36,394 nucleotides of DNA, from NCBI GenBank assembly GCA_003559215.1, contig PWMF01000178.1, positions 1-36,394 of the forward strand, in the 5' to 3' direction. A model generated the notes under the pieces. It was not told the DNA's origin, did not search any database, and saw only the letters and a list, made by a program, of their open reading frames with translations. The DNA is from Natrialbaceae archaeon (lineage in GTDB: Archaea; Halobacteriota; Halobacteria; Halobacteriales; Natrialbaceae). The position numbers were made by a program, and so were the translations under genes. This document shows, one piece after another, positions 1 to 36,394 of the stretch; position 1 is the stretch's first letter; every line of letters begins with the position of its first letter.

Positions 1-853
1 CCGCCCCGCCCTGGTGGTGGCGCTTCCACTCGCCGTCGTGACCGACCGCGGTGTACGCCTCGCGGATCGAGTCGAAGACGTCGCCGGCCGTCCCCCCCTC
101 CGTCGCGGCCTCCCGGGTCGCCGCCAGCGCGGTCGCCTCGACGCGGGCCGCAGCCCGGTGGCGCTCTCCCAGCCAGTCCGGCGGATCGAATGCGACGGCG
201 CGGGTGCAGCTGGCGTGTAATCCGCCGCGTTCGGCCGTCACCGAGACCAGCGCGTAGTCGCCGAGTTCGGCCTCGGTGGGTGTGTAGTGACGATACCGTT
301 GGGCGCGCTCGCTCCCGCCGGCGAGGGCGACGGGCGCCTCGATCCCGCGGGCCGAGAGCCCGACCCGCAGCGCCGAGGTGACCTCGCGTTCGGTGTCGTC
401 GGGCTCGAGCTCTCGACAGACTGACTCGAGGACCGTCGCCGTCTCCCGGCCGAGTTCGCGGTAGCGCTCGCGGTCGCGGTCGGTCAGGGGCTGGCGAAGC
501 TCCGTGGCGTCGACGCCCTCGAGTCCAGGGACGTCGATGTCGGCAGCCGCCTCCTCGCCCGCGGTTCTATCCGCGATCGCATCGGCGAGCGAGTCGGCGT
601 ACCAGGGAAACTGCTCGACTGTGACGTCCTCGAGGTCGGGAAGCTCCTCGGCTGCGATGCGGTCGGCCTCGATGTTGTCGGTCAGCACGCTGAACTCGCC
701 GTCGAAGCCGACGGCCGCGACGCCGGCGTCGCCCTCGCGGTCAACGACGTTGTTCCCGCCGGTGAGCCAAGCGAAGGTGTTCGGCCGGGCGAACCAGATC
801 GAGTCGAGGTCGCGGGCCTCGAGGTGGCGCTCAAGTCGCTCGCGTTTGTTCAT
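1..853 (-). CDS. M24-family (Xaa-Pro dipeptidase-like) metallopeptidase, partial
   Basis: The gene reads leftward from an ATG at 853 and runs off the left edge, so about 284 N-terminal residues are visible without a stop. The start reads MNKRERLERHLEARDL. It is followed by a creatinase-type N-terminal domain (SIWFARPNTFAWLTGGNNVV) and then the beginning of a pita-bread catalytic domain. Near the window edge the chain reads YRHYTPTEAELGDYALVSVT and WKRHHQGG; the HHQGG step is typical of M24-family proteins in archaea. Known members cleave Xaa-Pro dipeptides or act on related amide bonds with two metal ions. The C-terminal metal ligands lie outside the window, so activity cannot be judged. The gene is divergent from ctaA, 139 nt away. 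The family call is fairly firm, the substrate unknown. Confidence 0.8.
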   Translation of the reverse strand, partial: MNKRERLERHLEARDLDSIWFARPNTFAWLTGGNNVVDREGDAGVAAVGFDGEFSVLTDNIEADRIAAEELPDLEDVTVEQFPWYADSLADAIADRTAGEEAAADIDVPGLEGVDATELRQPLTDRDRERYRELGRETATVLESVCRELEPDDTEREVTSALRVGLSARGIEAPVALAGGSERAQRYRHYTPTEAELGDYALVSVTAERGGLHASCTRAVAFDPPDWLGERHRAAARVEATALAATREAATEGGTAGDVFDSIREAYTAVGHDGEWKRHHQGGA

Positions 854-950
854 GTCGGGCGCTGGTGAGGGCGAGTCTTGAATGCGACGAACCGGTTCGG
901 CTCGAGCCGGGCGAACGGCGCGAATCCACCCGGGACCGGGTTCGACTCGG

Positions 951-964
951 GCAATCTAAATACG
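951..964 (+). promoter_or_regulatory. TATA-type promoter for heme A synthase
   Basis: An AT-rich patch, CAATCTAAATACGG, lies about 30-40 nt before the GTG at 993 in otherwise GC-rich DNA. An archaeal promoter here would start RNA about 25 nt downstream, a few bases before that GTG. This supports 993, rather than the GTG at 966, as the start. Confidence 0.5.
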
Positions 965-992
965 GGTGGTCCTAACCCCCGCCAGAACGCCC

Positions 993-1865
993 GTGTCGAC
1001 TCACAGCCACACCTCCGGTCTCCGATTTCGCTCGTTGATCGCTCGCGTTGGCTTCCCGCACCTGCTCGCGGCGACGCTGACGCTGGTCGCGGCGACGATC
1101 CTGCTCGGCGTCGCGGCGAAGGCAACCGGTGCGGGGCTCGCCTGCGAGGCGAACTGGCCCCAGTGCGACGCCGGTCCGTACAACCTCCTGCCCGCGAACC
1201 TGCCGAGTTTCTACGAGTGGATCCACCGCTTCGTCGCGATGTTCGCCGGCTTCGCCATCATCGGCTCCGCGGTCGCGGCCTGGCGCTCGCCGTCGATCGA
1301 CCGGCGAGTCACGGCGCTCGTCGTCGCCGGGATGATTCTGACACCGATCCAGGTCGTCCTGGGTCGCGAGACGGTCACCCAGTACACGATGGACATCCTC
1401 TCCCTGCACTTCTGGACCGCGGTCCTGATCTTCTCGATGTTCGTCGTCGCGACCGCGCTCGTCTGGTCGGAGTCCCTGCGGACGAGTCACGTCACCGCGG
1501 CACTGGGGCTCGGGCTCCTGGCCCTGCCCGTTCACGTCGCGCTCAGCCCGACCGACCTGAGCCTCGTCTCGAGCTACTCGCCGACGGTCCAGCTACTCCA
1601 GTACGGCGTCGCCCTCGCCCTGCTGGCGTCGGTGATCGTCGCCGTGCTGGTCGCCCGGTGGCGCTTCGATGATTCGGTCCTGCTGGGGCTACTCTCGGTC
1701 TCGGCGGTTCTGGCGCTGGTCGTCACCTACCTCGGCCGACAGGCAGTGATGACTTACAGCCCGCTGCTGGACGATCTCTATCTTGCCACCGCGCTCGCGC
1801 TGGTCGTCGCCTTCGCCGTCGGGATCTGGCGGAGCCGATCCGCAACCGGCGCTCGAGACGTCTGA
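993..1865 (+). CDS. ctaA: COX15/CtaA-family heme A synthase
   Basis: This is a 290-residue, very hydrophobic protein with about eight predicted membrane helices, the usual size for prokaryotic CtaA. It converts heme O to heme A for cytochrome oxidase, inside the cell membrane. Family features visible are the first helix running into a loop with two cysteines (GLACEANWPQC), the EWIHRFVAM heme-ligand histidine on the next helix, the LSLHFWTAVLIF histidine, and a second half containing LPVHVALSP. The reading frame is open from a GTG at 966. The GTG at 993 (giving MSTHSHTSG) is preferred because the TATA element at 951-964 suits a leaderless or very short leader. It converges on the DUF457-type gene, with a T-rich stretch between them. 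Confidence 0.88.
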   Translation: MSTHSHTSGLRFRSLIARVGFPHLLAATLTLVAATILLGVAAKATGAGLACEANWPQCDAGPYNLLPANLPSFYEWIHRFVAMFAGFAIIGSAVAAWRSPSIDRRVTALVVAGMILTPIQVVLGRETVTQYTMDILSLHFWTAVLIFSMFVVATALVWSESLRTSHVTAALGLGLLALPVHVALSPTDLSLVSSYSPTVQLLQYGVALALLASVIVAVLVARWRFDDSVLLGLLSVSAVLALVVTYLGRQAVMTYSPLLDDLYLATALALVVAFAVGIWRSRSATGARDV

Positions 1866-1902
1866 TCGCGTTCCTCTCGCTTTTCGGTCGTCGAGAGGAC
1901 GG

Positions 1903-1912
1903 GTTTGTTTTT
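1903..1912 (+). terminator. T-rich terminator-like tract after ctaA
   Basis: TTTGTTTTTG lies about 40 nt after the ctaA stop, between two convergent genes. Archaeal RNA polymerase commonly stops at such T-tracts. There is no strong hairpin, so the call rests only on composition and position. Confidence 0.4.
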
Positions 1913-1915
1913 GAT

Positions 1916-2407
1916 CTATCCGATCGTGACCACGACTCCCGCAGCGACGGCCGTCGCCGCGATACCGGCGAGAAGCAACGCGTAGTTCGCCACCGGGCTC
2001 TTCGCGGGCGTCGCGTTCAGCGTGTACCGTCGCCTCGAGACGGGCCAGAACGGCCTGATCCCCATCGGCGTCAGCGCGTCCGCGAGCAGGTGCGAGCCGA
2101 TCGAGAGCGATCCGACGAGGAAGGCAAAGCCGACGAACGCGACGTCGACGAACGGCGACGCGGCCTCGACGAGAACGGCGGCGGCCGCAGCGAGAGCGGC
2201 ACCGACCAGCACCGCGAAAAGGAGGGTGTGGGTCGGCCCGCGGTGGGCGATCAGCGGGAGCCGATGATCGACGTCGGGGAGCGTCGACAGCGAGACGCAG
2301 ACGGCTCCGCCGACGATCGCCGCGGCCTCGAAGCCAGCGAGGGCGACGGCGGCACCGATCGGCGCGTACGCGAGCAGGGCAGCGCCGTAGTGACCGTACT
2401 GGTACAT
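1916..2407 (-). CDS. DUF457/YdjM-type membrane-bound metal-dependent hydrolase
   Basis: This 163-residue membrane protein starts MYQYGHYGAALLAYAP. It carries the conserved polar motifs of the YdjM/DUF457 family: LPDVDHRLPLIAHRGPTHT around residues 45-65, and GSHLLADALTPMGIRPFWP after the second hydrophobic block. In the wider family these Asp/His clusters are read as a membrane-embedded metal site. E. coli YdjM is LexA-controlled, but a precise reaction is not known. The frame stays open upstream, but the ATG at 2407 is chosen. It begins exactly at the family N-terminus and has a TATA-like AACTTATCAA about 28 nt upstream on the minus strand (around 2430-2439). Function remains general. Confidence 0.82.
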   Translation of the reverse strand: MYQYGHYGAALLAYAPIGAAVALAGFEAAAIVGGAVCVSLSTLPDVDHRLPLIAHRGPTHTLLFAVLVGAALAAAAAVLVEAASPFVDVAFVGFAFLVGSLSIGSHLLADALTPMGIRPFWPVSRRRYTLNATPAKSPVANYALLLAGIAATAVAAGVVVTIG

Positions 2408-2513
2408 CCGGGGTAACTGGTTCCCGATCGTTGATAAGTTCTCCCCTCGAACGCCTCGAGTCGGTCGCGCCCAACCGCGGTCGTTATGCGATCCGAACCC
2501 CTCAGTACGGGGC

Positions 2514-3143
2514 GTGCAAAACGTCACCGACAGGACGAGCAACCCGTTCGGCATGCGACCGCCCTTCGATCGAAGCCCTCCCGGTGACCGGCCCGCCGTC
2601 TTCGGCTACGGCGATGCCAACGCGGACTTCCACCTGATCGGCAACCACCCCGGCGTCCACGGGGGTGCCGACACGGGCGTCCCCTTCACCGCTCCCGAGG
2701 CTGAGCCGCTGATGGACGTCCTCCGCGAGGTCGGCTTCGCGAACGGGCCGCCGAACGAACCCGTCTTCGAGAACCTGTTCGCCAGCTACGTCCACATGTG
2801 CACGCTACCGGCCGGCGAGACGCCGACCGACCGGGAGTACGACGATCTCGAGCGCTACTTCGACGCCGAGTTGCGCGCGATCAACGCCCACATCCTCATG
2901 CCCGTCGGCGAGCGCGCGACCGACCGCATCCTCGAGGGGTACACCACGCAGCGAGACCGGATCTCCCTCGAGATGTCCGCGCTACACGCCACGGAGATCC
3001 GCGGCCGAGGCTTTCTGGTCGTCCCGATCAGGGAGCCCGGCGAGTGGGAGGATACGGAACGGGAGGCGCTCGTCGCGCGCCTCGAGGCGATCCTCGGGCG
3101 GGACTACCGCCAGACGAAGGGCGTCGCGACGCTGGTCGGTTAA
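2514..3143 (+). CDS. uracil-DNA glycosylase family protein
   Basis: This 209-residue protein has the layout of the uracil-DNA glycosylase superfamily. An N-terminal motif, FGYGDANADFHLIGNHPGVH followed by TGVPF, resembles the 'GE.P...viG..PG..Ed..G.pF' water-activating loop. Further on, NAHILMPVGERATDRIL matches the strand and helix that precede the second motif. Such enzymes remove uracil from DNA for base excision repair. No iron-sulfur cysteine quartet is visible, so it is not a typical family 4/5 enzyme. The start is a GTG with TTATGC about 27 nt upstream. Its stop overlaps the stop of the convergent polymerase IV gene by 4 nt. Superfamily is likely; glycosylase activity is inferred. Confidence 0.72.
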   Translation: MQNVTDRTSNPFGMRPPFDRSPPGDRPAVFGYGDANADFHLIGNHPGVHGGADTGVPFTAPEAEPLMDVLREVGFANGPPNEPVFENLFASYVHMCTLPAGETPTDREYDDLERYFDAELRAINAHILMPVGERATDRILEGYTTQRDRISLEMSALHATEIRGRGFLVVPIREPGEWEDTEREALVARLEAILGRDYRQTKGVATLVG

Positions 3144-4411
3144 AAATCGAAGAGCGACGACTGTTCCTCATCGGGATTCGAGCGGTCGCCCGCCTCGGCG
3201 TCGGAGCGCGATGCAGGATCAGCGTCGCCGGGCGTCCCCGCCCAGCCGTCGAGGCTGGTCTGATCGGCCGCGGCGAACTCGAGGTTCGCGACCCTGACGC
3301 CGACTTTCCTGACGGGGTCGCGCTCGAACTCCGCGAACAGCTCCCGAGCGATCTCCTCGACCAGTTCCGGCTCGTCGATCGGGCCGGGCAGCGATCGCTC
3401 GCGGGTGTTGACCTCGAAGGGGGGTTCGACGGCCTTGACGCCGACGGTCCGGTACAGGGCGCCCTCCCGTCGGGCGCGATCGGCCACCGCGGCCGCCAGC
3501 GTCTCGATCTGTTCGTACTTCGGGCCGGGCTCGCTGACGGGTTCGGCGAACGCCGACTCCCGGGAGAAGCTCTTGGGATCCCCCTTCGGCTCGACCCGGC
3601 GGTCGTCGTCGCCCCGGGCGCGGTCGTACAGCTCCCGGCCGCGCTCGCCGAAGCGTTCGACCAGGGGTTCGGGATCCGCGGCCGCGACGTCGCCCGCGGT
3701 CTCGAGGTCCATCTCCCGGAGTTCCCGGGCTGTGACGGGGCCGACGCCGTGGAGCAGGTCGACCTCGAGCGGGGCCAGAAACTCGCTGAGCTCGCCCGGT
3801 CGGACGACGGTCAGCCCGTCGGGTTTGTCGAAGTCGCTGGCGATCTTCGCGGCGCTCATCGTCGGGGCGGCCCCGACGCTGACGACGATACCGACCTCCC
3901 GACGGATGCGATCTTTGACGTGGCGGGCGAAGCCGTCGGCGACCTCCCAGGCGGTCCGGTCGGTGACCTCGAGGTAGGCCTCGTCGATGCTGACCTCGCG
4001 GACGACGTCGGCGCAGTCGTGCAGAATCTCCTGGACGTCACTCGCGACTGACTCGTAGTAGTCCAGGTCGACGGGACGGTAGTGGCCGGTGTCGGCGGGC
4101 TCGAGGTCGGGATCGTAGTCGTCCGCGTCCGGGCTCAGGGCCGCGCGGCGGGGAAGTCGCTCGAGGGCCGTCGAGATCGCCTGCGCGCTCTCGACGCCGA
4201 ACTCGCGGGCCTCGTAGCTAGCGGTCGCGACGGCCCCGTTCGTCTCGCCGGGCTCGTACCCCATCCCGACGACGACGGGTTCGCCCCGTAACTCGGGCTC
4301 GCGCAGCCGCTCGCAGGCGGCGTAGAAACAATCCGCGTCGACGTGGAGGACGATGGGATCCTCCTCGTCCTCCTCGTCCTCGATGCCGGGAAGTCGCGGC
4401 CCGTCTGCCAT
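3140..4411 (-). CDS. dinB: DNA polymerase IV (Y-family translesion polymerase)
   Basis: This 423-residue Y-family polymerase copies across damaged DNA. The palm motifs are clear: HVDADCFYAACE with catalytic Asp25, and SIDEAYLEVT with Asp143-Glu144. They are followed by KIASDFDKPDGLTVV and the helix-hairpin-helix region LLHGVGPVTARELREM. The little-finger domain follows (RTVGVKAVEPPFEV). After an acidic linker the protein ends QSSLFDF, a good PCNA-interacting peptide (Q-x-x-hydrophobic-x-x-aromatic class). An acidic N-terminal extension of about 18 residues is typical of haloarchaea. It converges on a UDG-family gene with a 4-nt overlap. An inverted repeat lies 32-47 nt upstream of the start. 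Confidence 0.95.
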   Translation of the reverse strand: MADGPRLPGIEDEEDEEDPIVLHVDADCFYAACERLREPELRGEPVVVGMGYEPGETNGAVATASYEAREFGVESAQAISTALERLPRRAALSPDADDYDPDLEPADTGHYRPVDLDYYESVASDVQEILHDCADVVREVSIDEAYLEVTDRTAWEVADGFARHVKDRIRREVGIVVSVGAAPTMSAAKIASDFDKPDGLTVVRPGELSEFLAPLEVDLLHGVGPVTARELREMDLETAGDVAAADPEPLVERFGERGRELYDRARGDDDRRVEPKGDPKSFSRESAFAEPVSEPGPKYEQIETLAAAVADRARREGALYRTVGVKAVEPPFEVNTRERSLPGPIDEPELVEEIARELFAEFERDPVRKVGVRVANLEFAAADQTSLDGWAGTPGDADPASRSDAEAGDRSNPDEEQSSLFDF

Positions 4412-4442
4412 TCACTCGAGAGTTCGGGCGGACGGTTGTGAA

Positions 4443-4458
4443 CGTTGCGCCCGCAACG
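4443..4458. repeat. 7-bp inverted repeat upstream of dinB
   Basis: CGTTGCG-CC-CGCAACG is a perfect 7-bp inverted repeat with a 2-nt centre. It lies between the end of the 56-codon ORF (stop at 4495) and the dinB start at 4411. It could be an operator just above the dinB promoter or a transcription-end hairpin for the small gene. The sequence alone does not decide. Confidence 0.5.
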
Positions 4459-4494
4459 AGGGGCCAACGGGACTCGAATCGGTAGCTCGAGCGC

Positions 4495-4665
4495 TCAGTC
4501 GGCCGCCGGTACGGGCGTCTCCGTCGGAACGGACGTCGGCTCCGAGCGGGACAGCGAGACGGCGATGGCGGGCGCCCCGAGCGCGAGGTAGACGACGAAC
4601 CCGCCGAATCCCCCGAGCCCGCGGATGCCGGCCGCGGCCGAGTCGGACGGCTCGCCGCCCGACAT
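4495..4665 (-). CDS. 56-residue single-span membrane protein
   Basis: A short ORF begins MSGGEPSDSAAAGIRGLGG, continues with one hydrophobic helix (FGGFVVYLALGAPAIAVSL) and ends in a Thr/Pro-rich tail. It begins one base after the stop of the 46-residue ORF upstream (TGA-G-ATG), so the two are probably translated from one mRNA. A strong TATA element serves the pair. No family is recognised. Small one-helix proteins of this kind are often accessory subunits of membrane enzymes, but nothing nearby shows which. The tight coupling and shared promoter make it a likely real gene. Confidence 0.6.
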   Translation of the reverse strand: MSGGEPSDSAAAGIRGLGGFGGFVVYLALGAPAIAVSLSRSEPTSVPTETPVPAAD

Positions 4666-4666
4666 C

Positions 4667-4807
4667 TCAGATACTCACCTCGGGGTCCGGATCGCCGGTG
4701 CGGTCGGAATCGAGGGTCGCCAGCTCCCGGCCGCTCGATCGATCCGACTCGAGCAACAGACCGTGGTGAAATCCGCTCGGAACGCAGTCGAACGATTCGT
4801 GATACAT
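4667..4807 (-). CDS. 46-residue conserved-looking small protein, first gene of a two-gene unit
   Basis: The ORF starts MYHESFDCVPSGFHHGLLLE, contains one cysteine and several histidines (C8, H14, H15), and ends in an acidic stretch. The best evidence is its promoter: ATTATACT on the minus strand at 4832-4838, about 27 nt before the ATG, the normal spacing for a leaderless haloarchaeal mRNA. A 12-nt inverted repeat sits just upstream of that box. The stop is one base from the next ATG. I do not recognise the family. A Cys/His metal site is possible but not shown. Confidence 0.58.
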   Translation of the reverse strand: MYHESFDCVPSGFHHGLLLESDRSSGRELATLDSDRTGDPDPEVSI

Positions 4808-4831
4808 GTTCTACCCACATTGGCCTAAAGA

Positions 4832-4838
4832 GTATAAT
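4832..4838 (-). promoter_or_regulatory. TATA box of the two-gene small-protein unit
   Basis: Minus-strand ATTATAC lies 25-31 nt upstream of the ATG at 4807. It is among the clearest TATA boxes in the window and indicates leaderless transcription of the 46- and 56-residue ORFs. Confidence 0.65.
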
Positions 4839-4844
4839 GATGTC

Positions 4845-4856
4845 TGTTTACAAACA
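4845..4856. promoter_or_regulatory. 12-nt inverted repeat, candidate operator
   Basis: TGTTT-AC-AAACA lies 7-18 nt upstream of the TATA box at 4832-4838, just beyond where the BRE would be. This is a natural place for a dimeric regulator to bind. The regulator is unknown. Confidence 0.45.
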
Positions 4857-5033
4857 TCCAGTATTAGGGAGTGGCGCACTGCGGGCGTAGCATCTCCAAT
4901 CGGATAGGGTCTGTATTAGGATCTTTATTCGAATCCGACGAGGAGTGAGTGGACGAGTATCCGCCCTCGAGCGCGGGCTCGAGACGCGGCCGAAAGCTCG
5001 AGGGGTTCGCGCGAGAGTGGAAAACGAGACCGC

Positions 5034-5420
5034 ATGCACCGACCGACCGAGGGCGAGAGCCACGCGTTCGAGCGCACGTTCACGACCGAGGAGGTTCGGC
5101 AGTTTGCCGAGCTCTCGCGGGACACCCAGCCCCGTCACACCGAACCCGACGAGGAGGGACGGCTGCTGGTCCACGGCCTGCTGACGGCGACGCTGCCGAC
5201 GAAGATCGGGGGCGACCTCGAGGTGCTGGCCTCCTCGATGACCTTCGAGTTCCGCCGACCGGTGTACACCGGGGAACGGATCGTCTGTACGTGGAGCTAC
5301 GAGCGCGTCGACGAGCGCGAGGATCGGTACGACCTCGTCGCGGCCGTCGACTGCGAGAACGACGCCGGAGAGACGGTGTTGTCGGCGACCGTCGAGGGGT
5401 TGATCTGGAAGGAGCGGTAG
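5034..5420 (+). CDS. MaoC-like hotdog-fold (R)-hydratase domain protein
   Basis: This 128-residue single-domain protein has the MaoC dehydratase layout: FTTEEVRQFAELSRDTQPRH, then LLVHGLLTATLPTKIGG in place of the usual 'G.....l.s' helix, then FEFRRPVYTGERIVC and the final strand TVLSATVEGLIWKE. Family members hydrate trans-2-enoyl-CoA or bind acyl thioesters. The canonical catalytic Asp/His pair normally appears as 'D.NPIH'. Here the site reads DTQPRH, keeping Asp and His with two changes between. No other acyl-CoA gene is near, so the substrate is unknown. The ATG at 5034 is the only start candidate I see in this frame. A TATA-like TTTATT near 4923 would leave a leader of roughly 85 nt. Confidence 0.8.
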   Translation: MHRPTEGESHAFERTFTTEEVRQFAELSRDTQPRHTEPDEEGRLLVHGLLTATLPTKIGGDLEVLASSMTFEFRRPVYTGERIVCTWSYERVDEREDRYDLVAAVDCENDAGETVLSATVEGLIWKER

Positions 5421-5510
5421 TTACCGTCGGGCTCGAGCGGATCGCGGTCGGTGGCTCGAGAGTCGAAATCGATCGACTCGAGAGAGGTGTCCGATCGGCG
5501 CAAGGGGTCG

Positions 5511-5834
5511 TCAGTTGTACCCGCGCCAGCGGTGGCCACACTCCGTACACTTGAAGAATCGGGTCGGCGGTTCGTCGGCCGAGGCGGTCTGCTTGAGGGT
5601 GTACCACGCCTCCTGGGTGCCACACTCGTCGCAGACGACGTCGGTCGCTTTAGGCTTGCCCTCGAAGTTCGCGTCCTCGCTGGACTCGATTATTTCGTCG
5701 TCGGTCTGGGACTCGGTCGTGACGAACTCGCTTTCGGCCTCGCGGTCGCGCTCGCTCGAGGCGCCGCAGTTCGAACAGACCATGCGGTCGCCGTCGGCTT
5801 TCATCATCGAGCCGCAGTCGTCGCAGAACTGCAT
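5511..5834 (-). CDS. tfs: transcription factor S (TFIIS-like RNA cleavage factor)
   Basis: This 107-residue protein has two zinc ribbons. The N-terminal one is FCDDCGSMM with VCSNCG (residues 4-23). The C-terminal one is CDECGTQEAWYT with FFKCTECGHRWRGYN (68-107). They are joined by an acidic linker. The C-terminal ribbon carries the TFIIS hairpin with the acidic pair Asp87-Glu88, which reaches into RNA polymerase and stimulates cleavage of backtracked RNA. The usual 'QTRSADEP' reads QTASADEP here, with Ala84 in the Arg position. Length and order match archaeal TFS. The GTCCG-CACGTA-CGGAC inverted repeat lies immediately before the start codon. Confidence 0.93.
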   Translation of the reverse strand: MQFCDDCGSMMKADGDRMVCSNCGASSERDREAESEFVTTESQTDDEIIESSEDANFEGKPKATDVVCDECGTQEAWYTLKQTASADEPPTRFFKCTECGHRWRGYN

Positions 5835-6101
5835 GTCCGCACGTACGGACGTACAGCGACAAAACTCCCTCGCTCGGACACCGTGACACCCAACTCAGCA
5901 GTTAATCGGAGTATGGCTCTCTCGCTCTCGATCCTGACCCTGTCGAGTACCGCTGCCCTGTTACGGCGACCGCTCGCGTAGCGTCCGCCGCTCAGCCCGC
6001 TCGTGGACACTCGTTCAGCAGTGGTACGGCGTTTAATTCCTTTAACAAGCCAATGAGGGTGGTAGACAGAACTATCCATCCTCTCGGTCTGCTCTCACGG
6101 G

Positions 6102-6440
6102 ATGGCACCTCCCCGTCCGGATGACGACAGCAGTACCGACCCGATTCGTCGGAAATCGATGCTGTTCTGCTGGGAGTGCGACCACGCGAGTCCGATCGAG
6201 GAAGAATGGGTGGTCCACGCATGCGGCGACTACGTCCAGTATGCGTGTCCACGCTGTGGCACGGCCCTCACCGAACGTCCACGTTCGGAAACCGTTCCCG
6301 CAGTTCGCAGACGGCCGGCAGAACGTGTCGCGGCTTCGTGGGGACACGTGCTCCGATCGTCCGCCGAACTCTGGCGCACGTCGTTTGCTATCGGAACCGG
6401 GAGCATCACCCCGAACGCTGACCGCTGTGACTGTCGGTGA
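6102..6440 (+). CDS. small zinc-ribbon protein (haloarchaeal DUF8106-like)
   Basis: This 112-residue protein has a basic start (RRKSMLFCWECDHASPIEEEW) and a second cysteine pair (YACPRCGTALTERPR). That gives a C-x2-C...C-x2-C zinc ribbon within residues about 23-52. The rest is an Arg-rich, probably helical tail (VAASWGHVLRSSAELWRTS). The pattern of a short ribbon followed by an amphipathic tail is common in haloarchaeal proteins of unknown role. My match to DUF8106 is from memory and should be checked. AACTATCC lies about 27 nt upstream of the ATG at 6102. An internal ATG at 6159 would also keep the whole ribbon. Confidence 0.68.
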   Translation: MAPPRPDDDSSTDPIRRKSMLFCWECDHASPIEEEWVVHACGDYVQYACPRCGTALTERPRSETVPAVRRRPAERVAASWGHVLRSSAELWRTSFAIGTGSITPNADRCDCR

Positions 6441-6526
6441 TGCGGCGGGTAGTCGAACTCTGTCGGTGAGAGGAACCACACGCGCATTCTGAAAAGACTG
6501 CGCCCCGTCTACCAGCCGAGATCAAC

Positions 6527-7504
6527 TCACCGTTCCGCCTCGACCCTCGCCCCCGCCGTCGCCGCAGCCGAGAGGACGACCTCGCCGCCGAACCCGCCGT
6601 CCTCGAGTGCGTCCTCGGCCGCCGACCTGGCCTCCGGCGCATGGTCGGCGTCAGTCAGCCCGTAGACGACCGGACCCCAGGAGGACTGGCCGACGCCCGT
6701 GAGAACGGGACAGTCCTCGAGGGTCGCGACGAGCTCGCCCGCGGGCGGGCGGAAGACCCCGCCCTGGGCGTCGGCGTACCAGGAGCCGTTCTTGCGACCG
6801 ATCTCGGCAACGGCCTCGCCGAAGGCCTCGAGACGGCCCTCGGCCGCGGCGGGAAGCAGCTTGCGGGTGACCACACCAGCGAGCTCGTCGGCGACCGCGG
6901 GGTCGGCTCTCTCGACGACCGCGCGCATGCTGGCGTCCTCGTTCTCGCCGCTGCGTCCAGGGTCGGCGTCGGGAACGACGATCAGAAAGCGCCAGTCCTC
7001 GGGCAGGCCGTGGCGGGCGACGACCGGGGGGACCGTCCAGTCGCCCTCCGCGGGCGGGTCGGTCGTGAACCGGCTCGTCGGGTGGCCGGCGTCGACGACG
7101 AACCCGCCGTCCTCGAAGGTCGCGACGCCGATTCCGCTGCGTCCGCCCCGGCCCATCGCGGGCGCCAGTTCGCGGACCCGGAGCTCGAGGCCGTGCGCCC
7201 GAGCAGTCGCCGCGAGCACGGCGAGTGCGAGCTGAGTGCCGCTTCCGAGGCCGACGTGGCGAGGGAGTCGCTCCTCGAGGACGACGTCGACACCCGGAAC
7301 CGCCAGGACGTCGACGGCTCGCCGGGCGTACTCCTCGAGGAGCGAGTCCGACGCCGCGACCGTCGAGGCGGGCTCGGCGGTGACGGTTACCCGTGGCTGC
7401 TCGAGGCCGACACCGATGCCACCATAGAGGCGTCGCCGGGCGAGCGAGAGGTTCTGAAAGCCGATGTGGAGGCGCGCACCCGCGCTGACGGTCGCCTGTC
7501 CCAT
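6527..7504 (-). CDS. beta-ribofuranosylaminobenzene 5'-phosphate synthase family protein (GHMP fold)
   Basis: This 325-residue GHMP-superfamily protein starts MGQATVSAGARLHIGFQNLS. The ATP/phosphate loop reads RHVGLGSGTQLALAVLAATA, followed by RGGRSGIGVATFEDGGFVVD, and ends GVGQSSWGPVVYGLTD. This motif set is that of RFAP synthase-like proteins, which in methanogens join PRPP and 4-hydroxybenzoate (or pABA) in tetrahydromethanopterin synthesis. Haloarchaea have homologues, but their product is not certain, so I give no symbol. The frame is open to 7555. The ATG at 7504 is chosen because it fits the family N-terminus. It lies 82 nt after, and on the same strand as, the AbrB-PhoU gene. Confidence 0.85.
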   Translation of the reverse strand: MGQATVSAGARLHIGFQNLSLARRRLYGGIGVGLEQPRVTVTAEPASTVAASDSLLEEYARRAVDVLAVPGVDVVLEERLPRHVGLGSGTQLALAVLAATARAHGLELRVRELAPAMGRGGRSGIGVATFEDGGFVVDAGHPTSRFTTDPPAEGDWTVPPVVARHGLPEDWRFLIVVPDADPGRSGENEDASMRAVVERADPAVADELAGVVTRKLLPAAAEGRLEAFGEAVAEIGRKNGSWYADAQGGVFRPPAGELVATLEDCPVLTGVGQSSWGPVVYGLTDADHAPEARSAAEDALEDGGFGGEVVLSAAATAGARVEAER

Positions 7505-7586
7505 TGCTGTCCCGCCGTAGGAATCCGTCCGGGAAGGGGGTTTCGACGCTGGCAACGACTGACGGCGGTCACAAGCCGACGGTCGA

Positions 7587-8582
7587 TCAGGGACGGGGCG
7601 CGGCCTTCTGCAGGGCCGTCTCCGCGACGTTGCCGCCGTAGTCCGCGCTGCGCGAGAGCGAGTCGAGGACCAGCCCGAGCGACTGGGCCTGGACGGGGTC
7701 GAGATCCCGGAGGAGTTCGTCGACGCGGCGGGTGTGTTCGTCGATCTCCGGGACGGCTTCGAGCGCGCGGTGGCCGTACTCGTTGGCCTCGTCGCTCTCC
7801 TCGGCGAACAGCGCGTCCATCGACCGCTCGATGATCGCCGCCGCGTCCTCGTGGAGAGCCAACAGCGCCTCGGCGACAGCCTCGGGAATCTCCTCGAGTT
7901 TGAGCGCCAGCCGGGCGATCTTGACGGCGTGGTCGCCGACGCGCTCGAGCTGGCGGGCGCTCGAGTGGTAATCGAAACAGTCCTCCCGGGAAACGCCGAG
8001 TCCCTCGGCAGCCCCGGGCGAGCGAAGCGTCGCCCGGAAGATCCGCGAGACGACGAGGAAGAGCCGGTCGACGTCGTCGTCGCGTTCGATGACGTCCTGG
8101 GCGATGTCGTCGTCGTTCTCGACCAGCGCGGTGACCGCGTCGGAGAGCATCGAGGTCGCGATCAGGCGCATCCGGGAGACGGCGTTGACGATCGACAGCT
8201 CCGCGGAGTCGAGCAGGTCTTGGACGACGACGCAATCGCTTCGCTCCTCGACGACCTCGACCCCGATGAGTCCCTGAATCGCGCTTCGGATCGCCCGTCG
8301 CTGCTCGGTCGTGATCCGACCGGCCTCGAGGCGGATGATGTCGAAGCCGCTGACGTACATCGTGAGGATCGCCCGCTTCAACTGCTCGTCGTCGAGCGGG
8401 GCGACCTCGAGGGTTCCCTCCTGGTGGTCGACGTCGCTCTGTGGGGTGATCACGAGCGTATCGTCCTCGGCGTAGATCTCGACGGTCATCCCGCTGCTGA
8501 CGTCGTTTTCCGTCGCCCACGTCTTCGGCAGCGAGACGGTGTAGGTCGAACCCCCGGTCACCTGGATCTTGCGCGTCTCCAT
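7587..8582 (-). CDS. AbrB-PhoU fusion regulator, divergent from pst
   Basis: This 331-residue protein opens with a SpoVT/AbrB-type domain (IQVTGGSTYTVSLPKTWA...GMTVEIYAEDDTLVITP, residues 6-47). It then carries two PhoU three-helix repeats, including DVIERDDDVDRLFLVVSRI and ARQLERVGDHAVKIARLAL, the E/D-rich metal-binding faces typical of PhoU. PhoU proteins couple phosphate uptake to signalling. The AbrB domain suggests DNA or protein binding. It lies head-to-head with pstS across 438 nt and has its own TATA box 27 nt upstream, so it is a strong candidate phosphate regulator here. A second copy of the same architecture ends the pst operon. Confidence 0.9.
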   Translation of the reverse strand: METRKIQVTGGSTYTVSLPKTWATENDVSSGMTVEIYAEDDTLVITPQSDVDHQEGTLEVAPLDDEQLKRAILTMYVSGFDIIRLEAGRITTEQRRAIRSAIQGLIGVEVVEERSDCVVVQDLLDSAELSIVNAVSRMRLIATSMLSDAVTALVENDDDIAQDVIERDDDVDRLFLVVSRIFRATLRSPGAAEGLGVSREDCFDYHSSARQLERVGDHAVKIARLALKLEEIPEAVAEALLALHEDAAAIIERSMDALFAEESDEANEYGHRALEAVPEIDEHTRRVDELLRDLDPVQAQSLGLVLDSLSRSADYGGNVAETALQKAAPRP

Positions 8583-8604
8583 ACCGGTCCGGTTCTGGTG
8601 GCCA

Positions 8605-8613
8605 CAATATAAA
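8605..8613 (-). promoter_or_regulatory. TATA box of the divergent AbrB-PhoU gene
   Basis: Minus-strand TTTATATTG lies about 23-31 nt upstream of the ATG at 8582, indicating a leaderless transcript. A CTATAGAG copy (8625-8632) lies 12 nt further upstream. Confidence 0.6.
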
Positions 8614-8937
8614 TCTGTCTGAATCTATAGAGATGGTCACAGGGTACGCTATTCCGGACGGAGAGAGGAGCGCGATATTCCGAGTTTACCGTACTTGAAC
8701 GTAGCTATACCGCCGACTACCACACATAACGTATTACTATATATTCGACGATACCGATCGTGTTGGATACAGGATGTTACCCGGGGCTGTAACGTCGCCC
8801 CGATCCCTTCGGAGCGCCGGTTCGGACGCCGCCCGATCTTCTCCGTAAGGTGTCGATAGAGCGGTGTTGTGGAGTCCCCCGTACGATATCGCGGTGTCGC
8901 GGCGATGTAGCAGTAACGACCGCCGATCTACACTGCG

Positions 8938-8953
8938 CTATAGAGCGCTCTAT
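8938..8953. promoter_or_regulatory. Palindrome in the pst promoter region, candidate Pho box
   Basis: ATAGAGCGCTCTAT (8940-8953) is a perfect 14-bp palindrome, preceded by CT. It lies 17 nt before an upstream TATA-like element and 38 nt before the proximal TATA box of pstS. Related elements are CGATAGAGCG at 8854-8863 and CTATAGAG at 8625-8632 near the divergent gene. The rest of the 438-nt intergenic region holds AT-rich stretches (8727-8745) and a CGGGGC/GCCCCG inverted repeat near 8779-8800. I see no gene in it. Confidence 0.55.
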
Positions 8954-8969
8954 CGAGGTACCCGAACTA

Positions 8970-8998
8970 CTATATAGATATTAGCATCCTCTTTATAC
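8970..8998 (+). promoter_or_regulatory. Tandem TATA elements of the pst operon
   Basis: CTATATAGATA (from 8970) and TTTATAC (8992-8998) are stacked before the pstS ATG at 9021. The proximal one is 23-29 nt upstream, which predicts a leaderless mRNA. The distal one would give a TSS around 9000. Confidence 0.6.
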
Positions 8999-9020
8999 GA
9001 TCCACGTAACCGTTCGCTCG

Positions 9021-10103
9021 ATGACGGACAAGCAGTCCGCAAACGGTCGACTCGGGGGCAAATCACGACGAACGTTCCTGGCCGGCGCAGGCGCGGCGGG
9101 AATCGCGAGTCTCGCGGGGTGTACGGCGTTTCTCGAGAGCGCGGCCGAGACCGACGCGACGATCTCGACGGTCGCCGTCGAGAGCGACGAGGACGGAGAG
9201 TACTACCACCCGACACAGGAGAACATCGAGAGCGGCGTCTACTCGCCGCTGACGCGACCGCTGTTCATCTACGTAAACCACGCGAGCCTCGAGGAGAAAC
9301 CGGACACGCTGGGAACGTTCGTCCGGCACTACTTCGAGGGGCAACACGACTTCTCGCGCGAGACCGGATACTACGCCGCGACCGACGAGGTTCGTGACGA
9401 AAACGAGGCGGAGTTCGAGGCGGTCCTCGAGGAACTCGGCATCGAACCGGACGAGGACGCGGTCGACGACGATATCGACTGCTCGGGCAGCAACACCGTC
9501 GCGCCGGTGACGGACGCAGCGGGCGAGTCCTTCGAGGACGAGTATCCGGACGCGAACGTCTACGTCGACCCGGAGGGGACCGGCGCCGGGTTCGAGGCCT
9601 TCGCGGAGGGCGACTCCGACGTCCAGAGCGCGAGCCGCGAGATCCTCGACGAGGAGGCGGAGATCGCCGAGGAAAACGGCGTCGAGTACAGCCACTACGA
9701 GATCGGCTGGGACGGCCTCTCGATCGTCAAACACGGCGAAAACGACTGGATGGAGGAGATCTCGCTCGAGGACCTCCACGCCGTCTGGCGCTACGAGTCG
9801 GACGTCACCCACTGGAGCGACATCGACGACGACTACCCGGACGAAGAGATCGAACTCTGGGGCCGGGACAGCGACTCCGGAACGTTCGACTACTACACCC
9901 GCGAGATCAACGGCGAGATCGGCTCCATTCGGACCGACTACAGCGCCCACACTCACACCGACTCGATCATGGAGGGCGTCGCCGACAACCAGTACGCCTT
10001 CGGCTGGGGCGGCGTCGGCTACTTCCAAGAACTCGGCGGGACGCCCGGTGAGGACGAGTTCGAGGTCGAAGAAAGCGACGACGAGAGCGGAGACGACGAA
10101 TAA
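9021..10103 (+). CDS. pstS: PstS phosphate-binding Tat lipoprotein with circularly permuted domain order
   Basis: This 360-residue protein is the extracellular phosphate receptor of the PstSCAB importer. A Tat signal (KSRRTFLAGAGAAG, Arg16-Arg17) and lipobox LAGC (Cys34) predict a lipid-anchored protein. The mature chain is in an unusual order. Residues 51-120 (TVAVESDEDG, PLTRPLFIYV at 76-85, an FVRHYFE helix and GYYAATDE) correspond to the C-terminal segment of ordinary PstS. A linker with helix EAEFEAVLEELG follows. The ordinary N-terminal phosphate loop SGSNTV appears only at 155-160. Then come GTGAGFEAF, SASREI (203-208), the hinge region and RDSDSGTFDYY (282-292), with FGWGGVGYFQ at 327-336. 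The chain ends in an acidic tail. All phosphate-contact motifs are kept. pstC starts 15 nt downstream. The family call is firm; the permutation is read directly from motif order. Confidence 0.93.
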   Translation: MTDKQSANGRLGGKSRRTFLAGAGAAGIASLAGCTAFLESAAETDATISTVAVESDEDGEYYHPTQENIESGVYSPLTRPLFIYVNHASLEEKPDTLGTFVRHYFEGQHDFSRETGYYAATDEVRDENEAEFEAVLEELGIEPDEDAVDDDIDCSGSNTVAPVTDAAGESFEDEYPDANVYVDPEGTGAGFEAFAEGDSDVQSASREILDEEAEIAEENGVEYSHYEIGWDGLSIVKHGENDWMEEISLEDLHAVWRYESDVTHWSDIDDDYPDEEIELWGRDSDSGTFDYYTREINGEIGSIRTDYSAHTHTDSIMEGVADNQYAFGWGGVGYFQELGGTPGEDEFEVEESDDESGDDE

Positions 10104-10117
10104 TCCACTCCCCGACA

Positions 10118-11128
10118 ATGAGCACGGAAACAGGCCCGGATTCGGGAATTACCGGCGGCGACGCCAACACGGATCGGCGTCGGAACCGCAGAGTTCGTCG
10201 GCTCCTCTTCGGGTGTACGAGCATCACCGTGTTGACGACGGTGGCGATCTTCGCCGTCCTGTTCGACAACACGTTCAATTTCTTCTACGACGTGCGCTTC
10301 CACGAGTGGCTGATCGGACTCGTCACCGAGTTCCGGATCGTCCCCGAGCAGCGCGTCGCGATCACCGAATTCCTGTTCGACACGGAGTGGCGCCCCTCCC
10401 ACGCTGACGATCCGCGCTTCGGCGTCCTGCCGCTGGTCGCCGGAACCCTGTTGATCACCGTCGGCGCGGCGTTCATCTCGATCCCGATCGGGACCGCGAC
10501 GGCGCTGTACCTCGCCGAGTACGCCCGACCGAGCACGCGCAAGTACCTCAAGCCGACCCTCGAGGTGCTGGCCGGCGTCCCGACGATCGTCTACGGCTTC
10601 TTCGCGCTGACGTTCATCACGCCGAACATCGTCGGGCCGCTCGCGGCGGCGCTCGGACAGGACGTCGGTCGGTTCAGCGCGCTCTCCGGGGCGATCGTCG
10701 TCGGCATCATGACGATCCCGATGGTCGCCTCGATCTCCGAGGACGCGATGTCGTCGGTTCCCGACGAGTTGCGAAACGGGGCGTACGCGCTCGGTGCGTC
10801 GAAGTACACGGTGTCGACCAGCGTCGTGTTGCCGGCGTCGATCTCCGGCGTGATGGCGTCGTACATCCTCGCCGTGTCGCGGGCTATCGGCGAGACGATG
10901 GCCGTCGCGCTCGCGGCGGGTGTCACGCCGCGGCTGACCGCGAACCCGTTCGCCGAGATCCAGACGATGACCGCCTTTATGGTCGACTCGACCAGATCGA
11001 CGATGCTGGTCGGTTCGGTCGAGTACCAGAGCCTGTTCGCCGTGGGGCTGGCGCTGTTCCTCATGACGCTGGCCGCGAACCTACTGAACGACTACGTCAA
11101 GCGGAGTTACCGGGAGGTGTACCGATGA
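10118..11128 (+). CDS. pstC: PstC phosphate ABC transporter permease
   Basis: This 336-residue inner-membrane permease has about six predicted helices and a basic cytoplasmic N-terminus (NTDRRRNRRVRRLL). The first periplasmic loop is long, then comes FGVLPLVAGTLLITVGAAF, where the MetI-like permease domain begins. The EAA loop that docks on PstB reads NGAYALGASKYTVSTSVVLP, followed by the conserved SRAIGETMAVALAAG helix. It pairs with PstA to form the phosphate channel. Its stop overlaps the pstA ATG by 4 nt (ATGA), indicating translational coupling. Similarity to the MetI/PstC family is clear throughout. Confidence 0.95.
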   Translation: MSTETGPDSGITGGDANTDRRRNRRVRRLLFGCTSITVLTTVAIFAVLFDNTFNFFYDVRFHEWLIGLVTEFRIVPEQRVAITEFLFDTEWRPSHADDPRFGVLPLVAGTLLITVGAAFISIPIGTATALYLAEYARPSTRKYLKPTLEVLAGVPTIVYGFFALTFITPNIVGPLAAALGQDVGRFSALSGAIVVGIMTIPMVASISEDAMSSVPDELRNGAYALGASKYTVSTSVVLPASISGVMASYILAVSRAIGETMAVALAAGVTPRLTANPFAEIQTMTAFMVDSTRSTMLVGSVEYQSLFAVGLALFLMTLAANLLNDYVKRSYREVYR

Positions 11129-12036
11129 GCACCGATACCGAGCGACGGACCGCCAGCGAGTGGATGGACGACGTCGATCTGCGCTGGGTAAAGCGGAAGA
11201 ACCGGCTCTTCCATCTCGTCCTCGTCGGCGCCTCCCTGTTCGGTGTGGTCATGCTCGCCTTCCTGATCGCCGACGTCGTACTCGATACCCTGATCGGCGT
11301 CGTGGTCTTCGAGATCGACGTCAGAACCTTCCTCACACAGACCGCCTCGAGCGACTGGGCCAGCGCGGGCTTCCTTGGTGCGATGATCGGATCGGCCTGG
11401 CTGCTCGTCTTTACCCTCCTGTTTTCCTTTTTCCTCGGCGTGGGCACTGCGACCTACCTCGAGGAGTACGCGCCCGACAATCGGACCACGAGGCTGATCG
11501 AGGCGAACCTGACGAACCTCGCGGGCGTTCCATCGGTCGTCTACGGCCTGTTGGCGCTCGGCGTCTTCGTCAACGCGATGCGGATGGGACCGATCCTGGT
11601 CGCCGGCGCACTGGCGCTCGCGTTGCTCGTTACGCCGATCGTTATCGTGGCGAGCCAGGAGGCGCTCCGTGCCGTCCCCGACGGCGTCCGAAACGGCTCG
11701 CTGGCGACCGGCGCGACCCGGTGGCAGACCGTTCGGGGCGTCGTTCTCCCCTCGGCGATGCCCGGCATCGTCACCGGGACGATCCTGGCACTCGCTCGCG
11801 CGAACGGCGAGACGGCGCCGCTGCTCATGGTCGGGACCGTGTGGGGACTGCGACACCACCCCGGTCCGTTCGATCGCTTCGGCGCGATGCCGACCCAGAT
11901 CTACGAGTGGGCGTTCCTGCCCGAACAGGAACTGCAGTACCTCGCCGCGATGGGGATCGCCGTCCTGATGACGATTCTCCTCGCGATGTACGGGGTCGCG
12001 TTCTTCGTGCGAAACAGGCACGAACGAGGCTACTAA
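11125..12036 (+). CDS. pstA: PstA phosphate ABC transporter permease
   Basis: This 303-residue partner permease of PstC has a cytoplasmic N-terminus, a first helix ([18 protein letters not shown]), a long outer loop and then the permease core beginning [18 protein letters not shown]. The EAA docking loop is [20 protein letters not shown], followed by the PstA-typical [15 protein letters not shown] helix. It starts inside the pstC stop and ends one base before pstB, so the transporter genes form a tight unit. A normal length and intact motifs suggest a functional permease. Confidence 0.95.
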
Positions 12037-12037
12037 C

Positions 12038-12874
12038 ATGGCAAGCAACACCGCAAACGACACCGAATCGCTGATCTCGACGGAGGTATCGGTCGACAGG
12101 AGCACTCGAGAGGCGATCTCGGACGAAACGATCGTCGAGACCACCGACCTCGACGTCTACTACGGCGACGAACGAGCCCTGGACGGCATCGACATCGAGA
12201 TTCCCGAGCGACAGGTGACGGCGATTATCGGTCCCTCGGGCTGTGGAAAGTCGACGTTCCTCCGCTCGGTCAATCGGATGAACGACCAGATCGACGCCTG
12301 CCGGATCGAGGGAGCCCTCGATTTCGGCGGAAAAAACGTCTACGACGAGGACGTCGACCCCGTCGCCCTGCGCCGGAAAATCGGGATGGTCTTTCAGAAG
12401 CCCAACCCGTTCCCGAAGTCGATTCGTGACAACGTCGCCTACGGATTGAACGTGCAGGGCAAGACCGAGAACGTCGACGAGCGCGTCGAGGAAGCACTGC
12501 GCGGTGCAGCGCTGTGGGACGAGGTGAAAGACCAACTCGACTCGAGCGGACTCGACCTCTCGGGCGGACAACAGCAACGGCTCTGTATCGCCCGGGCGAT
12601 CGCGCCGGATCCCGAAGTGATCCTGATGGACGAACCGACGTCGGCGCTCGACCCCGTCGCGGCCTCGAAGATCGAGGACCTCATCGACGACCTGACCGAG
12701 CACTATACAGTCATCATCGTCACTCACAATATGCAGCAGGCGGCCCGGATTTCGGACAAGACCGCCGTCTTCCTCACCGGTGGTGAACTCGTCGAGTTCG
12801 ACGACACTGCCACGATCTTCGAGGATCCCGAGGACCAGCGCGTCGAAGACTACATCACCGGGAAGTTCGGCTAA
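12038..12874 (+). CDS. pstB: PstB phosphate-transport ATPase
   Basis: This 278-residue ABC ATPase powers phosphate import. The motifs are Walker [10 protein letters not shown] (65-73), a Q-loop in [14 protein letters not shown], signature LSGGQQQR (174-181), Walker B VILMDEP (194-200) and the switch His in [12 protein letters not shown]. The insert [20 protein letters not shown] and the QKPNPFP motif are specific to PstB among ABC ATPases. A disordered N-terminal extension of about 30 residues precedes the fold. One base separates it from pstA and two bases from phoU. Confidence 0.97.
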
Positions 12875-12876
12875 CC

Positions 12877-13536
12877 ATGTCACGAACGGACTACCAGCAG
12901 CAACTCGAGGAACTGCGAACGAACGTCGTGGAGCTGTCGGAACTCGTCTGTCACCGGCTCCGGCGGGCGCTTGAGGTCTACGAGCGGAAAGACGGTGCCC
13001 TCGCGGAAGAGGTAATCACCGGCGACCACGAAATAAACGAGCGGTATCTCGAGCTCGAGCAGGACTGTATCGAGCTGCTCGCGCTCCAACAGCCCGTCGC
13101 GGGCGATCTTCGGCTCATCGCCTCGTCGTTCAAGATCATCACCGACCTCGAACGGATCGGCGACCTCGCGGTGAATCTCGGGGAGTACACGCGTCAGGCG
13201 GCCCGCAGCCGGTATCCGGATATCGACATCGCGTCGATCGGTGAAGAAACGGTCAGAATGGTCGAGGCCGCGACGGACGCCTACGCGACCGACGACGCCG
13301 CGGCGACCTACGAGGTCGCGGCCGACGACGACGCGGTCGACGAGCGCTGCGAGCGGGCGAGCGAGGTCGTCATCCAGGACCTCCTCGAGACGGAGGTCGG
13401 CGACGAGTCGCTGCTCGAGGACGTCTCACGGATGCTGCTGACGATCCGCGACCTCGAGCGCGTCGGCGACCACGCGGTCAACATCGCCGCACGGACGCTG
13501 TACATGGTCGACAACGACGATGAGCTGATCTACTGA
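12877..13536 (+). CDS. phoU: PhoU phosphate signalling protein
   Basis: This 219-residue classical PhoU has two three-helix repeats. Each repeat ends in the metal-binding signature: FKIITDLERIGDLAVNLGEY and LLTIRDLERVGDHAVNIAAR. PhoU restrains the Pst transporter and, in bacteria, links it to PhoR; haloarchaea use other partners. It follows pstB by 2 nt. Its TGA shares one base with the ATG of the next AbrB-PhoU gene (TGATG), so all six genes from pstS appear to be one transcript. Confidence 0.95.
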   Translation: MSRTDYQQQLEELRTNVVELSELVCHRLRRALEVYERKDGALAEEVITGDHEINERYLELEQDCIELLALQQPVAGDLRLIASSFKIITDLERIGDLAVNLGEYTRQAARSRYPDIDIASIGEETVRMVEAATDAYATDDAAATYEVAADDDAVDERCERASEVVIQDLLETEVGDESLLEDVSRMLLTIRDLERVGDHAVNIAARTLYMVDNDDELIY

Positions 13537-14537
13537 TGAGTCAGTACCGTTCGGCAAACGGCTGGGAACCCGTCGAACGAAAGGTCCAGCTGGCGGGTAA
13601 CTCCACGTTCGTCGTCTCGCTTCCCAAGGAGTGGGCGCTCGCACAGGACCTCGAATCGGGAATGTCGATGCACCTCTACCCTCACGAGGACCGCGTCGTC
13701 GCGGCGGCGGAGACCGTCCCGGACCAGGACCGGAGCGCGACCGTCGACGCCGCGACCGTCGACGACGAAACCGTGTTGCGACGCGTTCGTTCGGCGTACG
13801 TCGTCGGGCGCGACCGGATCACGATCGTCGGGGCTGACGGACTCGACCAGGAGTCCCGTCGCGCGCTCGATCGGGTCGTCGGTCGTCTCGTCGGCGTCGA
13901 GATCCTCGAGGACACCGGGGAGCGGATCGTCGTCCAGGACCTGCTCGACGTCGACGACGTCTCGCTTCCGCAGACGCTCGTCCAGGCGCGCCAGCTGGCC
14001 CTGGAGATGCACGCGGACGCCCTCGAGGCGCTGGCACGGAACGACGAGGAGCTCGCCCGTCGGGTGATCGATCGGGACGACGAGGTCGATCGGCTGTTCG
14101 CGTTCGTGAGCCGCGGGTTCCACCGCGGCCTCGAGGACGTCCACGAGATCAACCGGCTCGGTACGGATCGGGCCTCGGCGTTTCGGGACTACCGGATCGC
14201 CCGCCAGCTCGAGCGCGTCGGCGACCACGCCGAACGGATCGCGACCGTCGCCATCTCCCAGTCGGGCCCGCCCGCCGACGCGATCGGCGACTCGATCGAG
14301 ACCGTGGGCGCCGACGCGCGGCGATCCCTCGAGCTAGCGCTCGCAGGGGAGGTCGAACGTGCCACCGACGCGATCGAGGACGCCCTCGAGGCGATCGAGG
14401 AACTCAACCGCCGGCTCTACGAGAGCGACGAGCCGGACGCCTACCGATACGGAACGGTCCTCGAGAGTCTGCGGCGGACGGGAGCGATCGCCAGCAACGT
14501 CCTGGGGGTGGCGAGCGAAACGAGAATCGACGAGTAG
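13536..14537 (+). CDS. AbrB-PhoU fusion regulator, last gene of the pst operon
   Basis: This 333-residue protein has the same design as the gene at 7587-8582. It has an N-terminal AbrB-like domain (VQLAGNSTFVVSLPKEWA...SGMSMHLYPHEDRVV, residues 17-56) and then PhoU repeats with RVIDRDDEVDRLFAFVSR and ARQLERVGDHAERIATVAI. The two AbrB-PhoU proteins are clearly related but well diverged, so the duplication is old. Coupled translation after phoU suggests it acts with the transporter, either sensing transport state or regulating the promoter. DNA binding is inferred from the domain only. Confidence 0.88.
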   Translation: MSQYRSANGWEPVERKVQLAGNSTFVVSLPKEWALAQDLESGMSMHLYPHEDRVVAAAETVPDQDRSATVDAATVDDETVLRRVRSAYVVGRDRITIVGADGLDQESRRALDRVVGRLVGVEILEDTGERIVVQDLLDVDDVSLPQTLVQARQLALEMHADALEALARNDEELARRVIDRDDEVDRLFAFVSRGFHRGLEDVHEINRLGTDRASAFRDYRIARQLERVGDHAERIATVAISQSGPPADAIGDSIETVGADARRSLELALAGEVERATDAIEDALEAIEELNRRLYESDEPDAYRYGTVLESLRRTGAIASNVLGVASETRIDE

Positions 14538-14637
14538 CTCCCGGGTCGGAGGACGCGACGTGCGCTCGTTTGCGCGTCGGACTCTTTCGAGGGACCCGCG
14601 CCGTTTAGTAGGCGGCTTCCGTGGTGAACGATAGAAC

Positions 14638-15792
14638 ATGACAGGAACGGACGACCGAATCCCGGTGACGATCGTCAGCGGCTACCTCGGCGCGGGGAAG
14701 ACGACGCTCGTCAACCACCTGCTCACGAACGAGGAGGGGTACGAGATCGCGGTGATCGTCAACGACATGGGCGAGATCAACGTCGACGCCGACCTGATCG
14801 CCCGCGAGAACGAAGAGGAGGGCGTGATCGACCTCTCGAACGGCTGTATCTGCTGTCGGCTGCAGGGCGACCTCCTTGAGGAGGCCCGCCGGCTCGCCGA
14901 GAGCCGCGAGTTCGACTACCTGCTCGTCGAATCGTCGGGAATCAGCGAGCCGATTCCGGTGGCACGGGTGTTCACCGAGGGCACCGAGGAAAGCGAGATC
15001 GACCCGACCGAGCTGTTCCGGCTGGATACGATGGTGACCGTCCTCGACACCTACGGCTTCTGGAAGGAGTTCGACGCCGGTGCGACCCTCCCCGAGGGTG
15101 CCCAGCCCGACGAGGAGCGGCCGCTGAGCGAGGTGCTGGTCGAGGGTATCGAGTTCTGCGACGTGCTCCTGTTGAACAAGACCGATATGGTCCCCGACGA
15201 CGTTCTCGAGGAGATCGAGACCGTGGTGGACCGACTACAGCCCCGCGCCGAGCGGATGCGAACGAGCTACAGCGAAGTCGACCCCAACTTCGTACTCGGG
15301 ACCGGCCGCTTCGATTTCGCTGAAGCCAAGCGCTCGCAGGGGTGGAAGCGCGAACTACGCGGCGGAAGTCACGACCACGGGGACGCGGATGCGGAACACG
15401 GCCACGAGAGCGACGGCCACGGACACCATCACGGTCCGGGACAGTCCGCCGCCGAGCTCCACGGCGTCTCCTCGTTCGTCTTCCGGGCCGACGACCCGTT
15501 CCGACCCAACGAGCTGGGCGAATGGCTCGAGGACTGGGACGGGTCGATCGTCCGCGCAAAGGGCGTCTGTCACGTCGCCGGCCGCGACGAGGTGATCGGG
15601 CTCAGTCAGGCCGGCCCGGCGGTGCAGGCGGGGCCGATCGGGGAGTGGCGACCCGATGACGACCGACGGACCCAGCTCGTGTTCATCGGTCGCGAGATGG
15701 ACGAGGAGCGAATTCGGGAGGAGCTCGAGGCGATGCTGGTCGCGTCCGACCGAGCGGACGAGACGGAGTGGGAGGATCCGTTCCCGCTATGA
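14638..15792 (+). CDS. COG0523 (CobW/P47K-type) GTPase, metal chaperone-like
   Basis: This 384-residue G3E GTPase has Walker A GYLGAGKT (15-22), the family metal site CICC (residues 70-73, within NGCICCRLQGDL), ESSGISEP, and the base-recognition motif NKTD. A His/Asp-rich loop follows (about 240-265, SHDHGDADAEHGHESDGHGH). The C-terminal CobW domain reads RAKGVCHVAGR. The CxCC motif binds zinc or other divalent metals. Characterised relatives deliver zinc (ZNG1), cobalt or iron to client enzymes. The client here is unknown. Small cysteine proteins follow closely and one overlaps its 3' end. TTTAGTA at 14604-14610 is a plausible TATA element. Confidence 0.9.
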   Translation: MTGTDDRIPVTIVSGYLGAGKTTLVNHLLTNEEGYEIAVIVNDMGEINVDADLIARENEEEGVIDLSNGCICCRLQGDLLEEARRLAESREFDYLLVESSGISEPIPVARVFTEGTEESEIDPTELFRLDTMVTVLDTYGFWKEFDAGATLPEGAQPDEERPLSEVLVEGIEFCDVLLLNKTDMVPDDVLEEIETVVDRLQPRAERMRTSYSEVDPNFVLGTGRFDFAEAKRSQGWKRELRGGSHDHGDADAEHGHESDGHGHHHGPGQSAAELHGVSSFVFRADDPFRPNELGEWLEDWDGSIVRAKGVCHVAGRDEVIGLSQAGPAVQAGPIGEWRPDDDRRTQLVFIGREMDEERIREELEAMLVASDRADETEWEDPFPL

Positions 15793-15942
15793 CTCGAGCT
15801 CGTCGCTGAGCTCGTCCCAGGACTCGTGAAACCCGTGCGTCGACTGGGTCGTCGCCGGGGTGATCGCGTTCTGGTAGACGTCGTCGTACTCGAGCAGCTG
15901 TCCCCAGCCGTCCGTGAACGAGTAGTTACAGTACTGGCACAC
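15787..15942 (-). CDS. 51-residue CxxC small protein, GTG start
   Basis: The peptide starts (M)CQYCNYSFTDGWGQLLEYDD and ends in an acidic tail rich in Glu and Ser. Codon 1 is GTG at 15942, chosen because the TATA element at 15964-15972 lies about 25 nt upstream, as for leaderless genes. The frame is open further, to an ATG at 16038, but that would place the TATA inside the coding region. It has a single C-x2-C pair, so metal binding would need a dimer or another partner. The stop overlaps the end of the convergent COG0523 gene by 6 nt. Family not recognised. Confidence 0.5.
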   Translation of the reverse strand: MCQYCNYSFTDGWGQLLEYDDVYQNAITPATTQSTHGFHESWDELSDELES

Positions 15943-15963
15943 GGAGGCGGGTAGTACTGACAC

Positions 15964-15972
15964 CGATATACG
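15964..15972 (-). promoter_or_regulatory. TATA element for the CxxC micro-protein
   Basis: Minus-strand GTATATCGG lies about 22-30 nt upstream of the GTG at 15942. It supports that start over the upstream ATG. Confidence 0.5.
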
Positions 15973-16092
15973 CCTTTCCGTCGTCCCGCGAAGATCTATC
16001 AACAGGGCTGAGACCGCATCTCGATTCAACAAAGCCATAACGGTGTATCGTCGAGGGCGGATATCCGACGGCCCACCGCCGGATCATCGACA

Positions 16093-16260
16093 ATGAACAC
16101 GAAGCGAAACGGCGCCTACGTCGCCAGCACGACCGACGTCGTCGAACGGGCCTGCGACCACTGCGAGTGGCACGCCGTCGACGACACCTACCCCGCCCTG
16201 ATCGAACGCTACCAGGACCACCTCCGCGAGGAACACCCCCGAGTCTGGCTCCGCCGGTAG
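16093..16260 (+). CDS. 55-residue C2H2-type zinc-finger protein
   Basis: The ORF begins MNTKRNGAYVASTTDVVERA, then CDHCEWHA, a short helix-like spacer, and DHLREEHPRVWLRR. The cysteines (C21, C24) and histidines (H43, H48) give C-x2-C-x18-H-x4-H, close to a classic zinc finger. A second gene in the window (23950-24105) has the same C-x2-C-[DE]-W-x-A start and an H-x5-H end, so they belong to one haloarchaeal micro-protein type. A weak TATA-like GGATATCC lies about 27 nt before the ATG. Function unknown; nucleic-acid or protein binding is the usual role for such folds. Confidence 0.6.
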   Translation: MNTKRNGAYVASTTDVVERACDHCEWHAVDDTYPALIERYQDHLREEHPRVWLRR

Positions 16261-16295
16261 CGGGTTCGAGGCGGAGGCCAGTTTTTCCGACCGAT

Positions 16296-17285
16296 TTAGA
16301 AGTCACCGAGCGAGCGCTGGTTGCGGACCAGCGGGTACGCCTCGTAGTCCTCGACCGTCTCGAGATGCGTCGCGAGTTCCGCAGCGGAGCCGTGCTGGGT
16401 GTAGACCACGTCAGGGTCGACGCCGCGAACGACGTCGACGAGTTCGGTGAAATCACAGTGGTCGGAGAGCGGGAACGTCACGTCGTAGTCCCCGCGGTAC
16501 TGGAAGCTGTCGTTGATGGCCCATCCCGAGAAGCCGGCTTTGATCGCATCGGTGTCGCGGACCAGCGCGTCGACGAAGGAGAGCTTGCTCGTCTGGGAGG
16601 GGAGGATCAACGCGTCGCCCGCGCCGAGTTCCGTCTCGTCGCGGTAGCGCCGTGCGCCGAAGTCGACGTCGTAGTGGTTCTCGACGACTGCGTTGATCCT
16701 CTCGGTCGCCTGCGTGACGAACAGCCGCTCGCGCGAGGAGCGGTTCGCCAGCAACTGCAGTTCCTGGGCCCGTCCGAGGGTGTAGCCGAACAGGAGCACC
16801 GGGCGATCGGCGGTGTCGTCGAGCCAGTCGACGATCTCGGCCTCGACGGTCTCCTGGGGCGGCAGGACGTACGCGGGCTCGCCGTAGGTCGCCTCGATGA
16901 CGAGCACGTCGGCACCGACCGCACCTGGCTCGAACCCCTCGAGGTAGAAGCGGTCCCGCGTCGAGCAGTCGCCGGTGTAGAGATAGGTCGTCCCGTCGGA
17001 ATCGACGATTCGAGCTGCCCGCGAGCCGGGGACGTGGCCGGCGTCGTGGAGGTCGACGGCGGGGTGGGTCGTCCGCTCGAGCGGGGTGTCCTCGCGCCGA
17101 GTCCGCGCGAGCGCCGCGGTCACGTCCGAACAGATCACTGCACCCGGATCCTCGCGGTAGAGGTGGTCGCCGTGGGCGTGGCTCAGCACGCGAATCCCGT
17201 CGCTCGAGCGCTCGCCGTCGCAGACGCCGGTCTCGCCGCTCGTCAGGTCGAACTGGATTCCGTCCGCGAAGCGAACTCGGCGCAT
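16296..17285 (-). CDS. beta-CASP metallo-beta-lactamase nuclease (mRNA 3'-end processing factor-like)
   Basis: This 329-residue protein has metallo-beta-lactamase motifs HAHGDH (36-41), DAGHVPGS and YTGDCSTRD. The beta-CASP set follows: VIEATYGEP (motif A acid), GYTLGRAQELQLLAN, SQTSKL, and SDHCDFTELVDVV with the motif C histidine. The order matches the archaeal 'mRNA 3'-end processing factor' group related to CPSF73 and Artemis, zinc-dependent RNA or DNA nucleases. No KH domains are present, so it is not the long aCPSF1 form. The frame is open to 17405. The ATG at 17285 fits the family start (MRRVRFADGIQFDL) and removes an Arg-rich extension unlike the rest. Substrate uncertain. Confidence 0.88.
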   Translation of the reverse strand: MRRVRFADGIQFDLTSGETGVCDGERSSDGIRVLSHAHGDHLYREDPGAVICSDVTAALARTRREDTPLERTTHPAVDLHDAGHVPGSRAARIVDSDGTTYLYTGDCSTRDRFYLEGFEPGAVGADVLVIEATYGEPAYVLPPQETVEAEIVDWLDDTADRPVLLFGYTLGRAQELQLLANRSSRERLFVTQATERINAVVENHYDVDFGARRYRDETELGAGDALILPSQTSKLSFVDALVRDTDAIKAGFSGWAINDSFQYRGDYDVTFPLSDHCDFTELVDVVRGVDPDVVYTQHGSAAELATHLETVEDYEAYPLVRNQRSLGDF

Positions 17286-17481
17286 CGCTATCCCGTGGTA
17301 CGGCCGAGACGGCCATGGGTGGCGTGCTTGCAGTCGGTCGCGGCGTCCGCGTCCGAACCCGGCTGTCGGCCCGCCGTCGGTTCTCGCTCGAGTTCCTCGA
17401 CGCAACGGTCGTCATGTACTCGCTCGCGGGGTTCCGGTCCGTCGCACCGAGGGCCGCCGACCGACGAACGCCGGCCGACGG

Positions 17482-17601
17482 TCATCGATCGATCCCCCCG
17501 TACCCGTACTCGAGCCCGGTTCTGACGACGGGAACGAGCAAGCCGGAGAGGAGCATCAGCGAGAGCCCGACGACGATCATGACGATTCCGAGGTCGGACA
17601 C
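17482..17601 (-). CDS. 39-residue single-helix membrane peptide, GTG start
   Basis: The ORF reads (M)SDLGIVMIVVGLSLMLLSG, then LLVPVVRTGLEYGYGG, so it is one hydrophobic helix with a short polar end. Its GTG shares one base with the TAG of the 93-residue gene upstream (TAGTG), indicating coupled translation. No family is recognised. The coupling and clean hydrophobic profile favour a real gene, but the size leaves doubt. Confidence 0.42.
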   Translation of the reverse strand: MSDLGIVMIVVGLSLMLLSGLLVPVVRTGLEYGYGGIDR

Positions 17602-17882
17602 TAGTGCTCAGCTCCGAACCGACACTCGTCTCGGTGCGAAGCGGTGTGCATGTCGATTTCCGCGAGAACCTCGCGCCCGCAGTCGCGACGTCGGTAGTAG
17701 CACGTCCCCGTGGGGGTACCGCCTCTGTCGTACTCGACGTGGGGGCCGTCCCACGTTTCCTTCTCGAGTATCTCGGTCTTCGCGTCCGCCTCGCGGGCCA
17801 GCGCTCCGCCGTCGGTGCGCGGTCGCTCGCTCGAGGCGGCGGTGTCGGTTCGTTCGTCGGGGTCAAGGTCGGACTCGTTCAC
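17601..17882 (-). CDS. 93-residue acidic protein with Cys/His-rich C-terminus
   Basis: The N-terminal half is acidic and likely disordered (MNESDLDPDERTDTAASSER). The C-terminal half has ILEKETWDGPHVEYD and then TCYYRRRDCGREVL and HTASHRDECRF. The cysteines and histidines (C61, C68, H79, H83, C87) could form one zinc site. I recognise no named family. It is followed by a one-base-overlapping 39-residue membrane peptide. No strong TATA box is visible; CTAGCTA near 17911-17917 is the best candidate. Confidence 0.6.
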   Translation of the reverse strand: MNESDLDPDERTDTAASSERPRTDGGALAREADAKTEILEKETWDGPHVEYDRGGTPTGTCYYRRRDCGREVLAEIDMHTASHRDECRFGAEH

Positions 17883-18019
17883 GAGGTGTCTCTCGGGTGC
17901 TCGCCGGGCGTAGCTAGGGCTGACCGTCGCCTCAGTCGTTCCTCGGTTTTTCAGTCAACGACTCGCGACCGCCCTCCCGGTCGATGCCGGACGAACCGAG
18001 CGCCCGTGTAGCGGGGCGT

Positions 18020-18188
18020 TTACTCGTCGGATTCGGTGTTCTCACAGCGCTCGATCACGTCGTCAAGCGGCGGTTCGCGATACTCGTCGCCGGGGTCGTG
18101 GCTGCCGCGAGCGTTGCCACTCCGTTCGGCGCTACGACTACCCGGTAGTTTGGGACAAATTCGGGCGTTCGCCGTCCGGATCGGGCAT
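18020..18188 (-). pseudogene. Frameshifted micro-gene (about 55 codons)
   Basis: An ATG at 18188 with TTTATC about 27 nt upstream (18211-18217) opens a frame, MPDPDGERPNLSQTTG, that stops after 16 codons at TAG. Removing one base from the CCC run (plus strand 18141-18143) joins it to an open frame, SRSAERSGNARGSHDPGDEY then REPPLDDVIERCENTESDE, ending in TAA at 18020. The span of 169 nt is one base over a multiple of three, as expected for a single insertion. The result would be an acidic haloarchaeal-style 55-residue protein. It may be a recent pseudogene, a sequencing error or a recoding site. It fills most of the gap between the Cys/His gene and ligase. Confidence 0.4.
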
Positions 18189-18271
18189 CTCTAGTCACGG
18201 GCGGCAGCCGGATAAACCGTCGCCAACCGTAGTGAAGGTGAAACAGTGCAGTCCGGAGAGCGGACGAAATG

Positions 18272-19963
18272 CTACTGCTGTTCGAAGAGCGTTTCGACCC
18301 GCTCGAGCGTGTCGACGTCCGCCACCGAGAGGTCTTCTCGCCGGCGCACGAACCGGGGGAATCGCAGCGCGTACCCCGAGTCGTACGTCGGCGAGGACTG
18401 GATCTCCTCGTACTCGACCTCGAGGACGACCTCGGGTCGGACCGTTACGTCTCGGCCGTCGGTCTCGGTGATCAGCGGCTCGAGGGCGTCGGTGAGAGCG
18501 GCGAGCTGTTCGTCGGTGTACCCCGTCGCCAGCCGGCCGACCTCGCGGAACTCGTCGGCTTCGGGATCCCGACAGGCGAGGTAGAGCCGACCGAGTTTCC
18601 CCTTTCGGCGGCCCTCGCTGTACTTCCCGCGGGTGACGACGACGTCCAGGGGCTCCATCGTCGGCTTGATCTTCAGCATGTAGCCGACGCGCCGACCCGG
18701 CTGGTAGGGAACCTCGAGGTTCTTGAGCATCAGTCCCTCGTGGCCGGCGGCGAGGGCGTCCGCGTAGAGCTTGCGGGCCGGCTCGGGATCCGCCGGATCG
18801 AACCGAACGTGCTGTGCCGGTTCGATCGCCCATTCCTCGGGATCGAGAACGGAATCGAGGCGAGCGAGGCGCTCGTCGAGCGAGCGCTCGAGCAGCGACT
18901 CCCCCTCAATCGAGAGCAGGTCGAACAGGTAGACGATGACCGGCGTCTCCTCGGCTGCCGCCTCGATGTCGTGTTTGCGCTTGATTCGCGTCGAGAGCTC
19001 CTGGAACGGCGTCAGATCGCCCGTCCCGGGGTCGTAGCCGACGATCTCTCCTTCGAGCACGCAGCTGTCGGCCGCGACGTGCATGCGGACGTTCTCGACG
19101 ACGTCAGGGAACTGCTCGGTGACCTCCTCGAGACGTCGGGTGAACGCCCGCACCTCGTCGCCGTCCTTGTGGAGCTGAATCCTGACGCCGTCGTATTTGT
19201 ACTCCGCCAGCAGCGACCCGTCGCTCGTCGCGACGGCTTCGATCCCGTCCTCGACGTTGGCGGCCGAATCGGCGAGCATCACCTGCAGCGGTCGGAACAG
19301 GTCGATCTCGAGTGCCCGGAGGTCGTCGACGCCCGTCTCCCGTGCCGTTCGGGCGACCAGCGGGTAGTCGTTCGTGAGCTGGTAGGCGTACTCGACCGCG
19401 TCGGTCGCCTCGTCGCTCCCGTCGAGTTCGGTCCGGGCGATCGCGTCCCGGATCGTCCCCTCGCCGATGCCGATCCGGAGGTGACCCAGGACGGTGCGAA
19501 CGACGTAGCGCGCCTCCTCGGGGTCCGCGTTCGAGAGCAGCTTCGCGACGGCGTCGATACGGCGCTGCTGGCTGCCCTCGCCCTCGTACTCGAGGAGATC
19601 CCGCAGCGTCTCGAAGACCGATTCGACGGTCAGTTCGGTCGCGAACAGCGTCTGCTGGGCCTGGTTCTCGACGGCCTCGGCCGCAGCGGTGCCGAGGTCC
19701 CCAGTTTCGCGCCAGGCCGTCTCGATCTCGGGCTCGGAGACGCCTGTCGCCTTGCAGATCGCCTCCAGGGTGAGAGTCGAGGAGACGCCGAGGTCCCCCT
19801 GCTCGTACGCCGGCGTCACCTTCCCCCGAAACAGCGGGAGAAGCATCTCGAGCTCGTCGATTGTCGCGTCCTCGAGGACTGACGCAACGATCGCGGTCTT
19901 CTCATCGGTCGAGGCGGTCGCGTCGATTCGGCGATAGGACTCGACGAGATCGGCGTACTGCAT
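18272..19963 (-). CDS. lig: ATP-dependent DNA ligase
   Basis: This 563-residue replicative-type archaeal ligase seals nicks during replication and repair. The adenylation motif I is EYKYDGVR with nucleophile Lys256. Further motifs are RAFTRRLEEVTEQFPDV, LEGEIVGYD, HEGLMLKNL and YMLKIKPTMEPLDVVV. The N-terminal all-helical DNA-binding domain covers roughly residues 1-230. It contains QQTLF at 103-107, the position where the Pyrococcus enzyme has its PCNA-binding QKSFF. The C-terminal OB domain ends EYEEIQSSPTYDSGYALRFPR. Length and domain order are normal. The start ATG at 19963 gives the family N-terminus MQYADLVESYRRI. Confidence 0.97.
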   Translation of the reverse strand: MQYADLVESYRRIDATASTDEKTAIVASVLEDATIDELEMLLPLFRGKVTPAYEQGDLGVSSTLTLEAICKATGVSEPEIETAWRETGDLGTAAAEAVENQAQQTLFATELTVESVFETLRDLLEYEGEGSQQRRIDAVAKLLSNADPEEARYVVRTVLGHLRIGIGEGTIRDAIARTELDGSDEATDAVEYAYQLTNDYPLVARTARETGVDDLRALEIDLFRPLQVMLADSAANVEDGIEAVATSDGSLLAEYKYDGVRIQLHKDGDEVRAFTRRLEEVTEQFPDVVENVRMHVAADSCVLEGEIVGYDPGTGDLTPFQELSTRIKRKHDIEAAAEETPVIVYLFDLLSIEGESLLERSLDERLARLDSVLDPEEWAIEPAQHVRFDPADPEPARKLYADALAAGHEGLMLKNLEVPYQPGRRVGYMLKIKPTMEPLDVVVTRGKYSEGRRKGKLGRLYLACRDPEADEFREVGRLATGYTDEQLAALTDALEPLITETDGRDVTVRPEVVLEVEYEEIQSSPTYDSGYALRFPRFVRRREDLSVADVDTLERVETLFEQQ

Positions 19964-20055
19964 GAACGACTCGAGTAGGGTGTCGAAACCTAAAGCTCCG
20001 AAGCCGGCACGTTCACAGGCGAAATTCGTCGAAAAGTCGTTGTTAACCGTCGGAT

Positions 20056-21222
20056 TCAGGGCTCGAGCAGGACCTTGACGACGCCCTCCTCGCGGTCGTC
20101 GAAGCGCTCGTACATCTCGGGGGCCTCCTCGAGGTCGACCCGGTGGGAAACGACCCAGCTGGGGTCGGCCCGGCCCTCGATGATCATGTCCCGAAGCTGG
20201 CGGTTGTACTGCTTGACGTTACACTGCCCGGTGCCGAACTTGTGGCCCTTCTCGAAGAGCTTCCCGAAGTCGATGCCGAGTCGGCCCTGCTGGGCCATCT
20301 CGTCGGGTCCGCCCGGATCGGAGGGGACGTACAGCCCCGGAATACCGAGCTGTCCCGTCGGCCGCACGGTCTGGATCAGCTGGTTGAGAACGACTGCGGG
20401 GTTCTCGCGGGCGGGGTCGTAGGCGTCATCCCCCGGATCCGTCTCGGGGTCGATCGCCTGGTAGCCAACGGCGTCGACGCCCTTGTCGACCTGGTCGCCG
20501 TGTGCGTCGACGATCTGGTCGACCGGGTCGCCCTCCTCGAAGTTGATCGCGTGGGCGTCACAGTGGTCCTCGGCCATCTCGAGTCGGCTCGGAACCCGGT
20601 CGACAACGTAGATCTCGGAGGCGCCCTGGATCTTCGCGCTGTAGGCGGCCATCAGACCGACCGGTCCGGCACCGTAGACGGCGATCGACTCGCCCGGCTG
20701 GAGGTCCGCCAGTCGAGTACCGTGCCATCCCGTCGGGAAGATGTCCGCCAGCAGCGAGAACGAGTCCTCGTGTTCGTCGCCCTCGGGTAGTTTCAGCGCG
20801 TTGAAATCGGCGTACGGCACGCGGAGTTTCTCGGCCTGACCGCCTTTATACGGCCCCATTGCGACGTAGCCGTAAGCCCCCCCGGCGAAGCCGGGGTTGA
20901 CGTTCGTACAGAACCCCGTATAGCCGTCCTCGCAGTTCTGACAGAACCCGCAAGCGACGTTAAACGGCATAACGACGCGATCGCCCTCCTCGAGCGTCGT
21001 GACGGCGTCGCCGACCTCGCTGACGATCCCCATGTTCTCGTGGCCGAAGACGATCCCCTCTTCGGCTGCGGTCCGACCCTCGTACATGTGCAGGTCCGAG
21101 CCGCAGATGCAGGTCGTCGTGATGTCGACGAGGACGTCGTTCGGATGCTGAAGTTCCGGTTCGTCTACCTCTTCGATGGCGACCTCGTGTGGCCCCTGGT
21201 ATACGACAGCGTTCATTGACAT
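20056..21222 (-). CDS. Zinc-dependent, glutathione-independent formaldehyde dehydrogenase family
   Basis: This 388-residue medium-chain dehydrogenase has catalytic zinc ligands Cys40, His61-Glu62 and Asp160 (LLADIFPTGWHG), structural zinc cysteines C91, C94, C97, C105, and Rossmann motif GAGPVG. The insert VPSDPGGPDEMAQQGRLGID and the FPTGWHG motif are typical of the Pseudomonas-type formaldehyde dehydrogenase/dismutase branch, which oxidises formaldehyde with tightly held NAD. The true substrate in haloarchaea may be another aldehyde. An inverted repeat and a minus-strand TTATAG lie about 90 nt upstream, suggesting a leader of some 65 nt and possible repression. Two start codons (M1 and M3) are possible. 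Confidence 0.9.
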   Translation of the reverse strand: MSMNAVVYQGPHEVAIEEVDEPELQHPNDVLVDITTTCICGSDLHMYEGRTAAEEGIVFGHENMGIVSEVGDAVTTLEEGDRVVMPFNVACGFCQNCEDGYTGFCTNVNPGFAGGAYGYVAMGPYKGGQAEKLRVPYADFNALKLPEGDEHEDSFSLLADIFPTGWHGTRLADLQPGESIAVYGAGPVGLMAAYSAKIQGASEIYVVDRVPSRLEMAEDHCDAHAINFEEGDPVDQIVDAHGDQVDKGVDAVGYQAIDPETDPGDDAYDPARENPAVVLNQLIQTVRPTGQLGIPGLYVPSDPGGPDEMAQQGRLGIDFGKLFEKGHKFGTGQCNVKQYNRQLRDMIIEGRADPSWVVSHRVDLEEAPEMYERFDDREEGVVKVLLEP

Positions 21223-21314
21223 TTGATATCAGTCTCCACAGTACCTGCCACGAATCCGTGGGTAAATGTTGCTGTGATCGCCGCTGTAGTCGTTGTGTGT
21301 TATTACCATTCTAT

Positions 21315-21334
21315 AACGATCGTCTAGTATCGTT
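21315..21334. promoter_or_regulatory. Inverted repeat at the formaldehyde dehydrogenase promoter
   Basis: AACGAT-(8 nt)-ATCGTT overlaps the upstream edge of a minus-strand TTATAG element (about 21311-21316). The placement would let a dimeric regulator control the dehydrogenase gene. Evidence is symmetry and position only. Confidence 0.35.
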
Positions 21335-21414
21335 CGAAGAAGTGAAATCGGACGAGTGGTCGATTTCTGTCCGGCGGCGACAGCTATTACGGCCCGCCAC
21401 TCCAAGCGGCGACC

Positions 21415-22053
21415 ATGAGTTCCCAGCGATCACTGTCGGGGGTCGTCCTCGCGGGCGGCTACTCGACGCGGTTCGGCGAGGCCGACAAGGCGGTGGCGGA
21501 TCTCGCGGGGACACCGATGATCCGGCGGGTCGCCGACCGGCTCGCGACGGTCTGTGACGAACTCGTGATCAACTGCCGGGAGGACCAGCGCGAGGCGATC
21601 CGAGAGGCGATGATCGACTTCCCCGAGCCCGTCGAGTTCGCGATCGACCCCGTCACCGATCGGGGCCCCCTCGCCGGGATCGCCGTCGGGCTCGAGGCGG
21701 CCAGCAGGGAGTACGCGGCGGTCGTGGCCTGCGACATGCCGTTCGTCGAGCCCGCGCTGCTCGAGGCGCTGGCCGACCGCGCCGAGGGCCGCGACGGAGC
21801 GCTCGTCAAACTCGAGGACGGCTGGTACCAGACGACACAGGCAGTCTATCGAACCGAGCCGATGGCCCGGGCCTGCGCCAACGCCCTCGAGGGCGAGGAC
21901 GGACGGATTCTCGCGGCCGTAGAGGAACTCGACACCGTCGTCGTCGACGAGGGCGAACTCGAGGGTGTGAGCGGGGAGACGTTCGAAAGCATCGATACGA
22001 AGGAGGCGCTCCGGGAGGCGGCCGCCAGATTCGAGGTGCAAAGCCGCGGCTGA
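21415..22053 (+). CDS. mobA: MobA molybdenum cofactor guanylyltransferase
   Basis: This 212-residue nucleotidyltransferase has the start LSGVVLAGGYSTRFGEADKA, the GTP-binding signature (L-A-G-G-x-S-x-R-F/M-G with a following Lys). Then come DRGPLAGIAVGLEAA and VVACDMPFVEPALLEAL, the Mg-binding Asp region. MobA adds GMP to molybdopterin to give the bis-MGD cofactor used by DMSO-reductase-type enzymes. TATTAC about 28 nt before the ATG supports the start. A haloarchaeal paralogue role (other NDP-sugar-type transfer) cannot be excluded because no moco genes are adjacent. Confidence 0.88.
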   Translation: MSSQRSLSGVVLAGGYSTRFGEADKAVADLAGTPMIRRVADRLATVCDELVINCREDQREAIREAMIDFPEPVEFAIDPVTDRGPLAGIAVGLEAASREYAAVVACDMPFVEPALLEALADRAEGRDGALVKLEDGWYQTTQAVYRTEPMARACANALEGEDGRILAAVEELDTVVVDEGELEGVSGETFESIDTKEALREAAARFEVQSRG

Positions 22054-22145
22054 TCGCCGAGCCGAACCCGTTAGCCGGCGCGGCGATCGCCAGCAACCCT
22101 TGAGGAGAAGGCGTGACTTATGTCCCCTCGAGACAAGGGCCGACC

Positions 22146-23885
22146 ATGAGCAGCGACGATCGGTTCGACCACGGGAAAGACGAGCGCCTGCAGAGCCGCG
22201 AGGTTACCGAGGGCGCCGAGAAGGCCCCCCACCGCGCGATGTTCCGCGCGATGGGGTTCGACGACGAGGACCTCTCCTCGCCGATGATCGGCGTGGCGAA
22301 CCCGGCCGCGGACATCACCCCCTGTAACGTTCACCTCGACGACGTGGCCGACTCGGCACTCTCGAGTACCGACGCGGCCGGCGGAATGCCCATCGAGTTC
22401 GGGACGATCACGATCTCGGACGCGATCTCGATGGGGACCGAGGGGATGAAAGCGTCGCTAATCTCCCGGGAGCTGATCGCCGACAGCGTCGAGCTCGTCA
22501 GCTTCGGCGAGCGCATGGACGGGCTCGTCACGATCGGGGGCTGCGACAAGAACATGCCAGGGATGATGATGGCCGCCATTCGAACGGACCTTCCCTCCGT
22601 CTTCCTCTACGGCGGCTCGATCATGCCCGGCGAGCACGAGGGCCGAGACGTCACTATCGTCCAGGTGTTCGAGGGCGTCGGCGCCTACGGCACCGGCGAG
22701 ATGGACGCCGAGGAGTTAGACGACCTCGAGCGCAACGCCTGTCCCGGCGCCGGCTCCTGTGGCGGAATGTTCACCGCGAACACGATGGCCTCGGTTTCGG
22801 AGGCGCTCGGCCTCGCCCCCCTCGGCAGCGCCTCCCCGCCCGCGGAGGACGAGGAGCGCTACGACGTCGCCGAGCGCGCGGGCGAACTCGCCGTCGAGGT
22901 CGTCGAGGCGGACCGCCGTCCCTCCGATATCCTCACCCGCGAGTCCTTCGAGAACGCCATCGCGCTCCAGACCGCGATCGGAGGATCGACCAACGGCGTC
23001 CTCCACCTGCTGGCGCTGGCCCGCGAGGCCGGAATCGACCTCGAGATCGAGGACTTCGACGAGATTTCCCGGCGCACGCCGAAGATCGCCGACCTCCAGC
23101 CCGGCGGCAACAGCGTGATGAACGACCTTCACGAACTCGGAGGCGTGCCGATCGTCGTCCGGCGGCTGCTCGAGGCGGACCTGATCCACGGCGACGCCAT
23201 GACCGTCACGGGGCGAACGATCGCCGATGAGCTCGAGCACCTCGAGGCCGAGCGCGGGCTCCCGGACGACGAGGAGATCGAGGCGGACTTCCTCTACACC
23301 GTCGACGAGCCCAAACAGGCGGAGGGCGCGATCAAGATCCTGACGGGCAATCTCGCGCCCGGCGGCGCCGTGCTCAAGGCGACCGGCGAGGATCAGTTCC
23401 ACCACGAGGGTCCCGCCCGGATCTTCGAGAACGAGGAGGACGCAATGCGGTACGTCCAGGAGGGCGACATCGAGAGCGGCGACGTGATCGTCATCCGTAA
23501 CGAGGGCCCCCAGGGCGGACCAGGGATGCGCGAGATGCTCGGGGTCACTGCCGCGGTCGTCGGCGCCGGCCACGAGGACGACGTCGCGCTGATCACCGAC
23601 GGCCGGTTCTCCGGCGCCACGCGGGGCCCGATGATCGGCCACGTCGCGCCCGAGGCGTTCGTCGGCGGGCCGATCGGCCTCCTCGAGGACGGTGACGAGA
23701 TCACCGTCGACATCCCCGAGCGCACCCTCGCGGTCGACGCCAGCGACGAGGAGCTCGAGGCACGACGAGAGGAGTGGGACCAGCCGGAGCCGGCCTACGA
23801 CGCCGGTGTGCTGGCGAAGTTCGGACGGGACTTCGACTCGGCGTCGAACGGAGCCGTGACCAATCCCGGCGTCAAGCGGGAGTAG
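22146..23885 (+). CDS. ilvD: Dihydroxy-acid dehydratase
   Basis: This 579-residue enzyme of valine, leucine and isoleucine synthesis dehydrates 2,3-dihydroxy acids with an iron-sulfur cluster and Mg. Cluster cysteines are Cys60 ([11 protein letters not shown]), Cys133 ([12 protein letters not shown]) and Cys205 ([16 protein letters not shown]). The C-terminal signature is [20 protein letters not shown] with [10 protein letters not shown]. Three cysteines at this spacing suit a [2Fe-2S] form. The frame is open to an ATG at 22113, but the ATG at 22146 is better. CTTATG lies about 27 nt before it, and the protein then begins at the usual place ([10 protein letters not shown]). The small zinc-finger gene follows by 64 nt. 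Confidence 0.96.
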
Positions 23886-23949
23886 CTCCCTTCGATTTCC
23901 TGCACGAGTCTTTCCCGGCCCCGTCCCCGAGTACCGAACAGGGCGAGGG

Positions 23950-24105
23950 ATGCACAAGTACTGTCTCGAGTGTGACTGGCAGGCGAGTACGGACGACGGG
24001 GATAGCGAGCAGGAGGTCTCGCGGAAGGCGATCGAGCACTTCGTCGAGACTGGCCACACGGTGGACTCGATACGGCTCCCGCCATCCTGCGTCAGCAAAA
24101 ACTAG
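23950..24105 (+). CDS. 51-residue C2H2-type zinc-finger protein
   Basis: The ORF begins MHKYCLECDWQASTDDGDSE and continues to AIEHFVETGHTVDSIRL. Cys5, Cys8, His33 and His39 form C-x2-C-x24-H-x5-H. The C-x2-C-D-W-x-A opening matches the gene at 16093-16260. It sits 64 nt after ilvD on the same strand and may share its transcript; no clear TATA box is seen. It converges on the Tat lipoprotein gene with 9 nt between. The role is unknown. Confidence 0.6.
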   Translation: MHKYCLECDWQASTDDGDSEQEVSRKAIEHFVETGHTVDSIRLPPSCVSKN

Positions 24106-24114
24106 CGGCGCCGA

Positions 24115-25497
24115 TCAGAACGGTGGCGAGTTCGGAATCTCGCCGTCGCCGTCACCGAACACGCGAACGCCCAGTCCGTGGAAGTCCGGAATCGCGGGCG
24201 CGTCCTCCTCCTCGTCTCGTGCGGCCTGTAGCTCCTCCTCGTCGTAGTCGTCGATCGGGTCCGGCTCGACGACGTCGACGATCTCGCGGCTCTCGATATC
24301 GAGCACCGAGAAGCCGGGCGTGACGCCGGTCGCGGCGTGGGGATCGCCCGACAGCGGAACGGGACCGCGCAGGGTGACGAACATGTACTCCCCGTCCGGC
24401 GAGGACCACATGATGTCGGGTGCGTCGCGATCCTCGGAGTCGTCGGATTGGGTGGGGCCGAAGGCGTCGATCTCGTCGACGACCTCGTCGGTGTCGGGGT
24501 CGACGACGACGCCGTCGTTGGTCTCGCGGTTCAGTACCCACAGCTCCTCGCCGTCGGGGGTGAACCAGAAGCCGTGCGCGTCGACGCCCTCCGTGCTCTC
24601 GCCGTCGACGATGATCTCGTCCTCCTCGACGTCGTAGACGTAGTACTCGCCGACGCCGTCCTCGCCTTCCTCGGGATCCGAGGGGAGCCCGGCGGTGAGG
24701 TAGAACTTCCCGTCCTCGAAGTGGGGCATGGTTCCGCAGTTGGCCGGCAGTTCGTCGCCGGAGTAGGCCCGTTCGACCTCGAAGGCGTCGTGGTCGACGA
24801 TGACGACGCCGGCGTCGTGGTAGCTCGGACCGAGCGTGTGGATCGACCGTCCCTGGCCGTCGAACTGGTGGCAGATCGGGCTCGCCGACTCGATGCCGGC
24901 TTCCTGGACCGTCTCGTCCTCGGGCAGCTCGAGGCGGTCGACTTCCTCGAACTCCTCGTTCTCGAGGTCAGCCTCGACGCGGGCGATTCGTTCCTCGCCG
25001 ATGACGTCGACGTGGATGTACTCGTCGTCGGGCGAGAAGATCGCCATGTGCGAGCCCTCGCCGGTCTCGACGTTGCCGACGAGTTCACAGCCCTCGGTTC
25101 GGAAGACGAGGACCCGCTGGCCGGCCGTACACGCGATGGCGGCGTACTCGTAGTCCGAGCTGAAGTCGATCATGTGGGGCACGACTCCTTCTTCGGGAAC
25201 GCCCTCGAGTTCGTTCAGGTCGATCGTCGTCTTCCGATCGAACTCGGCGTCGTCCTCGCCGGGCTCGTAGATGTGGACGTTGTCGGTTCCTTGATCGAGC
25301 GCCCAGACCTCGTACTCGGCGTCGGCGAGCTCGGTCGCGTCGTCGTCGTCCTCGGCGTCGTCGACGTCGTCGGCGTCGTCACCGTTCGGATCGTCGCTCT
25401 CGTCGCCGTCCGTCTCGCTGAGACAGCCGGCTACGGCGACGATTCCCGCAGTCGTGCTTCCCGCGAGAAACCGCCTGCGAGTGGAGTTCGTCTGCAT
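24115..25497 (-). CDS. Tat-exported lipoprotein with probable YVTN-type beta-propeller
   Basis: This 460-residue secreted protein has twin-arginine motif TRRRFLAG and lipobox VAGC (Cys25), followed by a long Asp-rich linker (about 26-58). The body shows repeated blade-like units: YEVWALDQGTDNVHIYE, MAIFSPDDEYIHVDVIGEE, FWFTPDGEELWVLNRET and MWSSPDGEYMFVTLRGPV, typical of YVTN/lactonase-like propellers. Histidines in PHMID, SHMAIF, CHQFDG, PHFEDG and DAHGF recur at blade edges and could bind a metal or cofactor. I see no catalytic signature that names an enzyme. It lies alone between convergent ilvD-zinc-finger genes and a 273-nt upstream gap. Confidence 0.78.
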   Translation of the reverse strand: MQTNSTRRRFLAGSTTAGIVAVAGCLSETDGDESDDPNGDDADDVDDAEDDDDATELADAEYEVWALDQGTDNVHIYEPGEDDAEFDRKTTIDLNELEGVPEEGVVPHMIDFSSDYEYAAIACTAGQRVLVFRTEGCELVGNVETGEGSHMAIFSPDDEYIHVDVIGEERIARVEADLENEEFEEVDRLELPEDETVQEAGIESASPICHQFDGQGRSIHTLGPSYHDAGVVIVDHDAFEVERAYSGDELPANCGTMPHFEDGKFYLTAGLPSDPEEGEDGVGEYYVYDVEEDEIIVDGESTEGVDAHGFWFTPDGEELWVLNRETNDGVVVDPDTDEVVDEIDAFGPTQSDDSEDRDAPDIMWSSPDGEYMFVTLRGPVPLSGDPHAATGVTPGFSVLDIESREIVDVVEPDPIDDYDEEELQAARDEEEDAPAIPDFHGLGVRVFGDGDGEIPNSPPF

Positions 25498-25735
25498 ACC
25501 AACACACTCCGTACTCCGTCCTCAAAAGTTTGCGGGTTTCAGGCGCTCTACCCCGAGAATTCTGCATTCTGGGCTGTAGGAAGAGGCAAGATTTGACTCA
25601 CCCGAACGGGCCCGAACGTCGGAGACGCGAGCTACCGACCGTTTCGTCGAAGCCGGCCGACTCGGCGTCGGAAAGAAGCGGATTATGTTTCCGCTATCTA
25701 CGTTCCTCAGCGAGTGTATATTTTTCACACCCTCA

Positions 25736-25745
25736 GTTAGCTAAC
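25736..25745. repeat. 10-bp perfect palindrome in the 25498-25770 gap
   Basis: GTTAGCTAAC lies 26 nt past the ribL stop in an AT-rich patch that also has GTGTATATTTTTCACAC (25714-25730). The gap of 273 nt shows no convincing gene. It presumably carries the promoter of the Tat lipoprotein gene (weak AAACTTTT near 25522-25529) and transcript ends. Confidence 0.35.
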
Positions 25746-25770
25746 TATCCCTCTCTGCCCGCGAGCGAGG

Positions 25771-26208
25771 TCAGCTACGCCGTTCGACTATTCGATCGAT
25801 AATCAGCCGCGTCGACAGGATCTCGTCGTCGGCCGCCGGCTCGCGAGCGCTCGCCCGCCGGACCTCGCAGTCGACGCCGCGTTCTTCGAGTGCTCCTCGG
25901 ATCGCGTCGGCGTCGTGGTGCTGGTCGTGGCCGAGCGCGATCACGTCGGGATCGATCTCCTCGATCGGGACGAAGATGTCCTCCTCGTGGCCCAGCAGGG
26001 CCTCGTCGACGGCCTCGAGCGCGCCGACGACGTCCCGTCGCTGGCTCGCCGGACAGACGGGTGCCTCCTTGTGATCGACGTTCGCCTTGCGGGCGACGAT
26101 CACGTACAGCTCGTCGCCCATGGCGGCGGCCTCCTCGAGGTAGTGGACGTGTCCGGGGTGGAGGATGTCGAACGTGCCCTGCGCGATGACGGTGCGGCCG
26201 CGACTCAT
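25771..26208 (-). CDS. ribL: Archaeal FAD synthase (FMN adenylyltransferase)
   Basis: This 145-residue cytidylyltransferase-fold protein starts [20 protein letters not shown], with the catalytic H-x-G-H at 17-20. Then come [49 protein letters not shown] and the final [13 protein letters not shown], the ISSTxII-like motif. This is the archaeal RibL type that adenylates FMN, not a bacterial RibF. Its ATG overlaps the stop of a 30-codon ORF that in turn overlaps the JAMM protease stop, so the three appear to form one translation-coupled unit. Confidence 0.92.
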
Positions 26209-26297
26209 GCCGACGATCGCGCCTCCGCCGTCGCTGGTCGCCGATCGGAGTCCAACTCGTCGGTCGCCTCGAGCGAGAGAGTCGCGTTCGAAGTCAT
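26205..26297 (-). CDS. 30-residue bridging ORF between JAMM protease and ribL
   Basis: The ORF reads [20 protein letters not shown] then [10 protein letters not shown]. Its ATG (26297-26295) overlaps the JAMM gene stop as ATGA, and its own TGA overlaps the ribL ATG as ATGA. It therefore fills the 85-nt space exactly. It could encode a small acidic peptide or simply carry ribosomes from one gene to the next so that ribL is translated. No homology is recognised. The double overlap is read directly; the coding role is inferred. Confidence 0.42.
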
Positions 26298-26788
26298 TGG
26301 AGGTCCTCGTCGATGTCCGCCTGTGTGAAATCGAAGAACTCGTCGCTTTCCGGGAGTTCGACGTCGATCACGTTCAGCGTCGTCGGCTGTCCCTGGGAGT
26401 CGAAAGCCTTCCAGTCGGTCCGTCTGTAGGGGGCACCGATGATGACGTGGACGCTCCCCCGGCCGAACGTCTCCAGGTCCGCACCGCTGGGACGGAGCAC
26501 GCCGTTGGGGTGGGAGTGGACGCTACCCAGCGCCTTCACGTCGTTGGGAATCTGGCTCGTCCGGACCGTCGCGCTGACGCTGTTCGCTTCGGTTCCCGGT
26601 ACGACCAACACGTCCGTAATGACGAGCCCGCTTTGCTCGAGCCCGAGCTCGCGAGCCTCGGTGCCCCGCAGAAACCCCATGTACTCGTCGGGGTGGGCGG
26701 CCTCGGAGGATTCGATAGCGAACTCGAGGGTCTCCTCGGCGATGCCGAGGACCTCGCTCGAGCGAAACAGCGCGTCGAACAGCCCCAT
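26294..26788 (-). CDS. JAMM/MPN+ metalloprotease (desampylase-like)
   Basis: This 164-residue JAB1/MPN domain protein has the full zinc-protease signature: Glu35 in [10 protein letters not shown], then [17 protein letters not shown] with His91, His93, Ser101 and Asp104. Archaeal JAMM enzymes such as HvJAMM1 remove ubiquitin-like SAMP proteins from their targets. This gene may be a desampylase or a paralogue of one. The start [20 protein letters not shown] is 105 nt from, and divergent to, the RecJ-like gene. Downstream it is coupled through a 30-codon ORF to ribL. All metal ligands are present, so activity is likely; the substrate is inferred. Confidence 0.88.
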
Positions 26789-26861
26789 ACCTCTCCCTCC
26801 GGGCTTCCGGTTGCTAAACGTTCCGAAAGGCCACCCAGCGGGTCGGCAGGCTTAACAAGGG

Positions 26862-26868
26862 TTATACG
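26862..26868 (+). promoter_or_regulatory. TATA box of the RecJ-like gene
   Basis: TTATACG lies 26-32 nt before the ATG at 26894. This fixes the start of the RecJ-like gene although its frame is open far upstream, to 26165 and through the divergent genes. Confidence 0.65.
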
Positions 26869-26893
26869 CGCCCGTCACAAACAACGGGCAACG

Positions 26894-28801
26894 ATGACTG
26901 TTGAGCCCGCCGGAGAATCCGGCGCGGACGACGGGGATTCCGTCGTCTACGATCTCGCTGCCGACTGTACCGCAGACGACCTCGAACAGGACCGGCCGTA
27001 TCTGGCCGAAATCAACGGTATCGTCGACTACGGCGTCTTCGTCGATCTCTCGGATTCGATCTCGGGGCTCGTCCACGAGTCCGTCCTCGAGGGGACCTAC
27101 GGCGTCGGCGACGAACTCGTCGTCGAGCTCGAGTCGGTCCGCGAGAACGGCGACATAGCGTTCGAGCCCGTCGATGTCGAGGAGTACGTCCTCGAGCCAG
27201 TCTCCCGAGACTACTCGCTGACCGGCACCGACCGCCTCGAGGCCAACGTCGGCGACCAGATCCACGTCGAGGGCGAGATCGTCCAGGTCAAACAGACCGG
27301 CGGTCCGACGATCTTCCACGTCGCCGACGAGCAGGGCGTCGTACCCTGTGCCGCCTTCGAGGAGGCGGGCGTTCGCGCCTACCCCTCCATCGAGGTCGGC
27401 GACGTCGTCCGGGTCACCGGGATGCCAGAACACCGCGAGGGTGCCGTCCAGATCGAGGTCGACGGCCTCTCGAAACTCGAGGGTGAGGACGCCGAGGAGG
27501 CCCGCGAGCGACTCGAGGCCGCCCTCGAGGAACGCGCCGAACCCCACGACGTCGAGCCGCTGATCGACTGGCCCGCCTTCGAGAAGCTCCGACCGAACCT
27601 GAAGGAGGTCGCGAAACTGCTCCGTCGAACGGTGCTGGAGGGACGCCCCATTCGGGTGCGCCACCACGCCGACGGCGACGGGATGTGCGCCGCGGTACCG
27701 GTTCAGATCGCCCTCGAGCGCTTCATCGCCGAAGTCCACGAGGACGAGAACGCCCCTCGACACCTCATCAAGCGCCTTCCCGCGAAGGCGCCCTTTTACG
27801 AGATGGAAGACGCCACGCGGGACCTGAACTTCGCGCTCGAGGACCGCGAGAAACACGGCCAGCAGCTTCCGCTCCTGTTGATGCTCGACAACGGCTCGAC
27901 GGCCGAGGACGTCCCAGCCTACGAGACGCTCGCCCACTACGACATTCCCATCGTCGCCCTCGACCACCACCACCCCGACCCCGACGCGGTCGGCGAGCTG
28001 CTCGACGCCCACGTCAACCCCTATCTCCACGAGGAGGATTACCGGATTACGACGGGGATGCTCTGTGTCGAGCTCGCGCGGATGATCTACCCGGACATGA
28101 CCGACGAGCTCCGCCACGTCCCCGCCGTCGCCGGCCTCTCCGATCGTTCGAAGGCCGACGCGATGGACGACTACCTCCAGCTTGCCGCCGAAGAAGGGTA
28201 CGATGAGGAGCGGCTGAAGGACGTCAGCGAGGCGCTGGACTACGCCGCCTTCTGGCTGCGGTACAACTCCGGCGACCAGCTGATCCAGGATCTGCTCCAG
28301 GTCGACGGCGGCGACGAGGAACGCCACCGCGAACTCGTCTCCTTCCTCGCGGATCGATCCCGTGCGGACGTCGACGAACAGCTCGAGGCCGTCATGCCCC
28401 ACGTCGAACACGAGGAGCTCGACAACGGCGCGCGCCTCTACGGGATCGACGTCGAGAACTACGCCCACCGCTTTACCTACCCCGCGCCGGGGAAGACGAC
28501 GGGCGAACTCCACGACCGCAAGATCGAGGAGACCGGCGACCCCGTCATCACGGTCGGCTACGGTCCCGACTTCGCCGTCCTCCGCTCGGACGGCGTTCGC
28601 CTCGACATTCCGAACATGGTTTCGGAGCTCGAGGAAGAGATCCCCGGCGGCGGCGTCTCCGGCGGCGGCCACCTCGTCGTCGGCTCGATCAAGTTCGTCA
28701 AGGGCAAACGCGAGGAAGTCGTCGACGCCCTAATCGAGAAGATGGCCGAGGCCGACATCGACGAGGCGCTCTCGAGTGCGGCGCTGATCGACGACGACTG
28801 A
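26894..28801 (+). CDS. RecJ-like DHH phosphoesterase with S1 and OB domains
   Basis: This 635-residue protein has an N-terminal S1 RNA/DNA-binding domain (about 35-95, YLAEINGIVDYGVFVDLSDS), an OB-fold domain (about 115-195, VEGEIVQVKQTGGPTIFHVA) and a DHH phosphoesterase core with HHADGDG (257-263), LDNGS (331-335) and DHHHPD (357-362). A C-terminal DHHA1-type end follows, with the GGGVSGGGHLVVGSIKF motif. Archaeal relatives include RecJ/GAN-type single-strand nucleases linked to the CMG replisome. Haloarchaea carry several. The ATG at 26894 is chosen on the TATA box 26-32 nt upstream and the natural acidic start MTVEPAGESG. Exonuclease polarity and partner are not visible. Confidence 0.88.
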   Translation: MTVEPAGESGADDGDSVVYDLAADCTADDLEQDRPYLAEINGIVDYGVFVDLSDSISGLVHESVLEGTYGVGDELVVELESVRENGDIAFEPVDVEEYVLEPVSRDYSLTGTDRLEANVGDQIHVEGEIVQVKQTGGPTIFHVADEQGVVPCAAFEEAGVRAYPSIEVGDVVRVTGMPEHREGAVQIEVDGLSKLEGEDAEEARERLEAALEERAEPHDVEPLIDWPAFEKLRPNLKEVAKLLRRTVLEGRPIRVRHHADGDGMCAAVPVQIALERFIAEVHEDENAPRHLIKRLPAKAPFYEMEDATRDLNFALEDREKHGQQLPLLLMLDNGSTAEDVPAYETLAHYDIPIVALDHHHPDPDAVGELLDAHVNPYLHEEDYRITTGMLCVELARMIYPDMTDELRHVPAVAGLSDRSKADAMDDYLQLAAEEGYDEERLKDVSEALDYAAFWLRYNSGDQLIQDLLQVDGGDEERHRELVSFLADRSRADVDEQLEAVMPHVEHEELDNGARLYGIDVENYAHRFTYPAPGKTTGELHDRKIEETGDPVITVGYGPDFAVLRSDGVRLDIPNMVSELEEEIPGGGVSGGGHLVVGSIKFVKGKREEVVDALIEKMAEADIDEALSSAALIDDD

Positions 28802-29289
28802 TCGAGCGGTCGAGCCTCCGAGGAACGGTTCGCGGGTCGCTTCGGTCAGTAGCGAGTTTTGAGACTCAGTTTTCGCGCCGAATCCGAGCGATCGAATCGG
28901 TACGTGGTGAGTGCGCGTAGAACGTCCGGAGCCGGGTCTGCAACCCTGGCTGACCACCGCTGGGTAGGTCTGAAAGGGCCAGGGGTTTTCGCGGTAGTCC
29001 TCACGGAAGCAGGTCCTGCTGACACGAACACAGGGGATTGCCACGCCCTCCCCACCCGATTCACTCGGTCGCGTTGCTCCCTCGCTCATCCCTCGCACAG
29101 TGTCGTCGACCGTCCTCACTGGCGTTCGGCCGGTCGACAGCGCGCGCCACCGCAGAAGGAAGGGTCAGACCGAGCTGATACACGATTCACCTGTACCGAG
29201 CGCGAGTTGCACGGCCAGCTCCAAAGGAGGACGCCGCTACAGCTCACTATTGTGTCGCTGAGATACGTGTGAGTCGTCGTCGCTCGAGC
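28802..29289. other. 488-nt intergenic region with a repeat-like element
   Basis: I see no convincing gene here. The possible reading frames are Arg/Ser-rich, unlike the acidic neighbours. It contains CACTCGGTCGCGTTGCTCCC (from 29063), a common style of haloarchaeal extragenic sequence. It also contains a 35-nt stretch (29027-29061) that recurs inverted at 36174-36206. Confidence 0.5.
29027..29061 (+). repeat. Extragenic repeat copy A (core GCCACGCCCTCCCCA)
   Basis: The sequence from AACACAGGGGATT through GCCACGCCCTCCCCA to CCCGATT matches, in inverted orientation, the sequence at 36174-36206 with a few differences. The shared exact core is 15 nt. Copies of this kind outside genes suggest a dispersed haloarchaeal repeat. 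Confidence 0.55.
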
Positions 29290-29613
29290 CTAGAACTGGT
29301 ACCGTCGCTCGTCGTCCATGCTCGGGTACTGATCGGCGCCCGTCATCTCGTCGTAGCTCATCCCCGAGAGGTACTCGTCGTAGGTGACGTCGTACCCCGA
29401 CCGCAGCTGGAAGTCGAGTTTGCCGGTCTCGACGGTCGTCTGGAACAGCATGTGAATCGCCCGCCGGACGAGCTCGTCGGTCTCCTCGGGCTCGAGGGCC
29501 GCCTCGAGCAGGGCGAGCTCGTTTCTGGTTTCCCGGTCGAGGGCGACGGACAGCTCACTGCCGACGTCGCCGTAGGACTCCTGTACGTCGTCGTTGAGAT
29601 CCTCGAGACTCAT
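29290..29613 (-). CDS. Conserved-looking hypothetical acidic protein, 107 residues
   Basis: The protein begins MSLEDLNDDVQESYGDVGSE and is predicted mostly helical through ELSVALDRETRNELALLEAA and EETDELVRRAIHMLFQTTVE. It ends with a Tyr-rich region (SGYDVTYDEYLSGMSYDEMT). The composition and length look like a real haloarchaeal protein. Minus-strand CATATCC about 27 nt upstream (29638-29644) supports the ATG at 29613. No known domain is recognised. It is divergent from mutY by 121 nt. Confidence 0.72.
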   Translation of the reverse strand: MSLEDLNDDVQESYGDVGSELSVALDRETRNELALLEAALEPEETDELVRRAIHMLFQTTVETGKLDFQLRSGYDVTYDEYLSGMSYDEMTGADQYPSMDDERRYQF

Positions 29614-29734
29614 ACGAGATCGGACTCGTGCGGGTCGGATATGGCTTTCGTGCTCGCTCGGCGAGTATGACGTGACCGCTCGAGTCGAGGGCGAATCCAG
29701 TACACGTAAGCCGGGGGCCTCGCTAGAACGGCCG

Positions 29735-30679
29735 ATGAGTGATGCCGACGCCGACGTCGATCCCGGTACCGACGAGCCGTCGGTGCCCGAGGACCTCGAG
29801 CCCGTCCGGGAGTCGCTGATCGCGTGGTACGAGGCCGACCACCGCTCGTACCCCTGGCGCGAGACCGACGACGCCTACGAGATCCTCGTCAGCGAGGTGA
29901 TGAGCCAGCAGACCCAGCTCGACCGGGTCGTCGACGCCTGGGAGGACTTTCTCGAGCGCTGGCCGACGACGGCCGACCTCGCGGCGGCCGACCGGGCCGA
30001 GGTCGTCGGCTTCTGGACCGACCACAGCCTCGGCTACAACAACCGCGCGAAGTACCTCCACGAAGCCGCCGGACAGGTCGAGGCGGAGTACGACGGCGAG
30101 TTTCCGGAGACGCCAACCGAGCTCCAGGAGCTGATGGGCGTCGGTCCCTACACGGCGAACGCGGTCGCGAGCTTCGCGTTCAACGAGGGGAACGCGGTCG
30201 TCGACACCAACGTCAAACGCGTCCTCTATCGCGCCTTCGACGTTCCCGACGACGATTCCGCCTTCGAGGAGCGCGCGAACGAACTGATGCCCGCGGGTCG
30301 CTCGAGGGTCTGGAACAACGCCGTCATGGAACTCGGCGGGGTCGCATGCCGGCAGACGCCCCGTTGTGACGAGGTCGGCTGTCCCTGGCGGGAATGGTGT
30401 TCAGCCTATGCGACGGGTGATTTCACGGCACCCGACGTGCCGACCCAGCCCAGCTTCGAGGGGAGCCGCCGACAGTTCCGTGGACGGGTCATCGGAACGC
30501 TCCGGGAGTACGACGAACTCGAGCTGGACGCGCTCGGCCACCGGATCCGGGTCGACTACGCCCCCGGCGGCGAGTACGGGCGGGAGTGGCTCGAGGGGTT
30601 GCTCTCGGATCTCGCGGACGACGGGTTGGTCGACCTCGAAAAAGAGGAGGGGACGACGGTCGCGCGCCTCGAGCGCTAG
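29735..30679 (+). CDS. mutY: A/G-specific adenine DNA glycosylase
   Basis: This 314-residue HhH-GPD glycosylase removes adenine paired with 8-oxoguanine. It has the catalytic-Glu helix ILVSEVMSQQTQLDRVV, the helix-hairpin-helix ELMGVGPYTANAVASFAF with Tyr where endonuclease III has Lys, and VVDTNVKRVL with the catalytic Asp. A C-terminal four-cysteine iron-sulfur loop follows: C-x5-C-x4-C-x5-C, in VACRQTPRC then DEVGCPWREWC. A winged-helix-like end (EYGREWLEGLLSDLADDGL) is present, but the NUDIX-like domain of bacterial MutY is not obvious. The ATG at 29735 is used, although the frame is open to 29594. The stop overlaps the convergent membrane gene by 4 nt. Confidence 0.9.
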   Translation: MSDADADVDPGTDEPSVPEDLEPVRESLIAWYEADHRSYPWRETDDAYEILVSEVMSQQTQLDRVVDAWEDFLERWPTTADLAAADRAEVVGFWTDHSLGYNNRAKYLHEAAGQVEAEYDGEFPETPTELQELMGVGPYTANAVASFAFNEGNAVVDTNVKRVLYRAFDVPDDDSAFEERANELMPAGRSRVWNNAVMELGGVACRQTPRCDEVGCPWREWCSAYATGDFTAPDVPTQPSFEGSRRQFRGRVIGTLREYDELELDALGHRIRVDYAPGGEYGREWLEGLLSDLADDGLVDLEKEEGTTVARLER

Positions 30680-31230
30680 GTCTCCGAGGCGTCGTCGAAC
30701 GGCGTCTCGGCGTCCGGCTCGGCCTCGACGAACGCCGAGAACAGCGCGCCGAGCAAGGCACCGTACAGCAGGTGACCTGCGAGGCTTTCGGCGGCGACCG
30801 CCGGGAAGCCGGGATCGGTGCCGACCGAGATCAGCACCTGCCCCCCGATGACCGGAAGCACCGCCCAGATCGCCAGCCCGTAGACGACGCCGGCAAGGAC
30901 GAACCGCACCGCCAGCCCACTTTCCTCGAGGACGTCGAACTGGGTGGTCGCGGTGAGCGTCCCGAGGATCACCTCGCGCGAGACGATCGCGCCGAACACG
31001 AGTCCGAGGACGAGCCCGTGGAGCAGGTGGAACAGCCAGCCGATCATCGTGCTGCCGGACTCGACGCCGTAGATTCCGGGCACGGTGTCGGTGACGATCG
31101 TCGGCTCGAGGACCCACAGCAGGGCACCGAAGAGCAACGAGCCGACGATTCCCCCGATCGCACCGCCGAGCAGCCAGTTCGTGCTGCCGTCGAGGCCGTA
31201 GTCCGTGGGACTTGCGGATTCAGTGCTCAT
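30676..31230 (-). CDS. Four-helix membrane protein of unknown function
   Basis: This 184-residue protein starts MSTESASPTDYGLDGSTNWL and has about four or five hydrophobic helices: LLGGAIGGIVGSLLFGALLW, a LFHLLHGLVLGLVFGAIVS segment with His in the membrane, VRFVLAGVVYGLAIWAVLPV, and GHLLYGALLGALFSAF. It ends in an acidic tail. Gly-rich helices with repeated GALLGxLF-type motifs suggest internal duplication of a two-helix unit. Similar haloarchaeal proteins are annotated only as membrane proteins. The frame is open upstream, but the ATG at 31230 removes an Arg-rich, non-haloarchaeal leader. Confidence 0.75.
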   Translation of the reverse strand: MSTESASPTDYGLDGSTNWLLGGAIGGIVGSLLFGALLWVLEPTIVTDTVPGIYGVESGSTMIGWLFHLLHGLVLGLVFGAIVSREVILGTLTATTQFDVLEESGLAVRFVLAGVVYGLAIWAVLPVIGGQVLISVGTDPGFPAVAAESLAGHLLYGALLGALFSAFVEAEPDAETPFDDASET

Positions 31231-31426
31231 ACCGTTCCGTGCTAGTCCGATGCCGTGGAAAAGTGTTGGCCATGAAACACAAGATCGGCGGGAGCGACGG
31301 CGAGTGAACGGGTTTGTAGGGGGTGCTCTCAGTCGAAAGCGAACGGGTCTCGAGTGCCAGCGGCGGCCGATGTATGCGGTAGGAGATCGTTTCACGCGTC
31401 GCTTGCCAGCCTACTAAAGAGGGACC

Positions 31427-31441
31427 GGGGCAGATTTGAAC
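31427..31441 (-). repeat. Duplicated tRNA 3' sequence (T-arm fragment)
   Basis: On the minus strand, GTTCAAATCTGCCCC is identical to the T-arm/acceptor stretch of tRNA-Val at 31618-31632, 191 nt away in the same orientation. The rest of a tRNA is absent. This resembles an att-site remnant or a tRNA relic. Confidence 0.55.
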
Positions 31442-31526
31442 CACGGTCGTTCCGCTCACTTCGTTCGCTTCACTCCCTGGTTCAAACTGCCGTAACAATT
31501 TTCGATCGACGTGCTCGTCGTGGTTC

Positions 31527-31575
31527 GAAAGACGCGCCGCGTCTTTCGTCATCACGAAACGGCGAAGCCGTTTCG
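31527..31575. repeat. Two adjacent perfect hairpins
   Basis: GAAAGACGCG-C-CGCGTCTTTC (31527-31547, 10-bp stem) is followed by CGAAACGGC-GAA-GCCGTTTCG (31555-31575, 9-bp stem). They resemble the hairpin cluster at 36016-36156 in stem length and loop style. Confidence 0.6.
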
Positions 31576-31611
31576 AACGACTCCGCTCCTCGCAAGTTGT
31601 CGCTCGAAAAG

Positions 31612-31686
31612 TGGGTTGGGGCAGATTTGAACTGCCGGCCTCCTCCATGTCAAGGAGGTGTCATAACCAGACTAGACCACCAACCC
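31612..31686 (-). tRNA. tRNA-Val (anticodon GAC)
   Basis: The 75-nt tRNA reads leftward. The acceptor stem GGGTTGG pairs with CCAACCC and the discriminator base is A. The D-arm is GTCTAGTCTGGTTATGAC. The anticodon stem CCTCC/GGAGG encloses loop TTGACAT, with GAC at its centre, so it reads valine codons GUC/GUU. The T-arm GGCAGTTCAAATCTGCC is normal. CCA is not encoded. TTTT follows one base after the 3' end, a plausible stop signal. No intron is seen. Confidence 0.96.
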
Positions 31687-31867
31687 GCCTGGTTTCGCGT
31701 CCGTGGCGTCGTGCGCCACCTCGCCTGCACTCGTTCGTTGCCCGCCACCGTAATTGAAGGTTTCGAATCGTCCGCTGTGCGTAACTCGGCCCCACGGACC
31801 GGCGACACGCTTAAGTCAGTGTACTTATTTGGTCATTGTAAGACAACTACGTACATTGGTGTTCACT

Positions 31868-32896
31868 ATGCAGGAGTTCATCGAGCGGGTGGCCGACGGG
31901 GAGGATCTCACACAGAAGGAGGCTCGAGCGGCCTCGACGGCCGTTTTCGAGGGCGCGACCGACGCCCAGATCGGCGCGCTGCTGGCGGCGCTGCGGGCGA
32001 AAGGCGAGACCGAGGCCGAGATTGCGGGCTTCGCCCAGGGGATGCGCGAGGCCGCGCTGACGATCGATCCCGCTCGGACACCGCTGGTCGACACCTGCGG
32101 TACGGGCGGGGACGACTACGATACGATCAACGTCTCGACGACCAGCGCGATCGTCGCCGCCGGCGCGGGCGTCCCGGTCGCCAAACACGGCAACTACTCC
32201 GTCTCGTCGTCCTCGGGCAGCGCGGACGTCCTCGAGGAGGTCGGCGTCGAGATCGAGGCCGAACCGCCGGCCGTCGAGGACGCCATCGAGCGCGACGGGA
32301 TCGGGTTCATGCTCGCACCCGTCTTCCACCCGGCGATGAAAGCCGTCATCGGCCCGCGCAAGGAACTCGGCATGCGGACGCTGTTCAACGTGCTCGGACC
32401 GCTGACCAACCCTGCGGGCGCTGATGCCCAGGTCGTCGGCGTCTACGACCCCGACCTCGTCCCGATGCTCGCGGACGCCCTCGCGCGCATGGACGTCGAT
32501 CACGCACTGGTCGTTCACGGCGCCGGCACCGACGAGATCGCGATCCACGGGCGAACGAAGGTCGCGGAGGTCGAGGGTACCGACGTTGAGGAGTACACCC
32601 TCGAGCCGGCCGATCTCGGCCTCACCGAACACGCCATCGAGGACATCGCGGGCGGCTCCCCGACCGAGAACGCTCGAGACATGCGCGGTATCGTCGAGGG
32701 CGAGGTGGGCGGTGCGAAACGGGACGTGATCCTCGCGAACGCCGGGGCCGCCGTCTACGTCGCGGGCGAGGTCGACTCGCTGGCCGCGGGCGCCGACGCT
32801 GCCCGCGCGGCCATCGACGCCGGGGACGCCGCGGCCAAGCTCGAGGACCTCTGCGCGCAGAACCGAACCCGGACGCCGACACAGGAGGGACGATGA
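31868..32896 (+). CDS. trpD: Anthranilate phosphoribosyltransferase
   Basis: This 342-residue enzyme is the second step of tryptophan synthesis, joining anthranilate and PRPP. Motifs are VDTCGTGGDDYDTINVSTTS (PRPP/Mg loop), KHGNYSVSSSSGSADVLEEV, FMLAPVFHPAMK and LFNVLGPLTNPA. The ATG at 31868 gives the usual start MQEFIERVADGEDLT, although the frame is open to 31754. Upstream are CTTATTT (31824-31830) and two GTAC-centred sites 30 nt apart. The end overlaps trpF by 4 nt. Order trpD-F-E-G matches the cluster known from Haloferax; trpCBA is not in this window. Confidence 0.96.
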   Translation: MQEFIERVADGEDLTQKEARAASTAVFEGATDAQIGALLAALRAKGETEAEIAGFAQGMREAALTIDPARTPLVDTCGTGGDDYDTINVSTTSAIVAAGAGVPVAKHGNYSVSSSSGSADVLEEVGVEIEAEPPAVEDAIERDGIGFMLAPVFHPAMKAVIGPRKELGMRTLFNVLGPLTNPAGADAQVVGVYDPDLVPMLADALARMDVDHALVVHGAGTDEIAIHGRTKVAEVEGTDVEEYTLEPADLGLTEHAIEDIAGGSPTENARDMRGIVEGEVGGAKRDVILANAGAAVYVAGEVDSLAAGADAARAAIDAGDAAAKLEDLCAQNRTRTPTQEGR

Positions 32897-33552
32897 CGCG
32901 GGTGAAGGCCTGTGGCACCACCGGCCAGGAGGACCTCGAGGCGGCCGTCGACGCGGGCGCGGACGCGATCGGGCTCATCTCCGAGGTGCCGGTCGACACC
33001 CACCGCGAGATCTCACCCGAGCGCGCACGGTCCCTCGCCGCGGCCGCGCCTCCGTTCGTGACGACCGTACTCGTGACGATGCCCGAGAGGCCCGAAGAGG
33101 CGATCGAGCTAGTCGAGCGCGTCGGCGCCGACGCCGTCCAGCTCCACGGGACGCTCGAGCCCGACGAGGTGGCTTCGGTCCGCGAGGCGGTCGCCGCGAC
33201 GGTGCTCGTCGTCCTCGAGGCCGGCGAGACCGACGCGGCGACCGCGGGGGCGTACGATGCGGTCGCCGACGGGCTGCTCGTCGACACTCCCGCAGTCGGT
33301 GGCGGCGGTGGCACCGGCGAGACCCACGACTGGGAGTTGACCCAGGAGCTGACAGCCGATCTCGACTCCCCGCTCGTTCTCGCCGGTGGGCTAACCCCTG
33401 AGAACGTCGCCGATGCGGTGTCGTCGGTCGAGCCGTTCGCCGTCGACGTCGCGAGCGGGATCGAGAACGCCGAGGGGCGAACGGATCCCGACGCGGTTCG
33501 GACGTTCGTCGAGCGAGCGAAGAACGCAGCCGCGCCGATCCCTCGATCATGA
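32893..33552 (+). CDS. trpF: Phosphoribosylanthranilate isomerase
   Basis: This 219-residue TIM-barrel protein performs the Amadori rearrangement in tryptophan synthesis. It starts MTRVKACGTT with general-base Cys7. It has ADAVQLHG in strand 4, the catalytic Asp in LLVDTPAVGGGGGTGETHDW, and phosphate-binding VLAGGLTPENV and VDVASGIENAEGRTD. Length is normal. It overlaps trpD and trpE by ATGA at both ends. Confidence 0.96.
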   Translation: MTRVKACGTTGQEDLEAAVDAGADAIGLISEVPVDTHREISPERARSLAAAAPPFVTTVLVTMPERPEEAIELVERVGADAVQLHGTLEPDEVASVREAVAATVLVVLEAGETDAATAGAYDAVADGLLVDTPAVGGGGGTGETHDWELTQELTADLDSPLVLAGGLTPENVADAVSSVEPFAVDVASGIENAEGRTDPDAVRTFVERAKNAAAPIPRS

Positions 33553-35243
33553 GCGATCCCGGAGGAGCGACGACGGAGTCGTCCGTGCTCGACGTCGACC
33601 GCGAGACGTTCGTGGAGTACGCCGACTCCGACGAGTCCCGTCCCGTCGTCGTCCGGGCCGTCGCCGAGCTCGATATCGAGGCGTCGCCGCTCGCCGCATA
33701 CGCGGCCCTGACAGGTCGCTCCGAGGGCATCGACCGCGAGCGTTCGCCGTACGCCTTCCTGCTCGAGAGCGCCGAAAAGACCGCCTCGAGCGACCCCGAC
33801 GGCGCCTTCCGGCCCAACGCCTCTCGGGCGGACCGCCACGCCAGGTACTCCTACGTCGGCTACGATCCAGAGGCCGTCGTCACCGTCGGCCCCGACGGTG
33901 CGTCGGTCGAGGCGCTCTCGGCGGACCCGCCGCTCGAGTCCCTCGAGACCGATCCCGAGGGCGATACGGTCGACACCCTCAGGGCCGCCCTGCCGGACGT
34001 CCGGCTCGAGAATTTCCCGGAGCACGACCGCCAGCACCTCGAGGGTGGGCTGGTCGGCTTTCTGGCGTACGACGCCGTCTATGACCTCTGGCTCGAGGAA
34101 GTCGGCTGCGAGCGGCCCGACTCGCGGTTCCCGGACGCCGAGTTCGTTCTGACGACGAAGACCCTAGCGTTCGACGAGCGCGACGGGACGGTCTCGCTGG
34201 TCTTCACGCCCGTCCTCGAGGACGGCGACGACCCCGACGCGGTCTACGACGAACTGCTCGCGGAGGCCGAGGGCGTCGCGGAGACTCTCAGCGAGGCCTC
34301 GGAACCGGACGCGGGCGGGTTCGTCCGCGAGGACGAGGTCGCCGGCTCGCGCGAGGAGTACGAGGAGAGCGTCCGTCGCGCGAAAGAGCACGTCCTCGAC
34401 GGCGACATCTACCAGGGCGTGATCTCCCGCACGCGGGAGCTGTACGGCGAGGTCGACCCCATCGGCTTCTACGAGGCGATGCGCGAGGTCAACCCCTCGC
34501 CGTACATGTACCTGCTCGAGCACGACGACCTGACCGTCGTCGGCGCGAGCCCGGAGACGCTGGTCTCGGTGCGGGGCCGCGAGATCATGTCGAACCCGAT
34601 CGCGGGCACCTGCGACCGGGGGTCAGGCCCCGTCGAGGACCGCCGGCTGGCCGGCGAGATGCTGGCCGACGAGAAGGAACGTGCCGAACACACGATGCTG
34701 GTCGATCTGGCGCGCAACGACGTGCGCCGGGTCGCCGAGCCCGGTTCGGTGCGGGTCGACGAGTTCATGAACGTGCTGAAGTACAGCCACGTCCAGCACA
34801 TCGAGTCGACGGTGACGGGAACGCTCGCTGCCGACTGTGATGCTGCCGAACCGCGTTCGGCAGCCCGGGAGACGCGGTCTCCCGATGCGTTCGACGCGAC
34901 GCGAGCCGCGTTCCCCGCCGGCACCCTCTCGGGGGCCCCGAAGATCCGCGCCATGGAGATCATCGACGACCTCGAGGCCGAACCGCGCGGGCTGTACGGC
35001 GGCGGCGTCGGCTACTACTCCTGGACGGGGGACGCCGACTTCGCGATCGTCATTCGGACCGCGACGGTAGAGGACGAGGGGGAGCGCGACCGGATCACCG
35101 TTCAGGCCGGCGCCGGACTGGTCGCCGACAGCGACCCGACCGCGGAGTACGAGGAGACCGAGAAGAAGATGGGCGGCGTGCTGGCGGCACTCGAGGCCAT
35201 CGAGGACGAACGGGCCGAGGCGACGCCGGAGGTGGGTCGATGA
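33549..35243 (+). CDS. trpE: Anthranilate synthase component I
   Basis: This 564-residue subunit makes anthranilate from chorismate with ammonia from TrpG. The tryptophan feedback motif LLES is at 71-74. The catalytic domain shows DGDIYQGVISR, NPSPYMYLLE, VGASPETLV, PIAGTCDRG, EHTMLVDLARNDVRRV, HIESTVTGTL, PAGTLSGAPKIRAMEIID and GGGVGYYSWTGDADFAI. A haloarchaeal-style acidic/Ala-rich insert (CDAAEPRSAARETRSPDAF) interrupts the loop before the PAGTLSGAPK motif. It overlaps trpF and trpG by 4 nt each. Confidence 0.96.
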   Translation: MSDPGGATTESSVLDVDRETFVEYADSDESRPVVVRAVAELDIEASPLAAYAALTGRSEGIDRERSPYAFLLESAEKTASSDPDGAFRPNASRADRHARYSYVGYDPEAVVTVGPDGASVEALSADPPLESLETDPEGDTVDTLRAALPDVRLENFPEHDRQHLEGGLVGFLAYDAVYDLWLEEVGCERPDSRFPDAEFVLTTKTLAFDERDGTVSLVFTPVLEDGDDPDAVYDELLAEAEGVAETLSEASEPDAGGFVREDEVAGSREEYEESVRRAKEHVLDGDIYQGVISRTRELYGEVDPIGFYEAMREVNPSPYMYLLEHDDLTVVGASPETLVSVRGREIMSNPIAGTCDRGSGPVEDRRLAGEMLADEKERAEHTMLVDLARNDVRRVAEPGSVRVDEFMNVLKYSHVQHIESTVTGTLAADCDAAEPRSAARETRSPDAFDATRAAFPAGTLSGAPKIRAMEIIDDLEAEPRGLYGGGVGYYSWTGDADFAIVIRTATVEDEGERDRITVQAGAGLVADSDPTAEYEETEKKMGGVLAALEAIEDERAEATPEVGR

Positions 35244-35863
35244 GCGCGACCGAGGCCGAGACTGACGCCGATGCCGAAACCATCCGGGTCCTCGTGATCG
35301 ACAACTACGACTCGTTTACGTACAACCTCGTCGAGTACGTCAGCCAGCAGCCCGGCGTCGAGACCGAGGTGCTGAAAAACACCGCTTCGCTCGAGGACGT
35401 CCGGGCCGTCGACCCGGATGCGATCATCGTCAGCCCCGGACCCGGCCATCCCAAGAACGACCGCGACGTCGGCGTCTCGATGGACGTCCTCCAGGAGGTC
35501 AGTTCCGAAGTGCCGACGCTGGGCGTGTGTCTCGGCCTCGAGGCGGCCGTCTACGCCTACGGCGGGTCGGTCGGCCGCGCGCCCGACCCGGTCCACGGCA
35601 AGGCCTGGGCGGTCGACCACGACGGCGAGGGCGTCTACGCCGGCCTCGAGCAGGGGTTTCGCGCCGGCAGGTACCACTCGCTTGTCGCGACCGAGATTCC
35701 GGACTGCTTCGAAGTGACGGCGACGGCTGACCACGACGGCACCGAACTGGTCATGGGCGTACGCCACCGCGAGCACCCGATCGAGTGCGTGCAGTTCCAC
35801 CCCGAGAGCGTGCTCACGGCCGTGGGTCACGACGTGATCGAGAACTTCCTCGAGGGGCTGTGA
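35240..35863 (+). CDS. trpG: Anthranilate synthase component II (glutamine amidotransferase)
   Basis: This 207-residue class I glutamine amidotransferase supplies ammonia to TrpE. It has VLVIDNYDSFTYNLVEYV, SPGPGHPKN, nucleophile Cys97 in GVCLG, and the Cys-His-Glu partners His187 and Glu189 in QFHPES. The residues after CLG are Leu100-Glu101 instead of the usual His-Gln. The Gln normally contacts substrate, so this is a real change, though it may be common in haloarchaea. RYHSLVA and the rest are normal. Last gene of trpDFEG. Confidence 0.95.
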   Translation: MSATEAETDADAETIRVLVIDNYDSFTYNLVEYVSQQPGVETEVLKNTASLEDVRAVDPDAIIVSPGPGHPKNDRDVGVSMDVLQEVSSEVPTLGVCLGLEAAVYAYGGSVGRAPDPVHGKAWAVDHDGEGVYAGLEQGFRAGRYHSLVATEIPDCFEVTATADHDGTELVMGVRHREHPIECVQFHPESVLTAVGHDVIENFLEGL

Positions 35864-36015
35864 CGGGTGTCGGTTCGTCTACTTACGACACGACGTTCTG
35901 TTGCTCTCGACTGACCGATCCACGTTGTGGTGGCGAGCGCTGATCGAGAGCGAGCGAACTGCGAGTTCTCGGATCAAGCCGTGCGAGGTCTTCGTGAACA
36001 GCGTGAACGAAGGCT

Positions 36016-36156
36016 TGTCAGAACGAGTTCTGACAGGGGATGAGCGAACGAACGGAGTGAGTGAGCGTAGCGCGGAACCGCAGGTTCCGCGGACCGTGCG
36101 AACGGGCAGTGCGCGGCGCTACGCGCCGCGACTGTCGGGACGGCGGAGCCGTCCCG
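36016..36156. repeat. Cluster of four perfect hairpins
   Basis: Four short inverted repeats stand in a row: TGTCAGAAC-GA-GTTCTGACA (36016-36035), CGCGGAACC-GCA-GGTTCCGCG (36071-36091), CGCGGCGC-TAC-GCGCCGCG (36112-36130) and CGGGACGGC-GGA-GCCGTCCCG (36136-36156). Loops are 2-3 nt. They lie in a 416-nt gene-free stretch (35864-36279) after trpG, where I find no convincing coding frame. Confidence 0.7.
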
Positions 36157-36173
36157 CAGCGCCCGTGAGCAGA

Positions 36174-36206
36174 AATCGGTTGGGGAGGGCGTGGCGATCC
36201 CGTGTT
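36174..36206 (-). repeat. Extragenic repeat copy B (core GCCACGCCCTCCCCA)
   Basis: On the minus strand this reads AACACGGGATC, GCCACGCCCTCCCCA, ACCGATT, an inverted match to 29027-29061. It lies just after the four-hairpin cluster. Confidence 0.55.
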
Positions 36207-36279
36207 GCCGGCTCGAGCAGAACGCTTGCGTTCGCGGCTATCGTCTCGGCGACACGGGCGTCATCCGATCGGGGACCAT

Positions 36280-36394
36280 TTACCCGATAACGCCGACGGT
36301 GTAGAGTCCCGCGAGAGCGACGCCGGCGACGAGGCCGACGCGGACGGCGAGTTTGATCGCGACTCGAACAGCGAGGATCGTAACCAGGACGAGG
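36280..36394 (-). CDS. C-terminal end of a membrane protein, partial
   Basis: A leftward frame enters from the right edge and stops at TAA (36280). It encodes about 37 visible residues: LVLVTILAVRVAIKLAVRVG then LVAGVALAGLYTVGVIG. The stretch is wholly hydrophobic with a few basic residues, like the last membrane helix of a protein. No family can be named from this fragment. Confidence 0.5.
   Translation of the reverse strand, partial: LVLVTILAVRVAIKLAVRVGLVAGVALAGLYTVGVIG

Follow-up and report, generated by a model that had tools for sequence, protein, structure and literature searches.

The window analysed here, a stretch of 36,394 nucleotides from a Natrialbaceae archaeon (contig PWMF01000178.1), contains a pst operon whose first gene encodes a PstS that is, judged by its sequence, a true circular permutant, in which every segment of the standard protein occurs once. 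Very probably, this lipoprotein binds phosphate for a Pst importer, and its mature chain would have become circularly permuted via duplication and loss. The gene, the parts of its protein and its neighbours are the following.

7587-8582, minus strand: regulator with an N-terminal AbrB/MazE-like domain and a PhoU domain, divergent from pstS (PF04014, PF01895)
9021-10103, plus strand: permuted pstS, ATG start, 360 amino acids plus stop
9021-9122, plus strand: twin-arginine signal and lipobox (residues 1-34, SRRTFL...LAGC; RR and [AST]GC pattern)
9123-9152, plus strand: short spacer (residues 35-44; pLDDT below 50 through residue 44)
9153-9374, plus strand: ex-C-terminal segment (residues 45-118), from homology and predicted elements, its lobes being those suggested by PMC12421899
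9375-9470, plus strand: ex-C-terminal helix (residues 122-139), which matches the collinear C-terminus and is a helix in the model, and new joint (residues ~140-150)
9471-10034, plus strand: ex-N-terminal three fifths (residues 151-338), carrying the motifs of the phosphate site (PF12849, best stretch 145-332)
10035-10103, plus strand: acidic C-terminal tail (residues 339-360) and stop, without remnant of the moved segment
10118-11128, plus strand: pstC permease (PF00528; a homologue follows pstS in 11/11 other permuted loci)
11125-12036, plus strand: pstA permease (PF00528; 11/11 other permuted loci)
12038-12874, plus strand: pstB ATPase (PF00005; 11/11 other permuted loci)
12877-13536, plus strand: PhoU (PF01895 in two stretches; 11/11 other permuted loci)
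13536-14537, plus strand: PhoU-domain regulator (PF01895)

The PstS motifs, each present once, stand in the open reading frame where the first-pass annotation had placed them: PLTRPLFIYV at residues 76-85, GYYAATDE at 116-123, SGSNTV at 155-160, SASREI at 203-208, RDSDSGTFDYY at 282-292, and FGWGGVGYFQ at 327-336. The collinear segment order of standard PstS is absent from this protein. The same annotation had proposed an alignment with a canonical PstS duplicated head to tail, and this check bears out the circular permutation, the match being continuous across the joint. When the mature permuted chain is aligned to L070, the collinear PstS of a Halococcaceae genome (G418), written twice head to tail, residues 48-355 fall within one alignment that passes through the old C/N joint, with 193 of 303 residues identical; its gaps are 14 residues at the joint, contributed by the loose ends of L070, and then just two small ones in the acidic tail. 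The gain in local score of the doubled relative over a single copy is 327 for L070, 265 for L014, 256 for L008, and 93 for L002, as compared with at most 26, 28, 16, and 26, respectively, when the extra copy placed first is shuffled (200 shuffles each). Taken piecewise, residues 45-143 align with L070 residues 237-331 (66 of 95 aligned residues identical) and residues 144-338 with L070 residues 40-230 (121/191).

A phmmer search of the PDB reports hits with the PstS structure 4jwo for two stretches in swapped order, residues 146-337 matching residues 57-248 of the 4jwo chain (149.3 bits) and residues 47-110 matching residues 252-313 (24.0 bits), while collinear L070 matches 4jwo in a single stretch (35-310 to 51-325). 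Because of this swapped order, the profile matches are also split in two, both for PF12849 (95.9 bits against a cut-off of 27) and for TIGR02136 (185.1 bits, below the cut-off of 206.6). With a TIGR02136 match that is split and under its cut-off, permuted proteins may therefore be missed or mislabelled by annotation pipelines. Of the two observations that, by the first-pass annotation, would have spoken against the permutation, neither was made: residues 45-143 are homologous to the PstS C-terminal segment, and no second copy of it comes after residue 336. A putative remnant of that segment in the acidic tail, which is 7-26 residues long among the 12 permuted proteins found in this work, was rejected by local alignment against 1000 shuffled tails (p 0.09-0.87, 12 proteins). 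Two details of the original description needed amendment. The C-terminal part did move to the front, as first described, but it represents about a third of the mature chain (residues 45-143) instead of the last quarter. Residues 122-139, the helix that was taken as part of a linker between the old termini, form the usual C-terminal helix of PstS, their region matching the C-terminus of collinear proteins (e.g. L008, ...EVTQENQDKLDSWLEQVG), and the new joint comprises only about ten residues (~140-150). At the N-terminus, the RR and [AST]GC pattern is found in all 12 permuted proteins, the lipobox cysteine of the window's protein being Cys34, and the Pfam TAT_signal profile returns 13.2 bits, below its cut-off of 22.7.

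A first AlphaFold2 model, calculated from seven whole proteins, has a mean pLDDT of 56.7 and is good only for residues ~79-231, with a dip at 109-117. The second model (mean pLDDT 84.3, pTM 0.78) displays the element order expected of a rotated type II binding fold; it is no independent test of this fold, since its alignment, deepened with collinear viral PstS loci, held collinear pieces that were cut at the break and set by MAFFT in rotated positions. Foldseek reports PstS 4jwo as the best PDB match of the second model (E-value 1.9e-15, 201 columns), with TM values of 0.44 by query and 0.54 by target from an aligner that follows sequence order only. Such a match is in keeping with a sequential aligner seeing only part of a rotated chain.

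According to PMC12421899, the N-lobe of CpPstS is made up of residues 24-111 and 279-324, with strands 1-4 and 14, and helices 12 and 13 among its helices, and the C-lobe lies between these two parts. Matched by order of elements rather than by alignment, strand 14 of CpPstS would correspond to E78-86 of the permuted protein and helices 12-13 would fall within H94-114. Residues 45-118 would hence contain the edge strands of lobe II, the crossover, the strand PLFIYV, and helices of lobe I, and the break, between E326-331 and E47-54, would be located in the C-lobe (lobe II). The chain would begin in lobe II, pass into lobe I, run through the joint there, and then go back to lobe II, so that its new ends would separate the last core strand of lobe II from the edge strands of that lobe. 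With the new ends in lobe II, lobe I should be built from an uninterrupted piece of chain and lobe II from two, whereas normal PstS has a split lobe I and a continuous lobe II. The lipid anchor at Cys34 should then move from lobe I to lobe II; this shift, deduced from the published domain limits of another PstS and not from an experimental structure, agrees with the earlier suggestion that the anchor attaches at a different face of the fold.

PMC12421899 and PMC5439949 name the residues that form hydrogen bonds with phosphate in PstS structures. Motif matching to these assigns a probable ligand-site role to S157, T159, T187, S205, R282, G287, and T288, which are kept in 12/12 permuted proteins. 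Nei-Gojobori analysis of five pairs, all within the window's family (f1), reports dN/dS values of 0.055-0.144 for the moved part (residues 45-118), 0.069-0.397 for residues 119-150, and 0.08-0.207 for the core, synonymous sites being saturated for two tail values and one signal value. Both rotated parts are under purifying selection. The permuted PstS would fold into the same two-lobe clamp, bind phosphate, and hand it to PstC/PstA. The low dN/dS and the kept ligand-site residues, together with the complete pst set, support the initial proposal of a functional natural rearrangement, as far as sequences can tell.

The permuted pstS is the first gene of a pstC-A-B-phoU set in all 12 loci, a layout also found at the collinear pstS of G418. 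A homologue of the divergent AbrB-PhoU-like gene stands beside pstS in 7/11 other permuted loci; it was not found in the three f11 loci (G337, G409, and G415) or on the G115 contig, which is short. It is present as well beside the collinear G418 pstS, where it is cut by the contig end. Further downstream in the window, the PhoU-domain gene at 13536-14537 has a sub-threshold MazE/AbrB-like match (12.4 bits), and a tRNA-Val (gac) is located at 31611-31686 on the minus strand.

The first-pass annotation had suggested a search for the same order in haloarchaeal PstS proteins, and 11 other genomes contain it. Whole-genome protein searches, with the segment order read by script on the fetched loci, identify the permuted order in 5/125 genomes of f1, in 4/10 genomes of family f9, and in 3/4 genomes of family f11; the named carriers are Natronococcus amylolyticus (L004), Natronorubrum texcoconense (L005), and the MAGs holding L006 and L007. 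At an E-value limit of 1e-45, no permuted order was detected in 146 genomes of family f3 or 170 genomes of family f4. Even draws from the class (391 genomes) and from the phylum (392 genomes, E-value limit 1e-47), in which the order was judged from the query range of the listed matches, reported none outside f1, f9, and f11 among these matches. As a rule, the best 5, 14, 12, and 5 first-look candidates were scored per genome in the class, f3, f4, and phylum searches, respectively, so that a far-diverged permuted copy could be missed. Families f2, f5-f8, and f10 were covered through the class and phylum samples only, and bacteria through plasmid records only, where 80% of the query was covered in none of the 39 matching records. 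Viral contigs scanned with the permuted alignment and with the L112 protein did not return any relative. L039 of Natronomonas pharaonis (match 41-338) and L008 of Natronocalculus amylovorans (match 43-338), which had seemed permuted, are collinear by segment order. Among 78 different single-copy PstS with both segments, the moved segment stands ahead of the core in 12, and the core stands ahead of the segment in the other 66. Outside the tree of these 78 proteins are L081 and L088, which have a core match without the C-terminal segment, and the tandem proteins L055 and L083. In two f11 genomes, G415 (L102/L108) and G409 (L054/L107), a permuted PstS coexists with a collinear one from the same broad subfamily, and each of the two has permease genes of its own.

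That the permutation results from an assembly error or a frameshift is so improbable as to be negligible: the window's genome is split into 222 contigs with 6.25% contamination, but 12 genomes show the same order, which in two cases lies on a contig of megabase size (3.4 and 3.76 Mb), and this argues against an artefact. A different concern is that the permuted protein might have lost its transport role and now serve solely as a sensor of phosphate or a reserve binder, because the strain also has a collinear PstS. Indeed, the window's genome encodes the collinear L002 on contig C133 and, in addition, the PF12849 protein L003; the frame that follows L002 was judged PstC-like by eye only. Such a loss of transport function is nevertheless quite improbable in view of the purifying selection on both parts and of the position of the permuted gene at the head of a complete pstSCAB-phoU set in 12/12 loci. 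A transport role for a permuted PstS thus remains the preferred reading.

As to its origin, the mature region would have been duplicated in tandem and in frame behind a single signal peptide; the permuted gene would then have resulted once the first copy had lost its N-terminal part and the second copy its C-terminal part. Such an intermediate is possible, since tandem PstS-PstS fusions exist in two haloarchaeal genomes, both of f3: L055 (G185, minus strand, 672 residues) and L083 (G444, minus strand, 667 residues). Their halves are 96.3% and 91.8% identical, and the two proteins share 488 of 658 residues; they belong to another PstS subfamily than the permuted proteins. The permuted L040 (G315) and the collinear L070, which fall under one genus code, have the stretch DPSRITGSTSRR of their signal peptides in common. 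Given this shared signal and the same operon layout, the mature part would therefore have been rotated in place behind the old signal. This may have happened once or more than once. In the PstS tree, the 12 permuted proteins and the collinear G418 protein form one group (98/93), with G418 placed weakly inside (84/47). The tree of PstC, PstA, and PstB from 18 operons groups G418 with the nine permuted operons of f1 and f9 (96/97) and rejects one clade of the 12 permuted operons (p-AU 0.017), so that a one-event history may be wrong. Two permutations at the same site, in f11 and in f1/f9, or a shared tandem duplication resolved apart in each, would account for this conflict and for the weaker same branching in the PstS tree, as well as for the differences between the two groups in tails (7-8 vs 18-26 residues) and spacers (11-12 vs 16-17 residues). 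However, PstS alone does not reject a single clade of the 12 (p-AU 0.47), and a transfer of pstS between operons would equally explain the tree conflict. The permuted proteins also have features of their own: C154 (window 9480-9482), which adjoins the phosphate loop, occurs in 12/12 permuted proteins versus 0/42 close collinear ones, hand-picked from the 66, and 0/66 of all collinear ones; W230, E318, and H63 each occur in 11/12 versus 0/42; and GY.A lies 39-41 residues from GSNT in each of the 12. These residues and the near-fixed joint length favour one origin, or else common structural demands of the new topology, and a double origin is accordingly a tentative reading, if one of appreciable probability. 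A more elaborate history, in which an early haloarchaeal tandem PstS-PstS gave rise to permuted forms in two lineages and a collinear one in a third, the anchor switching more than once and the lobe II tether aiding docking or gating, is on the whole unlikely.

The window's protein has the same segments, ligand-site residues, Tat-type lipoprotein signal, and operon as the PstS proteins of TIGR02136/PF12849 (PDB 4jwo; NP_RS13460 on plasmid PL131 of Natronomonas pharaonis), and differs from them in its segment order, in its ends, which probably lie in lobe II, and in its TIGR02136 score. The tandem proteins L055 and L083 contain the same kind of C-to-N joint in one chain but possess two complete copies and are not permuted. 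Among other binding proteins, TpMglB-2 of Treponema pallidum ('Type Ic') is described in PMC4990184 as a membrane-tethered binding lipoprotein with a natural circular permutation, for which tethering was raised as a cause. The last 100 residues of TpMglB-2 and the first 100 residues of EcMglB are 13% identical, TpMglB-2 has gained a fourth crossover, and the authors of that paper left open an origin from another gene. TpMglB-2 is a sugar binder of fold type I; in contrast, the moved part of the permuted PstS is identical to its collinear relative at 66 of 95 residues, and its element order implies that, unlike in TpMglB-2, no crossover would have been added. The Pfam and PDB sequence matches of the permuted PstS are to PBP_like_2 and phosphate-binding proteins, with no sign of kinship to the type I sugar binders. 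The glycine-betaine binders OpuAC and ProX, which bind a different ligand, are likewise binding proteins related by circular permutation, any pair of six being less than 24% identical according to PMC2395249; OpuAC also appears in the Foldseek list for the permuted PstS model.

No permuted PstS was found among the matches listed in the open-access literature searched. Natural permuted binding proteins are already known; the window's protein is classed by homology and gene context as a PstS, in a permuted form that is new as far as this literature shows. It also illustrates that collinear profile models can under-score permuted genes. Whereas the permuted binding proteins met in the literature are ancient and strongly diverged, permuted and collinear PstS differ at only about a third of their residues, have their signal peptide and operon place in common, and coexist within a single genus. 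This closeness makes the event and its effect directly testable, and these haloarchaea offer a natural experiment on whether it matters to the importer by which lobe its binding protein is anchored in the membrane.
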